The notes under the pieces: generated by a model
What the model was told of the DNA's origin: nothing
Seen by the model: the letters and a program-made list of their open reading frames with translations, nothing else
The model's database searches: none
Assembly (NCBI RefSeq): GCF_003319125.1
Contig: NZ_QOHG01000005.1
Location: 186,001-250,000 of the forward strand
DNA: 64,000 nt
Source of the DNA: Blastococcus sp. TF02A-26
Lineage (GTDB): Bacteria; Actinomycetota; Actinomycetes; Mycobacteriales; Geodermatophilaceae
Direction of reading: 5' to 3'
Shown here: piece after piece, positions 1-64,000 of the stretch
How the letters are laid out: every line of letters begins with the position of its first letter
Position numbering within the stretch: position 1 is the stretch's first letter
Made by a program: the position numbers and the translations under genes

Positions 1-1115
1 CGCTCCACCGGGTACTCGCGGGTGAACCCGTTGCCGCCGAGGATCTGCATCGCCTTCTCCGTGACCCGGACGGCGGTCTCGCCGGCGACGAGCTTGGACA
101 TGGAACCCTCGGCGGCGGTGAACTGCTTGCCGACCCGCGCCATCCACGCCGCGCGCCAGACCAGCAGCCGGGCAGCGTCGATGGAGGTCTTCATGTCGGC
201 GAGCATGAAGGCGATCGACTGGTTCTCGATGATCGCCCGGCCGAACTGCTCCCGGGTCTTGGCGTACTCCAGCGCGTAGTCGTACGCCGCCCGCGCCACG
301 CCGACCGCCTGGGCGCCGACCGCCGGCCGGGTGCGCTCGAAGGTCGCCATCGACGGCTGGGTGCGGCCGCTCTTCAGACCCTCGCGGGCGCGGGCCAGCC
401 GCTCGTCGAGCTTCTCGCGGCCGCCGAGCAGGCAGTCGGCGGGCACGCGGCAGTCCTCGAGCACGACCTCGGCGGTGTGCGAGGCCCGGATGCCGTGCTT
501 GAGGAACTTCTGCCCCTGGCTGATGCCCGGCGTCCCCGGCGGGACGACGAAGCTGGCGTGCCCGCGCGCCTTGAGCTCGGGGTCGACGACGGCGTTGACC
601 ACGTGGATGTCGGCGATGCCGCCGTTGGTGGCCCAGGTCTTGGTGCCGTTGAGCACCCACTCGTCGGTCTTCTCGTCGTAGACCGCGCGGGTGCGCATGG
701 CGCCGACGTCGGACCCGGCATCGGGCTCGCTCGAGCAGAAGGCCGCGACCTTCGGCTCGGTCTCGGTCCCGAACATCGCCGGGATCCACTGGCCGACCTG
801 CTCGTCGGTGCCGTTGGCCCGCACGCTGGCCGCGGCCAGCGTGGTGCCGACGATCGCCAGCCCGATCCCGGCGTCACCCCAGAAGAGCTCCTCCATGGTG
901 ATCGGGATGCCGAGCCCGGACTCGTCGAACCACTGGGTGGCGAAGAAGTCCAGCGAGTAGAGACCGATCTTGGCGGCCTCCTGCAGCACCGGCCACGGGA
1001 ACTCCTCCCGCTCGTCCCACTCGTTCGCGGCCGGACGCACGACGTTCGCGGCGAACTCGTGCACCCACTTCTGCAGCTCGAGCTGGTCCTCGGTGAGGTC
1101 GAACGAGACGGGCAT
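1..1115 (-). CDS. Acyl-CoA dehydrogenase (partial, C-terminus outside window)
   Basis: FAD-dependent enzyme that introduces the alpha-beta double bond in acyl-CoA, the first step of beta-oxidation, passing electrons to ETF. The visible 371 codons start MPVSFDLTEDQLELQ. They include the family motif CSSEPDAGSD near residue 127, GTKTWATNGG shortly after, and KTREQFGRAI in the C-terminal helical domain. The catalytic glutamate region lies beyond the window edge, so activity cannot be judged. The ATG lies 14 bp downstream of the MaoC gene stop on the same strand, which suggests it is the last or a late gene of the thiolase-FabG-MaoC operon. Substrate chain length cannot be read from the sequence. 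Confidence 0.93.
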   Translation of the reverse strand, partial: MPVSFDLTEDQLELQKWVHEFAANVVRPAANEWDEREEFPWPVLQEAAKIGLYSLDFFATQWFDESGLGIPITMEELFWGDAGIGLAIVGTTLAAASVRANGTDEQVGQWIPAMFGTETEPKVAAFCSSEPDAGSDVGAMRTRAVYDEKTDEWVLNGTKTWATNGGIADIHVVNAVVDPELKARGHASFVVPPGTPGISQGQKFLKHGIRASHTAEVVLEDCRVPADCLLGGREKLDERLARAREGLKSGRTQPSMATFERTRPAVGAQAVGVARAAYDYALEYAKTREQFGRAIIENQSIAFMLADMKTSIDAARLLVWRAAWMARVGKQFTAAEGSMSKLVAGETAVRVTEKAMQILGGNGFTREYPVE

Positions 1116-1129
1116 GCGGGGGGCCTCTC

Positions 1130-1984
1130 TCAGAGGGGGCGGATGGTGGCGAGCAGGTGGTCGGTGCCGGTCTTCGCGTTGCGGACCGCGGCGTCCCAGC
1201 CGCCGTCGCGCTCGACGGTGGCGAGGGTGACGGTCGAGGGCAGGAACAGCGGCTTGCGGAAGGCGACGTCGACGGTGAACGCCTCGGGCAGCCGGTTCTC
1301 CACCGCCGCCAGGACGCGCGCCTTGACCCACATGCCGTGCGCGATGGCCCGCTTGAACCCGAACGCCTTCGCGGTGAGGCCCGACAGGTGGATCGGGTTC
1401 ACGTCGCCGGAGACCTTCGCGTAGCGGCGGCCGGCGTCGTCGGGGATCCGCCAGGTGATGGTCCCCGGGGGCAGCTCCCCCACCTCGACGTCGACGTCGG
1501 CCTCCGGCGCTCCCTCCGGGGCCTTCGCGCCGCGGGCCAGGTAGGTCGACCGGCTGCGCCAGACCTCGGCGCCGTCGGCCGAGACCGAGGCGCACAGGTC
1601 CACCGTCGCCCCGCTGCGGTGCCGCGCGAAGCGCTCGGCCCAGACCTCGAGGTCCAGCTGCTCACCGAGGCCGATCGGCCGGAGCAGGTCGACGGTGTTG
1701 CGGACGTGCACCAGCCCCGGCAGCGCGAGCGGGAAGGAGCGGTCGCTCATCAGGGCCATCTGCAGCGGGAACGTGAGCATGTGCGGGTACGTCGCCGGCA
1801 GGGTGTCGGCGAACGGGAACCGGCACACCCGCGCGTAGGCCGCCACCTCGGCGGGGTCGACGGCGACGCCGGTGCGCGCCAGCCGGGTCTCCGGCAGGTC
1901 CCCCCCGCGGCCGCGCGCGGTCAGCGCGGCCTTGGCGAAGAGCGCCGCCATGTTCGGCGGCGCATCGAGCACGGTCGTGGCCAT
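1130..1984 (-). CDS. MaoC/HtdX-like (R)-specific hydratase
   Basis: 284-residue double-hotdog protein predicted to hydrate trans-2-enoyl-CoA (or dehydrate the 3-hydroxy thioester). The C-terminal hotdog has the hydratase motif YAKVSGDVNPIH, which supplies the catalytic Asp and His of the MaoC/R-hydratase family; the N-terminal hotdog lacks it, as usual for two-domain members. Size and neighbour order (next to an HMw FabG and a thiolase) match the mycobacterial htdX-fabG4-fadA2 locus. The ATG (MATTVLDAPP) lies 1 bp after the FabG stop, implying translational coupling; a longer in-frame upstream extension would overlap fabG and is not used. Preference for 3R intermediates is a family-level inference. 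Confidence 0.92.
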   Translation of the reverse strand: MATTVLDAPPNMAALFAKAALTARGRGGDLPETRLARTGVAVDPAEVAAYARVCRFPFADTLPATYPHMLTFPLQMALMSDRSFPLALPGLVHVRNTVDLLRPIGLGEQLDLEVWAERFARHRSGATVDLCASVSADGAEVWRSRSTYLARGAKAPEGAPEADVDVEVGELPPGTITWRIPDDAGRRYAKVSGDVNPIHLSGLTAKAFGFKRAIAHGMWVKARVLAAVENRLPEAFTVDVAFRKPLFLPSTVTLATVERDGGWDAAVRNAKTGTDHLLATIRPL

Positions 1985-1985
1985 C

Positions 1986-3341
1986 TCACGCCCCCAGCAT
2001 CGACTGGCCGCAGACCCGCACGGTCTGACCGTTGACACCGGCGCTGCCCGGCTGGGACAGCCAGGCGATCGTCTCCGCGACGTCCACCGGCAGCCCGCCC
2101 TGGCTCAGCGAGTTGATCCGGGAGCCGACCTCCCGGGTGCCGAACGGCATCTTGGCGGTCATCTCGGTGACGATGAAGCCCGGCGCGACGGCGTTGATCG
2201 TCGCCCCCCGCCCGGCGAACTCCGGCGCCCAGGCGCGGACCATCCCGATGACGCCGGCCTTGGACGCCGCGTAGTTGGTCTGGCCGCGGTTGCCGGCGAT
2301 GCCCGACTGCGAGCTGACGCAGACCACGCGGGCGTTCTCCCGCAGCAGCCCGTCGGCGGCCAGCAGCGCCTCGGTGATGTCCAGCTGGGCCTGCAGGTTG
2401 ACCGCCATGACCGAGTTCCAGCGGGCGGCGTCCATGTTGACCAGCAGCTTGTCCCGGGTGATCCCGGCGTTGTGCACGACCACGTCGACCCCGCCGTGCC
2501 GCTCGCGCAGGTGCTCCACCAGCCGCTGGGGCGCGTCGGCGGCGGTGATGTCCAGCTGCAGCGCCGTCCCGCCGATCTCGTTGGCGACCCCGGCCAGCGC
2601 CTCCCCGGCAACGGGGATGTCGACGGCGACGACGTGGGCGCCGTCCCGGGCCATGACCTGGGCGATCGACGCGCCGATGCCGCGCGCGGCCCCGGTGACG
2701 ACGGCGACCTTGCCCGCCAGCGGCTTCTCGGCGTCCTCCCCGGTGGGCACGTCAGCGGCCGAGAGGGTGAGCACCTGACCGTCGACGTAGGCCGACCGGC
2801 CGGAGAGGAAGAAGCGGACCGGCGAGGCGAGCGAGGTCTCCGCCCCCTCGGGCACGTAGACCAGGTTCGCCGTCGACCCGTCGAGCAGCTCCTTGCCGAT
2901 CGAGCGGACGAGCCCGTCGAACGCCTGCCGGGCCGCGGCGGTGGCCGGCGAGTCGGTGGCCGACGGCGGGTCGGCGAGGACCAGCACGCGGCCGGAGGCC
3001 CGCAGCCGCTTGACCGCCGGGGCGAGGAAGTCGTGCGCGGCGGCGAGCTGGGCGGGGCCGGTGACCCCGGTGGCGTCGAGCAGCACCGCGGCGGGCTTCT
3101 CGCCGTCGGTGGAGCCGTCGGCCACGACGGCGGACTGCACGGTCACCCCGGCGTCCTTCAGCACGCGGGTCAGGGTGTCGCGCAGCCGGCCCTCGCCGGC
3201 CGAGCCGAGGACGGCCGGGCCGGGCAGCAGCGGCTGCCCCGGCTCGTACCGGCGCAGCACGGCCGGCCGGGGCAGGCCGAGCTGCTTGGTGATGGTCGTG
3301 CCGACGCCGGAGTTGGCGAAGTTCGTGTACCAGTCAGCCAC
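1986..3341 (-). CDS. fabG: High-molecular-weight 3-oxoacyl reductase (FabG4-like SDR)
   Basis: 451 residues, about 200 longer than a normal FabG. The N-terminal half resembles the flavodoxin-like, catalytically inert domain of HMw FabG proteins. The C-terminal half is a full SDR with cofactor loop VTGAARGIG near residue 215, NNAG-type region read as VVHNAGITRDK, catalytic Ser in VCVSSQSG and YAASK. Predicted to interconvert 3-oxoacyl- and 3-hydroxyacyl thioesters, with MaoC as partner. The start MADWYTNFANSG has an AGGAAGGA-type ribosome site upstream. It is separated from the thiolase gene by 84 bp containing a strong hairpin, so it may be expressed differently from the thiolase. FabG4 assignment rests on length, domain order and locus conservation. 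Confidence 0.94.
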   Translation of the reverse strand: MADWYTNFANSGVGTTITKQLGLPRPAVLRRYEPGQPLLPGPAVLGSAGEGRLRDTLTRVLKDAGVTVQSAVVADGSTDGEKPAAVLLDATGVTGPAQLAAAHDFLAPAVKRLRASGRVLVLADPPSATDSPATAAARQAFDGLVRSIGKELLDGSTANLVYVPEGAETSLASPVRFFLSGRSAYVDGQVLTLSAADVPTGEDAEKPLAGKVAVVTGAARGIGASIAQVMARDGAHVVAVDIPVAGEALAGVANEIGGTALQLDITAADAPQRLVEHLRERHGGVDVVVHNAGITRDKLLVNMDAARWNSVMAVNLQAQLDITEALLAADGLLRENARVVCVSSQSGIAGNRGQTNYAASKAGVIGMVRAWAPEFAGRGATINAVAPGFIVTEMTAKMPFGTREVGSRINSLSQGGLPVDVAETIAWLSQPGSAGVNGQTVRVCGQSMLGA

Positions 3342-3371
3342 GGGAGGTCCTTCCTGATGCCGTGGGCAACG

Positions 3372-3400
3372 GTGCGGTTCTGCCCGGGGCAGAACCGCAC
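3372..3400 (-). terminator. Hairpin between thiolase and fabG genes
   Basis: Perfect 13-bp inverted repeat GTGCGGTTCTGCC / GGCAGAACCGCAC with a 3-nt loop, in the 84-bp gap downstream of the thiolase stop. There is no U tract, as is common in high-GC actinobacteria. It could terminate or attenuate thiolase transcription before fabG. Confidence 0.65.
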
Positions 3401-3425
3401 AGTTGCACGTGGAACGTGAGGGGGG

Positions 3426-4718
3426 TCAGGACTCGAGGATCGCGACGACGCCCTGGCCGCCGGCCGCGCAGATCGAGATCAGCCCGCGCTTGCCGGGGCC
3501 GGCCTCGTGGAGGGTCTTGGCCAGCGAGGCGACGATCCGCCCACCCGTCGCGGCGAACGGGTGCCCGGCGGCCAGCGACGAGCCGTACACGTTGAGCTTC
3601 GACCGGTCGATGGCGCCCAGCGGCGCGTCGAGACCCAGCTTCTCCTTGCAGTAGGCCGGGTCCTCCCAGGCCTTCATCGTGGCGAGCACGGTGGAGGCGA
3701 ACGCCTCGTGGATCTCGTAGAAGTCGAAGTCCTGCAGCGTGAGACCGTTGCGGGCGAGCATCCGCGGCACCGCGTAGACCGGCGCCATGAGCAGGCCCTC
3801 GCCACGGTGCACGTAGTCCACCGCGGCGGTCTGCGCGTCGACGAGGTGGGCGAGCACCGGGAGGTTGTGCTCGGCGGCCCACTCGTCGGAGGCCAGGAGC
3901 ACCGCGGACGCGCCGTCGGTCAGCGGCGTCGAGTTGCCCGCCGTCATCGTCGCCTCGGCACCCTCGGGCAGCGCCTTGCCGAAGACCGGCTTCAGCTTCG
4001 CCAGCTTCTCGAGCGAGGAGTCCGGGCGCAGGTTCTGGTCCCGCGAGAGGCCGAGGAACGGGGTGACCAGGTCGTCGAAGAACCCGCGGTCGTAGGCGGC
4101 GGCCATGTTCTGGTGCGAGCGGACGGTCAGCTCGTCCTGCTCCTCGCGGCCGATCTCCCACTCGTGCGCGGTGAGCTGGGCGTGCTCGCCCATGGCCAGA
4201 CCGGTGCGTGGCTCGGCGTTGCGCGGGATCTCGGGGGCGATCATGCCCGGCCGGATCTTCGCGATCGCCTTCAGCCGCTCCTGCAGCGTCTTGGCGCTGT
4301 TCAGCGAGATCAGGATGCGGCGCAGGTCCTCGCCCACGGCCAGCGGCGCGTCGGAGGTCGTGTCGACACCACCGGCGATGCCCGACTCGATCTGCCCGAG
4401 GGCGATCTTGTTGGCCACCAGGATCGCGGCCTCGAGGCCGGTGCCGCACGCCTGCTGGACGTCGTAGGCCGGCGTGCTCGGGTCGAGCTTGGAGCCCAGC
4501 ACGGACTCGCGGGTCAGGTTGAAGTCACGGGCGTGCTTGAGGACGGCGCCGGCGACCACCTCGCCGACCTGCTGACCCTGCAGACCGAAGCGGGCGACCA
4601 GCCCGTCCAGCGTCGCGGTGAGCATGTCCTGGTTGGACGCCTGGGCGTACCTCGAGTTGGACCGGGCGAAGGGGATGCGGTTGCCACCGACGATCGCGGC
4701 CTGACGGGTGGTTGCCAT
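3426..4718 (-). CDS. Thiolase (acetyl-CoA C-acetyltransferase, FadA2-like)
   Basis: 430-residue thiolase that cleaves 3-ketoacyl-CoA with CoA in beta-oxidation, or condenses acyl units in reverse. The nucleophilic Cys is in VQQACGTGLEA (about residue 92). The C-terminal catalytic His/Cys motifs are seen as NVYGSSLAAGHPFAATG and CAAGGQG, and the general-base His region as YEIHEAFAS. The start MATTRQAAIVGG is preceded by GGAGG; upstream in-frame extension lacks thiolase similarity. It is the first gene of the minus-strand fatty-acid island and diverges from a TetR gene across a 24-bp palindrome, so it is the likely repressor target. The locus parallels fadA2-fabG4-htdX of mycobacteria. Confidence 0.95.
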   Translation of the reverse strand: MATTRQAAIVGGNRIPFARSNSRYAQASNQDMLTATLDGLVARFGLQGQQVGEVVAGAVLKHARDFNLTRESVLGSKLDPSTPAYDVQQACGTGLEAAILVANKIALGQIESGIAGGVDTTSDAPLAVGEDLRRILISLNSAKTLQERLKAIAKIRPGMIAPEIPRNAEPRTGLAMGEHAQLTAHEWEIGREEQDELTVRSHQNMAAAYDRGFFDDLVTPFLGLSRDQNLRPDSSLEKLAKLKPVFGKALPEGAEATMTAGNSTPLTDGASAVLLASDEWAAEHNLPVLAHLVDAQTAAVDYVHRGEGLLMAPVYAVPRMLARNGLTLQDFDFYEIHEAFASTVLATMKAWEDPAYCKEKLGLDAPLGAIDRSKLNVYGSSLAAGHPFAATGGRIVASLAKTLHEAGPGKRGLISICAAGGQGVVAILES

Positions 4719-4751
4719 GGGGACCTCCGGGGACGGGTGAGCTCGCATTGC

Positions 4752-4776
4752 CGGTACTGATGGTACCCAGTACCGT
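4752..4776. promoter_or_regulatory. TetR operator overlapping the leaderless tetR promoter
   Basis: Perfect inverted repeat CGGTACTG (4752-4759) / CAGTACCG (4768-4775) with an 8-bp spacer ATGGTACC that is partly palindromic itself. It sits between the divergent thiolase and tetR genes. The right arm contains TACCGT (4771-4776), a TANNNT -10 box 7 bp before the tetR ATG. Binding here should repress tetR and probably the thiolase operon; that is inference. Confidence 0.7.
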
Positions 4777-4783
4777 GGGTTAC

Positions 4784-5524
4784 ATGAAACTCGAGGCGGT
4801 GAGACCCACGTCGCAGGACAAGGTGGCGCAGGTCGGGGCTGCCCGCGACTCGACGCCCGCCCGTGACCGGCGCAGCTCCCGGTGGGACGACCACCGGCGG
4901 GCCCGGCGCGAGCAACTCGTCGACGCGACCCTCGAGGCGGTCTCCCGGCACGGCGCCGGCGTCGGCATGGACGAGATCGCCGCCGCCGCGGGAACCAGCA
5001 AGACCGTCGTCTACCGGCACTTCGCCGACCGCGGCGAGCTCTACGTCGCCGTCTGCGCCCGGGTCGCCGGCCAGCTGACCGAGCGCCTGCGCGAGGCGAT
5101 GGAGAGCAGCAGCGACCCGCGGACACGGGTCGGCGCCGCCATCGAGACCTACCTCGCGTTCCTCGAGGCCGATCCCGAGCTCTACCGCTTCGTCGTCCGG
5201 CACCCGCTGCTCGACCGACCCGTCGATGCCGACCCGATCAGCTCGCTGTCCGACCTCGTCGGCGAGCAGGCGGCCGCACTGGTCGCCGATGCCCTCGTCC
5301 GGGCCGGGCGCGACCCCGCGCCGGCCGGTCCCTGGGGGCACGGCCTGGTGGGGCTCGTCCGCTCGGCCGCCGACTGGTGGCTCGGCGCCGACCGGCCCAT
5401 GATCCGGGCGGATCTCGCCACCCACCTCACCGAACTCGCCTGGGCCGGCCTCGCCGGCGTGCTCCCGGGCGGAGCTCCCCGAGACGTCGATCCCGGCAAC
5501 CGCACCACCCAGGAGGAACAGTGA
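4784..5524 (+). CDS. TetR/AcrR family transcriptional regulator
   Basis: 246-residue TetR-type repressor. The DNA-binding helix-turn-helix covers about residues 45-92, with recognition helix region MDEIAAAAGTSKTVVYRHFADRGELY. The remaining helical domain should bind a ligand, plausibly an acyl-CoA given the neighbours. The start MKLEAVRPTS is chosen because a TACCGT -10 box lies 7 bp upstream (leaderless type); an earlier in-frame ATG at 4712 would place the operator inside the gene. Its stop overlaps the GTG of the acyl-CoA oxidase gene (GTGA), so regulator and oxidase are co-transcribed and coupled. A palindrome at 4752-4775 is the probable autoregulatory and thiolase-operon operator. Confidence 0.93.
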   Translation: MKLEAVRPTSQDKVAQVGAARDSTPARDRRSSRWDDHRRARREQLVDATLEAVSRHGAGVGMDEIAAAAGTSKTVVYRHFADRGELYVAVCARVAGQLTERLREAMESSSDPRTRVGAAIETYLAFLEADPELYRFVVRHPLLDRPVDADPISSLSDLVGEQAAALVADALVRAGRDPAPAGPWGHGLVGLVRSAADWWLGADRPMIRADLATHLTELAWAGLAGVLPGGAPRDVDPGNRTTQEEQ

Positions 5525-7572
5525 CGCAGTCCCTTCCCCGCAGCGTGGACCCGCAGCGCCTGCAGGAGGTGCTCGACGGCCGGTGGGCACACGTCCGCCG
5601 CGACGCCCGCGAGCAGCTGGGCGACCCCGAGTACGCCCCGGTCTACGGCGAGACCATGGCCGAGGCGCGCGAGCGGATCACCCGCCTGGCCGCCAAGCTC
5701 GCCGGCACCGGACGGGTCTCCCTGGGCTTCCCCAAGGAGTACGGCGGCGAGGCCGACTCCGGCGGCTCGGTCAGCTCGATCGAGATGCTCGCCTTCGGTG
5801 ACCTGTCGCTGATGGTGAAGGCCGGCGTGCAGTGGGGGCTGTTCGGGGGCGCCGTCCAGCTGCTGGGCACGAGGCGGCACCACGACGAATACCTGCGCGA
5901 CATCATGAGCTTCGACCTGCCGGGCTGCTTCGCGATGACCGAGACCGGGCACGGGTCCGACGTCCAGCAGCTGCGCACCACCTGCACGTACGACCCGGAC
6001 ACCGAGACGTTCGACCTGCACACCCCGCACCAGGCCGCCCGCAAGGACTACATCGGCAACGCGGCCAAGGACGGCCGGATGGCCGTCGTCTTCGCGCAGC
6101 TGGTCACCCGGGGCGAGAACCACGGCGTGCACGCCTGGCTGGTCCCGATCCGGGACGCCGACGGCAACCCGTGCCCGGGCGTCACGATCGGCGACGACGG
6201 CCACAAGGCCGGCCTGCTCGGCGTCGACAACGGCCGGCTCTCGTTCGACCACGTCCGGGTCCCCCGCGACATGCTGCTCGACCGGTACGGCCAGGTCGCC
6301 GCGGACGGCACCTACACCTCGAGCATCGAGAACGAGACCCGCCGCTTCTTCACCATGCTCGGCACGCTGGTGCGCGGGCGGGTGAGCGTCGGCGGCTCGG
6401 CCGGCTCGGCCACGAAGATGGCGCTGGACATCGCCGTCCGCTACGGCGACGTGCGCCGCCAGTTCACCGCGCCCGGCCGGGACCGCGAGATCGTCGTCAA
6501 CGACTACCTCGTGCACCAGCGCAAGCTGCTGCCGGCGCTGGCCACCAGCTACGCCCTGCACTTCGCGCAGGAGGAACTGGTCAGCACGATGCACGACGTG
6601 CAGACCGCGGTGCACGAGCACGGCCAGGAGGTGGACGAGGCCGCCCAGCGGGAGCTGGAGTCGCGCGCGGCCGGGCTCAAGGTGGCCAACACCTGGCACG
6701 CCACCCGCACCATCCAGATGTGCCGCGAGGCGTGCGGCGGCGCCGGCTACCTGGCGGAGAACCGGCTGCCCCAGCTCAAGGCCGACACCGACGTCTTCAG
6801 CACCTTCGAGGGCGACAACACGGTGCTGCTGCAGCTGGTCGCCAAGGGCCTGCTCACCGGCTACCGCGACGCCTTCGGCTCGCTGGACGGCTGGGGCAAG
6901 GTGTCGTTCTTCGCCGACATGGTGCGCGAGACGGTCCTGGAGCGGACGGCGGCGCGGGGGCTGATCGCCCGGCTGGTGGACGCCGTCCCCGGCCGCGACG
7001 AGGAGGTGCCGCTGCTCGACCGCGGCTGGCAGCTGAAGATGTTCGAGTTCCGGGAGAAGCACACCCTCGAGGGCGCGATCCGGCGGCTGCGGCGGAACTC
7101 CGAGACCGAGGGCATGGAGCCCTTCGACATGTTCAACGACGTGCAGGACCACGTGCTGCGCACCGCCCAGACGCACATCGACCGGATCGTGCTGGAGGCG
7201 TTCGTCGAGGGCATCGAGCGGACCACCGACCCCGACGCCAAGGCGCTGCTCTCCGCGGTGTGCGACCTCTACGCGCTGCACTCGATCGAGGAGGACAAGG
7301 GCTGGTTCCTGGAGCACGGGCAGCTCACCCCCGCCCGGTCCAAGGCGCTCACCGGGACGGTGAACCAGCTGCTCAAGGAGCTGCGGCCGCACATGGTCAC
7401 GCTGGTGGACGCCTTCGCGATCCCGCACGCGTGGAAGAACGCGGCGATCCTCGAGGAGGAGGCCGACCGCCAGGAGGCGATGGCCGCCCGGGACGCCGAG
7501 CTGCGCGCGCAGACCGGCGCCGAGGCACCCGGCGACACCGCCACCTCGGTCGACGTCCCCCCGGGGCAGTGA
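5521..7572 (+). CDS. Acyl-CoA oxidase-type flavoprotein (ACOX family)
   Basis: 683-residue flavoprotein of the acyl-CoA oxidase/long acyl-CoA dehydrogenase type. Seen: MTETGHGSDVQ in the middle beta domain (about residue 139), the ACOX-like segment RRFFTMLGTLVRGRVSVGG, YGDVRRQF, and the STFEGDNTVLLQL signature containing the glutamate expected to abstract the alpha proton. An additional C-terminal helical region of about 200 residues distinguishes it from 380-residue dehydrogenases. If a true oxidase, it would reduce O2 to H2O2 rather than ETF; sequence alone does not prove this. GTG start overlaps the tetR stop. Followed 2 bp later by a saccharopine-dehydrogenase-like gene. Long or unusual acyl substrates are likely. 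Confidence 0.9.
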   Translation: MTQSLPRSVDPQRLQEVLDGRWAHVRRDAREQLGDPEYAPVYGETMAEARERITRLAAKLAGTGRVSLGFPKEYGGEADSGGSVSSIEMLAFGDLSLMVKAGVQWGLFGGAVQLLGTRRHHDEYLRDIMSFDLPGCFAMTETGHGSDVQQLRTTCTYDPDTETFDLHTPHQAARKDYIGNAAKDGRMAVVFAQLVTRGENHGVHAWLVPIRDADGNPCPGVTIGDDGHKAGLLGVDNGRLSFDHVRVPRDMLLDRYGQVAADGTYTSSIENETRRFFTMLGTLVRGRVSVGGSAGSATKMALDIAVRYGDVRRQFTAPGRDREIVVNDYLVHQRKLLPALATSYALHFAQEELVSTMHDVQTAVHEHGQEVDEAAQRELESRAAGLKVANTWHATRTIQMCREACGGAGYLAENRLPQLKADTDVFSTFEGDNTVLLQLVAKGLLTGYRDAFGSLDGWGKVSFFADMVRETVLERTAARGLIARLVDAVPGRDEEVPLLDRGWQLKMFEFREKHTLEGAIRRLRRNSETEGMEPFDMFNDVQDHVLRTAQTHIDRIVLEAFVEGIERTTDPDAKALLSAVCDLYALHSIEEDKGWFLEHGQLTPARSKALTGTVNQLLKELRPHMVTLVDAFAIPHAWKNAAILEEEADRQEAMAARDAELRAQTGAEAPGDTATSVDVPPGQ

Positions 7573-7574
7573 CC

Positions 7575-8798
7575 ATGACCGACCGCGAGTACGACGTCGT
7601 CGTCTACGGAGCCTCCGGCTTCGTCGGCGAGCTCCTGGCCGGCTACCTCGCCGGCGCCGCACCGGCCGACCTGCGGATCGCGCTGGGCGGGCGGTCCCGC
7701 GAGCGGCTGGAGGCGGTCCGCTCCCGGCTGCCCGCCGTGGCACGGGACTGGCCGCTGGTCGTGGCCGACACCTCCGAGCCCTCGGCGGTCGAGGCCCTCG
7801 CCGCGAGCACCCGGGTGCTGGCGACGACGGTCGGCCCCTACGCCCGCTACGGCCTGCCCGTGGTCGAGGCCTGCGCGCGGGCCGGGACGCACTACGCCGA
7901 CCTCACCGGCGAGGTGCTCTTCGCCCGCGACGCCATCGCGCGCACCGACGCTCCCGCCCGGGAGTCCGGCGCGCGGATCGTGCACGCCTGCGGCTACGAC
8001 TCCATCCCCTCGGACCTGTCGGTCCTCCTGCTCGCCGAGCAGGCACGGGCCGACGACGCCGGGGGCCTCACCGACGTCCGGCTGGTCGCCACGGTCCGCG
8101 GCGGGTTCAGCGGCGGCACGATCGACTCGATGCGGGCCCAGCTCGAGGCCGTGGCCACGGACCGCTCGCTGCGCCGCGTCCTCGGCGATCCGTACGCGCT
8201 GAGCCCCGACCGCAGCGCCGAGCCCGACACCCGACAGCCCCCGGACGCCGCACCCCCGGCCCGGGACGCGCAGGGCCGCTGGACCGCCCCGTTCGTCATG
8301 GCCTCGTTCAACACCCGGGTCGTGCGGCGGAGCAACGCGCTGCAGGACTGGGCCTACGGCCGGGGGATGCGCTACGGCGAGGTGATGGGCACCGGCCGTG
8401 GCGTGACCGGCGCCGCGACGTCGATCGCGGTCACCGCCGGCCTCGCCGGCGCGCTCGGTGCGATGTCGTTCGGACCGACCCGCGCCCTGCTGGACCGGGT
8501 GCTGCCCGCCCCCGGGACCGGGCCTGACGAGGAGACCCGCCGCCGCGGCTGGTTCCGCATGGAGGTCGACGCGACCACCGAGTCCGGCCGGCGCTACCGG
8601 GCGACCGCCGCCGGGAAGGGCGACCCGGGCTACGCCGCGACGGCGGTGATGCTCGGCGAGAGCGCGCTGGCCCTCGCCCTCGACGGCGACCGGCTCCCCG
8701 CCCGCGCCGGGTCACTGACCCCGGCGAGCGCGATGGGCACCGTGCTGGTCGACCGCCTCCGCGCGGCCGGCCACACCTACGAGGTCCAGCCCGCCTGA
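7575..8798 (+). CDS. Saccharopine dehydrogenase-like / trans-acting enoyl reductase family protein
   Basis: 407 residues with an N-terminal Rossmann fold beginning VVVYGASGFVGELLAGYL, typical of the saccharopine dehydrogenase NADP-binding family. Mycobacterial relatives act as trans-acting enoyl reductases on polyketide-derived lipids (Rv2953 type); others are uncharacterised. Further conserved segments are VGPYARYGLPVVEACA, YADLTGE and HACGYDSIPSDL. ATG lies 2 bp after the oxidase stop, so it is the third gene of the tetR-ACOX operon. The context suggests reduction of an unsaturated acyl or lipid intermediate; lysine metabolism is unlikely because no pathway partners are present. Exact substrate unknown. 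Confidence 0.88.
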   Translation: MTDREYDVVVYGASGFVGELLAGYLAGAAPADLRIALGGRSRERLEAVRSRLPAVARDWPLVVADTSEPSAVEALAASTRVLATTVGPYARYGLPVVEACARAGTHYADLTGEVLFARDAIARTDAPARESGARIVHACGYDSIPSDLSVLLLAEQARADDAGGLTDVRLVATVRGGFSGGTIDSMRAQLEAVATDRSLRRVLGDPYALSPDRSAEPDTRQPPDAAPPARDAQGRWTAPFVMASFNTRVVRRSNALQDWAYGRGMRYGEVMGTGRGVTGAATSIAVTAGLAGALGAMSFGPTRALLDRVLPAPGTGPDEETRRRGWFRMEVDATTESGRRYRATAAGKGDPGYAATAVMLGESALALALDGDRLPARAGSLTPASAMGTVLVDRLRAAGHTYEVQPA

Positions 8799-8820
8799 TC
8801 GGCCGTCCTCCCTCACCGCA

Positions 8821-8882
8821 GCGCGTCCTCCCTCACCGCGGACCACGAGGGAGGACGCGCGGGGATCAGGTCACCTGATCCC
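8821..8882. terminator. Composite repeat, copy A: terminator hairpin plus GATCAGGTCACCTGATC palindrome
   Basis: Between convergent genes. A perfect 14-bp stem (8821-8834 / 8847-8860, GCGCGTCCTCCCTC) with a 12-nt loop is followed 1 bp later by an odd palindrome with 10-bp arms (8862-8871 / 8873-8882, core GATCAGGTCACCTGATC). A 16-bp direct repeat CGTCCTCCCTCACCGC occurs at 8804 and 8824. The same module recurs near 24.15 and 25.34 kb. Confidence 0.8.
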
Positions 8883-8900
8883 AGCGGCGACCGCTGCGCG

Positions 8901-11663
8901 TCACCCCAGCCGGACGGCGAGGAGTGCGACGTCGTCCTCGGCGTCGGGCAGGAACAGCCGCTCCAGTACCCGGTCGCACATCTCCTCCAGCGGGAGGTCC
9001 GCGGCCTCCGCCAGCACCTCGACCAGCGCGGCGGTGCCGGCGTCGAGGTCGCGGTCGCGGCGCTCGACCAGGCCGTCGGTGTAGAGCAGGACGGTGCTGC
9101 CCGCGGGCAGGACGACGCAGGAGTCCGTGCGGACGGCGCCGGCGTCGACGCCCAGCAGGAGCTCCCCGGGCAGGTCGAGCACCCGGACGTCGCCGTCCGG
9201 CGCGATCACCACCGGCGTCGGGTGCCCGGCGTCGGACCAGCGCAGCAGCGCGGCGCCCGCCTCGCCCCCCTCGGGTCGCTCCAGCCGGGCGACCAGCGCC
9301 GTCGCCATGACGCCCGGGGCGAGCCCGGCCATGGCGTGGTCCAGCCGGGTGAGCACCTCCGCCGGCGGCGCGCCGGTGGCGTGGCTGATCCCCCGCAGCA
9401 GCCCGCGGACCTGGCCCATCGCCGCCGCGGCGTGCCGGTCGTGGCCGACGACGTCGCCGATCGCCAGCACCGTCGCGCCGTCCTCCTGCGGGAAGGCGTC
9501 GTACCAGTCCCCGCCGATCTCGGCGCCGGCCGCCGCGGGCACGTAGCGGACGACGATGCGGCAGCCGGGCACCTCGGGCGGGGCGGTGAGCATGCTGCGC
9601 TGGAGCGCGTCGGCGAGGTCCCGCTGCTGGGCGTGCAACCGCGCCGAGTGCAGCGCCATCCCCGCCCGGCGCCCGACCTCCACGGCGGCGTCCACCTCCG
9701 CTCGGGTGTGCGGTCCGCGGTCGGGACCGTTGAACAGGCCGAGGGCGCCGATGGTGCGGCCCTGGGCCACGAGCGGCACGACCGCCCCGCCCTCCATGCC
9801 CAGCCGGGAGAGCGCCGTCCGCGTCGCCTCGTCCGGCAGCGCCCGGCGGATGCGACCGGCGTCGATGTGCGGCAGGACCAGCGGGCGCCCGGTGCGGGTG
9901 ACGATCCGCGCCGTCGCGTCGTCGGTCATCACGCCGACCATCCCGTGCACGTACTCGGCCAGCTCGGCGGCGCGGGCGGGGTCCCGGTGCGCCGAGGCGA
10001 GCTCCGCCATGCGGCCCTGGTCGTCGGTGACGACCAGCCAGCACCAGTCCCCCAGGATCGGCACGACCAGCTGGGCCAGCTGTGACACCTGGCGGGTGAT
10101 GTCCAGGTCCCCGGAGAGCACCCGGCCGACGTCGGCGAGCAGCTGCAGGCGCTGGTTGGCCGCGTCGCGCTCCGCGTCGGCCCGCAGCCGGGAGACGGTC
10201 AGGGCGATCTGCGCGGCGAGACCCTCCAGGAGCTCGACGTCCTCGTCGGCGAAGCCGTGGTCGGTGTCCCACACGACGACGAAGCTGCCGAGCAGTCGGC
10301 CCTCGACGCGCAGCGGCAACGCCGCGAGAGCGCGCGTGCCGAGGACCTCGTTGATCTCGGCCATCCGCGGGAAGCGGTCCTCGGCCTGCCGCGGATCGGA
10401 GAAGAGCAGTCGCTCACCGCTGCGTGCCACGTGCCCGTGCGGCAGGTCGTCGTCGTCGGGGGCCAGGAGCACCCCCTCGTCGGGGAGGTGCACGTCGGCG
10501 GCGCTGGCGACCGTGTCGACCAGCCGCCGGGTCAGGTGCAGCCGCAGTCCGCCGCCGTCCTCCGGCACGGTCAGGGCGCTCGCCGAGGCCCCCAGGACGG
10601 CCGCTCCCCGCAGGGCGATCTCGGCGAGGTGCCGGACCGCGGTCGCGTTGGCCATCTCGGCGGCGACCTCGGCGATGGCGGCCGCCCGCTCGACGGCCGA
10701 CATCCGCCGCTGGGACTGCTCCCTCGCCTCGCTGACGTCCTGGATCGTTCCGATCATGCGGGTCGGCTCGCCGCGGACGTCGCGGACCACCCGGCCACGG
10801 GACACCGTCCAGCGCACCGAGCCGTCCGCGCGCAGCGCCCGGGACTCCAGGGCGTACTCCCCGGTCTCGGTGTCCGCCCGCTCCATGGCCTCCCGGACCG
10901 CCGCGTGGTCGTCGGGGTGGACCCGGGACTGCAGGACCGCCTCGATGTCCTCGTCGGCGAGGGCCTCGTCCAGCCCGAACACGGCGGCGCACCTCCGGTC
11001 CCAGGAGACTGCGCCGGTGCGCAGGTCGCGCTCCCAGATGCCGATGCCGCTCGCCTCGAGCGCGATCGCCAGCCGGGCGGCCGAGGTACCGATCACCGAC
11101 TGCGCGGCGGAGAGCTCGAGCTCGGCGACGACGGAGGTGGCCAGCTGTTCGAGCAGCGCACCGTCGTCGTCGGTCCACTCCCGGGGTCGCTCGTCGTACA
11201 CGGCCAGCACCCCGACGACGAGCCCGGACGCGGAGACCAGCGGCGCGCCGAGGTAGGAGAGCACCTGCCCGGACGTCACGGCCGGCAGCTCGGCCACCCG
11301 CGGGTCCGCGGGAGCGTCGGGAACGACCAGCGGCCGGCCCCGGCGGATGGTGAGCGCCGAGAGGGCCCCGGTGAGCGACGCGGGGCCGCCGACCACCCCG
11401 GGAGCCAGCCCGTACCCGCCGACGACGGTGTCGGCGTCGGTGAACAGGGTGACCTTGGCGTGCCCGACGCCGAGCAGCCGGCCGGCGAGGGCGGAGAGCC
11501 GGTCGAACGCCGCCGCCCCGGGGACCTCCAGCAGCAATCGCCGGGCGGCGGCGATCCGGTGCGGATCCGACAGCGCGTCCGGGGCAGGGGAGGACGCCGG
11601 ACCGGCCAGGACCCCTCCTCCAGCGGCGATGCGGCCTCTGGTCCGGCCGCGAGTGGCGACCAT
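8901..11663 (-). CDS. GAF/PAS-sensor SpoIIE-type PP2C serine phosphatase
   Basis: 920-residue cytoplasmic sensor phosphatase. Approximate order: GAF (50-190), PAS/PAC (200-310, with GIGIWERDLRTGAVSWDRR and a PAC-like VRDVRGEPTRMIGTIQDV), GAF (330-490), GAF (510-665), then PPM-type SpoIIE phosphatase (690-918). The phosphatase domain shows GGDWYDAF, AIGDVVGHD and DDVALLAVRL, which carry metal-binding Asp residues. Such proteins usually dephosphorylate anti-sigma factor antagonists and control general-stress sigma factors; no partner is encoded nearby. Start ATG is the first in-frame start upstream of the GAF domain; the open frame continues far upstream but would run over the divergent EAL gene. 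Probable input is redox, light or small ligands. Confidence 0.93.
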   Translation of the reverse strand: MVATRGRTRGRIAAGGGVLAGPASSPAPDALSDPHRIAAARRLLLEVPGAAAFDRLSALAGRLLGVGHAKVTLFTDADTVVGGYGLAPGVVGGPASLTGALSALTIRRGRPLVVPDAPADPRVAELPAVTSGQVLSYLGAPLVSASGLVVGVLAVYDERPREWTDDDGALLEQLATSVVAELELSAAQSVIGTSAARLAIALEASGIGIWERDLRTGAVSWDRRCAAVFGLDEALADEDIEAVLQSRVHPDDHAAVREAMERADTETGEYALESRALRADGSVRWTVSRGRVVRDVRGEPTRMIGTIQDVSEAREQSQRRMSAVERAAAIAEVAAEMANATAVRHLAEIALRGAAVLGASASALTVPEDGGGLRLHLTRRLVDTVASAADVHLPDEGVLLAPDDDDLPHGHVARSGERLLFSDPRQAEDRFPRMAEINEVLGTRALAALPLRVEGRLLGSFVVVWDTDHGFADEDVELLEGLAAQIALTVSRLRADAERDAANQRLQLLADVGRVLSGDLDITRQVSQLAQLVVPILGDWCWLVVTDDQGRMAELASAHRDPARAAELAEYVHGMVGVMTDDATARIVTRTGRPLVLPHIDAGRIRRALPDEATRTALSRLGMEGGAVVPLVAQGRTIGALGLFNGPDRGPHTRAEVDAAVEVGRRAGMALHSARLHAQQRDLADALQRSMLTAPPEVPGCRIVVRYVPAAAGAEIGGDWYDAFPQEDGATVLAIGDVVGHDRHAAAAMGQVRGLLRGISHATGAPPAEVLTRLDHAMAGLAPGVMATALVARLERPEGGEAGAALLRWSDAGHPTPVVIAPDGDVRVLDLPGELLLGVDAGAVRTDSCVVLPAGSTVLLYTDGLVERRDRDLDAGTAALVEVLAEAADLPLEEMCDRVLERLFLPDAEDDVALLAVRLG

Positions 11664-11780
11664 GCTGACACGCGGGTACGGAACGACACCGTCCGACTCG
11701 CGCGGTGGGTCCTCCCCCGGCGGGGTGACGCGCAGGTGGTCCCGGTCAACCACGGAGCCCGGCCGTCCGATGACCCCTGC

Positions 11781-12878
11781 ATGACGGCGTCCCCGAGCAG
11801 CGTGCTGCCCGACTGTCGTCCCCTGCTGGCCGATCCCGGCGACCTGACGATGGTGTTCCAGCCGATCGTCGACCTCGCCGCCGCGCGGGTCGTCGGGTAC
11901 GAGGCCCTGGCCCGCTTCCCCGGCACCGCCTCCCCCGAGGTGTGGTTCGCCGCCGCGCACGAGACCGGCGTGGGTCCGGAGCTCGAGGCGCTGGCGCTGC
12001 ACAAGGCGCTGGCCGCCCGGTCCGACCTGCCCCCGGACACCTTCCTCACCGTGAACGTGAGCCCGCACCTGCTCGGCAGCGCGCCGGTGCAGGCCGCGCT
12101 GCGCTCGGTCGCGGACCTGCGCCGCGTCGTCGTCGAGCTCACCGAGCACGCGGTGGTGGACGACGTCCCCGCGCTGCTCCGCGAGGTCGACGTGCTGCGC
12201 GCCCGCGGCGCGCTCATCGCCCTGGACGACGCCGGCACCGGCTACTCCGGGCTGCAGATGCTCACCACGGTGCGCCCGCAGCTGGTCAAGCTCGACCGCG
12301 CACTGGTCAGCGACCTCGACAGCGACCCCGCGCGCCTCGCCCTCGCCGAGATGGTCGGCGACTTCGCCGGCCGGATCGACGCCTGGCTGCTGGCCGAGGG
12401 CGTCGAGACCGCCGCCGAGCTCGCCGCGCTGAGCCGGCTGGGCACGCCGCTGGCGCAGGGCTGGCTGCTGGGCCGGCCGGCGCCGGAGTTCCGCCCGCTG
12501 GCCCCGGACGTGGTGCGGATGATCCGTGCCTGCGCGGCCCGTGCCCGGATCACCGACAGCGTGGCCGGTCTCGTCCGCCCCGTGCGCCGGGCCGCCGCCG
12601 GCGAGCCGGTGATGGGCATCCCGCCGCTGGTGCTGGTCGGCCCCGACGAGGAGCCCCTCGCGCTGCGCCTGGCCGATCCACGGACCGCCGAGGCCTACAC
12701 CGCGCCCGTGTCGCTGCGCGTGCCGCCGGACGCCGACGTGCGGCAGACCCTGCAGCGCGCCCTGACCCGGCCTCCCGCCCAGCGGTTCGACCCCGTGGTC
12801 TGCACCGACGCGACCGGCGCCGTCGTCGGTCTGCTGCGCGTCGACGACCTCGCCACGGCCGTCGCCGACCGATCCTGA
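11781..12878 (+). CDS. EAL-domain c-di-GMP phosphodiesterase
   Basis: 365 residues. EAL domain spans about residues 15-240 and would hydrolyse c-di-GMP to pGpG. All main catalytic elements are visible: EAL at residues 41-43 (VGYEALARF), NVSPH, ELTEH, the metal-site DDAGTGYSGL, KLDRALV and AEGVET. After the EAL domain a C-terminal segment of about 100 residues (IPPLVLVGPDEEPLALR... onward) resembles the CBS-like tail found in other actinobacterial EAL proteins; its ligand is unknown. ATG at 11781 follows 117 bp of shared upstream region with the divergent SpoIIE phosphatase gene. It is the only EAL protein in a window with four GGDEF proteins. Confidence 0.93.
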   Translation: MTASPSSVLPDCRPLLADPGDLTMVFQPIVDLAAARVVGYEALARFPGTASPEVWFAAAHETGVGPELEALALHKALAARSDLPPDTFLTVNVSPHLLGSAPVQAALRSVADLRRVVVELTEHAVVDDVPALLREVDVLRARGALIALDDAGTGYSGLQMLTTVRPQLVKLDRALVSDLDSDPARLALAEMVGDFAGRIDAWLLAEGVETAAELAALSRLGTPLAQGWLLGRPAPEFRPLAPDVVRMIRACAARARITDSVAGLVRPVRRAAAGEPVMGIPPLVLVGPDEEPLALRLADPRTAEAYTAPVSLRVPPDADVRQTLQRALTRPPAQRFDPVVCTDATGAVVGLLRVDDLATAVADRS

Positions 12879-12928
12879 TCCGTCCCGCCCCCGGTCCCGG
12901 GGCACCCACGACCACCTGGAGGAACCCC

Positions 12929-13105
12929 GTGAAGACCTTCGCCTGCGGCGACATCATCCCCGGCTGCGGCTCGACGTTCACCGCCGACGACGAGGCCGGC
13001 ATCCTCGCCCAGACCCGCCGGCACGCCGTCGAGGCGCACGGCATGGCCGAGCCCGGTACCGACAGCGACGGCCCGGTGCGCGCCCACATCCGCGACGCCG
13101 CCTGA
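12929..13105 (+). CDS. DUF1059 small protein
   Basis: 58-residue protein, MKTFACGDIIPGC at the N-terminus and TRRHAVEAHGM later, fitting the DUF1059 family. Two Cys (6 and 13) and two His suggest a small metal-binding fold; no function is established to my knowledge. GTG start with an ideal GGAGGAA ribosome site 6 bp upstream. It follows the EAL gene by 50 bp on the same strand and is followed by a GC-rich hairpin, so it may be co-transcribed with the EAL gene. Confidence 0.88.
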   Translation: MKTFACGDIIPGCGSTFTADDEAGILAQTRRHAVEAHGMAEPGTDSDGPVRAHIRDAA

Positions 13106-13106
13106 C

Positions 13107-13167
13107 GAAGGACCCCCTCCCTCCCCACCCTCGCAGGCCCGGGGCGGGTCCCCGGGAGGGGGCCGAC
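13107..13167. terminator. GAAGGACCCCCTC-type terminator repeat, copy 1
   Basis: Stem CCCCCTCCC (13113-13121) / GGGAGGGGG (13154-13162) with inner GC-rich pairing, between the DUF1059 and aldo/keto reductase genes. It shares GAAGGACCCCCTC at its left edge and GAGGGGGCCGAC at its right edge with a second copy at 32073-32135. Confidence 0.7.
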
Positions 13168-13175
13168 GGTGGTCG

Positions 13176-14099
13176 CTAGGCCGAGGCGGCGTCCAGCAGC
13201 GCGCGCTCGTCGTCGGTCAGCACGAGGTCCAGCATCGGCAGCAGGTCGGCCAGCTGCTCGACGGAGCGGCCGCTGGCGATCGGCGCGGTGACCGTCGGCC
13301 GGTCGGCCAGCCAGCGCAGGGCCACCGCCGCCGACGTCACGCCGCGCCCGTCGGCGACCTCCCGCAGGGCACCCAGCACCCGGTCGCCCCGCTCGCCGAC
13401 GTAGGCGGCCGCACCCCGAGCCCGGGGTGAGTCGATCCGCTCCCCGGCGCGGTACTTGCCGGTCAGGAAGCCCTTCGCCAACCCGAAGTACGGGAAGCAG
13501 CCGAGGTCGGCACCGGCGACGACGTCGCACAGCTCGTCCTCGTAGACCGGCCGCTCCATCAGGTTGTAGTGCGGCTGCAGCGCCACGTACCCGGTCACGC
13601 CGAGGCGCGTCGCCGTGTCGAGCGCCTCGGTCAGCCGTGCGGCGGAGTGGTTGGACGCCGCGGCGTAGCGGACCTTCCCGGCCTGCACGAGCTCGTCGAA
13701 GGCCTGCAGCGTCTCGTCCAGCGGGGTGCTCTCGTCGTCGTAGTGCGCGTAGTAGACGTCGATCCGGTCGGTGCGCAGGTTGGTCAGCGAGCGCTCCGCG
13801 GCGGCGCGGATCTCGGCCGCCGACAGCGGGTGCTCCTTGCGACCGGGCGAGGCCTTCGTGGCGACGACGACCTGGTCACGGGCACCGCGCGCCGCCAGCC
13901 AGCCGCCCAGGATCTGCTCGGAGCGGCCGTCGCCGTACATCTCCGCGGTGTCGACCATGGGCCGCTGCGGACCGGGCACGGCGTCGACGAACCGGTCGAG
14001 CAGGGCGTGCGACGTGGGCTCGTCCGCCGTCCACCCGAACACGTTGGCACCGAGGCACAGATCGCTGACGACGAGGTCGGTCCGGGGCATCGCAGGCAC
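13176..14099 (-). CDS. Aldo/keto reductase
   Basis: 307-residue NADPH-dependent oxidoreductase of the AKR superfamily (TIM barrel). The catalytic tetrad is visible: Asp and Tyr in VDTAEMYGDGRSEQILG, Lys in VVVATKAS, His in IDVYYAHYDD. The segment VRYAAASNHSAARL matches the AKR cofactor-side strand. I place the start at GTG 14099 (VPAMPRTDL) because TACGGT lies 6 bp upstream, the leaderless pattern seen across this window; ATG 14090 is three codons later. Substrate unknown; the AKR11/12-like stand-alone context gives no pathway. Divergent from the HU gene. Confidence 0.92.
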   Translation of the reverse strand: MPAMPRTDLVVSDLCLGANVFGWTADEPTSHALLDRFVDAVPGPQRPMVDTAEMYGDGRSEQILGGWLAARGARDQVVVATKASPGRKEHPLSAAEIRAAAERSLTNLRTDRIDVYYAHYDDESTPLDETLQAFDELVQAGKVRYAAASNHSAARLTEALDTATRLGVTGYVALQPHYNLMERPVYEDELCDVVAGADLGCFPYFGLAKGFLTGKYRAGERIDSPRARGAAAYVGERGDRVLGALREVADGRGVTSAAVALRWLADRPTVTAPIASGRSVEQLADLLPMLDLVLTDDERALLDAASA

Positions 14100-14105
14100 G
14101 TCACC

Positions 14106-14111
14106 ACCGTA
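14106..14111 (-). promoter_or_regulatory. Leaderless -10 box of the aldo/keto reductase gene
   Basis: TACGGT on the minus strand, 6 bp before GTG 14099. It decides between the GTG and the ATG three codons later. The remainder of the 14100-14308 gap shows only GC-rich sequence with no gene; the HU promoter was not identified. Confidence 0.5.
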
Positions 14112-14308
14112 GGTGGGGCACCCGGAGCCGCCGTGGGACGGCTGTGACCTGCGGTGCACGGCCACCCCCACAGTGGCGGGACGCCGGGCGGACGTGGCAG
14201 CGTGCACCCCCGGTCCGCCACTCCCGGCCCGCCCGGCGAGGAGACGGACCCGTTCGTCCACGACCGGACGCCGAGACGCGGCGCCGGTACCCACCCGAGA
14301 GGACCCCC

Positions 14309-14596
14309 GTGAACAAGGCCGAACTCGTCTCCGCCATCGCCAAGCGCGCCGACGTGCCCGCCTCCACCGTCGACTCCGTGCTCGCCGGCCTCCAGGAGGA
14401 GCTCGTCGACGCCATCACCCGTGGCGAGAAGGTCGCCGTCTCCGGCCTGCTGACCGTCGAGCGCACGCAGCGCTCCGCCCGCACCGGCCGCAACCCGCAG
14501 ACCGGTGAGTCGATCGAGATCGCCGCCGCCAACACCGTCAAGGTGACCGCCGGCTCGAACCTGAAGAAGGCCGCCAGCAGCGTCCCGGTGAAGTAA
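14309..14596 (+). CDS. hup: HU family DNA-binding protein
   Basis: 95-residue nucleoid protein that bends and compacts DNA as a dimer. The HU/IHF signature is seen as RTQRSARTGRNPQTGESIEI, with MNKAELVSAIAKRADVPAS at the N-terminus and AGSNLKKA at the C-terminus. It has no Lys/Ala-rich C-terminal tail, so it is a short HU rather than the long mycobacterial HupB type. GTG start with GAGAGGA upstream. A 16-bp perfect stem immediately follows the stop, so it is probably monocistronic. Confidence 0.95.
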   Translation: MNKAELVSAIAKRADVPASTVDSVLAGLQEELVDAITRGEKVAVSGLLTVERTQRSARTGRNPQTGESIEIAAANTVKVTAGSNLKKAASSVPVK

Positions 14597-14611
14597 CACC
14601 CCCGGACTGCG

Positions 14612-14647
14612 GAGTCCCCCCTCACCGGGCACGGTGAGGGGGGACTC
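14612..14647 (+). terminator. Terminator hairpin after HU gene
   Basis: Perfect 16-bp stem GAGTCCCCCCTCACCG / CGGTGAGGGGGGACTC with GGCA loop, 15 bp after the HU stop. Its sequence belongs to the same CCCTCACCG...CGGTGAGGG family as the hairpins near 8.82, 24.17 and 25.34 kb, but without the GATCAGGT palindrome. Confidence 0.85.
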
Positions 14648-14671
14648 GCTGTCTACGAGGGAGGACGACGC

Positions 14672-15913
14672 GTGACGGAACTGAGGGTGGACACCGACCC
14701 GGCGGAGGTCGGTCTCGACCCCGCCCGCCTGGACCGCCTCGACCGGCGGCTGGCCCGCTTCGTCGACGAGGGCCGCATGCCCGGCTTCCTCGTCACCGTC
14801 GCCCGGCACGGCCGCCTCGCGCACGTGGGCCGCTACGGCTCCCGGGACGTCGAGCGCGGGCTCCCGGTCGAGCCGGACACCCGCTGGCGCATCTACTCGA
14901 TGACCAAGCCGGTCACCTCGGTCGCGGCGATGTCGCTCTACGAGGAGGGCGCGTTCCAGCTGACCGACCCGATCAGCGCCTGGCTGCCGGAGTTCGCCGA
15001 CACCCGCGTGTACGTCGCCGGCTCCGCGCAGAAGCCGGTCACCGCGCCGCTGATGGAGCCCATCCGCGTGTGGCACCTGCTGACGCACACCGCCGGCCTC
15101 ACCTACGGCTTCCACCACGCCCACCCGGTCGACGCGATGTACCGGGCGGCGGGCTTCGAGTGGGGCAGCCCCGCGGGCGCCGACTCCGCCGAGGTCTGCC
15201 GGCAGTGGGCGGCGATCCCGCTGGTCTTCCAGCCGGGCAGCGAGTGGAACTACGGGGTCTCCACCGACGTGCTGGGCCGGCTCGTCGAGGTGGTGGCCGG
15301 CAAGCCGCTCGACGAGGTGTTCGCCGAGCGCGTGTTCGGCCCGCTGGGGATGACCGAGACGTCGTTCGGGCTGCGTCCCGGGGACGACCCCGACTCGCTG
15401 GCCCGCCTCTACGCCGCCGTCCCCGCCGCGGGCGGGACGACGTACGCCCCGCTGGACGCGATGGGCGCGGCCGCGCTCTCGAAGCCGGCGTTCCTCTCCG
15501 GCGGCGGGGGGCTGGTCTCGACCGCCGGCGACTACCTGCGGTTCGTCGAGTGCCTGCGCCGCGGCGGCGCGTACGACGGCGGCCGGGTGCTGGGCTCACG
15601 GACGCTGGCGCACATGGTCCGCAACCACCTGCCGGGGGACCAGGACCTGGAGACGTTCGGCCGGCCGCTGTTCGCCGAGACCCCGCTGCGGGGTGTCGGC
15701 TTCGGGCTGGGCTTCTCGATGGTGCTCGACCCGGCGCGCTACGGCGTCGTCTCCAGCGTCGGCGACTACAGCTGGGGCGGGGCGGCGTCCACCGCCTTCT
15801 ACGTCGACCCGGTCGAGGACCTCACGGTCAGCTTCTACACGCAGCTGCTGCCCTCGAGCACGCTGCCGATCCGCAACTACCTGCGCCAGCTGGTCAACCA
15901 GGCCCTGGTGTGA
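14672..15913 (+). CDS. Beta-lactamase family serine hydrolase
   Basis: 413-residue class C beta-lactamase/esterase fold enzyme. The SxxK nucleophile motif is SMTK in RIYSMTKPVTSVAAM (about residues 76-79), the second motif is the Tyr in SEWNYGVSTDVLGRLVEV, and the third region reads DYSWGGAASTAFYVDP, typical of EstB-like esterases rather than true beta-lactamases (WGG in place of KTG). No signal peptide is visible, so it is probably cytoplasmic. GTG start with GAGGGAGGAC upstream. It ends next to a 26-bp inverted repeat shared with the convergent MaoC gene. Likely an esterase or lactonase of unknown substrate. Confidence 0.92.
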   Translation: MTELRVDTDPAEVGLDPARLDRLDRRLARFVDEGRMPGFLVTVARHGRLAHVGRYGSRDVERGLPVEPDTRWRIYSMTKPVTSVAAMSLYEEGAFQLTDPISAWLPEFADTRVYVAGSAQKPVTAPLMEPIRVWHLLTHTAGLTYGFHHAHPVDAMYRAAGFEWGSPAGADSAEVCRQWAAIPLVFQPGSEWNYGVSTDVLGRLVEVVAGKPLDEVFAERVFGPLGMTETSFGLRPGDDPDSLARLYAAVPAAGGTTYAPLDAMGAAALSKPAFLSGGGGLVSTAGDYLRFVECLRRGGAYDGGRVLGSRTLAHMVRNHLPGDQDLETFGRPLFAETPLRGVGFGLGFSMVLDPARYGVVSSVGDYSWGGAASTAFYVDPVEDLTVSFYTQLLPSSTLPIRNYLRQLVNQALV

Positions 15914-15918
15914 CCCGG

Positions 15919-15976
15919 GCATGGGTACCGATACCCGTGTCCCGGCCGCTCGGGACGCGGGTATCGGTACCCATGC
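15919..15976. terminator. Bidirectional hairpin between convergent genes
   Basis: 26-bp arms (15919-15944 / 15951-15976) beginning GCATGGGTACCGATACCC, with one G-T mismatch and a 6-nt loop. It fills the whole gap between the serine hydrolase and MaoC gene stops, so it can serve both directions. Confidence 0.85.
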
Positions 15977-15977
15977 C

Positions 15978-16439
15978 TCAGAGGTAGCGGCGGTAGACGA
16001 CGGTGGCGACCATCGCCGGCTTGGTGCCGCCCTCGATCTCGATCGTGACGTCGATGTTGACCTGGATGCCGCCGTCGAACGGCGTGGCCCCGGCCAGCGT
16101 GGCGCCGGCCCGCACGCGGGCGCCGACCGGCACCGGCGAGGGGAAGCGCACCTTCTCGGTGCCGTAGTTGACGCCCATGCGGAAGCCCTGCATGTCCACG
16201 ATCTGGGGCAGCAGCGAGGGGACCAGCGACAGCGTCAGGTACCCGTGCGCGATCGGCCCGCCGAAGGGGCTCTCCTTCGTCGCCCGCTCCGGGTCCACGT
16301 GGATCCACTGGTGGTCACCGGTCGCCTCGGCGAACAGGTTGACCTGCTCCTGGGTGATCGTCTGCCACTCGCTGTAGCCCATGTGCTGGCCGACGAGGCC
16401 CTGCACGCCCTCGATGCCCTCGACAACCGTCTGCGCCAT
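15978..16439 (-). CDS. MaoC family (R)-hydratase (HtdZ/Rv0130-like)
   Basis: 153-residue single-hotdog dehydratase. The catalytic motif is FAEATGDHQWIHVDPERA with the Asp and His of the R-hydratase family, followed by GGPIAHGYLTLSL. Length and sequence style match the homodimeric enoyl-CoA hydratase Rv0130 (HtdZ) of mycobacteria. ATG 16439 (MAQTVVEGIEG) has GAGAGGGG upstream; an earlier in-frame ATG at 16484 is less supported. Divergent from the folP2-like gene. Probably feeds beta-oxidation or 3-hydroxyacyl metabolism like the first MaoC gene. Confidence 0.93.
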   Translation of the reverse strand: MAQTVVEGIEGVQGLVGQHMGYSEWQTITQEQVNLFAEATGDHQWIHVDPERATKESPFGGPIAHGYLTLSLVPSLLPQIVDMQGFRMGVNYGTEKVRFPSPVPVGARVRAGATLAGATPFDGGIQVNIDVTIEIEGGTKPAMVATVVYRRYL

Positions 16440-16510
16440 GTGCTCTGTCCCCTCTCGATCGAATACCTTGGCGCACTCCACCACACCGGCTCGGGAGAGG
16501 GAGGAACGGG

Positions 16511-17371
16511 TTGCTCCGCATCGGCGCGCTCGACGTGCCCGACGGCCACCTGGTCGTCATGGCGATCGTGAACCGCACGCCCGACTCCTTCTACGACCGC
16601 GGCGCGACCTACGAGCTCACCAAGGCCGTCGAGCGGGTGGACCAGGTCGTCGCCGAGGGCGCGGACATGGTGGACGTCGGCGGGGTCAAGGCCGCGCCCG
16701 GCGAGGAGGTCGACGCCGCGGAGGAGATCCGGCGCACCGTCGACCTGGTCGCCGCCATCCGCGCCGCGCACCCCACGCTGCCGATCTCCATCGACACCTG
16801 GCGCGCCGAGGTCGCCCGCGAGGTGCTGGCCGCCGGCGCCGACGTCGTCAACGACGCCTGGGGCGGGGTGGACCCGGACCTGGCCGTCGTCGCCGCCGAG
16901 GCCGGCGCGGGGATCGTCTGCACGCACGCCGGCGGGCTGCCGCCGCGTACCCGGCCGCACCGGGTCGCCTACGACGACGTCGTCGCCGACATCGTCACGC
17001 GGACGACGGCGCTGGCCGAGGCGGCCGTGGCGGCGGGCGTCGACCGCGAGCGGGTGCTGATCGACCCCGGCCACGACTTCGGCAAGAACACCCGGCACTC
17101 GCTGGAGGCCACCCGGCGGCTCGGCGAGCTCGTCGACACGGGCTGGCCGGTCCTCGTGGCCCTGTCCAACAAGGACTTCGTGGGCGAGACCCTCGACGTC
17201 GTCCTCGACCAGCGGCTGACCGGCACGCTCGCCACGACGGCGGTGAGTGCCTGGCTGGGCGCCCGGGTGTTCCGCGCGCACGACGTCGCCCCCACCCGTC
17301 AGACGCTCGACATGGTCGCGTCGATCCGCGGCGACCGGCCTCCGGCGCGGACGGTGCGCGGCCTCGCCTAG
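16511..17371 (+). CDS. folP: Dihydropteroate synthase paralogue (FolP2-type)
   Basis: 286-residue TIM-barrel protein of the DHPS family. The family signature reads MAIVNRTPDSFYDRG, with Arg where DHPS usually has Val (NVTPDSF), and later DVGGVKA, SIDTW, NDAWGG, IDPGHDFGKN, LSNKDFVGET and a C-terminal RPPARTVRGLA. These match mycobacterial FolP2 rather than FolP1. Mycobacterial FolP2 is reported not to provide DHPS activity, so classical folate synthesis is doubtful; no other folate genes are adjacent. The TTG start is supported by GGAGGAAC just upstream and by absence of a better start. The downstream thioesterase gene begins 9 bp after the stop. Confidence 0.9.
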   Translation: MLRIGALDVPDGHLVVMAIVNRTPDSFYDRGATYELTKAVERVDQVVAEGADMVDVGGVKAAPGEEVDAAEEIRRTVDLVAAIRAAHPTLPISIDTWRAEVAREVLAAGADVVNDAWGGVDPDLAVVAAEAGAGIVCTHAGGLPPRTRPHRVAYDDVVADIVTRTTALAEAAVAAGVDRERVLIDPGHDFGKNTRHSLEATRRLGELVDTGWPVLVALSNKDFVGETLDVVLDQRLTGTLATTAVSAWLGARVFRAHDVAPTRQTLDMVASIRGDRPPARTVRGLA

Positions 17372-17374
17372 GTT
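17369..17374 (+). promoter_or_regulatory. Leaderless -10 box overlapping the folP2-like stop codon
   Basis: TAGGTT lies 6 bp before the thioesterase ATG at 17381. Its first three bases are the TAG stop of the preceding gene. No Shine-Dalgarno is present, so the thioesterase may be translated from a leaderless mRNA. Confidence 0.55.
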
Positions 17375-17380
17375 CCGGGC

Positions 17381-17800
17381 ATGTCCGCCACCGGGTTCCT
17401 CACCGCCGACGAGCTCAACGCCCTCCTCCCGGGCACCCTCCCGGGCCTGCTCGGCATCGTCGTCGACAGCCACGAGCGCGGCCGGCTGACCAGCCACCTC
17501 GACGTCCGCCCCGAGCTGCTGGCACCCAACGGCTACCTGCACGCCGGCACCGTCGTGACCCTCGCCGACACGAGTTGCGGGCTGCCCACCCGCGCGCTGC
17601 TGCCGGAGGGCTCCACCGGCTTCACCACCATCGAGCTGAAGAGCAACCACCTGGGCACCGCCCGGGAGGGCCGGATCAGCTGCGTGGCGACCAACGCCCA
17701 CGCCGGGCGGACGACGCAGGTGTGGGACGCCGTGGTGACCGCTGGGGAGCGGACGCTGGCGCTGTTCCGCTGCACCCAGTCGGTCCTCTGGCCCCGCTGA
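17381..17800 (+). CDS. PaaI-type hotdog thioesterase
   Basis: 139-residue single-hotdog protein. The segment LAPNGYLHAGTVVTLADTSCG is the characteristic PaaI/YdiI-like active-site loop and helix (HAG...AD), followed by IELKSNHLG and the final strand ERTLALFRCTQSVL. Predicted to hydrolyse acyl- or aryl-CoA thioesters in the cytoplasm. It starts with ATG, lacks a ribosome site and has a TAGGTT -10 box 6 bp upstream. It is followed by a hairpin and then an acyl-CoA ligase gene, so the pair could balance CoA ester formation and release. Substrate is not evident. Confidence 0.9.
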   Translation: MSATGFLTADELNALLPGTLPGLLGIVVDSHERGRLTSHLDVRPELLAPNGYLHAGTVVTLADTSCGLPTRALLPEGSTGFTTIELKSNHLGTAREGRISCVATNAHAGRTTQVWDAVVTAGERTLALFRCTQSVLWPR

Positions 17801-17812
17801 GGTGCCGTTCGG

Positions 17813-17834
17813 GAACCCGGGCGTGCCCGGGTTC
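17813..17834 (+). terminator. Hairpin after thioesterase gene
   Basis: Perfect 10-bp arms GAACCCGGGC / GCCCGGGTTC with a 2-nt loop, 12 bp after the thioesterase stop. The following acyl-CoA ligase gene has its own AGGAGG ribosome site. Confidence 0.65.
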
Positions 17835-17882
17835 GTCTGCGGTGTGAGACTGGCGCCACATCTGCACCGAAGAGGAGGCCAC

Positions 17883-19481
17883 GTGGCCCTGAACAGCCCG
17901 TATCCCGACGTCGAGATCCCGGACGTCTCCGTGCCGGAGTTCGTCCTGTCGGCCGGACGTGACCGGCCGGACGCCCCGGCTCTGATCGACGGGCTCAAGG
18001 GCGACACGATCACGCACGGCCAGCTCGCGGCCTACGTGGACCGCGTCGCCGCCAACCTGCACGCCCGCGGCCTGCGCAAGGGCGACGTCGTCGCCGTCTT
18101 CTGCCCGAACACCCCCTGGTTCCCGGTGGTGTTCCACGGCATCGCGGCGGCCGGCTGCGTCATGTCGCCGATCAACTCGCTCTACACGCCCGAGGAGATC
18201 GCCTTCCAGCTGAAGGACTCCGGCGCGAAGATCCTGATCACGATCTCGCTCTTCATGGACCGCGCGGGCGCGGCCGTGGAGAAGTCCCCGGTCGACGAGG
18301 TCATCGTCCTCGACGGCATGGAGGGCCACGCCGGGATGCTTGACCTGCTGGGCGGCGACGCGCCCTCGGTGCAGGTGGACATCGACCCGGCGAACGACCT
18401 GGTCGCGCTCCCCTACTCGAGCGGCACCACGGGCCTGCCCAAGGGCGTGATGCTGACCCACCGCAACCTGGTGGCCAACGTCGCGCAGTGCCGGCCGCTG
18501 ATCGCGCTGGGCGCCGACGAGCGGATCATCGCCGTCCTGCCGTTCTTCCACATCTACGGCCTGACCGTGCTGATGAACCAGGGCCTGGCCTGGGGTGGCG
18601 CCGTCGTCACCCTGCCGCGGTTCGATCTCGAGGACTTCCTGCGCACCATCCAGGACCAGAAGATCACGCGGGCGTTCGTGGCCCCGCCCATCCTGCTGGC
18701 GCTGGCCAAGCACCCGCTGGTGGACCAGTACGACCTGTCGTCGCTGACCTCGATCCTCTCCGGCGCGGCGCCGCTGGACGAGGGCCTGGCCAACGCGGCA
18801 CAGGAGCGGCTGCGCAAGGGCGCGACGGACGGCGTGACCGTGGCCCAGGGCTACGGCATGACCGAGCTGTCGCCGGTGTCGCACACGACGCCCGACCTCG
18901 GCCAGGAGCCCCCCGGCGTCAGCAGCGAGGTGCCCAAGGGCTCGGTGGGCTACGCGATCCCGAACACCCAGTGCCGGCTCATCGACCCGGCGACGGGCAC
19001 GGACGCCGCCCCCGGGGAGAGCGGCGAGCTGTGGGTGCGCGGCCCGCAGGTGATGAAGGGCTACCTCAACAACGAGAAGGCCACCGCCGAGACCCTGGAC
19101 GCCGAGGGGTGGCTGCACACCGGTGACGTCGCGATCGTCGACGCCGACGGCCGCTACACCGTCGTCGACCGGGTCAAGGAGCTGATCAAGTACAAGGGCT
19201 ACCAGGTGGCCCCGGCCGAGCTCGAGGCCGTGCTGATCAACCACCCGGAGATCGCCGACGCCGCCGTCATCGGGGTCAAGGACGCCGAGAGCGGCGAGGA
19301 GCTGCCCAAGGCGTTCGTCGTCCGCTCCCCCGGCTCGGAGATCACCGAGGAGGCGGTCATGGCGTACATGACCGAGCACGTGGCGCCGCACAAGAAGATC
19401 CGGTTCGTCGAGTTCATCGAGCAGGTGCCGAAGTCCGCGGCCGGGAAGATCCTGCGCAAGGACCTGAAGGCCCGCGCCTAG
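17883..19481 (+). CDS. 4-coumarate--CoA ligase family acyl-CoA synthetase
   Basis: 532-residue ANL-superfamily enzyme that adenylates a carboxylic acid and transfers it to CoA. The AMP-binding P-loop reads YSSGTTGLPKGVMLTH (about residue 179), followed by GYGMTELSPVSH, GELWVRGPQVMKGY, the TGD motif in WLHTGDVAIVD and DRVKELIKYKGYQVAP. The C-terminal catalytic lysine is in SAAGKILRKDLK. GTG start has AGGAGG 6 bp upstream; the in-frame upstream ATG at 17802 overlaps the terminator. Its stop TAG shares the CTAG at 19478-19481 with the convergent AraC gene. Substrate may be an aromatic or fatty acid. Confidence 0.95.
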   Translation: MALNSPYPDVEIPDVSVPEFVLSAGRDRPDAPALIDGLKGDTITHGQLAAYVDRVAANLHARGLRKGDVVAVFCPNTPWFPVVFHGIAAAGCVMSPINSLYTPEEIAFQLKDSGAKILITISLFMDRAGAAVEKSPVDEVIVLDGMEGHAGMLDLLGGDAPSVQVDIDPANDLVALPYSSGTTGLPKGVMLTHRNLVANVAQCRPLIALGADERIIAVLPFFHIYGLTVLMNQGLAWGGAVVTLPRFDLEDFLRTIQDQKITRAFVAPPILLALAKHPLVDQYDLSSLTSILSGAAPLDEGLANAAQERLRKGATDGVTVAQGYGMTELSPVSHTTPDLGQEPPGVSSEVPKGSVGYAIPNTQCRLIDPATGTDAAPGESGELWVRGPQVMKGYLNNEKATAETLDAEGWLHTGDVAIVDADGRYTVVDRVKELIKYKGYQVAPAELEAVLINHPEIADAAVIGVKDAESGEELPKAFVVRSPGSEITEEAVMAYMTEHVAPHKKIRFVEFIEQVPKSAAGKILRKDLKARA

Positions 19482-20479
19482 AGCGAGGTGGGGCCGGCCG
19501 GCACGTCCGGCCGGCCCCGCACCGTTCCCGGCGGCACCCCCGTGACCCGCTTGTAGGCCCGGGAGAAGGCCGCCTCCGACTCGTACCCGAGGGTGCGGGC
19601 CAGCTCCCCCACCCGCGCGCCCCGGGCGAGGGCGACGGTGGCCACGTGCATGCGCCACCGGGTCACGTACCGCAGCGCCGGTTCCCCGGCGAGCTCGGTG
19701 AACCGGGCGGCGAACGCCGACCGCGACATCCGGGTCTCCCGCGCCAGCCGGTCCAGCGTCCACGGCGCGCCCGGGTCCTGGTGCACCAGCGTCACCGCGC
19801 GGCCGACCTGCGGGTCCTGCAGCGCGCGGAGCCAGCCCGGACCGGTGCCGCCGGTCTCCAGCCAGCCCCGGATCGCCTGGATGACCACGACGTCGGCCAG
19901 CCGCGTGACGACCGCCTCCGCACCCGGACGGTCCCGGCGCACCTCGTCGGTGATCATCCCGAGGAGCACGGACAGCCAGCCACCGCGGGCGGCGTCGTCG
20001 CCCTCCACCAGCAGCACCGGCGGCAGCAGGTCCAGCAGGTGCGCCGCACCGGGCCGCTCCGGCTCGAGGATGCCGCACAGCAGCCGCGACTCCGCCCCGC
20101 CGCCGTCGATCCGCAGCACCGAGTAGTGCTCGCCCAGGTACTCCTGCGGCAGCAGGTCGGCGCGGCCGAGGATCGGGGCACCGGGACCACTGCGCAGCAG
20201 GTGACCACGCCCGTGCGGGACCAGCGCCAGGTCGCCGGCCCGGAGCTCGTGCACCTCGCCGTCGACCTCGAGCATGCAGCTGCCCTCGGTGACCACGTGG
20301 AAGCTCATGCAGCCGTCGAGGGCGGGCATCTCCACGCCCCACGGCGCGGACACCTCGGTCCGGCCGTAGAAGGTGCCGCGCATCCGCAGGTCGCCGAACA
20401 CGCCCCCGAGCGGATCCACCGGCGTCCAGGGGAAGGCCTCCGCGGTCATGCCGTCACGGTACGGACCCGCACCCTGCAT
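19478..20479 (-). CDS. AraC family transcriptional regulator with cupin domain
   Basis: 333 residues. N-terminal cupin-type sensor (about 25-200; MSFHVVTEGSCMLEVDGEVHEL region) and C-terminal double helix-turn-helix of AraC type (about 225-320; WTLDRLARETRMSRSAFAARF and ELARTLGYESEAAFSRAYKRVTG). Cupin-AraC proteins typically sense small organic compounds or redox-active molecules. Start at ATG 20479 is preferred because AGAGGG precedes it; ATG 20449 is possible. Stop overlaps the ligase stop in CTAG. The divergent NAD-binding protein gene is the likely target: a 9-bp inverted repeat pair (20489-20497, 20538-20546) lies between them. Confidence 0.92.
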   Translation of the reverse strand: MQGAGPYRDGMTAEAFPWTPVDPLGGVFGDLRMRGTFYGRTEVSAPWGVEMPALDGCMSFHVVTEGSCMLEVDGEVHELRAGDLALVPHGRGHLLRSGPGAPILGRADLLPQEYLGEHYSVLRIDGGGAESRLLCGILEPERPGAAHLLDLLPPVLLVEGDDAARGGWLSVLLGMITDEVRRDRPGAEAVVTRLADVVVIQAIRGWLETGGTGPGWLRALQDPQVGRAVTLVHQDPGAPWTLDRLARETRMSRSAFAARFTELAGEPALRYVTRWRMHVATVALARGARVGELARTLGYESEAAFSRAYKRVTGVPPGTVRGRPDVPAGPTSL

Positions 20480-20488
20480 CCACGCCCT

Positions 20489-20546
20489 CTGGACGATGGG
20501 ACAGGTAACTCGGACTCACAGCCGTTCCGATGCACCGATCGTCCAG
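20489..20546. promoter_or_regulatory. Spaced inverted repeat between araC-type and NAD-binding protein genes
   Basis: CTGGACGAT (20489-20497) and ATCGTCCAG (20538-20546) are perfect inverted copies, 49 bp centre to centre, in the 118-bp divergent gap. Spacing is compatible with two regulator half-sites or a DNA loop by the AraC protein. Functional role is inferred. Confidence 0.45.
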
Positions 20547-20597
20547 CCACGATCAGGACGTCGGCAGATCGCCGGCGGGTCGTGGAGGGAGCAGGTC

Positions 20598-21266
20598 ATG
20601 AGGGTTCTGGTCGTGGGGGCGACGGGTGGGACGGGACGGGCGACCGTCGCAGCGCTGGTCGCGGAGGGCCACGAGGTCACCGCGCTGGCCCGGCACGCCG
20701 TCGACGTCCTCGGTGGGATGCCGGGCGTCCGTCCGTTGGACGGCGACGCGACGTCCCCGGCGGACGGGGCCCGGGCAGTGGCGGGCCAGGACGCGGTCGT
20801 CGTGACGCTGGGCATCTCCGAGAGCGCGGTCCGCGTGCGGCTGCGGGGGCCCTCCGGCACTCCGCTGGACGTGCGGTCGCGCGGGACGGCGGCGGTGGTG
20901 GCGATGCGCGAGCAGGGCGTGCGGCGGCTGGTCGTGCAGTCCTCGTACGGCGTCGGGGAGACCCGCGACCGGCTGCCCTTGTCCTCGCGGCTGGTGTTCG
21001 CCCTGCTGCTCAGGCCGCAGATCGCCGACCACGAGACGCAGGAGGCCCTCGTCCGGGACAGCGGGCTCGACTGGACGATCGTGCAGCCGGTGTACCTGAC
21101 CGACGGCGACGAGCCGGCCACCCGGTCCCGGTCCGGCGACACCGAGGGGATGAAGGTCTCCCGCCGGGCCGTGGGAGAGGTGCTGGCCGCTCTGGCCACG
21201 GGCTCCGAGGACGTCGGCGGTTGCGTCGCCGTCTCCGGCGCGGTCCTCGCCGCCCGGCCCGCCTAG
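20598..21266 (+). CDS. NAD(P)-binding NmrA-like atypical SDR
   Basis: 222-residue Rossmann protein opening MRVLVVGATGGTGRATVAALV, with the GxxGxxG dinucleotide loop of atypical SDRs (NmrA/SDR_a5 type). Further segments: VVTLGI, VVQSSYGVGETRDRLP and LDWTIVQPVYLTDG. A classical YxxxK active site is not obvious, so it may be a redox sensor or a reductase of unknown substrate. ATG with GGAGGGAG upstream. Divergent from a cupin-AraC gene, and its stop codon forms part of the -10 box of the next gene. Confidence 0.88.
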   Translation: MRVLVVGATGGTGRATVAALVAEGHEVTALARHAVDVLGGMPGVRPLDGDATSPADGARAVAGQDAVVVTLGISESAVRVRLRGPSGTPLDVRSRGTAAVVAMREQGVRRLVVQSSYGVGETRDRLPLSSRLVFALLLRPQIADHETQEALVRDSGLDWTIVQPVYLTDGDEPATRSRSGDTEGMKVSRRAVGEVLAALATGSEDVGGCVAVSGAVLAARPA

Positions 21267-21269
21267 GGT
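21264..21269 (+). promoter_or_regulatory. Leaderless -10 box overlapping a stop codon
   Basis: TAGGGT, 6 bp before the quinone oxidoreductase ATG at 21276; the first three bases are the TAG stop of the preceding gene. No ribosome site is present. Confidence 0.55.
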
Positions 21270-21275
21270 CGGGAC

Positions 21276-22268
21276 ATGCGCGCGGTCACCCTGGACGGAT
21301 CCGGCGGTCCCGAGGTCATGGGCTGGGGCGAGGTCCCCGACCCGGTCTGCGGGCCGGGCGAGGTGGTGGTGGACGTCGTCGCCACGGCGGTCAACCGCGC
21401 GGACCTGCTCCAGCGGCAGGGCTTCTACCCGCCGCCGCCGGGCGCCAGCGACGTCCTCGGCCTGGAGTGCAGCGGGATCGTCAGCGAGGTCGGCGAGGGC
21501 GTGACCGGCTGGGACGTCGGCGACGAGGTGTGCGCGCTGCTGGCCGGCGGCGGGTACGCCGAGCGGGTCGCCGTCCCGGCCGGTCAGCTCCTGCCGCGCC
21601 CGGCCGGCGTGGAGCTCGCCACCGCCGCCGCGCTGCCCGAGGTCGTCTGCACGGTGTGGTCGAACGTGTTCATGCTGGCCGGGCTGCGCCGCGGCGAGAG
21701 CTTCCTGGTGCACGGCGGCTCCAGCGGCATCGGCACGATGGCGATCCAGCTGGCCGCCCGGGCGGGGGCTCGGGTGTTCACCACCGCCGGCAGCCCGGCC
21801 AAGCTCGACTTCTGCCGCGAGCTCGGCGCCGCGGTGACGATCGACTACCGCGAGGAGGACTTCGTCGAGCGGGTGCGCGCGGAGACCGGTGGCGCCGGCG
21901 TGGACGTCGTCCTCGACATCATGGGCGCCGCGTACCTGGCCCGGAACGTCGAGGCACTGGCCACCGGCGGGCGGCTGGTCTGCATCGGCATGCAGGGCGG
22001 GACGAAGGCCGAACTCGACCTCGGCCTGCTGATGCGCAAGCGCGCCGCGGTGCACGCCACCACGCTGCGCTCCCGCCCCGCGACCGGCCCCGGCGGCAAG
22101 GCGGAGATCGTCGCGGCGGTGCGCCACGACGTGTGGCCCGACGTCGAGCGCGGCGTCGTCCGGCCGATCGTCGACCGGCGGCTGCCCATGTCGCGCGCCG
22201 CCGAGGCGCACGAGGTGGTGGCCTCGAGCGCCCACATCGGCAAGGTCCTGCTCGTCAACGAACCCTAG
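21276..22268 (+). CDS. NAD(P)H-quinone oxidoreductase (PIG3-type MDR)
   Basis: 330-residue zinc-free medium-chain dehydrogenase. Seen: AVNRADLLQRQGFYPPPPGASDVLGLE, the PIG3-family N-terminal signature; the cofactor loop HGGSSGIGTMAIQLA; and TAGSPAKLDFCRELGA, which binds NADPH. Predicted to reduce quinones or alpha,beta-unsaturated ketones. Its stop TAG overlaps the stop of the convergent aminotransferase in CTAG (22265-22268). The order quinone oxidoreductase, class V aminotransferase, Bpa matches M. tuberculosis Rv3777, Rv3778c and Rv3780. Confidence 0.94.
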   Translation: MRAVTLDGSGGPEVMGWGEVPDPVCGPGEVVVDVVATAVNRADLLQRQGFYPPPPGASDVLGLECSGIVSEVGEGVTGWDVGDEVCALLAGGGYAERVAVPAGQLLPRPAGVELATAAALPEVVCTVWSNVFMLAGLRRGESFLVHGGSSGIGTMAIQLAARAGARVFTTAGSPAKLDFCRELGAAVTIDYREEDFVERVRAETGGAGVDVVLDIMGAAYLARNVEALATGGRLVCIGMQGGTKAELDLGLLMRKRAAVHATTLRSRPATGPGGKAEIVAAVRHDVWPDVERGVVRPIVDRRLPMSRAAEAHEVVASSAHIGKVLLVNEP

Positions 22269-23482
22269 CGAGGACGCAGCGCGGCCACGGCGTCGATCAC
22301 GTAGCCGACCTCCTCGGCGGTGTTGTAGTGCATCAGCCCGAGGCCGACCGCCCCGCCCTGCTCGCTGGCACCCAGCGCGTCGAACAGCTCGCGGGCGTAG
22401 CGGTCGCCGTCCCAGGCGCAGATCCCCCGCCGCGCGAGGTCGGCGGTCACCTGCCGGGGGCGCATGCCGTCGACGGTGAACGACAGCACCGGGGTCGGGT
22501 CCCCGGCCGACCCCAGCACCTGCACGTGGCGCATCGCGCGCAGCGCCTGGTCCAGCCAGTCGAACAACTGCCCTTCGTAGGACGCGACGGCGGCCATCGA
22601 GGCCCGCAGCCGGTCCCGCCGACTGCCCTCGGCCTCCCCGCAGAGCCCGGCCAGGTGGTCGACGGCCGCGGCCACCCCGGCGTAGAGCTCGTAGGGCTGC
22701 CCGCCGACCTCGAACCGGTCCGGCACCCGGTCCGGCGCCGGCAGCAGCTTGTCCGGCCACAGGTCCGCCAGCAGCGCGGGGTCGGCGACGACGGCGGCCA
22801 CGTGCGGGCCGCACCACTTGTAGGCCGAGACGGTGAGGAAGTCCGCGCCCAGCGCCCGCCGGTCGACCGCGTGGTGGGCCGCGGCGTGGACGGCGTCGAC
22901 GAAGACCAGCGCGCCGACGGCGTGCGCCCGGGCGGCGATGCCCGCGACGTCCGGGCGGGTGCCGATGGCGCTGCTCGCGGCGGTGACCGCGACCAGCCGC
23001 GTCCGGGGCGTCAGCAGCTCGTCGTACTGCCAGTCCGGCAGCTCGCCGGTCTCGATGTCCACCTCGGCCCACCGCACCTGCACCCCGCGCCGCTCGGCGG
23101 CCTGGATCCAGGGCCGGATGTTGGCGTCGTGGTCCAGCCGGCTGACGACGATCTCGTCGCCGGGGCGCCAGGTGTGGGCCAGCGCCCCGGCCATGACGTA
23201 GGTGAGGGCGGTCGCGCTCGACCCGAGGACGACGCCGCCGGGCACGCCCCCGGTGAGGTCGGCCAGCGCCGCACGCGCCCCGGCGGTCAGCCCCTCCGCC
23301 CGGGCGGACGCGGGGAACACCCCGCCGCGCGGGGACACCGGGACGCGCATCGCCTGGGTGATCGCGTGGACGACGTTCTCCGGCAGGAGCGTCCCCATGG
23401 GGCCCTCGGCGTGCACCAGCCCGTCGGACAGGCCGGGGAACTGGCCACGGACGCGGGCGATGTCCAGCCGCGCCTCCCCCAT
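22265..23482 (-). CDS. Class V aminotransferase / cysteine desulfurase-like protein (Rv3778c-type)
   Basis: 405-residue PLP enzyme of the cysteine-desulfurase-like subfamily. The PLP lysine is in SAYKWCGPHVA (about residue 222). Other family segments are GSSATALTYVMAG, SRLDHDANIRPW, TAASSAIGT, VDAVHAAAHHAVD and RRGICAWDGDRYA. It lacks a clear SufS/IscS mobile-loop cysteine context and neighbouring Suf genes, so an Fe-S role is not supported; the true reaction is unknown. ATG lies 8 bp after a TAGGGT box on the minus strand. It is divergent from bpa. Confidence 0.9.
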   Translation of the reverse strand: MGEARLDIARVRGQFPGLSDGLVHAEGPMGTLLPENVVHAITQAMRVPVSPRGGVFPASARAEGLTAGARAALADLTGGVPGGVVLGSSATALTYVMAGALAHTWRPGDEIVVSRLDHDANIRPWIQAAERRGVQVRWAEVDIETGELPDWQYDELLTPRTRLVAVTAASSAIGTRPDVAGIAARAHAVGALVFVDAVHAAAHHAVDRRALGADFLTVSAYKWCGPHVAAVVADPALLADLWPDKLLPAPDRVPDRFEVGGQPYELYAGVAAAVDHLAGLCGEAEGSRRDRLRASMAAVASYEGQLFDWLDQALRAMRHVQVLGSAGDPTPVLSFTVDGMRPRQVTADLARRGICAWDGDRYARELFDALGASEQGGAVGLGLMHYNTAEEVGYVIDAVAALRPR

Positions 23483-23490
23483 GCCCGCCG

Positions 23491-23496
23491 ACCCTA
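23491..23496 (-). promoter_or_regulatory. Near-leaderless -10 box of the class V aminotransferase gene
   Basis: TAGGGT on the minus strand, 8 bp before the ATG at 23482, implying a leader of only 1-2 nt. Confidence 0.45.
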
Positions 23497-23578
23497 GAAG
23501 GCCCCTCCGGCCCGCCACCACTCGCCCGCTCGCGGCGGGCCCCTGCAGGTGGGGCCGGGGCGTGGGGAAGATGGGGGC

Positions 23579-24130
23579 ATGACGATCCCGGGGAACGGAA
23601 GCGAGCAGCCGCAGCAGGTGGTGGTCGTGGGGCCCGACGGCCGGCCGGTCGGCGCGATGCCCCTCGCCGGCCAGGACGGCGGCTCGGACGGCGCCGCCGG
23701 CGTCGGCGACATGGTCGAGCAGCCGGCGAAGGTCATGCGCATCGGCACGATGATCAAACAGCTGCTCGAGGAGGTCCGCGCCGCTCCTCTCGACGACGCC
23801 AGCCGGCAGCGGCTGCGCGACATCCACGCCTCGTCCATCCGCGAGCTGGAGCAGGGCCTCGCGCCGGAGCTGCGGGACGAGCTGACAAGGATCACGCTGC
23901 CGTTCAGCGAGGACTCGACGCCGTCGGACGCCGAGCTGCGGATCGCGCAGGCGCAGCTGGTGGGCTGGCTGGAGGGCGTCTTCCACGGCATCCAGACCGC
24001 GCTGTTCGCCCAGCAGATGGCTGCCCGCGCGCAGCTCGAGGAGATGCGCCGCCGCGCCCTGCCCGGTGGCTCCGGCGCCGGGCCGGTCCAGCAGCCCGAC
24101 TTCCGCCCCGGCGGCGGCCAGTACCTGTAG
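23579..24130 (+). CDS. bpa: Bacterial proteasome activator Bpa (PafE)
   Basis: 183-residue homologue of Rv3780. Bpa forms a ring that docks on the 20S proteasome and stimulates ATP-independent degradation. The core is strongly conserved: DMVEQPAKVMRIGTMIKQLL, LRDIHASSIRELE, LAPELRDELTRITLPF and AELRIAQAQLVGWLEG. The C-terminus ends GQYL, the proteasome-docking tail that inserts into the alpha-ring pockets. Helical core is about residues 45-160, with low-complexity Gly/Pro-rich ends. Its presence implies proteasome genes elsewhere. Followed by composite repeat copy C. Confidence 0.96.
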   Translation: MTIPGNGSEQPQQVVVVGPDGRPVGAMPLAGQDGGSDGAAGVGDMVEQPAKVMRIGTMIKQLLEEVRAAPLDDASRQRLRDIHASSIRELEQGLAPELRDELTRITLPFSEDSTPSDAELRIAQAQLVGWLEGVFHGIQTALFAQQMAARAQLEEMRRRALPGGSGAGPVQQPDFRPGGGQYL

Positions 24131-24148
24131 CACCGGGGTCGAGCCGCT

Positions 24149-24208
24149 GGGATCAGGTGACCTGAACGTGGAGCGTCCTCCCCCACCGCAGACGGTGAGG
24201 GAGGACGC
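24149..24208. repeat. Composite repeat, copy C
   Basis: The palindromic core TCAGGTGACCTGA (24153-24165) is followed by a 16-bp stem GCGTCCTCCCCCACCG / CGGTGAGGGAGGACGC (24173-24188 / 24193-24208) with one mismatch and a 4-nt loop. Order is reversed relative to copies A and D. It lies in the 160-bp gap after bpa and probably terminates bpa. A further GAGGGAGGACGG fragment follows at about 24216. Confidence 0.8.
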
Positions 24209-24290
24209 TGCATGCTGAGGGAGGACGGCGACTGTCCACAGATCCGTCGGCGCTGTTCCCCCGCCTCCGCCCCGTTTCGAGACTCGGGGA

Positions 24291-25298
24291 GTGCATCCCG
24301 AACTCGAAGCCGCCGCCCGACGCCGCGGCGGCGTCTTCACCGTCGCCGACGCGCGCCGCGCCGGTCTCCGGCCTGATCAGATCAGGACGGCGGTGGTCTC
24401 GGGCGCGTGGCGTCGGCTTCGTCGCGGCGTCTACGTGGACGCCTCACGATGGGGGGCCTCAGCGGGTGACGATCGCGAACGACACCTGCTCGCAGCCGCT
24501 GCCACCCTCGCTGTCCTTGGGTCTGGTCCGGTGCTCAGCCACACGAGTGCCGCCCGCTTCCACCGCTTCCTCCTGCCGCGGCGGGTCGACTCCACGGTCC
24601 GGCTCACCCAAGCCGGGCAATGGCGGAACGGACACGGCTACCGGATCGCGGCTGCCGACCTCCCGGACGACGACCTCCAACCCGGGGAGCTCCTGCCGGT
24701 CACCGGTCCCGCGCGGACGCTGGTGGACTGCAGCCGGGAGTGGTCCCTCAACGACGCCGTCGTCGCCATCGACGCGGCCATCCACCGCAAGCAGGCGCGC
24801 CGCCGGGACCTGACGGCGACCGTCTTGCGGCAGAGCCACTGGCAGGGCATCGGGCAAGCAGGACGCGCCCTGCACCTCGCGGACGGGCGCGCCGAGTCGC
24901 CACTCGAGACCCGGGGCCGATTGGCCTTCCTGGCCGCTGGGCTCCCAGCGTTCGAGCTACAGGTGGAGCTGCACGGCCCACGCGGGTTCATCGGCCGCGT
25001 CGACGGGTGGTTCGAGGACCCGGGTGTCGCGGTCGAGTTCGACGGGCTCGTCAAGTACACCGACCCGTACCGCGGCCGGACGCCTGCCGAGGTGCTCTGG
25101 GACGAGAAGCGCCGCGAGGACCTGATCCGCGACCTCGACGTGCCGGTGGTGCGGGTCGTGCAGGACGACCTGCCTCGACTGGACCGGCCCACCGAGCGGC
25201 TCCGTGACCTGTTGTCCCGGCCGGCTCCCGGGCCGCGGCGCTTCCACGTCGTCCGCACACCCGAGCCGGACGGCGACCCGAGGGACGCGGCCGCCTGA
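24291..25298 (+). CDS. AbiEi-like winged-helix protein with Vsr/DUF559-like nuclease fold
   Basis: 335 residues. The N-terminus (about 1-60, RRGGVFTVADARRAGLRPDQIRTAV and GAWRRLRRGVYV) resembles the AbiEi-type antitoxin winged helix. The middle has LSHTSAARFH and GPARTLVDCSR, typical of this family. The C-terminal 120 residues carry a candidate PD-(D/E)xK fold: ESPLETRGR, RVDGWFEDPGVAVEFDG, VKY and EKRREDLIRDLDVPVVRV. Proteins of this layout are common in actinobacteria, usually without a toxin partner, and none is adjacent here. GTG start; GAGACT 6 bp upstream could be its -10 box. Flanked on both sides by members of the same composite repeat. Function unproven. Confidence 0.82.
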   Translation: MHPELEAAARRRGGVFTVADARRAGLRPDQIRTAVVSGAWRRLRRGVYVDASRWGASAGDDRERHLLAAAATLAVLGSGPVLSHTSAARFHRFLLPRRVDSTVRLTQAGQWRNGHGYRIAAADLPDDDLQPGELLPVTGPARTLVDCSREWSLNDAVVAIDAAIHRKQARRRDLTATVLRQSHWQGIGQAGRALHLADGRAESPLETRGRLAFLAAGLPAFELQVELHGPRGFIGRVDGWFEDPGVAVEFDGLVKYTDPYRGRTPAEVLWDEKRREDLIRDLDVPVVRVVQDDLPRLDRPTERLRDLLSRPAPGPRRFHVVRTPEPDGDPRDAAA

Positions 25299-25337
25299 TC
25301 TCTGCGAGTGGGCGGAGGCTCGTCCACCCTCAACGCA

Positions 25338-25397
25338 GAGCGTCCCCCCTCACCGGAGACGGTGAGGGGGGACGCTCGACGATCAGGTGACCTGATC
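25338..25397. terminator. Composite repeat, copy D: terminator hairpin plus GATCAGGTGACCTGATC palindrome
   Basis: Perfect 18-bp stem (25338-25355 / 25360-25377, GAGCGTCCCCCCTCACCG) with GAGA loop, then GATCAGGTGACCTGATC at 25381-25397 (8-bp arms, 1-nt centre). It lies between the convergent nuclease-like and MCP genes and can stop transcripts from both. Confidence 0.85.
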
Positions 25398-25415
25398 CCG
25401 GCCGGAACCCGGGAC

Positions 25416-27050
25416 TCAGACGGTGAAGCGGGAGACCGCGTCCTGGAGCTGACCGCTCATCCGGGACAGCTCCGCCGCGGCACGCTGGGCGTCCTCGACC
25501 CGGGAGTTGGTCTCGGACGTGCCCGCGGCCAGGCCGGAGATCGCGTTCGCGATGCTCTGCGAGCCGCTGGCCGCCTCGGCCACGTTCCGGTTCATCTCGT
25601 TGGTCGTCGCCGTCTGCTCCTCGACCGCCGCGGCGATGGTCGCCTGGAAGTCGTTGATCTCGCCGATGACCGTGCTGATCTGACCGATCGCGTCGACCGC
25701 GCCGGAGGTGTCGGCCTGGATGGCCTCGACCCGGCGGCTGATGTCCTCGGTGGCCCGCGCGGTCTCCTGCGCCAGCTCCTTGACCTCGGAGGCGACGACG
25801 GCGAAGCCCTTGCCGGCCTCCCCGGCCCGCGCGGCCTCGATGGTGGCGTTCAGCGCCAGCAGGTTGGTCTGCTCGGCGATGCCGTTGATCAGCTTCACGA
25901 CCGTGGCGATCTCCTGCGAGGAGTCGCCCAGCTTGCCGACCGTGCGCGTGGTGTTCTCCGCGACCGTCACCGCCTGGCCGGCCACGCGGGCGGCCTCGGT
26001 GGCGTTCGTGGCGATCTCGCGGATGGCCTGCTCCATCTGCGAGGAGCCCGCCGCGACGGTGTCGACGCTGGAGGCGACGTCGCCGGCCGAGGCCACGACC
26101 GAGTCGGCCTGACCGGCCGCCGTCCGGGCGTTGTCCGCGATCGCCGCGGACGCGCTGTCGAGCTGGTGCGAGGCGTCGGCCAGCTGACGGGCCGAGTCAC
26201 CGACGAGGTGCAGCACCGAGCCCAGCGCGTCGAGGGTCTGGTCCAGGGACTGGGCGACCTCGCCGAGCTCGCCGCCACCGGTCTGGCCGGCGCGCACCCG
26301 GAGGTCACCGCCGGCGACCTTGGCGAGCACCTCGCGGATCCGCTGCACGGGGCCGGTCACGCTGCGGGCCACCAGGAGCGCCAGGCCCACGGCCAGGAGC
26401 AGCCCGGCCACGATGATCACGACGGTCACCGTGCGCGCGGAGGTGTAGGCGTCGTGCGCCTCCTCGGTGACCGCGACGGCGTCCGCCGCGGCCGCCGTGG
26501 TGGCCGCGGTCACGGACTCCTCGATGGCCGCCTCGGTCGTGTTGAGCGTCTGGATGAGCTGCGCGAGGCGCGCCTGCGGGACCGACGCGACACCGCTCTG
26601 CAGCTCGGCCAGGGTGGCCAGGTACGTGTCGACGCCGGTCCGGAAGTCCTCGAACGCGCTGCGGGCGGCGGACGACAGCGGCAGCCCGTCGACGAGCTCG
26701 ATGTCCGCCGCGAGCTCCTCGGCGAGGGCCTCACGGTTCTGCGTGGCCCGGGCGACGCTCTCGGCCGGCAGGCTCGGGATGGAGGCGCGGGCGGTGTTGG
26801 CCGCCATCTCCCACCAGTCGACCTGGAGCTGGCGCAGCGCGTCGAGCGGCTCGGCGCCGTGGGAGTAGACCTCGCTGGCCTTGTCGTCCAGCGTCGCCAT
26901 GCGGCTGATGCCGAAGGCCCCGACGCCGAGGGTGGTCACCGCGACGACGGCGACGGCGCCCAGCACGCGGGTGCGCAGCCCCCAGCCGTGTCCCTGCTCG
27001 GGGTCGGCGCCGCCGTGGCCCCGGTTGTCGTTCGCCCTGGAGGCGTCCAT
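25416..27050 (-). CDS. Methyl-accepting chemotaxis protein
   Basis: 544-residue transmembrane chemoreceptor. TM1 about residues 25-48 (VLGAVAVVAVTTLGVGAFG), extracytoplasmic four-helix-bundle-like region to about 205, TM2 about 210-232 (VTVVIIVAGLLLAVGLALLV), HAMP about 232-285, then the cytoplasmic coiled coil. The signalling tip has the conserved AEQTNLLALNATIEAARAGE and GKGFAVVASEVKELA. No C-terminal NWETF-type tether is present. ATG with AGGAG upstream. A sigma-28-like promoter (TCAA, 15 bp, GCCGACCT) is 55 bp upstream. No che or flagellar genes are nearby, so it must signal to a distant system. Ligand unknown. Confidence 0.96.
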   Translation of the reverse strand: MDASRANDNRGHGGADPEQGHGWGLRTRVLGAVAVVAVTTLGVGAFGISRMATLDDKASEVYSHGAEPLDALRQLQVDWWEMAANTARASIPSLPAESVARATQNREALAEELAADIELVDGLPLSSAARSAFEDFRTGVDTYLATLAELQSGVASVPQARLAQLIQTLNTTEAAIEESVTAATTAAAADAVAVTEEAHDAYTSARTVTVVIIVAGLLLAVGLALLVARSVTGPVQRIREVLAKVAGGDLRVRAGQTGGGELGEVAQSLDQTLDALGSVLHLVGDSARQLADASHQLDSASAAIADNARTAAGQADSVVASAGDVASSVDTVAAGSSQMEQAIREIATNATEAARVAGQAVTVAENTTRTVGKLGDSSQEIATVVKLINGIAEQTNLLALNATIEAARAGEAGKGFAVVASEVKELAQETARATEDISRRVEAIQADTSGAVDAIGQISTVIGEINDFQATIAAAVEEQTATTNEMNRNVAEAASGSQSIANAISGLAAGTSETNSRVEDAQRAAAELSRMSGQLQDAVSRFTV

Positions 27051-27104
27051 TCCTGCTCCTCATCTGCACGAGCCGCCGGTGCGCCACCGGAGGTCCTGCA
27101 GCCA

Positions 27105-27131
27105 AGGTCGGCAGCAACGGCCGACCCTTGA
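27105..27131 (-). promoter_or_regulatory. Candidate sigma-28 (FliA/WhiG-type) promoter for the MCP gene
   Basis: On the minus strand TCAA (27131-27128), a 15-bp spacer and GCCGACCT (27112-27105) resemble the motility sigma consensus reported in actinobacteria (TCAA-type -35, GCCGATAA -10). It partly overlaps a 7-bp inverted repeat GGTCGGC / GCCGACC (27106-27126). Confidence 0.5.
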
Positions 27132-27191
27132 GGCGAGCCAGTCGTGTCCCGTCCCACCCGCCCCATGGACGACGCGGACTCGGAACTCGCG

Positions 27192-27996
27192 CTACCCGGT
27201 CTGGAGCGACGCGAGGAAGGCCGCCACGCCGTCCTCCTCGTTGGTGCCCGTGACGTCCGTGGCGACGGCCAGCAGGTCGGGGTGGGCGTGCGCCATGGCG
27301 ACCGCCCGGCCACCCGCGTCGCGCACCCACTCGAAGGCGGCGATGTCGTTGGGCATGTCCCCGAAGACGACGACCTCGCCCGGGTCGACGCCGTGCTGCG
27401 CGGCGACCTTCGCCAGGCCACTGGCCTTGGTGACCCCCGGCGCGGAGATCTCGGCCAGCGCGTCGGTGGAGGAGTTGGTGACCGTCGCCCGCCGTCCGGC
27501 GACCTCCTCGACGAGGGCCATGAACTCGTCGCGGGGCAGCGACTCGTGCCGGGCGAGCAGCTTGGCCACCGGGGCGGCCACCATCTCCTCCAGCGTGGCG
27601 ACGGCCACGCCGGGCGCGTCCACGTCCCAGCGCGGCTGGTAGACCGGCTCGTGGCGGAACTCCAGCCCGTACTCGACGGCGAACCAGGTGTCGGGCTGCG
27701 CGCGCCGGAGCTCCGCCGTCACGTGCTGCAGGACCTCGGGCTCGAGGGCGTCCTCGTCGAGGACGGTGAGGGTCTCCAGGTCGAGCAGGACGGCGCCGTT
27801 GCAGCAGACCGCCGTGCCGGGCCCCAGCTGCTCGCGGATGCGGACCATCCAGCGCGGCGGACGTCCGGTCGCCAGCACGACCGGCACGCCGTCGGCCCGC
27901 CAGCGCTCCAGCTCTGCGACCGTCTCCGGGCTGACGGTGTCGTTCCCGCGCAGCAGGGTGCCGTCCATGTCGCTGGCGATCAGCCGCGGGCGCCAG

Positions 27997-28004
<8 letters not shown>
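27192..28004 (-). CDS. HAD-IIB (Cof-type) phosphatase, second paralogue
   Basis: 270-residue HAD hydrolase. Motif I is SDMDGTLL (nucleophile Asp about residue 12), motif II VLATGRP, motif III Lys in PGVTKASGL and motif IV FGDMPNDIAAFEW. The C2B-type cap between motifs II and III places it in the Cof/HAD-IIB group that dephosphorylates sugar phosphates or related metabolites. GTG start overlaps the upstream HAD gene by 8 bp, so it is coupled. It is the last gene of serS-HAD-HAD. The two HAD genes are clearly paralogous and probably arose by tandem duplication. Substrate unknown. Confidence 0.92.
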
Positions 28005-32071
<4,067 letters not shown>

Positions 32072-32072
32072 T

Positions 32073-32135
32073 GAAGGACCCCCTCGCCCCCCGCGCCACG
32101 CTCCGCGCGACGCGGGCCCCTGCGAGGGGGCCGAC
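32073..32135. terminator. GAAGGACCCCCTC-type terminator repeat, copy 2
   Basis: Stem CCCCCTCGC (32079-32087) / GCGAGGGGG (32122-32130) with GC-rich inner pairing. Its edges GAAGGACCCCCTC and GAGGGGGCCGAC are identical to copy 1 at 13107-13167. It follows the zincin stop directly. Confidence 0.7.
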
Positions 32136-32170
32136 CCATCGTGCCGAGAGCGCTGAGCCCGCCGCGTAAC

Positions 32171-32512
32171 GTGATCACCGTGGCGGAGGTCAGGGGCGGC
32201 GGGCTGCCGATCAAGATGCTGCACGACCGCGTACTGGTCTCCCTGCGGCGCGAGGACGGCGAACGGCGGTCCACCGGCGGCATCCTGATCCCGGCCACCG
32301 CCCAGGTCGCCAAGCGGCTGGTGTGGGGCGAGGCCCGCGGGGTCGGCCAGAGCGTCCGCCAGGTCAAGGTCGGCGACCAGGTGCTCTTCTCCCCCGAGGA
32401 CCAGCACGAGGTCGAGGTGCACGGCGAGGAGCTGGTGATCCTCCGCGAGCGCGACGTGCACGCCGTCGCCGCCGAGCGCATCGAGGACACGAACACCGGG
32501 CTCTACCTCTAG
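32171..32512 (+). CDS. GroES-like co-chaperonin family protein
   Basis: 113-residue Cpn10-fold protein: LPIKMLHDRVLVSLRREDGERRSTGGILIPATAQ, VKVGDQVLFSPEDQHEVEVHGEELVILRERD. It resembles the second, divergent GroES-like protein of actinobacteria, with a C-terminal extension ending GLYL. The GGILIP mobile-loop-like segment is present, but whether it works with GroEL is unknown; no groEL is adjacent. The start is uncertain (GTG 32171 or GTG 32180); neither has a ribosome site. Stop overlaps the convergent marR stop in CTAG (32509-32512). Confidence 0.88.
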   Translation: MITVAEVRGGGLPIKMLHDRVLVSLRREDGERRSTGGILIPATAQVAKRLVWGEARGVGQSVRQVKVGDQVLFSPEDQHEVEVHGEELVILRERDVHAVAAERIEDTNTGLYL

Positions 32513-33009
32513 TCGGGGGCGCCCTCCGCGCGGGCGTGCCGGGAGACGATCCCCGTCATCTCGGTGAGGAACCGCGCCACGACGGCGATCTCGTCGTCGG
32601 TGTAGTCGCCCATCGCCTCGACCAGGTCCCGGGCGAGCCCGCCGAAGTGCTGGGCGCCGGCGGCCCGGGCGGTCTCCGACATCTCCAGGGTCACGCGCCG
32701 GCGGTCCTCGGGATCGCGCACCCGGCGCACGTGCCCGACCCGCTCCAGCCGGTCCACCAGCGCGGTCACCGACGCCGAGCGCAGGTCCACCGCCGCGCCC
32801 AGGCCACCGGCGGTCAGCGCCTGCCCGTGCCGGGCGGCGTCCATCACCGCCACCAGCGCGCGGACGTCGGTGCGGTTGAGCCCGTGCTCCGCGGCGAACC
32901 GCTGGTTGACGGCGTCCAGCTCGACGGAGAGCCGGCGCAGCAGCAGCGCGACCTCCCTGCGCGCCGCCGTGGCCTCGTCCATGGCGCCGCCTTCGCCGTG
33001 CCGGTGCAT
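32509..33009 (-). CDS. MarR family transcriptional regulator (MMPL-divergent)
   Basis: 166-residue MarR-type winged-helix dimer. The DNA-binding segment runs about residues 65-110, with the wing signature VRDPEDRRRVTLEM. Helices before and after form the dimer interface and likely the ligand pocket. It lies divergent from an MMPL transporter with an inverted repeat TCTCGA-AGA-TCGAGA (33026-33040) between them, so it probably represses the transporter and itself, with release by a transported compound. Start could be ATG 33009 or ATG 32982. Stop overlaps the GroES-like gene stop. Confidence 0.92.
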   Translation of the reverse strand: MHRHGEGGAMDEATAARREVALLLRRLSVELDAVNQRFAAEHGLNRTDVRALVAVMDAARHGQALTAGGLGAAVDLRSASVTALVDRLERVGHVRRVRDPEDRRRVTLEMSETARAAGAQHFGGLARDLVEAMGDYTDDEIAVVARFLTEMTGIVSRHARAEGAPD

Positions 33010-33025
33010 CCGGATCGTCCTAATC

Positions 33026-33040
33026 TCTCGAAGATCGAGA
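33026..33040. promoter_or_regulatory. Candidate MarR operator between marR and MMPL genes
   Basis: Perfect 6-bp arms TCTCGA / TCGAGA with a 3-bp spacer in the 56-bp divergent gap. The spacing fits a MarR dimer site and both promoters must lie over or next to it. Confidence 0.55.
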
Positions 33041-33065
33041 CTATCGCCGTTCGAGGGAAATCGTC

Positions 33066-35153
33066 ATGCCGCGCAGGACCTCCGTCGCCCGCTGGCTGCT
33101 GCCGGCCCTCGTCGTCCTGGCCTGGATCGCCCTCTCCGCTCCCCTCGGGTCGTTCAGCGGGAAGCTCGGCGACGTCCAGACCAACGACTCCGCCGCTTTC
33201 CTCCCCGACAGCGCCGAGTCCACGCGGGTCTCGGAGCTGCTGCGCGAGTTCGACACCGAGCGCTCCCTGCCGGTGATCCTGCTGTGGGAGAGCGAGGACG
33301 GCGCGCTCGACCCCGCCGCGCTGGAGGAGATCACCGCCCGCGTCGACGAGGCGGTCGCCGTCGCCGACGAGGCCGGCGCGCTCAACGGCGAGCCGTCCCC
33401 ACCCCTGCCGTCCGAGGACGGCGAGGCGGTGCAGGCCGTCCTGCCCTTCAGCCCGGACCTCGGCGACGCGCTCGCCGACGTGATCGACGACCTCCGCGCC
33501 TTGCCCGTGGTGGACGGGACGACGGAGTACGTCACCGGTCCCGGCGCGCTCTTCAACGACTTCGCCGCGGGCTTCTCCGGCATCGACGGGCTGCTGCTCC
33601 TCGCGGCCTTCGGCGTCGTCCTGGTCATCCTGCTCGTCGTCTACCGCAGCCCCCTGCTGCCCCTCCTCGTCATCCTCACCGCCGGTCTGGCCCTGGTGGC
33701 CGCGCTGGCGGTCGCCTACCTGCTGGCCGACCGGGGCTGGATCGAGGTCAACGGGCAGAGCCAGGGCATCGCGTCGATCCTCGTCGTCGGCGCGGCCACC
33801 GACTACGGCCTGCTGCTCGTGGCCCGCTACCGCGAGGAGCTGCGCCGCGAGGAGTCACCCCTGGCTGCGATGAGGGTGGCGCTGAGGCAGTCCTGGGAGC
33901 CCATCGCGGCCTCTGCGGCGACCGTCGTCCTCGGCGTCGCGTGCCTGCTCTTCTCCGACCTCGGCTCCAACCGCGGGCTGGGCCCCATCTCCGCCGTCGG
34001 CATCGCCCTGGCGATGGTGGCCACGCTGACCTTCCTCCCTGCGGCCCTCGTGCTGCTCGGCCGGGCCGCGTTCTGGCCGTTCCGGCCGCGCTACGGCAGC
34101 GAGCACGCACACGGCCGCGGCTGGGAGCGGATCGCCGGGATCGTCGGCCGCCGTCCCGGCCGGGCGCTGCTGGGGAGCGTGGGGCTGCTCGTCGTCCTCG
34201 CCGCCTTCGTGCCGACGTTCGACGCCGAGGGCATCCCGCTGTCGGAGGCAGTGCGCGGCGGGTCGCCGTCCGGCGAGGGCCAGGTCGCGCTGGCCCGCCA
34301 CTACGACGCCGGTGCGGCCAGCCCGGCCACGATCGTCACCCCCGCCGACCGGTGGGAGGAGGTCGCCGCGGCGGCCGGCGAGGTGGACGGCGTCGCGGGC
34401 GTCGAGCCGTTCACCGGGCAGCGCGGCGGCCCCCCGGAGCCGGGCGCCCAGCCACGGGAGGTCGACGGCCTGGTCCGGCTGGACGCCACGCTGGACGACG
34501 CCCCCGACAGCACCGCCGCCCAGCAGACCGTCGCCGACTTGCGGGCCGCGGTGTCCGACGTCGACCCGGACGCCCTGGTCGGGGGCTCGACGGCGCAGGA
34601 CCTCGACACCCAGGACACCGCCGCGCGCGACCTGGCGGTGATCGTGCCGCTGGTGCTGCTGGTCATCACGGTCGTGCTGGCCCTGCTGCTGCGGGCTCTG
34701 GTGGCGCCGGTCCTGCTGGTCGCCACGGTCGCGCTCAGCGTCCTGGCCACGCTCGGTGTCGCGGCGCTGGTCTTCGACCCGCTGTTCGGCTTCCCCAGCA
34801 GCGATCCGCAGGTGCTGCTCATCGGGTTCGTGTTCCTGGTCGCCCTGGGGATCGACTACAACATCTTCCTCATGACCCGGGCCCGGGAGGAGTCTCTCCG
34901 GCACGGCACCAGGGACGGCGTGCTGCGCGCCCTGGCCGTCACCGGAGGGGTGATCACCAGCGCCGGGCTGGTGCTCGCGGCCACGTTCGGGGCGCTGACC
35001 GTGCTGCCGCTGGTGATCCTCATCCAGCTGGGCTTCCTGGTCGGCTTCGGCGTCCTCCTCGACACCTTCGTCGTCCGCACGCTGATGGTGCCGGCCGCGG
35101 TCCGCCTGATCGGCGACCGCGTCTGGTGGCCGAGCGCGCTGGCCCGCCGCTAA
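33066..35153 (+). CDS. MMPL family RND transporter
   Basis: 695-residue inner-membrane transporter with two repeated halves. TM1 at the N-terminus (WLLPALVVLAWIAL), a periplasmic loop of about 130 residues, TM2-6 (about 180-340), a second loop (about 385-540) and TM8-12 to the end. The paired proton-relay-type motifs are ATDYGLLLVARYREEL and GIDYNIFLMTRAREESL. It is smaller than mycobacterial MmpL lipid exporters and resembles the short MMPL proteins controlled by MarR, which export lipids or drugs. ATG with AGGGAAA upstream. Stop TAA overlaps the pheA stop on the other strand. Confidence 0.95.
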   Translation: MPRRTSVARWLLPALVVLAWIALSAPLGSFSGKLGDVQTNDSAAFLPDSAESTRVSELLREFDTERSLPVILLWESEDGALDPAALEEITARVDEAVAVADEAGALNGEPSPPLPSEDGEAVQAVLPFSPDLGDALADVIDDLRALPVVDGTTEYVTGPGALFNDFAAGFSGIDGLLLLAAFGVVLVILLVVYRSPLLPLLVILTAGLALVAALAVAYLLADRGWIEVNGQSQGIASILVVGAATDYGLLLVARYREELRREESPLAAMRVALRQSWEPIAASAATVVLGVACLLFSDLGSNRGLGPISAVGIALAMVATLTFLPAALVLLGRAAFWPFRPRYGSEHAHGRGWERIAGIVGRRPGRALLGSVGLLVVLAAFVPTFDAEGIPLSEAVRGGSPSGEGQVALARHYDAGAASPATIVTPADRWEEVAAAAGEVDGVAGVEPFTGQRGGPPEPGAQPREVDGLVRLDATLDDAPDSTAAQQTVADLRAAVSDVDPDALVGGSTAQDLDTQDTAARDLAVIVPLVLLVITVVLALLLRALVAPVLLVATVALSVLATLGVAALVFDPLFGFPSSDPQVLLIGFVFLVALGIDYNIFLMTRAREESLRHGTRDGVLRALAVTGGVITSAGLVLAATFGALTVLPLVILIQLGFLVGFGVLLDTFVVRTLMVPAAVRLIGDRVWWPSALARR

Positions 35154-36124
35154 AGGGCGCCGGCGCGCACCTTCGACAGCCACTCGTCGGCGTCGGTGAA
35201 CGCGGCGTCGGTCGCGTCATCGGACACCGGCCGGTTCTCCCGCTCGTCGGCCCGCGGATAGGAGCCCAGGAAGCGGACGTCGTCGCAGACGCGGTGCAGG
35301 GCGGCCAGGGTCTCCCCCACCCGCGCCTCGGCGACGTGTCCCTCGCAGTCCAGGGAGAAGGAGTAGACCCAGCGGCGCTCGCGGGTGGGCCGGGACTCGA
35401 TCCGGGTGAGGCTGATCCCCCGGGCGGCGAACTCGCGCAGCACGTCGAGCAGCGCCCCGGTCCGGTCCGCCACGACCGCCACCAGCGAGGTCTTGTCGTT
35501 GCCGGTCGGCTCCGGGAGCGGTCCGGGCGGGGCGACCAGGACGAAGCGGGTCACCGCGCCCCGGTGGTCGGCGATGTCCTCCGCGATCGGCACCAGGCCG
35601 TAGCGCCGGGCGGCGATCGGCGCGCAGACGGCGGCGTCGTAGCGCCCGGCCGCGACCGCCTCAGCCGAACCGGCGGTCGACGTCTCGGACTGCGGCGAGA
35701 GCGTGGGCAGGTGCGCGGCGAGCCAGCGGGCCGTCTGGGCCAGCGCGTGCGGGTGGCTGGCCACGGAGCGGACGTCGGCGAGCGTGGTGCCCGGGCGCCC
35801 GGCCAGCACGAACGTCGGCTCGAGGAAGACCTCGCGGGTGATGAGCAGCGGGGCGCCGTCGGCGAGGCCGTCCATGGTCGCCGGCACCGAGCCCTCGATG
35901 CTGTTCTCGAACGGCACCAGCGCCGCGTCGACCTCACCGGCTCGGACGGCGGCGAGCGCGGCGGCCACCGTGGGGCGTGGCGAGCGGGGCGCGGAGTCCC
36001 CGACTGCCCTGCTCAGCGCCGCCTCGGCGAAGGTACCCTCGGGACCCAGGTAGGCGAACCGCGTCGGAGACGTGCTGGTGGGCCTCGCGTCCGGAGACGC
36101 GGCGTCCATGGGCATCGCGGGCAT
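35150..36124 (-). CDS. pheA: Prephenate dehydratase
   Basis: 324-residue monofunctional enzyme converting prephenate to phenylpyruvate in phenylalanine synthesis. PDT domain starts FAYLGPEGTFAEAAL (about residue 23), includes VPFENSIEGSVPATMDGL and the catalytic TRF motif in HRGAVTRFVLV. The C-terminal ACT domain has LTRIESRPTRERRWVYSF, the ESRP motif for phenylalanine feedback. There is no chorismate mutase domain. Start ATG 36124 is supported by TACCCT 6 bp upstream (leaderless); ATGs 3 and 5 codons later are alternatives. Stop overlaps the MMPL stop. In actinobacteria pheA often lies near serS, which is 5 kb away here. Confidence 0.96.
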   Translation of the reverse strand: MPAMPMDAASPDARPTSTSPTRFAYLGPEGTFAEAALSRAVGDSAPRSPRPTVAAALAAVRAGEVDAALVPFENSIEGSVPATMDGLADGAPLLITREVFLEPTFVLAGRPGTTLADVRSVASHPHALAQTARWLAAHLPTLSPQSETSTAGSAEAVAAGRYDAAVCAPIAARRYGLVPIAEDIADHRGAVTRFVLVAPPGPLPEPTGNDKTSLVAVVADRTGALLDVLREFAARGISLTRIESRPTRERRWVYSFSLDCEGHVAEARVGETLAALHRVCDDVRFLGSYPRADERENRPVSDDATDAAFTDADEWLSKVRAGAL

Positions 36125-36130
36125 CCGACG

Positions 36131-36136
36131 AGGGTA
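36131..36136 (-). promoter_or_regulatory. Leaderless -10 box of pheA
   Basis: TACCCT on the minus strand, 6 bp from the ATG at 36124. No ribosome site. Confidence 0.55.
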
Positions 36137-36230
36137 GTGCGGGCGGGGCGGACGGGATGTCCACCCCGGGGGAACCGCCTCGCAGCTGGCCGGGACGGCC
36201 GGCCCACCAGTTCGTCGAGTGGAGGGATGC

Positions 36231-37904
36231 GTGACCCCCGGCACCATCCGCGTCACCGAGCGTGATCTGGATGCTGCGCTGTGGCGTCTTCTGGCGGCGA
36301 GCGACCCCGTCGACCCGCCGGCGTTCGCCCGGGAGCACGACGAGCTGGCCCCGCTGTTCCTCTCCGCGACCGATCCCACCTGGGTGGCCTGGAGACACGC
36401 GTTCGACGCCCGCCGAGCCCTGATCGACGCCGAGCCGGACGCCGTCCCCGCGGCCGTCGGCGCCGCCCGGACCGCGCTCGGCGGCTGCCCGCCCACCGCC
36501 CTGACCGCGCTGACGCTGGCCTACCTCGCGCACGTGGAGGCGACCGCGGACCACGTCGACGCCGCCATGCTGCTGGCCGTCGACGCCAGCCTGCTGGCCG
36601 AGGCCGCCGGCTCGGGCTCCGGCGGGAGCGGTCCGGGCCGCGCGCACCACCAGGCACACCTGTGGCTGTCGCTGACGCTGGGCGCCCTGGACCTCGAGCA
36701 GCTGGCCGTCGCCCAGGCGCTGCAGGGCTCCCGGATCGCCGCGGGCCTGCCCGACCTCGCCGACCGGTGGCAGCTGCTGCGGCTGTGCGCCCAGCAGCAC
36801 GCCGAGCTGGCCCAGACCCAGTGCCGCCGCGGCCAGGACCAGCGTGCCGCGGAACTGGCCGCCGTCGCGCTCGGCTGCGCCACCGAGGCCCGCGAGCTGG
36901 ACCGGGAACCGGACCCGGCCGACCAGGACCTGCTCGACGTCGTCCAGGCGTGGGCCATGGCCTGCGCCGGCGACCTCGACGGGGCGCTCGGCCCGCTGCG
37001 CCGGGCACACCGGCGGGTGCACCGCGACGGTGGCGTGTGGCTGCGCGGCTACACCGACCTCGTGCTGGCCCGCCTGCTCGCGCGCCTGTCGCGCGACCGC
37101 ACCGGCGGGGGCTCCGCCGAGGAGGCCACCGACCTGCTGGTCGACGCCGCCGGCGCCTTCGCCGCCACCGGCGACCGGCGCCGCTACCGCCAGTGCCTGC
37201 TCGAGCTCGGCCAGGCCACGGCCGCGCAGGGCCGCCCTGCCGAGGCGCTGCACTGGCTCGAGGCCTACCGGGCCGAGGCCGGGCGGGCGCACGCCCGCAG
37301 CCGGGAGCTGTGGGCGGAGATGTTCGTCCGCCGCAGCCGGCTGCGCGAGGCCGAGCGGCAGGCCGCCGTCCTGCGCACCTACGCGCTGGAGGACCCCCTC
37401 ACCGGGCTGGGCAACCGGCGCAGCGCCGAGCGCCGGCTGGGCAGCATGCCGCTGGGCGAGGCGCCGCTGTCGCTGGCCGTCGTCGACGTCGACCGGTTCA
37501 AGGAGGTCAACGACGACACCTCGCACTCCCACGGCGACGAGGTGCTGCGCCGGGTGGCCGACCTGCTGCGCGAGCACTGCCGCGGCGGCGACGAGGTCTA
37601 CCGGTGGGCGGGCGACGAGTTCCTCGTCGTGCTGCCCGACGCCAGCGAGAGCCAGGCCCTGCTCGCGATGGAGCGGCTCCGTGCCGCCGTGGCCGACGCC
37701 GACTGGGGTGACCTGCAGCTGCCCGATCCCGTGACGGTCAGCATCGGGGTGGCCACCGCGCCCACCCGCGACCCGGAGCAGGCCGCGGTGCCCTCGGGCT
37801 GGCGCTCCCTGTTCGACACCGCCGACCTCCACCTCTTCAGCGCCAAGCGTGGCGGGCGCAACCGCGTGCGCGCCCCCGGGGCCGCGGGCGGGGAGAGCGC
37901 ATGA
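36231..37904 (+). CDS. Diguanylate cyclase with TPR-like N-terminal region
   Basis: 557 residues. The first about 370 are an alpha-helical repeat (TPR-like) sensor region rich in Leu/Ala pairs, followed by a GGDEF domain (about 383-545) that makes c-di-GMP from two GTP. Active-site motif is AGDEF at 460-464 (RWAGDEFLVVL), a tolerated variant of GGDEF. The inhibitory I-site RGGD lies exactly five residues before it. GTG 36231 is chosen because GGAGGGATGC precedes it; GTG 36219 is in frame but overlaps that site. No membrane segment, so cytoplasmic. Its stop overlaps the start of the next, paralogous cyclase (ATGA). Confidence 0.93.
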   Translation: MTPGTIRVTERDLDAALWRLLAASDPVDPPAFAREHDELAPLFLSATDPTWVAWRHAFDARRALIDAEPDAVPAAVGAARTALGGCPPTALTALTLAYLAHVEATADHVDAAMLLAVDASLLAEAAGSGSGGSGPGRAHHQAHLWLSLTLGALDLEQLAVAQALQGSRIAAGLPDLADRWQLLRLCAQQHAELAQTQCRRGQDQRAAELAAVALGCATEARELDREPDPADQDLLDVVQAWAMACAGDLDGALGPLRRAHRRVHRDGGVWLRGYTDLVLARLLARLSRDRTGGGSAEEATDLLVDAAGAFAATGDRRRYRQCLLELGQATAAQGRPAEALHWLEAYRAEAGRAHARSRELWAEMFVRRSRLREAERQAAVLRTYALEDPLTGLGNRRSAERRLGSMPLGEAPLSLAVVDVDRFKEVNDDTSHSHGDEVLRRVADLLREHCRGGDEVYRWAGDEFLVVLPDASESQALLAMERLRAAVADADWGDLQLPDPVTVSIGVATAPTRDPEQAAVPSGWRSLFDTADLHLFSAKRGGRNRVRAPGAAGGESA

Positions 37905-40639
37905 CCGCCTCGCGGTGGGACTCCTGTGACGAATCGGGCGATGCGGCCGCGTCCGTCCGGCGCGCCCCGGGAGGGGTGCGTGACACCCCCGAGGGCGACG
38001 TGCACAGTGCGCTCGTGCCCCCGGGAGCCCTGCATCACCGGGTGACCGCTGCCCTGTCCGACTGGCGGCTGGACGACGCCGAGGAGCTGCTGGCCGACGT
38101 CGAGGGCGACCCGTCGCCCTTCGCCGCCCCGACCGCGCCCCCGGACGCCCCGGACGCCGACGTCGCCGCCGTCCTCGGCCGCGCCTGGGCCGACACCCTG
38201 CGCGCCGAGCTGCTCGTCCGCCGGCTGCGCATGGCCGGCTTCACGCTCGTCGGCGACCCCGTGGACTCGCTGCCCGGCGAGCCGCCCGCCGCACCGCTGG
38301 ACCTGCACGCCGGCATCGCCGGCCTGCTCGACCGCCCCGACGGCGCTCCCGAGGCGCAGACGGAGCCGGCGTCGCGCGCGGCCCTGGCCATCGCCCTCGT
38401 GCGCTCCGCCAAGGCCGCCTTCGACGCGACCGACGACGACCTGCAGCGCGCCGCCGGCCTGGCCCGGCACGCGCGCATCGAGCTGCTGTCCCGGCGGATC
38501 GACGCGGCGATGGACGAGGCGGTGGAGGCCGCCAGCCTGCTCGACCCGGCACTGCCGCCGTCGGCACTGCTGGTGGACACCCTCGCCACGCTGGCCGGCG
38601 TGCTGGCCGACCTGGAGCTGATGCCGCTGGCGCTGGACTACCAGCGCCGCGCCCACCGCACCGCGCTGGACGCCGCGGCCGCCCCGGAGCTGCTGGGACC
38701 GGAGGACGGCGATCCGGACGTCCTCGTCGCCCGCGCCGCGACCCGGCTGGGCGAGCTGTGCGCCGAGCTCGGCGAGGGGCTGCTCGACGACGGCGTGCCG
38801 GACTCCGCGGACCCGCACTTCGCCGAGGCGCGGCAGCTGGCCGAGGACGCGCTGGCCCTGCTGCCCCCCGAGGCGCCGGACGCCGTCGTCGCCGCGCAGG
38901 TGGTGCACGGCTGGGCGCTGGTGGGGCTCGGCGAGCACGCCGCCGCGGCCGGTCCGCTGCGCGCCGCCGTCCGCATCACCAGCGCCACCGGCGACCGCGC
39001 CGTGCTGGCCGCCGCCCTGCTCGCGCTCGGCCGTGCCCTGCGCCGCCAGGGCGACGGGCACGACGCCGACGAGCAGCTGGCCAAGGCGCTGGCCCTGGCC
39101 ACCGAGCACGGGCTGCCCCGGCTCCGGCGGGCCGCGCTGCGCGAGCTGTGCACCCTCCACGCCGACCTGGACGACGCCGGCCGGGCCCTGCCGTACCTGC
39201 AGGCCTACCTCGCCGACGAGCTCGACCGCGTCGACGAGCGCCGCACCCGGTGGGTGGAGCTCTTCGGCCGGCGCAAGAGCCTGCTGGAGACCGAGCGGGC
39301 CGCCGGGCAGCTGCGCCGGCAGGCCTACGAGGACCCACTGACCCACCTGCCCAACCGCCGCTACGCCGAGGCGCGGCTGGACGGGCTGATCTCGGCCGGC
39401 ACGATGCCGGCGCTCGCCGTGGTCGACGTCGACCGGTTCAAGTCGATCAACGACGCGATCGGCCACCCCGGCGGCGACGCGGTGCTGCGGATCGTCGCCG
39501 ACCTGCTCATCGACGGCTGCCGCGACACCGACGAGGTCTGCCGCTGGGCCGGTGACGAGTTCGTCGTCCTGCTGCCGGAGACCACCGCGGAGCAGGCCGA
39601 GCGGGCGCTGGAGCGCATCCGCCGGGCCGTGGCCGGCCACGACTGGTCCGCGCTCGGTCTGACCGTCCCCGTCACCATCAGCGTGGGCGTCGCCTCGGCC
39701 ACCCGCGGCGACGACCGGCGCACCCTCTTCGCCGCCGCCGACGGCGTCCTCTACGACGCCAAGCGCAGCGGCCGGGACCGCGTCGTGCGGCTGTCGGCGG
39801 TCACCCAGCGACCGGAGGCCCCCGCGGCACCGGCGGTCGTCGAGCCGGCCGCCGTCGAGCCCGCCGCCGTCGAGCCCGTCGAGCCGGCCGTGCTGGAGTC
39901 CGCAGACGACCCGTCCCCCGCCGGCGTCTCCTCCGGGTTCGCTCCGCTGCTGCTCGAGCCGCAGCCGGCCGACGTCCCGCTGGCCGGGCCTGCGCCGCTC
40001 CCGCCGACGCCGGTCCGCACCCGCGCCCCCGAGCCCGAGGTCGTCTGGGCCACCGGACGCAGCACCGAGCAGGTGCTCGCCCTCGTCCGCGAGGCACGCG
40101 CCGCCCACCCGGACCGGCCCGCCGTCGTGGTGCGGGCGACCGCCGAGACCCTCCTGGCCCTGACCGGGGAGCACGAGCAGACCACCGTCGACGCCGCGGC
40201 CATGTCCGCCGCCGTCGGTCCGCTGCCGGAGCCGGCCGGCCGGGTCGTCGTCCTCTCCGCCGGGGGCGGGGACGCCGGGATCGCCGCCGAGGCCGCGTTC
40301 GCCGCGCGGGTGACCGGCACCGACGTCGTCCGGGTCGCCGATCTCGGCGGCAGCCGGATGCACAGCGGCCTGCCCGACCCGTCGGTGCTGGCCGACGCCG
40401 ACTGCCTCGTCGTCGTCGCCGGCCTGGACGCCTCGCTGGCGGGTCTGGTCGCCGCCACCACCGACGTGCCGGTCGTGGCGGTGCCGACGTCGACGGGTCA
40501 GCCGGGGTCCTTCGGCGGGTTCGGCGCGCTGCTCACGATGCTCAACTCCTCCACGCCCGGCGTGGTGGTGAGCAACATCGACAACGGCCACGCGGCCGGG
40601 GTCTTCGCCGCACGGATCGCGCGCCGCACCGCGCGATAG
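37901..40639 (+). CDS. Diguanylate cyclase fused to a degenerate LarB/AIR-carboxylase-like domain
   Basis: 912 residues: TPR-like helical region (about 40-465), GGDEF domain (about 473-635; AGDEF at 550-554, I-site RDTD five residues before it), a Pro/Ala/Val-rich linker (640-705), then a LarB-like domain (about 711-912). LarB makes the first intermediate of the nickel-pincer cofactor from NaAD. Clear LarB segments are EVVWATGRSTEQV, PVVAVPTSTGQPGSFGGFGALL and NIDNGHAAGV. The residues I recall as catalytic in L. plantarum LarB (Ser127, Glu180, Cys221) correspond by exact spacing to Gly790, Asp843 and Ser884 here, so it is probably a non-catalytic ligand-sensing domain. ATG overlaps the previous cyclase stop. 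No larA, larC or larE nearby. Confidence 0.85.
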   Translation: MTASRWDSCDESGDAAASVRRAPGGVRDTPEGDVHSALVPPGALHHRVTAALSDWRLDDAEELLADVEGDPSPFAAPTAPPDAPDADVAAVLGRAWADTLRAELLVRRLRMAGFTLVGDPVDSLPGEPPAAPLDLHAGIAGLLDRPDGAPEAQTEPASRAALAIALVRSAKAAFDATDDDLQRAAGLARHARIELLSRRIDAAMDEAVEAASLLDPALPPSALLVDTLATLAGVLADLELMPLALDYQRRAHRTALDAAAAPELLGPEDGDPDVLVARAATRLGELCAELGEGLLDDGVPDSADPHFAEARQLAEDALALLPPEAPDAVVAAQVVHGWALVGLGEHAAAAGPLRAAVRITSATGDRAVLAAALLALGRALRRQGDGHDADEQLAKALALATEHGLPRLRRAALRELCTLHADLDDAGRALPYLQAYLADELDRVDERRTRWVELFGRRKSLLETERAAGQLRRQAYEDPLTHLPNRRYAEARLDGLISAGTMPALAVVDVDRFKSINDAIGHPGGDAVLRIVADLLIDGCRDTDEVCRWAGDEFVVLLPETTAEQAERALERIRRAVAGHDWSALGLTVPVTISVGVASATRGDDRRTLFAAADGVLYDAKRSGRDRVVRLSAVTQRPEAPAAPAVVEPAAVEPAAVEPVEPAVLESADDPSPAGVSSGFAPLLLEPQPADVPLAGPAPLPPTPVRTRAPEPEVVWATGRSTEQVLALVREARAAHPDRPAVVVRATAETLLALTGEHEQTTVDAAAMSAAVGPLPEPAGRVVVLSAGGGDAGIAAEAAFAARVTGTDVVRVADLGGSRMHSGLPDPSVLADADCLVVVAGLDASLAGLVAATTDVPVVAVPTSTGQPGSFGGFGALLTMLNSSTPGVVVSNIDNGHAAGVFAARIARRTAR

Positions 40640-40696
40640 CGGTGTCGTGACCGGTGGCGGGCCGGGAGGGTCCCCGCCGGGCGCGACGTCAGCGGC

Positions 40697-41851
40697 TCAA
40701 CGCGGATCGGGGACGGCACCTGGCCGCGGTGCGGTCCGTGAGGACCGCGATGCCATCGCCACCAGGGGGACGGCGGCCAGGAACAGGACGGCCACGACCG
40801 GTGGGCCACCCACCGCCCACGCCGCGAACACCAGCAGCGACGCGAGCTCGATGCCCACCCCGGCCACCGAGGTGAGGGTCGCCCGGTACGGACCCGTGAT
40901 GCGCTCCTGGAGTCGCGCCTCGGCCACCACGAGCACCGCGAGGTACAGGCCGTAGGCGACCGCGAGGACAGCCACCGCGGCGGGCCGGGCCCACCCCGCG
41001 GCGGCGGCCAGCAGCACCCCGCTCCCGGCCAGCATCCCCAGCAGCACCGACGTCGGCAGCCGGGCGGCCCGGCCACCGAGGGCCGCACCCAGCGCTCCGG
41101 CCAGCGCCACCGCCAGCACGGTCCCCGGTACCGCGGCCTGGGGCACGCCCCAGTCCCGCGCCATGACCGGCAGGTACTCCTCGATCGCGTCGAGGCCACC
41201 CAGGAGCGCCACGGCGAGCACCACCAGGCGCAGGGCCGGCCGGCGCAGCGCCACCGCCACCGCCACCGACCAGCGCAGGGGCTGCCCGTCCTCCCCGCCG
41301 TCCTCCCCGCCGGGCTCCGGCGCGGGCGGCGGGGACGGGAAGCGCAGCGCCAGCGCGGCCGTGGCGAGGCACAGCGCCACGCTGACCCAGCCGACCAGCT
41401 CGTACCCGCCGGCCACGACCAGGACGGTCGCCAGCCCGGCGGTGGGCACCTGGACCAGCAGCTCGGCCGCCGTCGTCCAGCCGTGCACGCGCGGGAAGGC
41501 ATCGGCCGCGCCGTGGGACGCCAGGCCGTCGTAGAGCACCGCCTCCACCGTGCCGGAGGCCAGCGCACCGCCGACACCCCAGACGACGAAGCCGGCCGCG
41601 AACGAGGCAGCCCCCGGCGCCGACGTCCAGAGTCCGAACGCCACGGCCTCCAGCACGCCGGAGAGGACGAGGGCGCCGCGCCGGGACCACCGGTCGGCGA
41701 GCACGCCGGCAGGCACCTCGGCGAGGAACGCCGTGACCGACCAGAGCGCGAACAACCCGGAGACCTCTGCCTGCGACAGGCCGGCGTCCAGGAACAGCAG
41801 GGCGTACAGCGGGTACACCGGCGCCAGGCCGGAGAGGGCGGTCCAGCCCAC
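40697..41851 (-). CDS. MFS transporter
   Basis: 384-residue major facilitator with about 11-12 hydrophobic segments. The loop between TM2 and TM3 reads VPAGVLADRWSRRGAL, the MFS motif A region. A central acidic/proline loop (PSPPPAPEPGGEDGGEDG) separates the two halves. Probably an exporter of a small molecule; substrate unknown. The only in-frame start upstream of the first membrane segment is GTG 41851, with no ribosome site; an in-frame stop lies about 80 bp upstream. The N-terminus is therefore short (TM1 begins almost at residue 1). It is convergent to the cyclase-LarB gene and divergent from the riboswitch. Confidence 0.88.
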   Translation of the reverse strand: MGWTALSGLAPVYPLYALLFLDAGLSQAEVSGLFALWSVTAFLAEVPAGVLADRWSRRGALVLSGVLEAVAFGLWTSAPGAASFAAGFVVWGVGGALASGTVEAVLYDGLASHGAADAFPRVHGWTTAAELLVQVPTAGLATVLVVAGGYELVGWVSVALCLATAALALRFPSPPPAPEPGGEDGGEDGQPLRWSVAVAVALRRPALRLVVLAVALLGGLDAIEEYLPVMARDWGVPQAAVPGTVLAVALAGALGAALGGRAARLPTSVLLGMLAGSGVLLAAAAGWARPAAVAVLAVAYGLYLAVLVVAEARLQERITGPYRATLTSVAGVGIELASLLVFAAWAVGGPPVVAVLFLAAVPLVAMASRSSRTAPRPGAVPDPR

Positions 41852-41989
41852 GGCGAGGCGGGCCAGCGGCCGTGCGGCGGCGGGCAGCGGGTCGGGCCGG
41901 GAGCGGGACGGGCGTCAACGGAACGGCATGCAGCGACGCTAGCGCGGTCCTGTGACCCGCCGCACGCGATTTCCCGGTCCGCCGTCGGC

Positions 41990-41995
41990 TAGGCT
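41990..41995 (+). promoter_or_regulatory. -10 box for the Mn riboswitch transcript
   Basis: TAGGCT, with transcription expected to start at about 42002, exactly at the 5' edge of the yybP-ykoY fold. Confidence 0.5.
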
Positions 41996-42002
41996 GCAGG
42001 AC

Positions 42003-42107
42003 GAGAAGGGGAGTAGCCCCCCGACCGCTGGTCGACATGCTGGCGCCGCCGCGAGGCGGTTCCCGGTCAGCGGGCCCACGTTCGCGTGGGTGGGCGAGAC
42101 CTTCGAC
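42003..42107 (+). promoter_or_regulatory. yybP-ykoY manganese riboswitch
   Basis: Starts GAGAAGGGGAGTAGC and ends GCGAGACCTTCG, the conserved first and last segments of the yybP-ykoY RNA (compare the AAAGGGGAGUAG start and AGACCUUUG end of the B. subtilis element). GAAGG and CCTTC close the P1 stem, with hairpins between, including CCCACG-TTCG-CGTGGG. It lies 75 bp before a GDT1/TMEM165-type Mn exporter, the usual partner. Mn2+ binding should switch expression on. Confidence 0.88.
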
Positions 42108-42181
42108 TGAGCAGTGGATGCGCGCTGCCGGTCGGAGGCTGCCCGCACCCGCCCGGCTGTGCCGAGCGGAAGAGAGAACCC

Positions 42182-42784
42182 GTGCTGGTGCTGTCGGTGG
42201 TGGCGACCGCGTTCGTCCTCGTCCTGCCCGTGGAACTGCCGGACAAGACGCTCTTCGCCAGCCTCGTGCTGGCCACCCGCTTCGCGCCGCTGCCCGTCTT
42301 CGTCGGGGTGGGTACCGCGTTCGGCCTGCAGGTGGCCATCGCCGTCACGGCCGGCTCCCTGCTCACTCTGCTGCCCGAGGCCCTGGTCAGCGGTGTCGTC
42401 GCCGTGTTGTTCGTCGCCGGGGCGTTCATCCTGTGGCGCAGCGCCTCGAGCGGACCGGAGGACGACGCGGACGGCGCCGACTCCCGCGAGGGCACCTCGT
42501 TCCTGCGGGCGGCGGCGATCTCCTTCGGCGTGCTGTTCGCCGCCGAGTGGGGCGACCTCTCGCAGTTGGCGACCGCCGGCCTGGCCGCTCGCTACGAGGA
42601 GCCGCTGTCGGTGTTCCTCGGCGCCTGGGCAGCGCTGCTCGTGGTCTCCGGCCTGGCGGTGTTCCTGGGCAAGAAGCTCGCGGACCGCCTCCCGGTGGCC
42701 CTCATCCGCCGGATCGCCGCCGGCCTCTTCCTCGTGTTCGCCGTCTTCGCGGTCGCCGAGACCGTCCGCACGCTGGTCGGCTGA
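42182..42784 (+). CDS. TMEM165/GDT1 (UPF0016) family Mn2+ exporter
   Basis: 200-residue membrane protein with six predicted helices in two repeats. The cation-binding motifs of the family are ELPDKT (about residue 20, first repeat) and EWGDLS (about residue 122, second repeat), the two ExGD-type signatures. A hydrophilic acidic loop SGPEDDADGADSREG lies between the halves. Predicted to export Mn2+ (or Ca2+) by proton exchange. Expression is very likely controlled by the yybP-ykoY riboswitch directly upstream. GTG start with GAGAGA upstream. It lies between two pairs of diguanylate cyclases, whose activity needs Mg2+ or Mn2+, though no functional link is shown. Confidence 0.94.
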   Translation: MLVLSVVATAFVLVLPVELPDKTLFASLVLATRFAPLPVFVGVGTAFGLQVAIAVTAGSLLTLLPEALVSGVVAVLFVAGAFILWRSASSGPEDDADGADSREGTSFLRAAAISFGVLFAAEWGDLSQLATAGLAARYEEPLSVFLGAWAALLVVSGLAVFLGKKLADRLPVALIRRIAAGLFLVFAVFAVAETVRTLVG

Positions 42785-42883
42785 GACCCACCCCGTCGGG
42801 GGGAGGTCCCGCCCGGGCCCTCAAGACCACCCGCCGGGCCGCCGTTGCCCCCTCTCCAGGCCGGACACGGGAGGAGAGCGGCC

Positions 42884-44311
42884 ATGGCCACGCGAGCGCG
42901 ACCGTCGACCGCCGTCCTGGACGCGGCCGGCGACTCCGACCTCGACGGCGTCGTGCGCGTCGCCGCGGCCGTGACCGGGCTGGCCTGCGCCACCGTCAAC
43001 CTGTTCGACGGGGAGCTCCAGCGCCAGCTCGCCGCGCACGGGTTCACCGGGGGCGCCAGTCCCCTGGACGGCTCGCTCTGCGCGACCCTGCTCCGGGACG
43101 GTGCCGAGGTCGTCGCGGTCGACGACCTCTCCGCGCTCCCCGGGTTCGCCGGCAACCCCTGGGTCGACGGTCGGCTGGCCCGCATCCGCGCCTACGCCGG
43201 CGCCGCCCTGGTCCTGGACGGGCAACTGGTCGGCAGCCTCTGCGTGTTCGACGACCGGGCGGCCGCGTTCACCCCGGAGCAGGCGGCCCGGCTCACCGAC
43301 CTGGCCGCCGTCCTGGTGGCCCTGCTGCAGCGCCGCCGGCAGACCGACGAGCTGGCCGAGCTGGCCGCCGCGAGCGAGCTGGCCAGGCACCAGGCCGAGG
43401 CGGCGAACGCCGAGCTGGCCGACTCCAACGCCTTCACCACCGCCCTGCTCGAGGCGCTGCCGCTCGGGATCGTGGCCGCGGACGCCCAGGGCCGGGTCCA
43501 CCTGTTCAACCGGGTGAGCCGCGCCTGGCACGGTCTCGACGCCGATCCGGACGTCCCCATGGGCGAGGTCGCGCGGGCGTTCCAGCTGACGACCCCCTCG
43601 GGCCGACCCCTGGACGCCGCCGAGGTGCCGCTGTTCCGCGTGCTGGACCAGGGCCGCATCACCGACGTGCCCATCGCCATCGCCGACCCGACCGGCCGGC
43701 TCCGTCTGGTCGAGTGCTCCGGCGAACCGGTCCACTCCGCCGACGGCACGCTGCTCGGCGCCGTCGTCGCCATGGCCGACGTCACCGAGCGACGGGCGCT
43801 GGAGGAGGAGCTCCGGACGGCGGCCCTGCACGACCCGCTGACCGGGCTGCCCAACCGGACCCTGCTCGTCGACCGGCTGTCGGCGCTGCTCATCGGGTCC
43901 GGGCGGGGCGCCGAGCCGTTCGCCGTCCTCTACTGCGACCTGGACGGCTTCAAACCGGTGAACGACCTGGCCGGACACGCCGCCGGCGACATCTGCCTGC
44001 GCAAGGCGGCCCGACGGCTCCGCAGCGCCGTCCGCCCCGGCGACACCGTGGCGCGGATCGGCGGCGACGAGTTCGTCCTGCTGTGCCCCGGCCTGCACGA
44101 CGAGGACGCCGCCCAGGTCGTCGCCGACCGGGTGACCACCTCCTTCGACGAGCCGCTCGTGCTCGTCGACGGGGCCCGCTTCCACGTCGGCATCAGCGTC
44201 GGCGTCGCGCTCGGCACCGCCTCGGACACCCCGCAGTCCGCGCTGGCCCGCGCCGACGCCGCCATGTACCGCGTCAAGACCGCCCGCCGGTCACCCTCGG
44301 GCGTCCGCTGA
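42884..44311 (+). CDS. GAF-PAS-GGDEF diguanylate cyclase
   Basis: 475 residues. GAF domain (about 15-150; FDGELQRQLAAHGF, GNPWVDGRLARIRAYAGAALV), coiled linker, PAS domain (about 190-300; LPLGIVAADAQGRVHLFNRV) and GGDEF domain (about 307-465). The active site is canonical: RIGGDEFVLLC with GGDEF at 393-397, and the I-site RPGD sits five residues before it. Soluble, so it likely reads a cytoplasmic ligand or redox/light signal through GAF/PAS. ATG with GGAGGAGA upstream. Followed by an 11-bp stem terminator and then a close paralogue of the same domain order. Confidence 0.95.
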   Translation: MATRARPSTAVLDAAGDSDLDGVVRVAAAVTGLACATVNLFDGELQRQLAAHGFTGGASPLDGSLCATLLRDGAEVVAVDDLSALPGFAGNPWVDGRLARIRAYAGAALVLDGQLVGSLCVFDDRAAAFTPEQAARLTDLAAVLVALLQRRRQTDELAELAAASELARHQAEAANAELADSNAFTTALLEALPLGIVAADAQGRVHLFNRVSRAWHGLDADPDVPMGEVARAFQLTTPSGRPLDAAEVPLFRVLDQGRITDVPIAIADPTGRLRLVECSGEPVHSADGTLLGAVVAMADVTERRALEEELRTAALHDPLTGLPNRTLLVDRLSALLIGSGRGAEPFAVLYCDLDGFKPVNDLAGHAAGDICLRKAARRLRSAVRPGDTVARIGGDEFVLLCPGLHDEDAAQVVADRVTTSFDEPLVLVDGARFHVGISVGVALGTASDTPQSALARADAAMYRVKTARRSPSGVR

Positions 44312-44337
44312 GCCGGTCACCCGTGTGGGTGACCGGC
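44312..44337 (+). terminator. Hairpin between paralogous cyclase genes
   Basis: Perfect 11-bp stem GCCGGTCACCC / GGGTGACCGGC with GTGT loop, starting right after the stop. The second cyclase may thus have its own promoter. Confidence 0.75.
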
Positions 44338-44405
44338 CGTTCCAGCTCCGCCGCCGTCCTGCCGTTGCGGGAGGGACCCCCACCGCCGCCCGAGACGAGG
44401 ACGAC

Positions 44406-45776
44406 GTGACCGCCACGGTGCCCCACCGCACGCCCCGGTCCGAGGAGCAGCGCGCCGCGCTGCGCGACCTCGGCACCGGCGCGCCACCGGAGCAGGCGGA
44501 GCTGCGTGCGGTGCTGCGACTCGCCACCGCGGTGACCGGGGCGTCCCGCGCCGGTCTGAACCTCCTCGACGAGGAACAGCAGGTCACGCTGCTCGCCCAC
44601 CGGGGGGAGCCCCGCCGCGTGCCGCGGGTCGAGTCGCTGTGCGCCCGCACCTCCCTGCGGCCCGGCGTCTTCTGGAGCCGGGACCTGCGCGCGGACGCCG
44701 ACTACGCCGGCAACCCGTTCGTCGACGGGCGGATCGCCCGGCTGCGCTTCTACGCCAGCGCCCCGATGCGGACCGCCGACGGCGACGTCATCGGCACGGT
44801 CTGCACCTGGGACGACGACGTCCTGGAGCTGACGCCCGAGCAGGTGGACCAGCTGGCCGACCTCGCCCAGGTGGCCCTCGCGCTGGTGGACCGCTACCGG
44901 GCCGCGGAGGCCGCCACCGCAGACCTCGCCGCGGCTCGCGCGTTCGACCGGGCCCTGTTCGACGCCCTGTCGGTGGGGGTGGTCGCCTCGGACGCGCAGG
45001 GGCAGCCCACCCGGGTCAATCGGGTGGTGGCCGACTGGGCCAGCGACCGCTGGGACGGCGATCGGCTCGTCGACGCCCCCCTGCTGGAGGAGCTCTACCT
45101 CGCCGACGGCGTCACCCCGCTGGACCCCGGCTACGCGCCGCTGGTGCGGGCCGTCCGCGGCGAGCAGGTGCGCGACGTCGAACTGGTGGCCGGGCCGCCC
45201 GGTGGCCCGCGCCGGGTCACCCTGGCCACCGCCGAGCCCATCCACGAGACCGACGGCACGGTGCTCGGCGCGGTCGTCACGATCAAGGACATCACCGAGC
45301 AGCGGGCGCTGGAGGCCCGGCTGCGCGAGGCCGCCCTGCACGACCCGCTGACCGGGCTGCCCAACCGCGCCCTGGTGCTCGACCGGCTGGGGCAGGTGCT
45401 GCGCACCCAGCGGCGCGAGCACGGCCCGGCCGCGGTCGTCTACTGCGACCTGGACGGCTTCAAGGAGATCAACGACACCGCCGGCCACGCCGCCGGGGAC
45501 GCCGCCCTGTGCCGCGCCGCGGAGGCGCTGCAGTCGGCGGTCCGGCCCGGTGACACCGTCGGCCGGATGGGCGGCGACGAGTTCGTGGTCGTGTGCGCCG
45601 GGATCGGCACGGCTCAGGACGCCGCGGACCTGGTCGCCCGGATCGAGACGGCGCTCGGCGACCTGCGGGTCAGCTGCGGCACGGCGCTCTCCCGCCCCCG
45701 GGACACGCCCGACTCGCTGCTGCGCCGTGCCGACGAGGCGATGTACGCCGTCAAGCGCAGTCGTCGGGCCCACTGA
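44406..45776 (+). CDS. GAF-PAS-GGDEF diguanylate cyclase, second paralogue
   Basis: 456 residues with the same order as the upstream protein: GAF (about 35-165; GNPFVDGRIARLRFYASAPM), PAS (about 185-300; LSVGVVASDAQGQPTRVNRV) and GGDEF (about 305-455). Active site RMGGDEFVVVC with GGDEF at 389-393 and I-site RPGD five residues before. The GGDEF C-terminal part is slightly shorter than in its neighbour. GTG 44406 is preceded by GAGGAC. The pair clearly arose by duplication: AALHDPLTGLPNR and CDLDGFK are shared. Expected to make c-di-GMP in response to a different ligand. Confidence 0.94.
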   Translation: MTATVPHRTPRSEEQRAALRDLGTGAPPEQAELRAVLRLATAVTGASRAGLNLLDEEQQVTLLAHRGEPRRVPRVESLCARTSLRPGVFWSRDLRADADYAGNPFVDGRIARLRFYASAPMRTADGDVIGTVCTWDDDVLELTPEQVDQLADLAQVALALVDRYRAAEAATADLAAARAFDRALFDALSVGVVASDAQGQPTRVNRVVADWASDRWDGDRLVDAPLLEELYLADGVTPLDPGYAPLVRAVRGEQVRDVELVAGPPGGPRRVTLATAEPIHETDGTVLGAVVTIKDITEQRALEARLREAALHDPLTGLPNRALVLDRLGQVLRTQRREHGPAAVVYCDLDGFKEINDTAGHAAGDAALCRAAEALQSAVRPGDTVGRMGGDEFVVVCAGIGTAQDAADLVARIETALGDLRVSCGTALSRPRDTPDSLLRRADEAMYAVKRSRRAH

Positions 45777-45788
45777 CCCGGCTCGGCG

Positions 45789-46631
45789 TCAGGCCGCCGG
45801 CCGCAGGACCGGCCGGACCTCGGCGAGGAACGCCTCCAGCGGCCGGGCCGGCCTGCCGGTCACCTGCTCGACCACGCCGGTCACCGGCGCGAAGCTGCCG
45901 GCCCGCACGCGCTCGAAGGTCAGCACGGTGAGCTCCCGCCCGAACCCCGACAGTCCGTCCACGACCTCGTCGATCGTGGACTCCCGGTGGACCACGGGCC
46001 GCCCGGCAGCGGCGGAGAGCAGCTCCGCGGTCCGCGGCAGCGTCAGGGCCTGCGGGCCGGTCAGCTCGTACACCCGGCCGGCGTGGCCCTCCTCCAGCAG
46101 CGCCCGCTCGGCCACGGCCGCGATGTCGCCCGCATCGATCCAGGCGATCCGCGCACCGCCACTGGGGAACGGGAGGTCGCCGCCGCCGGCCACCTGGTCC
46201 AGGTGGAAGCGCGGGTCGGTGAAGACCTGCATGAACCAGCTCGGCCGCAGGACCGTCCACGGCCGGCCGCTGTCGCGCACGACCCGCTCGGCGCGCGGCG
46301 CCCACCCATCGGGGCCCGTCACGTCGGCGTCCTGCTCGGACAGCAGGACGACGCGGGCGGCCGGTGGCACCTCCTGGAGGAGGGCACCGATCAGCTCCGG
46401 CGCGTCCGCACGGTCGGGGCGGACGACGTACACCGCGTCGATCCCGGCCGTGGCCGCCGCCCAGTCGCCGGGGCGGTCCCAGGAGACGCCGGTCGGCCGC
46501 ACGCCGTCGAGCGTGACGGTGGCCGGATCGCTGCTCCCACCGAGGACCTCGACGCCTCCGCGGGCGACCAGCGACCGGGCCAGCGGAGCACCGGTCTTGC
46601 CGCGCACCCCCGTGATCAGCACCCGTGCCAT
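45789..46631 (-). CDS. NmrA-like NAD(P)-binding protein
   Basis: 280-residue atypical SDR beginning MARVLITGVRGKTGAPLARSL, with the dinucleotide loop GVRGKTG. The rest (RPSWFMQVFTDPRFHLDQ, WIDAGDIAAVAERALLEE, YELTGPQALT) is typical of NmrA/HSCARG-like proteins that act as redox sensors or NADPH:quinone reductases. ATG with GAGGAGGAG upstream. Divergent from a MarR gene across an 87-bp gap with two matching operator-like repeats, so it is the probable regulated target. Its stop lies 12 bp from the convergent cyclase stop. Confidence 0.9.
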   Translation of the reverse strand: MARVLITGVRGKTGAPLARSLVARGGVEVLGGSSDPATVTLDGVRPTGVSWDRPGDWAAATAGIDAVYVVRPDRADAPELIGALLQEVPPAARVVLLSEQDADVTGPDGWAPRAERVVRDSGRPWTVLRPSWFMQVFTDPRFHLDQVAGGGDLPFPSGGARIAWIDAGDIAAVAERALLEEGHAGRVYELTGPQALTLPRTAELLSAAAGRPVVHRESTIDEVVDGLSGFGRELTVLTFERVRAGSFAPVTGVVEQVTGRPARPLEAFLAEVRPVLRPAA

Positions 46632-46647
46632 GACTCCTCCTCGGGAT

Positions 46648-46706
46648 ACTTGAGTGACTTAAGTTCCTGGGAGGACAGCCAAGCACAGGTGCTTGAGTGC
46701 ATCAAG
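46648..46706. promoter_or_regulatory. Pair of MarR-type operator candidates
   Basis: Site 1 ACTTGAGTGACTTAAGT (46648-46664, imperfect palindrome) lies before the NmrA-like gene; site 2 CTTGAGTGCATCAAG (46692-46706, arms CTTGA/TCAAG) abuts the -10 box of marR. Both share CTTGAGTG and lie 44 bp apart, consistent with one MarR dimer per divergent promoter. Confidence 0.6.
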
Positions 46707-46712
46707 TAGTCT
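46707..46712 (+). promoter_or_regulatory. Leaderless -10 box of marR
   Basis: TAGTCT, 6 bp before GTG 46719, directly adjoining the right operator candidate; no ribosome site. Confidence 0.5.
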
Positions 46713-46718
46713 TTCGTC

Positions 46719-47126
46719 GTGACCGAGGCAGCGGAGTCGCTGGACCAGCAGCTGTGGGACTTCGTCTACGCCTACGACGCGGCCTACGACGCGGCGGCGC
46801 GCGCGGTCGGGCTGAGCGCGGCCCAGGCCTGCCTGCTCGACGCCCTCACCGGCGGCAGTCGCGCGATGGGCGAGCTCGCCACCGAGCTCCTGTGCGACGC
46901 GTCCAACGTCACCCAGCTCGCCGCCCGACTGGAGGCGCGGGGGCTCGTGGCGCGCGACCCCGATCCGGTGGACCGGCGGGTGAAGCGGCTGTCCATCACG
47001 CCCGCGGGCCGGCAGGTGCACCAGACGGTTCGGGCGGGCTTCGACTTCCCCGCCGACCGCCTCGGACGCCTGTCCGATCCGGAGCGGCGCCAGCTCTCCC
47101 AGTTGATGTCGAAGCTGCTCGCTTGA
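46719..47126 (+). CDS. MarR family transcriptional regulator
   Basis: 135-residue winged-helix regulator. DNA-binding region about 45-95, with LATELLCDASNVTQLAARLEARGLV and wing RDPDPVDRRVKRLSIT. Short for the family but with complete dimerisation helices at both ends. GTG start with a TAGTCT box 6 bp upstream and no ribosome site (leaderless type). Two CTTGAGTG-containing palindromes in the divergent gap are probable binding sites; the NmrA-like gene is the likely target. The TGA stop overlaps the -35 region of the following merR promoter. Confidence 0.92.
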   Translation: MTEAAESLDQQLWDFVYAYDAAYDAAARAVGLSAAQACLLDALTGGSRAMGELATELLCDASNVTQLAARLEARGLVARDPDPVDRRVKRLSITPAGRQVHQTVRAGFDFPADRLGRLSDPERRQLSQLMSKLLA

Positions 47127-47153
47127 CCCTGACGCGGCGTCAGGCTGTGCACT
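47123..47153 (+). promoter_or_regulatory. TipA/MerR-type promoter with internal palindrome
   Basis: -35 TTGACC (47123-47128), then CCTGACGC-G-GCGTCAGG (47128-47144), a perfect 8-bp palindrome lying in a 19-bp spacer, and a weak -10 TGCACT (47148-47153). Long spacers carrying a dyad are the hallmark of MerR-activated promoters. Autoregulation is inferred. Confidence 0.65.
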
Positions 47154-47178
47154 CGTCGCCGTCAGGGAGGAGGGGCCC

Positions 47179-47928
47179 GTGAACGTGGGCGAGGTGGCCG
47201 CACTGGCCGGGGTCACGGTGCGCACGCTGCACCACTACGACCGCATCGGACTGCTGTCGCCGTCCGGGCGGAGCACGTCGGGCTACCGGCAGTACTCGCC
47301 GGCGGACCTGGACCGGCTGCACCAGGTGCTGGTCTACCGCGAGCTCGGGTTCCCCCTCGAGGAGGTCGCGACGCTGATCGAGGCGTCCGACCCGGCCGAG
47401 CACCTGCGCCGGCAGCACCGGCTGCTGCGGGACCGGCTGGAGCGGACGCGGGCGATGGTCGCGGCCGTCGAGAAGGAGATGGAGGCGCGAGCGATGGGGA
47501 TCAGCCTGAGCCCGGAGGAGCGGTTCGAGATCTTCGGCGAGCACGACCCGGAGCGGTACGAGGCCGAGGTCGAGGAGCGCTGGGGCGACACCGAGGCCTA
47601 CGCCCAGTCCCGGCGCCGGACCGCGGCCTACACCAAGGAGGACTGGGTCCGGATCACGGCCGAGGGCGAGGACCTGATGCAGCGGATGGCGACGGCGCTG
47701 CGGGCCGGTGTCGCGCCGGACACCGCTCCGGCGATGGACCTCGCGGAGGAGCACCGGCAGCAGATCGGCCGGGACTTCTACGACTGCCCGCCGGAGCTGC
47801 ACGCGGCGCTGGGCCGGATGTACGTCGAGGACGAGCGGTTCACCGCGACCTACGAGGCGGTCGCGCCGGGCCTCGCGCAGTGGGTGAGCACCGCCGTCCA
47901 GGCCAACGCCGCCCGCCAGGAGGCGTAG
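47179..47928 (+). CDS. MerR family regulator with TipAS ligand domain (TipA-like)
   Basis: 249 residues. N-terminal MerR winged helix (1-75; VGEVAALAGVTVRTLHHYDRIGLLSPSGRS and GYRQYSPADLDRL), a dimerising coiled coil (about 76-110), and a C-terminal TipAS antibiotic-recognition domain (about 115-249; EEHRQQIGRDFYDCPPELHAALGRMYVEDERFTATYE). TipA proteins bind thiopeptides or other drugs and activate their own promoter. GTG with GGAGGAGG upstream. The 19-bp-spaced promoter with palindrome at 47123-47153 fits autoregulation. No efflux gene is adjacent on the same strand. Confidence 0.94.
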   Translation: MNVGEVAALAGVTVRTLHHYDRIGLLSPSGRSTSGYRQYSPADLDRLHQVLVYRELGFPLEEVATLIEASDPAEHLRRQHRLLRDRLERTRAMVAAVEKEMEARAMGISLSPEERFEIFGEHDPERYEAEVEERWGDTEAYAQSRRRTAAYTKEDWVRITAEGEDLMQRMATALRAGVAPDTAPAMDLAEEHRQQIGRDFYDCPPELHAALGRMYVEDERFTATYEAVAPGLAQWVSTAVQANAARQEA

Positions 47929-47939
47929 CCCTCGACGGA

Positions 47940-47999
47940 GGCATGGGATCCGATCCCCCCGCAGACGGGGGTACGCACAGCGGGATCGGATCCCATGCC
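47940..47999. terminator. Bidirectional hairpin between merR and methyltransferase genes
   Basis: Perfect 18-bp arms GGCATGGGATCCGATCCC / GGGATCGGATCCCATGCC (47940-47957, 47982-47999) with a 24-nt loop that partly pairs internally (CCCCCGCAGACGGGGG). It fills the gap between convergent genes. Confidence 0.85.
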
Positions 48000-48005
48000 G
48001 CGGCC

Positions 48006-48797
48006 TCAGACGCGGATGAGCAGCTCGCCGTGGGTCATCGACAGCCAGCCGTCGTCGGCCGCGCCCCACCGCCGCCACGCGGCGGCGATCTGCTCGAGGT
48101 CGTCCGGCGTCGCCAGCCCGTAGGCGGTCGCCTGCTCGGCGAAGGACGACGCCGTCGCCCGCCCGGCCCACGAGGCGCCCCACCACTCCCGCTCCCCGGG
48201 CGTGGCGTAGCACCAGGACGACGTGCTGGCGACGACGTCCCGCAGCCCCGCCGCGTGCGCCCACGACAGCAGCCGGCGACCGGCGTCGGGCTCGGCGTCG
48301 TTGGCGCGGGCCACCCCGTAGTAGACCTCCAGCCAGCGGTCCAGGCCGCGGTCGCGCGGGAACCAGGTGAACGTCGCGTAGTCCACGTCGCGGACCGCGA
48401 CCACCCCGCCGGGCCGGCAGACCCGTGCCATCTCGCGCAGCGCGGCGACCGGGTCGGTGAGGTGCTGCAGCACCTGGTGGGCGTGGACGACGTCGAAGGA
48501 GTCGTCGGCGGCCTCGAGCGCGTAGACGTCGCCGACCACGAACTCGACGGCGACCCCGGCACGCTCGGCCACGGCACGCGCCTCGTCCAGCGGAGCGGCG
48601 ACGTCGAGACCGACCACCCGCCCCGGCGCGACCCGGCGGGCGAGGTCCGCGGTGATCGTGCCGGGACCGCACCCCACGTCGAGCAGGTCGACACCCGGGC
48701 GCAGGTGCGGGAGGAGGTAGCCGGCGGAGTTCTCCGCGGTCCGCCAGCGGTGCGACTGCAGGACCGGCTCGGCGTGTCCGTGGGTGTACGTGTCCAT
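48006..48797 (-). CDS. Class I SAM-dependent methyltransferase
   Basis: 263-residue methyltransferase of the UbiE/COQ5-like type. SAM-binding motif I is DLLDVGCGPGTITADLA (about residue 38), motif II/III region VVGDVYALEAADDSFDVVHAHQVLQHL, followed by REMARVCRPGGVVAVRD. Substrate is not evident. Start ATG 48797 (MDTYTHGHAEPV) has CATGAT 6 bp upstream, a possible leaderless -10; an upstream in-frame start at 48824 would cover it. It is transcribed in the same direction as glpD but separated by a terminator hairpin. Confidence 0.92.
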   Translation of the reverse strand: MDTYTHGHAEPVLQSHRWRTAENSAGYLLPHLRPGVDLLDVGCGPGTITADLARRVAPGRVVGLDVAAPLDEARAVAERAGVAVEFVVGDVYALEAADDSFDVVHAHQVLQHLTDPVAALREMARVCRPGGVVAVRDVDYATFTWFPRDRGLDRWLEVYYGVARANDAEPDAGRRLLSWAHAAGLRDVVASTSSWCYATPGEREWWGASWAGRATASSFAEQATAYGLATPDDLEQIAAAWRRWGAADDGWLSMTHGELLIRV

Positions 48798-48870
48798 GCC
48801 GGGATCATGGACCCGCCGTCCCACTCAGCGAAACACCGTTCCCATATGTTGAGACAGCACCGCGCATGGG

Positions 48871-48917
48871 GCCTTTCGCGCGCGAAGTGCTGTCGGGGAC
48901 TCTCGCGCGCGAAAGGC
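48871..48917 (-). terminator. Terminator hairpin downstream of glpD
   Basis: 15-bp arms GCCTTTCGCGCGCGA / TCGCGCGCGAAAGGC with a 17-nt loop, 12 bp after the glpD stop. Each arm contains the self-complementary TCGCGCGCGA, so alternative smaller hairpins are possible. Confidence 0.75.
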
Positions 48918-48929
48918 TGGGGGTGCGCG

Positions 48930-50450
48930 CTACTCGGCGAGGACGGCCTCGGCGACCGCCACCGCCCGGGCGCGGTCGGCGGGCACCAGTCCGATGCGGG
49001 TGCGCCGGTCGAGCAGGTCGGCGACCGTCCGCGCGCCCTCCGCGCGGACGGCGAAGCGCAGCTCCCCCACGGTCTCCGGCCGCCCCTCGACCACCGTCTC
49101 CGTGCCGAGCGCGGCGACGACCGGCGCCTCGGTGCCGTACCGGGCGACCAGCCGCTCCGGTGCCGCCACCCGCGCCAGCGCCGGCCGGGGTGCCGCGCCG
49201 ACCAGCGGCAGCCGGGCCGTGACCGACCGCGGGGCACCCCGGCCGAGGCGGGCCACCACGGCGTCCACCGTCTCCTCGGCCATGGCCCGGTAGGTGGTCA
49301 GCTTCCCGCCGACGACGGTCAGCACGTCGCCGTCCCAGGAGAGCAGGTGCTTGCGGGAGAGGTCGGCGGTGGCGTCCCCGGGCCCGGCACCGGCGGAGGC
49401 CGGGAGCACCAGCGGCCGCAGCCCCGCGTAGGAGCCGACGACGTCCTCCCGCGTCAGCGGCCGGTCGAGCACCGCGTTCACCGTCTCCAGCAGCTGGGCC
49501 ACCTCGGCGTCCGAGGGCAGCGGGTCCTCGTCGGGCACCGGCCCGGCCACCGGCTCGTCGGTCAGCCCCAGGTAGACGAGCCCGCCCGGCTGGGGCAGCG
49601 CGAACACGTAGCGCGAGCGCGAGCCGGGCAGCGGCACGGTCAGCGCCGCGGTGGGGTGCCCGAGGCGGACGGCCGGCACCACCAGGTGCGACCCGCGGGA
49701 GGGGACCAGCCGCACGTCCGGCGCCAGCCGCTGCGCCCACACCCCCGCGGCGTTGACCACCACCCCGGCGCGGACGGCGAAGGAGGCGCCGTCGTCGGGC
49801 GCGACCGTCGCGGTCCGGCCGTCCACCGAGGTCACCGTCGCGCCGGGGACGACCCGCGCTCCGCAGGCCACCGCGGTTCGCGCGAGGGAGACGACGAGCC
49901 GCGCGTCGTCGGCCAGCTGCCCGTCCCAGAAGACGACGCCACCCCGCCCCGCCCGCACGGCCGGGGTCGCCCGCGCGACCTCGGCCGCCGACACCCGCGC
50001 CGTCGAGGGCAGCGACCGCCGGCCGCCGGGCACCGAGAGGCGCACGGCGTCCCCGAGCCGGCCGCCGACCTCGGCCAGCGCCGTCACGTCCCGCCCGGCG
50101 ACGTCGGGCACGAGGAAGGGCAGCGGCCGGACCAGGTGCGGCGCGGTGGAGCCCATGAGCACCGCGCGCTCGCGGGCCGACTCCCGGGCCAGGCCGATCT
50201 CGCCGTGCGCGAGGTAGCGCAGGCCGCCGTGCACCAGCTTCGACGACCAGCGGCTGGTGCCCGCGGCGAGGTCGGTCCGCTCCATCAACGCCACGGTCAG
50301 TCCGCGCGCGGCGGCGTCGAGCGCGACCCCGACCCCGGTCACGCCTCCGCCGACGACCAGCACGTCCACCGCACCGCCGTCGAGGACCTGCAGGTCAGCG
50401 GCGCGTCGGGCCGCAGTGAGCGCGCCGGGGACGGCGACGTCGTCGGGCAC
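48930..50450 (-). CDS. glpD: FAD-dependent glycerol-3-phosphate dehydrogenase
   Basis: 506-residue flavoenzyme oxidising glycerol-3-phosphate to DHAP and feeding electrons to quinone at the membrane. FAD loop VLVVGGGVTGVGVALDAAARG (about residue 30), followed by RTDLAAGTSRWSSKLVHGGLRYL, the GlpD signature, and later VGGKLTTYRAMAEETVDA. Length is normal. Start GTG 50450 is decided by TACAGT 6 bp upstream. The divergent flavoprotein gene begins only 15 bp away, and mycobacterial glpD1 (Rv2249c) likewise lies near a flavoprotein (Rv2251). A terminator follows. Confidence 0.95.
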   Translation of the reverse strand: MPDDVAVPGALTAARRAADLQVLDGGAVDVLVVGGGVTGVGVALDAAARGLTVALMERTDLAAGTSRWSSKLVHGGLRYLAHGEIGLARESARERAVLMGSTAPHLVRPLPFLVPDVAGRDVTALAEVGGRLGDAVRLSVPGGRRSLPSTARVSAAEVARATPAVRAGRGGVVFWDGQLADDARLVVSLARTAVACGARVVPGATVTSVDGRTATVAPDDGASFAVRAGVVVNAAGVWAQRLAPDVRLVPSRGSHLVVPAVRLGHPTAALTVPLPGSRSRYVFALPQPGGLVYLGLTDEPVAGPVPDEDPLPSDAEVAQLLETVNAVLDRPLTREDVVGSYAGLRPLVLPASAGAGPGDATADLSRKHLLSWDGDVLTVVGGKLTTYRAMAEETVDAVVARLGRGAPRSVTARLPLVGAAPRPALARVAAPERLVARYGTEAPVVAALGTETVVEGRPETVGELRFAVRAEGARTVADLLDRRTRIGLVPADRARAVAVAEAVLAE

Positions 50451-50456
50451 CGGCAG

Positions 50457-50462
50457 ACTGTA
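50457..50462 (-). promoter_or_regulatory. Leaderless -10 box of glpD in the 15-bp divergent gap
   Basis: TACAGT on the minus strand, 6 bp before GTG 50450. The overlapping plus-strand hexamer CAGACT (50454-50459) is 6 bp before GTG 50466 of the divergent gene, so both promoters would share almost the same bases. Confidence 0.5.
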
Positions 50463-50465
50463 GCC

Positions 50466-52172
50466 GTGCCCGAGCAGCCGGAACTGACGATCCAGGGATG
50501 GGGGCCCGGCGCCTCCCGCGTGGCGAGGGTCCGCGACGGATCCGGTGAGGGGGAGGCCGAGGGGCTCGAGCTCGACCGCGATCCCGACCTGACCAGCGCG
50601 CTGCCGCGTGCGGCGCGCAAGCACCTCTCCCGGGAGCTCGGCTGGACGCCGCGGTCGACCCCGCCGGTCCGCGTGTCGGAGATCCGGGTGGCGCCGAGCC
50701 GGCTGCCCGAGGAGGTCCTGACGGCGATGGTCGCGCTGCTCGGCGAGGACAACGTGACCACCGACCGCGAGGCGCGGCTGAAGCGCACCGGCGGCAAGAG
50801 CTACCTGGACCTGCTGCGCCGTCGGGAGGGTGACGGCTCCGACGCCCCGGACGCCGTCGTCTCCCCCGGCGACACCGGTGAGACCGCCGCCCTGCTGGCG
50901 CTGTGCGCCGAGCGCGGCGTGGTGGTCGTGCCCTTCGGCGGCGGCACCAGCGTGGTCGGCGGCCTCTCCGGCATCGACCCCGACGACCGGCCGGCGGTGG
51001 CGCTGGACCTGCGGCGGATGGCGTCGGTCCGCGAGCTGGACGTGCCGTCGTCGCTGGTCACGGTCGGCCCCGGCATGCGGGGCCCGGCGCTGGAGGAGGC
51101 GCTGGGCGCCGAGGGGCTGACGCTGGGCCACCTGCCGCAGAGCTGGGAGTTCGCCACGCTCGGCGGGTACGCGGCGACCCGGTCCGCCGGGCAGGCGTCG
51201 ACCGGCGTCGGCCGGTTCGACGACCTCGTGGCGGGCCTGACGCTGGCCACGCCGACCGGTGTCCTCGACCTGGGCTCCCCGCCCGCCTCCGCCGCCGGCC
51301 CGGACCTGCTCGGGCTGGCGCTCGGCTCGGAGGGCGCGCTCGGTGTCATCACCGAGCTGCGGCTGCGGGTCCGCCCGAAGCCGCGGACCACCTCCTACGA
51401 GGGCTGGTCGTTCCGCAGCTGGGCCGCGGGTCTCGCCGGGCTGCAGCGCCTGGCCCGGCACGACCTGCTGCCCGACGTCGTCCGGCTGTCCGACCCCGAC
51501 GAGACCCGCGCCAACCTGCTCATGGCCGGAGGCACCGGCGCGCGGCTGCTGCGCGGCTCGCTGCGGACCCGCGGCCACGGCGAGGGCTGCCTGCTGGTCG
51601 TCGGCTGGGAGGGGCTGCCGACCCTGGTCCGCGCCCGGCGGCGGGCCGCGGCGTCGGCGCTGCGCGAGGGCGGCGCGGTGCGGGTGGGCCGGCAGGTCGG
51701 GGAGTCCTGGCGCAGGCACCGGTTCGAGGGGCCCTACCTGCGCGACCGCCTGATGGACGCCGGCCTGCTCGTCGAGACCCTCGAGACGGCCGCGACCTGG
51801 ACGGCGCTGCCGGTGGTCTACGACGCCGTCCGCCGGGCGCTGCAGCGGTCACTCGGCCGGGACGGCCGCCGGCCCCTGGTCATGAGCCACGTCTCGCACG
51901 GGTACGCGACCGGCGCCTCCCTCTACCTCACCGTGCTCGCCGACCGGGACGACGACCTGCCCATCCAGCAGTGGCTGGCCGCCAAGCGGGAGGCCACCGA
52001 CGCCCTGCTGGCCGCCGGCGGGACGCTCACCCACCACCACGCCGTCGGCGCCGACCACCGGCCGTGGCTGGAGCGGGAGATCGGACCGCTGGGCGTCGAG
52101 GTGCTGCGCGCGGTCAAGGAACGACTCGACCCGACCGGCATCTGCAACCCGGGGGTGCTCCTCCCGGACTAG
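50466..52172 (+). CDS. FAD-binding oxidase, alkyl-dihydroxyacetonephosphate synthase-like
   Basis: 568-residue VAO/PCMH-family flavoprotein. The FAD-binding segment is VVVPFGGGTSVVGGLSGI with GRFDDLVAGLTLATPTG, and the C-terminal active-site region has THHHAVGADHRPWLEREIG, the histidine-rich motif of AGPS-type enzymes, ending DPTGICNPGVLLPD. It resembles mycobacterial Rv2251. AGPS makes ether lipids from acyl-DHAP, so pairing with glpD (DHAP/glycerol-3-phosphate) is sensible, but an ether-lipid role is not proven in actinobacteria. GTG start without ribosome site (leaderless candidate). A 21-bp tandem duplication covers its stop codon. Confidence 0.93.
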   Translation: MPEQPELTIQGWGPGASRVARVRDGSGEGEAEGLELDRDPDLTSALPRAARKHLSRELGWTPRSTPPVRVSEIRVAPSRLPEEVLTAMVALLGEDNVTTDREARLKRTGGKSYLDLLRRREGDGSDAPDAVVSPGDTGETAALLALCAERGVVVVPFGGGTSVVGGLSGIDPDDRPAVALDLRRMASVRELDVPSSLVTVGPGMRGPALEEALGAEGLTLGHLPQSWEFATLGGYAATRSAGQASTGVGRFDDLVAGLTLATPTGVLDLGSPPASAAGPDLLGLALGSEGALGVITELRLRVRPKPRTTSYEGWSFRSWAAGLAGLQRLARHDLLPDVVRLSDPDETRANLLMAGGTGARLLRGSLRTRGHGEGCLLVVGWEGLPTLVRARRRAAASALREGGAVRVGRQVGESWRRHRFEGPYLRDRLMDAGLLVETLETAATWTALPVVYDAVRRALQRSLGRDGRRPLVMSHVSHGYATGASLYLTVLADRDDDLPIQQWLAAKREATDALLAAGGTLTHHHAVGADHRPWLEREIGPLGVEVLRAVKERLDPTGICNPGVLLPD

Positions 52173-52199
52173 CGCGACCTCCTCCCGGACCAGGGCGAC
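52158..52199 (+). repeat. 21-bp tandem duplication over the stop codon
   Basis: Two adjacent copies of CTCCTCCCGGAC(T/C)AG(C/G)GCGAC, 19 of 21 identical. The first contains the TAG stop of the flavoprotein gene; the second has CAG at that place. The rest of the 186-bp gap to the next gene shows no gene and no clear hairpin. Confidence 0.7.
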
Positions 52200-52358
52200 G
52201 CGGCGGCGCAGGGACCGGGGCAGCCGGGAGGGGACGGTCATCGGGACTCCAGGCGGCGCGCAGGGGCGGGCGGACGGCGCCGAGGGTGGCGCGGGCACCT
52301 TGATCGCCACTTGCGGCGGGCTTGGGGAAGCACGAGCGCTCTGGGAGACTCCCGCCCC

Positions 52359-55300
52359 GTGCTGTACCGCGTCCTCGGCCCGCTCGAGGTCACGGACGAC
52401 GCCGGCCGCCCGCTGGACCTCGGCGGCGCCAAGCCCCGCACGCTGCTGACCCTGCTGCTGTCCGAGCCGGGGCGCGCCGTCGGCCTCGACCGCATCGTCA
52501 CGACGCTGTGGGGGGACGAGCCGCCGCCGACCGTCACCGGGACGCTGCAGGCCTACGTCTCGCACCTGCGCCGGGTGCTCGAACCGGAGCGCGGGCCGCG
52601 GGAGGCGCCCCGGGTGCTGCTCACCCGGCCTCCCGGCTACGCGATCGCCGTCCCCGACGACGCCCTGGACAGCCTCCGCTTCGCCCGGTTCCTGGAGGAC
52701 GGCGACGCCGCCGTGACCGCGGGCGACCCCGCGCGCGGTGGAGCGCTGCTGGACCAGGCCCTCGAGCTCTGGCGGGGTGAGCCGCTCCCCGAGCTCGGCG
52801 ACGCTCCCGAGGCGGCCGCCGAGCGGCTGCGGCTCACCGAGCTGCACGTGCGGGCCCGGGAGCGGCGCTGCGAGGCCCTCCTGGACGCGGGACGCCCCGA
52901 GGCCGCCGTCCCCGACCTGCAGCGCCTGGTCGCGGAGCACCCGCTGCGCGAGCGGCTGTGGGCCCGGCTGGTCACCGCGCTCTACGCCGCCGACCGGCAG
53001 GCCGACGCCCTCGACGCGCTCCGCCGGTGCGCGACCCTGCTGCGCGACGAGCTCGGCATCGACCCGGGACCGGAGCTACGCGAGCTGGAACGGGCCGTGC
53101 TGCGCCAGGACCCGGCGCTGCGGAGGGAGCCCGCCGTCTCCCGGCCGCGGCCTCCGGCGCCGCCCGCACCGCCGGTCCCGGCGGCTCCGGCGGCTCCGGC
53201 GGAGACCCTCGTCGGGCGGGAGATCGAGCTCGCCCAGCTGCGGGTGTCGCTCGACCTCGCCGCGGGAGGCCGGCCCGGCGTGGTCGTCGTCGGCGGGGAG
53301 GCCGGGATCGGCAAGACCCGGCTGGCCGAGGCCGCCGCGGACGTGGCCCGGGCAGCGGGCTGGGCGGTGGCCTGGAGCCGGTGCGCCGACGACGCCGGGG
53401 CGCCGGCCCTGTGGCCGTGGACCCAGGTCCTGTCCGCGCTCGGCCAGGAGCGGCTCCCCCCGCCTCCGGCCGACGACGACGCCGACGACGCCCGGTTCCG
53501 GCTGTTCGAGGAGCTGTGCAGCCGGCTCACCGCCGCCGCGGGCCGGCAGCCGCTGCTCGTCGTCCTCGACGACCTGCAGGGCGCCGACACCGCCTCGGTG
53601 CAGCTGCTCTCGCTCCTCACCCGGCACCTGCCCCGGCTGCCGCTGCTCCTGCTGGTCACGGTCCGCGACGTCGGGGAGGAGCTGCCTCCCGCGGTGGCCG
53701 ACTGCCTGGCCCGGCTCGGCCGCGAGCCGTCCGCCAGCCGGTTGCGCCTGGACGGCCTGGAAGCGGCCGAGGTCGCCGAGCTGCTCGCCGCGCGTCTCGG
53801 TCCGGATCCGGACCCGGCGCTGGCCAGCACGGTGCACGACCGCACCGCGGGCAACCCGTTCTTCGTCGTCGAGCTGACCCGCTGGATGGCCGGCGCCGCC
53901 GATCCCGCGCGGATGGCCGTGCCGCCGTCGGTGGGCGCGGTGCTGCACACCCGGCTGGACCGGCTGCCGGCCGCCACCCGGGCGGTGCTGGAGCTGGCCG
54001 CCCTCGCCGGCCGGGAGATCTCCCTCGGCCTGCTGGAGGCCGCCGGCGCCCCCGCGGAGGAGGCCCTGCCGGCGCTGGAGTCGGCCATGGCGCTCGGCCT
54101 GGTGGTGCCCGGCAGCACGCCGTGGAGCTGGCGGTTCACCCACGCGCTCGTGCAGGAGGTGCTCGCGGCCGAGCTCGGCGTGCTGGACCGGGCACGACTC
54201 CACGCCCGGCTCGGGACGGCGCTCGAGCAGGGCGGCACCGGGGACGACACCGTCCTGGAGCGGCTGGCCCACCACTTCGTCGAGGCGGTGCCGGTGACCG
54301 GGACCGGCCCGGCCCGCCGCTGGTCGGTCGCCGCCGCGGAGGCCGCCCGCGCCCGGTTGGCGCACGGCGAGGCGGCCGCGCACACCCGTCGCGCGCTGCG
54401 GCTGGTGGACCCGGCCGAGCCCGACGCCGCCCGCACCCGCCACGACCTCCTGACCGCCCTCGGCGACGACCTGCTGCGCAGCGGCCGGCGGACCGAGGCG
54501 CAGGAGGTGCTCGGCGAGGCGATCGCCGTCGCGCGCCAGCTGGGCGACCGGCGCTGCCTGCTGGAGGCCGCCTCGGTGTGGGGCTCGCCGACGCTGTGGA
54601 ACTGGCGGCCGCACGGGGTGGTCGACCACGGCATGGTCGCCCTGCTCGAGGAGCTGCTCGAGCACCGGGAGGAGATCGCGCCGGACGCCTCACCCCCGGA
54701 GGCCGGCCGGCTCACCGCCCGGCTGCTCGGGACCCTCGGCGTGGAGCTGGCCTACAGCGAGGACCTCCAGCGCGGCCCCCGGTACGCCGAGCGCGCGGTG
54801 CAGGTGGCCCGGGAGGTGGGTGATCCGGAGCTGCTCGGCCGGGTGCTGGACAACTACGCGCTCGCCGTCTGGGGGCGGCCGGGCGCGGCCGAGCTCCGCC
54901 TGGCCGCCGCCGACGAGGCGCTCGCGCTGGCCGGCGCCGGGCTGCCGCGGCGCACCGAGTTCCACGCCCGCGTGCACCGGGCCGCGATCCGGCTGCACCT
55001 GACCGACCGCCGGGGCTTCGAGCAGGACCTGGACGCCGCCGCCCGGCTGGCGGCGTCGCTCTCCGGGCCGGAGATCCGGCCGCACGTGCTGTGGCAGCAG
55101 GCCGGCGCCGCCTGGCTGCGCGGCGACGCCGAGCGCGCGGAGGAGCTCACCACCGAGGCCCACGAGCTGTTCCGCGCGATCACCCCGCACGCCGGTCACG
55201 CCTACGCCGCCCACCAGTTCGTGCTGCGCCGCGCCGCAGGCCGACCGGGCGACGCGCTCGACCTGCTGGTCGCCACCGGCGACGAGGGCCACCCGCTGCT

Positions 55301-55724
55301 GCAGCTCATGGCCGTACTGGCCGCGGCCGAGGCCGGCGACCTCGCCGAGGCACGCCGGCTCCGCCGCCGCTGGGGCCGCACCCAGGTGCGGGACTGGGCC
55401 AGCGACGTGGCCGTGCTGCTGGAGACCGAGGTGGCGCTGCTGCTGGGCGACGAGCCGGAGCTGGAGATGGCGGTCGTGCAGGTGCTGCCCTTCCGCGGGC
55501 GGCAGGCGGTGCTGGGCACGCCCGCCTTCAGCCTGGGCTCCTACGACGAGACGCTGGGGCGTGTGGCCGAGCGGCAGGGTGACACCGTGGCCGCACGGGA
55601 GTGGTGGCAGGCCGCGCTGCGCCAGGGCCGCGCGGTCGGGTCCCCGCGCCAGGTCGCCGTCGCCGAGGCGCACCTGGCGCGGGTGCCGGAGTCCGCCGCC
55701 CGCCGCCCGTCCCGCCGGCGCTAG
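52359..55724 (+). CDS. BTAD/SARP-type regulator with AAA ATPase and TPR-like domain
   Basis: 1121-residue AfsR-like regulator. OmpR/PhoB-type winged helix (1-95; [24 protein letters not shown] and [14 protein letters not shown]), BTAD bacterial transcriptional activation domain (95-245), Pro/Ala linker, AAA/STAND-like ATPase (about 285-560; Walker [12 protein letters not shown], Walker [13 protein letters not shown]), and TPR-like helical repeats to the end. No C-terminal LuxR helix-turn-helix. Such proteins activate pathway genes, often secondary metabolism, but no biosynthetic cluster is visible. GTG 52359 chosen at the start of the winged helix; no strong ribosome site. Stop overlaps the SDR gene stop in CTAG. 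Confidence 0.93.
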
Positions 55725-56488
55725 AGGGTGGTCGCCCGGCCGCCGTCGACCGGGATGACGGCGCCGGTCACGTAGGCACCGGCCCGGCTGGAGAGGTAGA
55801 CGACGACGCCGGCCATGTCGTCGGGCCGGCCGATCCGCTTGAGCGGCGCCGAGGCGGCGATCTCGTCGCCGTGCGCGGCCAGGGTCGCGGCCATCATCTT
55901 CGACTCGAACGGCCCCGGGGCCACCGCGTTCACGGTGATCCCGCGCGGCCCGAGCTCCTTGGCGAGCACCCGGGTGAGGTGGTGCACCCCGGCCTTGCTC
56001 GCCGAGTAGGAGTACGTCGGCAGCGCGGGGGCGTGCAGGCCGTCGATGCTGCCGACGTTCACCACCCGGGCGGGGTCGTCGGGGGTGGCCGCCGCCTCGA
56101 GCAGCGGCGTGAACGCGCGGGTCAGGAAGAACGGCGCCTTGAGGTTCAGGTCGAGCACCTTGTCCCAGGCCGAGGCGGGGAACTCCTCGAACGGCGCGCC
56201 CCACGTGGCGCCGGCGTTGTTGACCAGCACGTGCAGCCGGTCGGTGCGCCGGCCGACCTCCTCGGCCAGCCGCACGCACTCGGCCTCGGTGGAGACGTCG
56301 GCCGGGATGGACTCCACCTGCCCGAACGCCGAGAGCTCCGCGACCGCGGCCTCGCCGGCCTCGGCCTTGCGGGAGCTGATGTAGACCGACGCCCCGGCCT
56401 GCAGCAGCCCGCGGGCCATCATCAGGCCGATGCCGCGGGTGCCGCCGGTGACGACGGCGACCTTCCCGGTCAGGTCGAACAGGTCCAC
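55721..56488 (-). CDS. SDR family oxidoreductase (gluconate 5-dehydrogenase/FabG-like)
   Basis: 255-residue classical SDR. Cofactor loop [24 protein letters not shown], catalytic Ser in [13 protein letters not shown] and YxxxK in [14 protein letters not shown]-terminal [19 protein letters not shown] after beta-2 suggests NADP preference. Substrate unknown; similar proteins are annotated as 3-oxoacyl reductase or gluconate dehydrogenase. GTG 56488 has GGAGGTAC directly upstream. Stop CTA is shared with the convergent BTAD regulator stop. Divergent from arginine deiminase across 93 bp. Confidence 0.93.
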
Positions 56489-56581
56489 GACGTACCTCCG
56501 GTCCGTGCGGGGGGCAGCGGTGCCCCCCGGCCGGACGACGCTACCGAGCGGTCCCGCCGGCGGTTGTGCCAGCCTCGGCCG

Positions 56582-57799
56582 GTGAACGCTCCCCTCGGGG
56601 TGACCAGCGAGGTCGGCCCGCTGCGCACCGTCCTGCTGCACCGCCCCGGCGCCGAGCTGCGCCGCCTCACCCCGCGCAACAACGACGAGCTGCTGTTCGA
56701 CGGCCTGCCGTGGGTGGCGCGGGCGCAGGAGGAGCACGACGCCTTCGCCGCCGAGCTGACCGCCCGCGGGGTGGAGGTGCTGTACGTCGACCGGCTGCTG
56801 GCCGAGGTGCTCGACGTCCCCGCCGCCCGCGCCGAGCTGGTCGAGGCCGCGGTCGACGACCCCCGGCTGGGCGCCACCCTCCGCCGGACCGCCGCCGAGC
56901 ACCTGGCCGACCTCCCCCCGGCCGAGCTCGCCTCGACGCTGATCGCCGGCCTCGCCCACGACGAGCTGCCCGGCGCCCGCGGGCTGGGCTGGGAGCTGAT
57001 GACGCGAGGGGACTTCGTCGTCCCGCCGCTGCCGAACCTGCTGTTCAGCCGCGACTCCTCGGTGTGGGTGGGCGGCCAGGTCGCCGTCACGTCACTGGCG
57101 ATGCCGGCTCGCCGGCGGGAGACGACGATCACCGGCGCCATCTACGCCCACCACCCGCGGTTCACCGGCGTGCAGCGGCTCTACGACCCCTCGCTGGAGC
57201 ACCTGGAAGGCGGCGACGTCCTGCTGCTCGCTCCCGGCGTGGTGGCCGTGGGCGTCGGCGAGCGGACGACGGCCGGCGGGGCGGAGCGGCTGGCGCGGCG
57301 GGTCTTCGCCCGCGGGCTGGCGCACACCGTGCTCGTCGTCCCGATCGCGCAGCAGCGGGCCACGATGCACCTGGACACCGTCGCCACGATGGTCGACGTC
57401 GACGCGATGGTCGTCTACCCGGCGGTGGCCGATTCGCTGGTCGCCTGGACGGTGACGGCGGACGAGGTACCGGACGACGCCGACACCACCGACCTCGTCG
57501 TCCGCGGCCCCGAGCCCTTCCTGACCGCCGCCGCCCGGGCGATGGGCATCGACCGGCTGCGGGTGATCGACACCGGCCTCGATCCGGTGACCGCCGAGCG
57601 CGAGCAGTGGGACGACGGCAACAACACCCTCGCCCTGGCCCCCCGGCTCGCCGTCGCCTACGAGCGCAACACGGTCACCAACGCGGCGCTGGAGGCCGCG
57701 GGAATCGAGGTGGTGCGCATCGCCGGCGCGGAGCTGGGCAGCGGCCGGGGTGGTCCGCGGTGCATGTCCTGCCCGGTGGCACGCGACGCGCTGACCTGA
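56582..57799 (+). CDS. arcA: Arginine deiminase
   Basis: 405-residue guanidino-modifying enzyme that hydrolyses arginine to citrulline and ammonia. Motifs: N-terminal [52 protein letters not shown] and the catalytic Cys in [15 protein letters not shown] at the C-terminus. Normal length. arcB, arcC and an arginine/ornithine antiporter are not adjacent, so a full ATP-generating pathway is not encoded here; pH or nitrogen roles are possible. GTG start ([12 protein letters not shown]) without clear ribosome site; it fits the family N-terminus. Confidence 0.96.
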
Positions 57800-57922
57800 G
57801 CGGGACCGATCCGTCACCGTCCGTGGTGGCGCGCTCGGGAGGGGATGCGCATCACATCGTGATCTCGGACCCTGTGACGGACTCGCCGCGCGCTGACCAG
57901 CGCCGACACCCTCGGGGGACCC

Positions 57923-58801
57923 GTGTTCCGTAGATCTCGCCTGCTCGTCGCACTCGTCACCGCGTCGGGCGCACTTCTCCTCGCGCCCACCGCCGCGTCA
58001 GCCGACGAGCCCGACGTGCCCTCCGGTCCGCTCACCGAGTGCCTGACCGGGCTGACCGAGGGCGACCCCACCCAGTGCCTGCCCCCGGCGCCGCAGCAGC
58101 TGCCCACGCCGCCCGCACCGACGGCCGAGACCCCGGCCGCGGAGCAGCAGCAGCAGCAGACCGTCCCCGAGGAGGACGGGCCGACGGCCGACGCCGCGGA
58201 CGTGGTCCCCACCGACGAGCAGGGGCAGGAGACCCCCGATCCGGTCGCCGAGCTGTGCGCCGCGCTCGAGGACGGGATGGGCGAGCTGCCTGTCGAGCTG
58301 GCCCCGCTGACCGGCCCGCTCGCTGGTGTGGTCGCGACGCTCTGCGCCAACGCGGAAGAGGTCACGGAGGAGCTCGAGGCGCTGCTCGGGGAGCTGGAGA
58401 CCCTCGTCACGGATCTCCTCGCCGTGCTGACCGACCCCAAGGCGGGCTGCGAGACGCTGGTCGGCCTGATCGAGAAGGGCGGCGCCGCGCTCGGGCTGCC
58501 CGCCGAGGTGCTGACCGGCCTGATCGAGCAGTTCTGCTCCTTCATCCCGGGTGAGGAGCCGGCCCCGCAGCCCCAACCGCAGCCCCAGCCCCAGCCGGCC
58601 CAGCCGGTCGTGCACCCGCAGCCCCAGCAGCAGCACCAGCCGGCCGTCGTCCCGGTGGCGCACACCGGCGGGACCGGCGGTGGCCAGCTGGCCTACACCG
58701 GCACCGAGCCGGCGCCCTACCTCGCCGGTGGGCTCATCGCGCTCGGCCTGGGCACCGGCCTGACCCTCCTGGGTCGTCGCCGGGCGTCGTCCGACGCCTG
58801 A
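57923..58801 (+). CDS. Secreted LAxTG-anchored cell-wall protein (class E sortase substrate)
   Basis: 292-residue surface protein. Sec signal peptide at residues 1-27 (RRSRLLVALVTASGALLLAPTAASA). Mature part has Gln/Pro-rich low-complexity tracts (EQQQQQTVPEE; PQPQPQPQPQPAQP), and a helical central part of about 100 residues with four Cys that could form disulfides. The C-terminus is a sorting signal: LAYTG, hydrophobic span PYLAGGLIALGLGTGLTLLG, then RRRASSDA. LAxTG is preferred by sortase E of high-GC actinobacteria. No sortase gene lies nearby. GTG start; no known functional domain was recognised. Followed by a strong hairpin. Confidence 0.9.
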   Translation: MFRRSRLLVALVTASGALLLAPTAASADEPDVPSGPLTECLTGLTEGDPTQCLPPAPQQLPTPPAPTAETPAAEQQQQQTVPEEDGPTADAADVVPTDEQGQETPDPVAELCAALEDGMGELPVELAPLTGPLAGVVATLCANAEEVTEELEALLGELETLVTDLLAVLTDPKAGCETLVGLIEKGGAALGLPAEVLTGLIEQFCSFIPGEEPAPQPQPQPQPQPAQPVVHPQPQQQHQPAVVPVAHTGGTGGGQLAYTGTEPAPYLAGGLIALGLGTGLTLLGRRRASSDA

Positions 58802-58813
58802 TCCCTCGCCCAG

Positions 58814-58858
58814 CACGACTCGGGCCCTGCATCCATCGGATGCAGGGCCCGAGTCGTG
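58814..58858. terminator. Bidirectional hairpin after the sortase-substrate gene
   Basis: Perfect 21-bp arms (58814-58834 / 58838-58858; CACGACTCGGGCCCTGCATC plus one base) with a 3-nt ATC loop, between convergent genes. Confidence 0.88.
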
Positions 58859-58867
58859 TCCGGGGGA

Positions 58868-59806
58868 CTACCGCAGGGTGATCTGCCGCGAGATCAGGCC
58901 GGCCCGGGCGCGACGTTCGTCGGCGGTCAGCGGGTCGGTCACCTGCAGCGCCTGCTCCAGCCGGGTCTGGAAGTCGGTCGCCGCGTCGGTCCAGTCGTCG
59001 GCCAGCGCGTCGGCCGGGAGGTCCCAGACGGGGACGACGAGGCCGTGCGCGCGGAAGGCGCCGGCGTAGCGGGTGCCCTCGCAGAGCAGGATCTCCTCGG
59101 ACGCCGAGAGCCGGGCCAGCGCGTCGAGCAGCGGCTCCTCCGCCTCCGGCCGCACCCAGCGCAGGTGGGCCCGCTCACCGCTGGGCCGCACCCAGTAGGC
59201 CGCACCGAGGCCCGGCAGCATCACGGTGGGCAGCACGGCCTGGTTCGCCTGCTCCAGCCCGGCCTGCGCGGCCGGCGAGGGGTCGGCCCCCTCGAGCCAG
59301 AAGGCGAAGTCCTCGTGCACCGTCACGTCGAACGGCGCGTCGAGGTCGAGCAGCTCCTGGAGTCGCGGCCCGGACGAGCCCGCGGCACCGATCGGGCCCG
59401 GGTCCACCGGCGCGCCCTTGGGGGCCTCGAGCGCGGCGGCCAGGGCGGTCCCGAGGTCACGGCTGATGTCGTCGGAGGAGGTCGGCAGCTGGACGCCGAG
59501 CAGGATCTCGCCGTTGGCCCGCACCAGCGCCGGCGCACCGCCGGGCAGCACGCTGGCCAGCGTGACGTCGCGGCCGTCCGTCGTCCTCAGCGGCGCGGTC
59601 GCGGCCGGCACCAGCTCCCGCAGGGCCACCCAGTGCGGCTCGCCGGGGAGCCCCTCGAAGGGCCGGGTCACCGGCGGGGCGTAGCCGGAGCCGTGGCAGT
59701 GCTTGTAGCGGCGGCCGGAGCCGCACGGGCACGGCGCCTTGGGGTTGACCTCTCCCCCGGCGGCGGGGGCGGAGCTGGGCTTGCGGCGGGTCGCTGAGCG
59801 GGCCAT
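58868..59806 (-). CDS. SEC-C motif protein (DUF5926-like)
   Basis: 312 residues. The N-terminus has a SEC-C zinc motif, KAPCPCGSGRRYKHCHG (CxC...CH), as found at the end of SecA, here placed at residues 22-40. The rest is a DUF5926-like domain with no known catalytic motif (RPFEGLPGEPHWVALRELVPA, ASEEILLCEGTRYAGAF, ARAGLISRQITLR). Homologues are common in actinobacteria and sometimes mislabelled as SecA. ATG has TACTCT 6 bp upstream and no ribosome site, so it is a leaderless candidate. Divergent from a P450 with a 39-bp gap. Function unknown. Confidence 0.9.
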   Translation of the reverse strand: MARSATRRKPSSAPAAGGEVNPKAPCPCGSGRRYKHCHGSGYAPPVTRPFEGLPGEPHWVALRELVPAATAPLRTTDGRDVTLASVLPGGAPALVRANGEILLGVQLPTSSDDISRDLGTALAAALEAPKGAPVDPGPIGAAGSSGPRLQELLDLDAPFDVTVHEDFAFWLEGADPSPAAQAGLEQANQAVLPTVMLPGLGAAYWVRPSGERAHLRWVRPEAEEPLLDALARLSASEEILLCEGTRYAGAFRAHGLVVPVWDLPADALADDWTDAATDFQTRLEQALQVTDPLTADERRARAGLISRQITLR

Positions 59807-59812
59807 GGCTCC

Positions 59813-59818
59813 AGAGTA
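59813..59818 (-). promoter_or_regulatory. Leaderless -10 box of the SEC-C protein gene
   Basis: TACTCT on the minus strand, 6 bp before the ATG at 59806. Confidence 0.5.
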
Positions 59819-59833
59819 GGGACCCCCGATCCG

Positions 59834-59839
59834 TAGGCT
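59834..59839 (+). promoter_or_regulatory. Leaderless -10 box of the P450 gene
   Basis: TAGGCT, 6 bp before the GTG at 59846. Only 15 bp separate it from the minus-strand -10 box of the SEC-C gene. Confidence 0.55.
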
Positions 59840-59845
59840 CCGACG

Positions 59846-61054
59846 GTGACCGGCACGCCCCCGCCCCTGGACCTGGCCGACCCCGCGGTGGTCGCCGACC
59901 CCTACCCCGCGTTCGCCGCCGCCCGGGCGCAGGCGCCGGTCCAGTGGCACGAGGGCCTGGGCCTGTGGCTGGCGTTCACCCACGCCGAGGCCGGCGCCGT
60001 CCTGCGCGACCGCCGGCTGGGCCGGATCTGGCGCGACCGGGAACCGGCCGAGCGGTTCGGGTCGTTCAACCTCATCCACCGCAACGCCATCCTGGAGATG
60101 GAGCCGCCGGACCACACCCGGCTGCGCCGGCTGATCAGCACCGCCTTCGCCCGCGGGCACGTCGAGCGGCTGCGACCCTGGGTGCAGGAGCTGGCCGGTC
60201 AGCTGGTCGACGGCCTGGTGGAGCGCTCCGCCGGCAGCCAGCCGGTCGACGTCCTCTCCGGCATGGCCGAGGAGCTGCCGGTCGCCGTCATCGCCGAGCT
60301 GCTCGGCGTCCCCGGCGCCGACCGGCCGCTGCTGCGGCCGTGGTCCAACGCGATCGTGAAGATGTACGAGTACGGCCGGACGACGGCGGTGGAGGACGCC
60401 GCCGAGCGGGCCGCCGCCGAGTTCGTCGCCTACCTGCGGGACCTCGCCGCCGAGCGCCGGCGGGCACCCGGCGAGGACCTGCTCTCGCACCTGGTGTCGG
60501 TGCGCGACTCCCACGGCGACCGGCTCACCGAGGACGAGCTGGTCACCACCTGCATCCTGCTGCTCAACGCCGGGCACGAGGCCACCGTCAACGTCTCCGG
60601 CAACGGCCTGCTGGCCCTGCTCCGGCACCCCGACGAGCTGGCCCGCCTGCGCGCGGACCCCGACCTGCTGCCGACGGCGGTCGAGGAGCTCATGCGCTAC
60701 GACTCGCCGCTCCAGCTGTTCGAGCGCACCGCGACCGAGGACGTCGAGATCGGCGGGGTGACCGTCGCCCGCGGGCAGAAGATCGCCGCGCTGCTGGGCA
60801 GCGCCAACCGCGACCCCGCCGTCTTCTCCGCGCCGGACACCCTCGACGTCGGCCGCACGCCCAACCCGCAGATCTCCTTCGGCGCCGGCGTCCACTTCTG
60901 CATCGGGGCGCCGCTGGCCCGCGTCGAGCTCCAGGCCACCTTCGGCGCGCTCCTGGCCCGGACCTCCCGGCTGGACCTCGGCGCGACGCCCCACCGCCGG
61001 CCGGAGTTCGTGATCCGCGGGCTGGCCGAGCTGCCCGTCGTCCTCACCCGGTGA
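59846..61054 (+). CDS. Cytochrome P450
   Basis: 402-residue class I bacterial P450 monooxygenase. I-helix oxygen-binding motif LLNAGHEATVN (about residue 240), K-helix ExxR in EELMRYDSP, and heme loop FGAGVHFCIGAPLAR with the axial Cys near residue 352. No membrane anchor; it needs a ferredoxin and reductase encoded elsewhere. It resembles the CYP107/CYP125-side actinobacterial P450s, but I cannot assign a family. GTG start preceded by a leaderless promoter. Possible roles are xenobiotic, terpene or fatty-acid hydroxylation. Confidence 0.96.
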   Translation: MTGTPPPLDLADPAVVADPYPAFAAARAQAPVQWHEGLGLWLAFTHAEAGAVLRDRRLGRIWRDREPAERFGSFNLIHRNAILEMEPPDHTRLRRLISTAFARGHVERLRPWVQELAGQLVDGLVERSAGSQPVDVLSGMAEELPVAVIAELLGVPGADRPLLRPWSNAIVKMYEYGRTTAVEDAAERAAAEFVAYLRDLAAERRRAPGEDLLSHLVSVRDSHGDRLTEDELVTTCILLLNAGHEATVNVSGNGLLALLRHPDELARLRADPDLLPTAVEELMRYDSPLQLFERTATEDVEIGGVTVARGQKIAALLGSANRDPAVFSAPDTLDVGRTPNPQISFGAGVHFCIGAPLARVELQATFGALLARTSRLDLGATPHRRPEFVIRGLAELPVVLTR

Positions 61055-61068
61055 GCCGGCCGGGTCAC

Positions 61069-61074
61069 TAGGGT
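61069..61074 (+). promoter_or_regulatory. Leaderless -10 box of the YqeB-like gene
   Basis: TAGGGT, 7 bp before GTG 61082. Confidence 0.5.
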
Positions 61075-61081
61075 CGCCCGG

Positions 61082-61564
61082 GTGGACGAGGGGCCCCGGC
61101 CGACCGTGCTCGGCATGACCCGCGAGGACAGGGCGTGGCTGTACGCCCTCTTCGGCGGCGGCGGGCTGGCGCTGCTCCTCGCCGCTCCCTGGCTGGCCGG
61201 GTGGCTGGACGCCGTGCCCTTCATCCCGTTCTCCGGCGTCCTGGACTGGCTCGCCTCGCTCGACTCCGCCGCGTGGTGGGTGCTGCGCCCCGCGATCGGC
61301 CTCGTCGCCGGCGTGGGCCTGGCCGCCTTCGTGATCGCGGACGAGTACCAGCTCGAGGTCGGGGACGACGCCGTCGTCGTGGTGCGCGGCCGGGACCGCC
61401 GACGGGTGTCCCGGGAGCAGGTGGTCGGCGTCTACCGGGAGCGCAAGAAGGTGGTCATCCACGGCACCGGCGGCCGCGTGCTGTTCGACCAGCAGGTCGA
61501 GGCGCCGAAGGACGCCGTCCGTGCGGCCTTCGCCGACCGCGGGTATCCCTGGGAGTCGGAGTAG
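61082..61564 (+). CDS. YqeB-like membrane protein with PH-like domain
   Basis: 160 residues with two membrane segments: about 20-45 (WLYALFGGGGLALLLAAPWL) and about 68-88 (WWVLRPAIGLVAGVGLAAFV). A short cytosolic beta-rich region (YQLEVGDDAVVVVRGRDRRRVSREQVVGVYRERKKVVIH) follows that resembles a PH-like fold, ending GYPWESE. This layout fits the YqeB family of actinobacteria, whose function is unknown. GTG start with TAGGGT 7 bp upstream. It follows the P450 gene by 27 bp on the same strand but appears to have its own promoter. Confidence 0.8.
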   Translation: MDEGPRPTVLGMTREDRAWLYALFGGGGLALLLAAPWLAGWLDAVPFIPFSGVLDWLASLDSAAWWVLRPAIGLVAGVGLAAFVIADEYQLEVGDDAVVVVRGRDRRRVSREQVVGVYRERKKVVIHGTGGRVLFDQQVEAPKDAVRAAFADRGYPWESE

Positions 61565-61656
61565 GCGACCGTCGGCGGGTCCGGATCCGAACGTCGGGGG
61601 ACGGGGAGCCCGTGCCGGTGCGCCTCCCCACGAGCAGCACCAGAGACGGAGGGCGC

Positions 61657-62994
61657 GTGGAGCGGGAGCGGCGTCGGGACGCGGCCGACCTCGTGCGCGA
61701 CCACGGGCCCGGGCTGCTGCGCACCACCGTGCTGCTCACCGGCGACCGCGCGTCGGCGGAGGACCTGGTGCTCACCGCGGCCACCGGCGTCCGGCGGTCG
61801 ACGGACGACCCCGCTGCGGCTCTCCGGGCGCTGGTGATCCGGACCTTCCTCAGCCGGCGGCGGCTCCTCGACGGCGAGCAGGTGGTCGAGGGTGTCCGCC
61901 CCGACGCCGACCGCGACCCGGCGTACGCGCGAGCGGCCGAGCTGCGCGCAGCCCTGCTCCAGCTGGCGCCCCGCACACGCGCCGCCCTCGTGCTGCGCGT
62001 CGCGGAGGGCCTGGACGCCGAGCAGACCGCACGGCTGGTCCGGTCGGAGCCGGGCAGCATCGAGGCCGACGTCCACGACGCCGTGACCGCGCTGCGGCCC
62101 CTGCTGAGCCCCCGGGCCTCCCACCCGTCCGGTGCCGACGACACCGAGGAGCTGCGCGCCCGCCTGCACGCCCTCGCCGACGAGCTGACCTGGCTCGACC
62201 CGGCGGTGCCGGTCGAGGGCGTCGCCGCCCGGATCCGGCGCCGGCGGCGGACCCGCGTGGCGTCCGCGGGGGCCGTCGCAGCGGCCGCGGCGCTGCTGAT
62301 CGGCGTCCCCGCGGTCCTCGGGCCGGCGCCCGCCCGGGAGGGGACCGGCACGGAGCCGGCCACGGAGGCGCGGACCCCGGAGCAGGCCGCCGCGGCGGCC
62401 GCGGCGGTGCAGGCCCAGCTCGAGGACGCCGTCGCCAGGATCGGTGCGGCGCCGGTCCTGACCTCCCCGGCGGAGTGGGACCAGTGGCTGCCCCGCGGAC
62501 GGCCGCCCGAGGGGACGACGGGCCAGGAGGACGAGGGGACCTGTCCCCCGCTGTCCGACCGGCTGACCGCGGCCCTCGACGCACCGATGGGCTACTGGAC
62601 CGGCGCACTGCCGCGCGGGCCGGTCGGCTGCACCTGGGTGCCGTCCCCGGGGCCACTGTCGGCCGGCGGGCCCTACGACTACCCCTACGTGCTCAGCGTC
62701 GGCTTCGTGCACGACCGGGACGGGACGTCGGTCGAGACGCTCCGGAGCACCTTCGCTCCCGGGGGCCCCGGCTCCCGCACCCTGTGCCCGTCGGCGGACC
62801 TGCCCGGCGAGAGCGCGCTCATCGGCTGCCCCGACGAGGAGGGACGCACCGACGTCCGCCTCCTGCTGGCCGTCCGCGACGCGCGCGACGCCGGCGTCTG
62901 GGTGCTGTCGGCGAGGGTCCAGCCGCAGACCGGGCGGTCGCCGGCCGACGCCTTGGCCGTGCTGACCGAGGCGGTGTCCACGGTCTACGGCTGA
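61657..62994 (+). CDS. Fused degenerate SigE-like sigma domains plus membrane-anchored extracytoplasmic domain
   Basis: 445 residues in one frame. Residues about 10-150 match the next gene's SigE-family sigma factor: LLRTTVLLTGDRASAEDLV (sigma-2) and LAPRTRAALVLRVAEGLDAEQTARL (sigma-4). About seven residues are missing in the sigma-2 helix region, and a weak sigma-4 recognition helix reads RSEPGSIEADVHDAV. Residues about 165-225 match the protein encoded after that sigma gene: ARLHALADELTWLDPAVPVEGV, a basic stretch RRRRRTR and a membrane helix. The remaining 220 residues are extracytoplasmic with four Cys. It is thus a fusion of modules that are separate genes immediately downstream. GTG follows GGAGGGCGC. 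Likely a membrane-tethered pseudo-sigma regulator; inference. Confidence 0.85.
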   Translation: MERERRRDAADLVRDHGPGLLRTTVLLTGDRASAEDLVLTAATGVRRSTDDPAAALRALVIRTFLSRRRLLDGEQVVEGVRPDADRDPAYARAAELRAALLQLAPRTRAALVLRVAEGLDAEQTARLVRSEPGSIEADVHDAVTALRPLLSPRASHPSGADDTEELRARLHALADELTWLDPAVPVEGVAARIRRRRRTRVASAGAVAAAAALLIGVPAVLGPAPAREGTGTEPATEARTPEQAAAAAAAVQAQLEDAVARIGAAPVLTSPAEWDQWLPRGRPPEGTTGQEDEGTCPPLSDRLTAALDAPMGYWTGALPRGPVGCTWVPSPGPLSAGGPYDYPYVLSVGFVHDRDGTSVETLRSTFAPGGPGSRTLCPSADLPGESALIGCPDEEGRTDVRLLLAVRDARDAGVWVLSARVQPQTGRSPADALAVLTEAVSTVYG

Positions 62995-63114
62995 GCGGCT
63001 CACGATCGTCACCACCCCGGACCGGCCCGTTGCCGAACCGAGACCGAGCCGTGCTGGGGTGGATCACCCCTGCCGATGCGTCATCCCAGTGAGAGCACGG
63101 GAGACGGAGGGCGC

Positions 63115-63633
63115 GTGGCACGGGATCGGGACGACGGGTTCACCGACTTCGTCGTCGACTGCGGCCCCCGACTGCTGCGCACCGCCGTGCTGCTGACCGG
63201 CGACCGGCACTCCGGCGAGGACCTGGTGCAGACCGCGCTCGCGCGGGCCTACGGGAAGTGGTCGACCGTCCGCGCCGCGGACGAGCCGATCGCCTACGTG
63301 CGACGCGTCATGGTCAACGCCCACCTGAGCCGGCTGCGCCGGCTGACCAGCACCGAGCAGGTCGTCGAGGCGGTGCCCGACCGTGGCGACGGCGCCGATC
63401 TCCAGGCCGCGCACGCCCAGGCCGACGAGCTCCGGACGGCGCTGCTGCGGCTCTCGCCGCGGATGCGGACCGCCGTGGTGCTCCGGTACTTCGACGACCT
63501 GAGCGAGGAGGAGACCGCACGGCTCATGAACTGCTCCCGCAGCACCGTGAACAACCACGTCACCCGGGGGCTGGCCGCGCTGCGCGGTCTGCTCGCCCCG
63601 GTGCCCGAGCCCACGTCGAGGAGGTCCTCGTGA
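63115..63633 (+). CDS. SigE family ECF RNA polymerase sigma factor
   Basis: 172-residue group IV sigma factor. Sigma-2 about residues 10-75 (LLRTAVLLTGDRHSGEDLVQTALARAYGKW), sigma-4 about 105-160 (LSPRMRTAVVLRYFDDLSEEETARLMNCSRSTVNNHVTRGLAALR) with a complete helix-turn-helix. Directs RNA polymerase to stress or envelope-type promoters. Start GTG 63115 follows GGAGGGCGC; the 18 bp over the ribosome site and start are identical to those of the upstream fusion gene. The stop overlaps the GTG of the following membrane protein, its probable partner or anti-sigma. Confidence 0.94.
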   Translation: MARDRDDGFTDFVVDCGPRLLRTAVLLTGDRHSGEDLVQTALARAYGKWSTVRAADEPIAYVRRVMVNAHLSRLRRLTSTEQVVEAVPDRGDGADLQAAHAQADELRTALLRLSPRMRTAVVLRYFDDLSEEETARLMNCSRSTVNNHVTRGLAALRGLLAPVPEPTSRRSS

Positions 63634-64000
63634 CCGTGGAGCACGACCTCTCCGCCCGCCTGTCCGCCCTCGCCGACGACCTGACGTGGGCCGACCCCAC
63701 GGTCTCCCCCGAGGCCGTGATCACCCGGCACCGCCGGCAGCGCCGCGCCCGCGCGGGGCTGGTCGCCGCCGCGGCCGCCGTGGTGGCCGTCGTCGTCGCC
63801 GTGCCGACGGCGATCGGCTCGCTCTCCGCCGAGCCCGGCGAGGCCGCGGGTCCAGGCGGGACGACGGCGCCGGCCACCACGGACGCCGAGGCAGTCGCCA
63901 CGGAGGAGGCACGGGCGGCCGCCGCCGAGGCGTCCGCAGCGGCCGATGCGCGAGCCGAGGCCGAGGCCGCCGAGTTCGCAGCCTTCGGGGCCCAGGTCGG
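63630..64000 (+). CDS. Membrane-anchored probable sigma-factor partner (partial)
   Basis: The visible 123 codons start VTVEHDLSARLSALADDLTWADPTVSPEAVI, a short cytosolic region, then a basic stretch RHRRQRRARAG and a membrane helix of about 20 residues (LVAAAAAVVAVVVAVPTAIG), followed by an Ala/Glu-rich extracytoplasmic stalk. It continues beyond the window. GTG overlaps the sigma stop (GTGA) and has GAGGAGG upstream, so it is coupled to the sigma gene. The same cytosolic-TM module occurs inside the fusion protein upstream. No ZAS zinc motif is visible, so an anti-sigma role is inferred from context only. Confidence 0.85.
   Translation, partial: MTVEHDLSARLSALADDLTWADPTVSPEAVITRHRRQRRARAGLVAAAAAVVAVVVAVPTAIGSLSAEPGEAAGPGGTTAPATTDAEAVATEEARAAAAEASAAADARAEAEAAEFAAFGAQV

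Follow-up and report, generated by a model that had tools for sequence, protein, structure and literature searches.

Near the end of the window, by which we mean the whole 64,000-nt stretch of Blastococcus sp. TF02A-26 DNA analysed here, a single open reading frame joins a degenerate SigE-like sigma domain to a membrane protein, immediately upstream of an intact sigma gene and the gene for a separate membrane partner. The fused sigma has lost the positive charge of its recognition helix and its gene has lost the conserved motif that lies upstream of the intact sigma; the LADEL string of the cytosolic segment is retained, the fusion is conserved in relatives and its sigma half is under relaxed but real constraint. 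We tentatively read this gene as a sigma/anti-sigma fusion that has become a sigma mimic tethered to the membrane, where it would act in cis as the plug of the protein's own anti-sigma-like segment.

The gene order at the end of the window is P450-like gene, small membrane gene, fusion, sigma and membrane partner (Table 1). From the look of the sequences, we take the left neighbour to be a cytochrome P450-like gene and the ligase gene that flanks the locus in relatives to be acyl-CoA ligase-like. The sequence-only reading of this DNA had proposed a fusion of a sigma-like part and a membrane module beside the same modules as separate genes, and this description holds, both halves matching the downstream pair in one frame. 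A pairwise alignment of fusion residues 1-152 with P0002, the sigma encoded downstream, gave 47% identity (E = 2e-32), and residues ~164-445 matched the downstream membrane partner at 38-40%. The homology of the N-terminus to sigma factors is also apparent from Pfam, where region 4 scores above cutoff, and the common segments quoted earlier are present (LTGDRxSxEDLV, and RARLHALADELTWLDPAV vs SARLSALADDLTWADPTV). Moreover, the fusion gene and the intact sigma gene have the start context GAGACGGAGGGCGCGTG in common, which is what a duplication would predict. Near the junction the membrane half lacks a separate start, as fusion residues 143 to 184 contain no in-frame start codon, and a reading of the sequence revealed no cysteine in residues 1-222. 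Further upstream in the window, the protein encoded at 57923-58801 has an N-terminal hydrophobic stretch and Gln/Pro-rich parts; its C-terminal end consists of LAYTG followed by hydrophobic and arginine-rich stretches, which we take to resemble a sortase signal.

Table 1. Positions in the window of the fusion gene, its parts and the neighbouring features.
Feature	Position	Strand	Basis or remark
Cytochrome P450-like gene (presumed), left neighbour of the fusion locus	59846..61054	+	ORF
Fusion gene, 445 aa: degenerate SigE-like sigma, cytosolic segment, transmembrane (TM) segment and ectodomain	61657..62994	+	GTG start, single frame
Pseudo-sigma region 2 (aa 1-80), 6 residues deleted compared to the intact sigma	61657..61896	+	Alignments
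Pseudo-sigma region 4 (aa 93-152), positive charge lost in the recognition helix	61933..62112	+	Pfam Sigma70_r4_2, E = 3.3e-6; charge count
Cytosolic helix (aa 159-178) with RLHALADELTW stretch, common to the separate partner	62131..62190	+	Alignment; model
TM segment (about aa 200-222), preceded by a basic cluster	62254..62322	+	Hydropathy scan; model helix 186-214
Ectodomain (about aa 262-445), predicted alpha/beta	62440..62991	+	Model; weak structural matches only
Promoter-like conserved motif upstream of the intact sigma	63028..63057	+	Ends 57 nt before the GTG; leave-one-out score 25.2 bits
Intact SigE-family ECF sigma factor P0002, 172 aa	63115..63633	+	TIGR02983 164.1 bits, above cutoff; alternative in-frame start ATG at 63076
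Membrane partner of the intact sigma, 299 aa, running past the window end (L006:4631-5530)	63630..64000	+	GTG start, 4-bp overlap with the sigma stop

A TM protein is encoded directly downstream of all 58 separate sigmas examined, with a 4-bp overlap in 54 of these pairs. The cytosolic part of the 58 partners measures 39-59 aa (median 43 aa) and none of them carries an HxxxCxxC zinc motif. Many contain a helix of the type LxxRLxxLAD, and the TM segment is preceded by a basic cluster, while the ectodomains differ. A short cytosolic segment next to the TM segment and free of a zinc motif is the layout of CnrY-type anti-sigmas, and its occurrence, at ~40 aa, beside every one of the 58 separate sigmas makes it a candidate anti-sigma segment. 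A sequence search of solved structures with the membrane protein gave no convincing match (one row at E = 0.078), and a Pfam search with three separate partners returned no family for two of them and one chance-level row for the third. Some separate pairs (G034:C35, G012:C5 and G020:C12) share one reading frame, with a single TGA between sigma and partner, so that one base change could fuse them. As for the window's intact sigma, its residue 73 (63331-63333, alignment position 70) is Arg, the position being Trp in 97% of the 58 separate sigmas and also in the intact sigma of Blastococcus endophyticus.

The sequence-only reading had also raised the question of conservation in relatives. A search of 116 genomes, among them the window's own, found the whole fusion in three (G000, G054 and G005), and when each species was scanned through a single genome, fusion loci were identified in B. 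endophyticus, Geodermatophilus obscurus and G. saharensis. G054 and G005 were counted as the same as the G. obscurus and G. saharensis loci, which gives four fusions of this kind in total (type A), with the in-frame join open in three genomes besides the window's. Identity to the window fusion is 67% for B. endophyticus and 51% and 49% for the other two. At the level of the order (200 genomes), none of the matches listed from outside the family (Geodermatophilaceae) was uninterrupted through sigma, segment and TM. All four type A fusions sit between the P450-like gene and the acyl-CoA ligase-like gene, and among the 11 distinct loci compared from relatives, 10 have a P450 homologue with 82-91% identity no more than a few kb away, the exception being L041. 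The pair precedes the fusion in B. endophyticus, the fusion precedes the pair in the window genome, and the fusion stands alone in G. obscurus and G. saharensis. In G003 and G048, the interval from the P450 gene to the ligase gene holds the pair alone, and in G056 and G037 the membrane protein alone. In the stretches examined, the P450 gene was found without the ligase gene beside the pair of three further genomes (G046, G024 and G007), and neither gene was found beside the membrane protein of G062. The G. saharensis fusion appears to begin on the stop codon of the preceding gene.

A strong match to the ectodomain (E below 1e-90) was obtained in 12 of 112 family genomes: two with the fusion only, one with fusion and pair, five with the pair only and four with a membrane protein and no sigma found beside it, as judged over 14 kb (3.9 kb in G130). 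G143, a weak ectodomain locus whose N-terminus was not located, was left out of these counts. In the ectodomain tree, the four type A fusions form one clade (support 100/100), and they group together with the two co-resident split partners (99/98). The earlier proposal that a sigma/membrane-partner pair was duplicated and then fused, yielding a membrane-tethered pseudo-sigma, is supported by the grouping of both halves with the syntenic pair, in the ectodomain tree and, with the caveats given below, in the sigma tree.

When the window genome was compared to B. endophyticus, the sigma part showed 46 changes out of 142 positions in the fusion vs 14 out of 162 in the split sigma (p about 2e-7), and the ectodomain 93 out of 169 in the split partner vs 41 out of 177 in the fusion (p about 1e-9). 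A symmetric role swap, with the fusion keeping the sensor and the split pair keeping the sigma, was rejected by counts of outgroup-conserved ectodomain positions. Of 59 such positions, 50 are retained in the split partner of B. endophyticus, more than in any of the fusions (44-48), so drift is confined to the window's split partner and the swap is not symmetric. To judge by its sequence, the sensor part of this separate partner (63630 to beyond the window end, L006:4631-5527) is drifting: 36 out of the 59 conserved positions are left, and the cytosolic motif is kept.

The description of the sigma half as degenerate and SigE-like agrees with its profile scores. Against TIGR02983 (the SigE family, with a cutoff of 141.55 bits), which is the parent family of these proteins, the window fusion scores 61.2 bits, the B. 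endophyticus fusion 97.5 bits and the three fusions tested 61-98 bits, all below the cutoff, and the intact downstream sigma, a member of the family, reaches 164 bits. Region 4 alone passes the Pfam cutoff on the fusion sigma half. The functional roles of the DLVQ residues and of the recognition-helix residues belong to the general background on sigma factors. The Gln of the DLVQ stretch (region 2.2) is gone in all four type A fusions, and F9, Q36, Y43, Y58 and R61, conserved in 81-100% of the 58 separate sigmas, are kept in none of them. The charge of the recognition helix averages +2.97 in the 58 separate sigmas (1 to 4) and -1.25 in the four type A fusions (-3 to 1), a drop from about +3 to -1. 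The fusions thus lack the conserved region 2 and region 4 residues and the basic recognition helix that characterise the SigE family, whereas most hydrophobic core columns of the separate sigmas are retained in the four. The B. endophyticus fusion has a region 2 of full length and the best TIGR02983 score of the three fusions tested, and this copy looks like an intermediate. On these sequence features, the sigma in the fusion is most likely no longer a promoter reader.

A similar loss is seen upstream of the genes. A motif of ~30 bp, whose highest-weight letters are CGTTATCAAACCGATACCTAACGGTATGGG, is present upstream of 24 of the 25 syntenic sigmas (including the run-on in G063 described below), with leave-one-out scores of 15-45 bits, the matrix itself being derived from these 25 rows by leave-one-out weighting; 99% of the shuffles stayed below 3.9 bits and their maximum was 13.8. 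At the four type A fusions the motif is missing (scores from -3.5 to -12.3). Nine out of nine genomes picked for a strong motif contained a single occurrence, upstream of that sigma gene. In the window genome, the first 18 motif bases gave one exact match, and 12 further places at 3 mismatches compared to 8 for the reversed control. The motif looks like a dedicated autoregulatory promoter.

A second type of fused pseudo-sigma/TM protein (type B: L047, L048, L049, L088-L103 and L105), about 620 aa long, bears a large ectodomain unrelated to that of type A and gave a full or nearly full match in 15 genomes of one genus (g6) as well as in G010 and G054. The type B ectodomain shows homology to the G000:C22 separate partner (39%, E = 5.7e-21). 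Leaving aside type A and the run-on, the 19 remaining fused rows have a mean recognition-helix charge of 0 (-2 to 2), so positive charge in region 4.2 is lost here as well. Across the fused proteins, sigma-profile scores are graded from 188 down to 19 bits. In L107-L117, the TM and ectodomain are still joined to a strongly eroded remnant of a sigma (19-56 bits), and further eroded ones include L123, L125, L127, L132-L135 and L139. A recognisable region 4 is missing in several Geodermatophilus type B homologues, and some long fused proteins (e.g. L128, L130 and L137) gave no sigma-profile match. In G063:C55 (L046 / L022), the frame of an intact sigma stays open into that of its membrane partner, across a linker resembling a frame-shifted repeat of the sigma 3′ end; this run-on is possibly a fresh fusion.

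Of 163 profile hits, 104 remained once duplicates were removed; five unrelated or partial rows were dropped and rows below 70 bits were kept outside the sigma tree. In this 82-row tree, type A lies apart from type B. When six long rows were taken out, a quick tree joined type A and type B with a support of 88, while on the same reduced set the placement of type A with the syntenic sigmas, or of type B with the C22-like sigmas, was 26 log units better. With the full set, forcing all fusions into one clade was 18 log units worse, but this tree was not rejected (p-AU 0.23). Mainly because of the different ectodomains and synteny, we favour two origins, with type A and type B as independent fusions.

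The LADEL/LADDL string of the cytosolic segment occurs in all four type A fusions and in the seven split pairs with the same ectodomain, and in none of the four orthologues without a sigma found beside them (L040, L041, L043 and L069); one of these four, that of G062, has LVDEL. In these small numbers of related rows, the segment seems to go with a sigma domain, whether or not that domain is intact. Over the whole cytosolic segment omega is near 1 (1.10 and 0.88), and for the LADEL motif alone the codon-position signal is not significant (p = 0.33).

AlphaFold modelled the full-length fusion with a pLDDT of 80 and a pTM of 0.55. The input alignment of this model misplaced the N-termini of the separate partners and the type B cytosolic segments; the model of aa 1-200 (pLDDT 86.6, pTM 0.82) was built from a cleaner alignment. 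The shorter model predicts helices 2-28, 31-44 and 52-66 at good pLDDT, and its block of aa 161-180 has pLDDT values of 94 and 87. As one rigid body, it superimposes on SigW of SigW-RsiW (Z 14.4, rmsd 3.7, 140 aligned), RpoE of RpoE-NepR (Z 13.9), PhyR of PhyR-NepR (Z 12.9) and CnrH of CnrH-CnrY (Z 11.3). The fit to SigK of SigK-RskA is poorer (rmsd 9.7 Å), for RseA/MucA-type complexes the alignment is limited to sigma4, and RNAP-bound sigmas aligned over both domains give rmsd values of 21-28 Å. The fused sigma is therefore modelled in a closed state resembling that of anti-sigma-bound sigmas, a fold that is unspecific because the best structural row was SigG1 (Z 14.5) and SigJ also matched (Z 11.0), both solved without an anti-sigma according to their titles. 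A contact of helix 159-178 with the sigma domain is predicted from the pTM and confidence alone. For the ectodomain, weak matches over model residues 269-445 were obtained with two actinobacterial proteins (3lyd_B, Z 8.3; 7cu8_D, Z 8.1). Foldseek returned the rows 3jcu_P, 1jhs and 1eq6 at E 0.03-0.04, and these Mog1 and PsbP structures presumably match the ectodomain.

The explanation that would best account for these results starts from a SigE-family ECF sigma gene that shared an operon with the gene of its membrane partner; this operon would have been duplicated, one copy then fusing in frame. The ~40-aa cytosolic segment of the partner, devoid of a zinc motif, would be an anti-sigma segment. 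The fused sigma domain would have lost promoter reading and become a membrane-tethered sigma mimic, which may occupy its own anti-sigma-like segment in cis in a closed conformation, as with CnrY/NepR/RsiW-type anti-sigmas. A signal at the ectodomain would set whether the segment is plugged or free for an intact sigma, the target being the downstream sigma in the window genome and other SigE-type sigmas in Geodermatophilus. The data suggest that the sigma domain may now serve as a ligand, within one chain, for the anti-sigma-like segment, a part that PhyR plays in trans for NepR (PMC4598750). Binding of the pseudo-sigma to the partner segment is plausible, given that LADEL is kept and that the predicted fold is closed. 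Competition with, or control over, an adjacent intact sigma could hold for some of the genomes at most, since in G. obscurus and G. saharensis there is no adjacent pair, and a complete mimic would not always be needed because some Geodermatophilus type B homologues have no recognisable region 4.

It is also quite possible, as a second explanation, that the fusion is a membrane sensor or a structural protein and that its sigma half is a decaying passenger, which stays in frame and must fold. Decay would give relaxed omega values, and the NG86 values of two type A pairs (0.54 and 0.68) are relaxed; for the pair with 0.54 in the fusion, the intact sigma of the same two genomes gave 0.20, estimates that ignore GC bias and for which one of seven control pairs of separate sigmas gave 0.435. 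The long branches of the fused rows in the sigma tree, the graded erosion of the profile scores with loss of a recognisable region 4, and the persistence of membrane-protein orthologues where no sigma was found alongside are in agreement with this explanation as well. However, second-position changes in the sigma half of the window fusion are half as many as third-position changes (27 vs 54 of 152 codons, p = 3e-4; GC3 0.947), and nine type B pairs showed omega values of 0.25-0.57. Also, both sigma domains are predicted to be well folded, and LADEL is kept in the fusions and lost in the orthologues without a sigma. The codon comparisons indicate that the pseudo-sigma half is still under protein-level constraint, weaker than that on the intact sigma.

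Known fusions offer a third explanation, which we regard as improbable: regulated proteolysis would free the fused sigma, which would then transcribe, as considered for ECF52 and IutY. According to passages in two reports, ECF48, ECF52 and ECF53 carry sigma, cytosolic inhibitory part and TM in one chain, ECF52 with an additional extracytoplasmic domain, and release by regulated proteolysis has been proposed for ECF52 and shown for IutY (PMC8999054; PMC5826349). The order of sigma, anti-sigma-like part, TM and ectodomain in the window fusion is the same as in ECF48/52/53 (e.g. SCO4117, an ECF52) and in IutY of Pseudomonas putida (as in some ECF243), where a membrane anti-sigma is joined to the C-terminus of the sigma (PMC8999054). 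In the accounts given there, however, the anti-sigma domain of the ECF48/52/53 proteins is a zinc finger and their sigma is presumed to be active, whereas the window fusion has no Cys in its cytosolic part and has lost the recognition-helix charge and the upstream motif. Likewise, IutY is described as freed by Prc/RseP as an active sigma, whereas the sigma of the window fusion looks inactive. The loss of conserved region 2 residues, the six-residue deletion in region 2 and the lack of a conserved motif upstream of the fusions also argue against transcription by the fused sigma.

Still more improbable is the idea, also raised by the sequence-only reading, that the pseudo-sigma competes for core RNA polymerase, binding core and not promoters. 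Sigma regions 2.1/2.2 take part in clamp binding, according to a published account (PMC7406223), and parts of these regions are well kept (L17, L18, R19, E32, D33 and L34 in at least three of the four type A fusions). But the region 2.2 Gln is lost in all four, the model as a whole fits RNAP-bound sigma structures poorly, and the membrane tether would restrict access. Finally, although the 4-bp overlap of most separate pairs means that one indel could fuse such genes, a missed frameshift or stop left by sequencing or annotation is ruled out for practical purposes, since the in-frame join is open in three more genomes, four in all, whose fusions have diverged as far as described above.

Returning to the tethered sigma mimic that we tentatively favour, a known parallel would be PhyR, described as a sigma-like domain without sigma function that binds the anti-sigma NepR in trans (PMC4598750). 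Both have a sigma-like domain without normal sigma features, the model superimposes on PhyR as given above, and Pfam PhyR_sigma2 gave a weak hit on the B. endophyticus fusion (E = 0.0015, below cutoff). In contrast to PhyR, which contains a receiver domain and works in trans, the fusion has a sigma-like part that is membrane-tethered, joined to an anti-sigma-like segment and derived from SigE-family sigmas; no receiver domain was found in the fusion among Pfam hits up to E = 1. The short cytosolic segment resembles those of CnrY-type (class II) anti-sigmas and may likewise bind sigma; in CnrY, two helices bind sigma4 and sigma2, according to passages in the report (PMC7406223). Active sigma-anti-sigma fusions and sigma mimics are thus known already, but a fused degenerate sigma was not found in the accessible text of the open-licence papers searched, nor was the combination of the two.

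Sigma/anti-sigma fusions have been described as a means to make a sigma releasable. The natural fusions described here appear to have the opposite outcome, in which the sigma ceases to be a sigma and the anti-sigma-like segment and the sensor stay. A single bacterial family displays a series of separate pair, intact run-on, the less degenerate B. endophyticus fusion, degenerate fusion and near-erased remnant, so that the path from a transcription factor to a regulatory mimic, the question of origin that lies behind PhyR, is testable within one family. A wider claim, which we consider doubtful, is that Geodermatophilaceae possess a family of tethered mimics in which ECF pairs were fused, probably at least twice, DNA reading was lost, the plug was kept and other sigmas are regulated by partner switching. 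If true, a transcription switch would have turned into a membrane sensor that is complete in itself and acts on other sigmas in this way.
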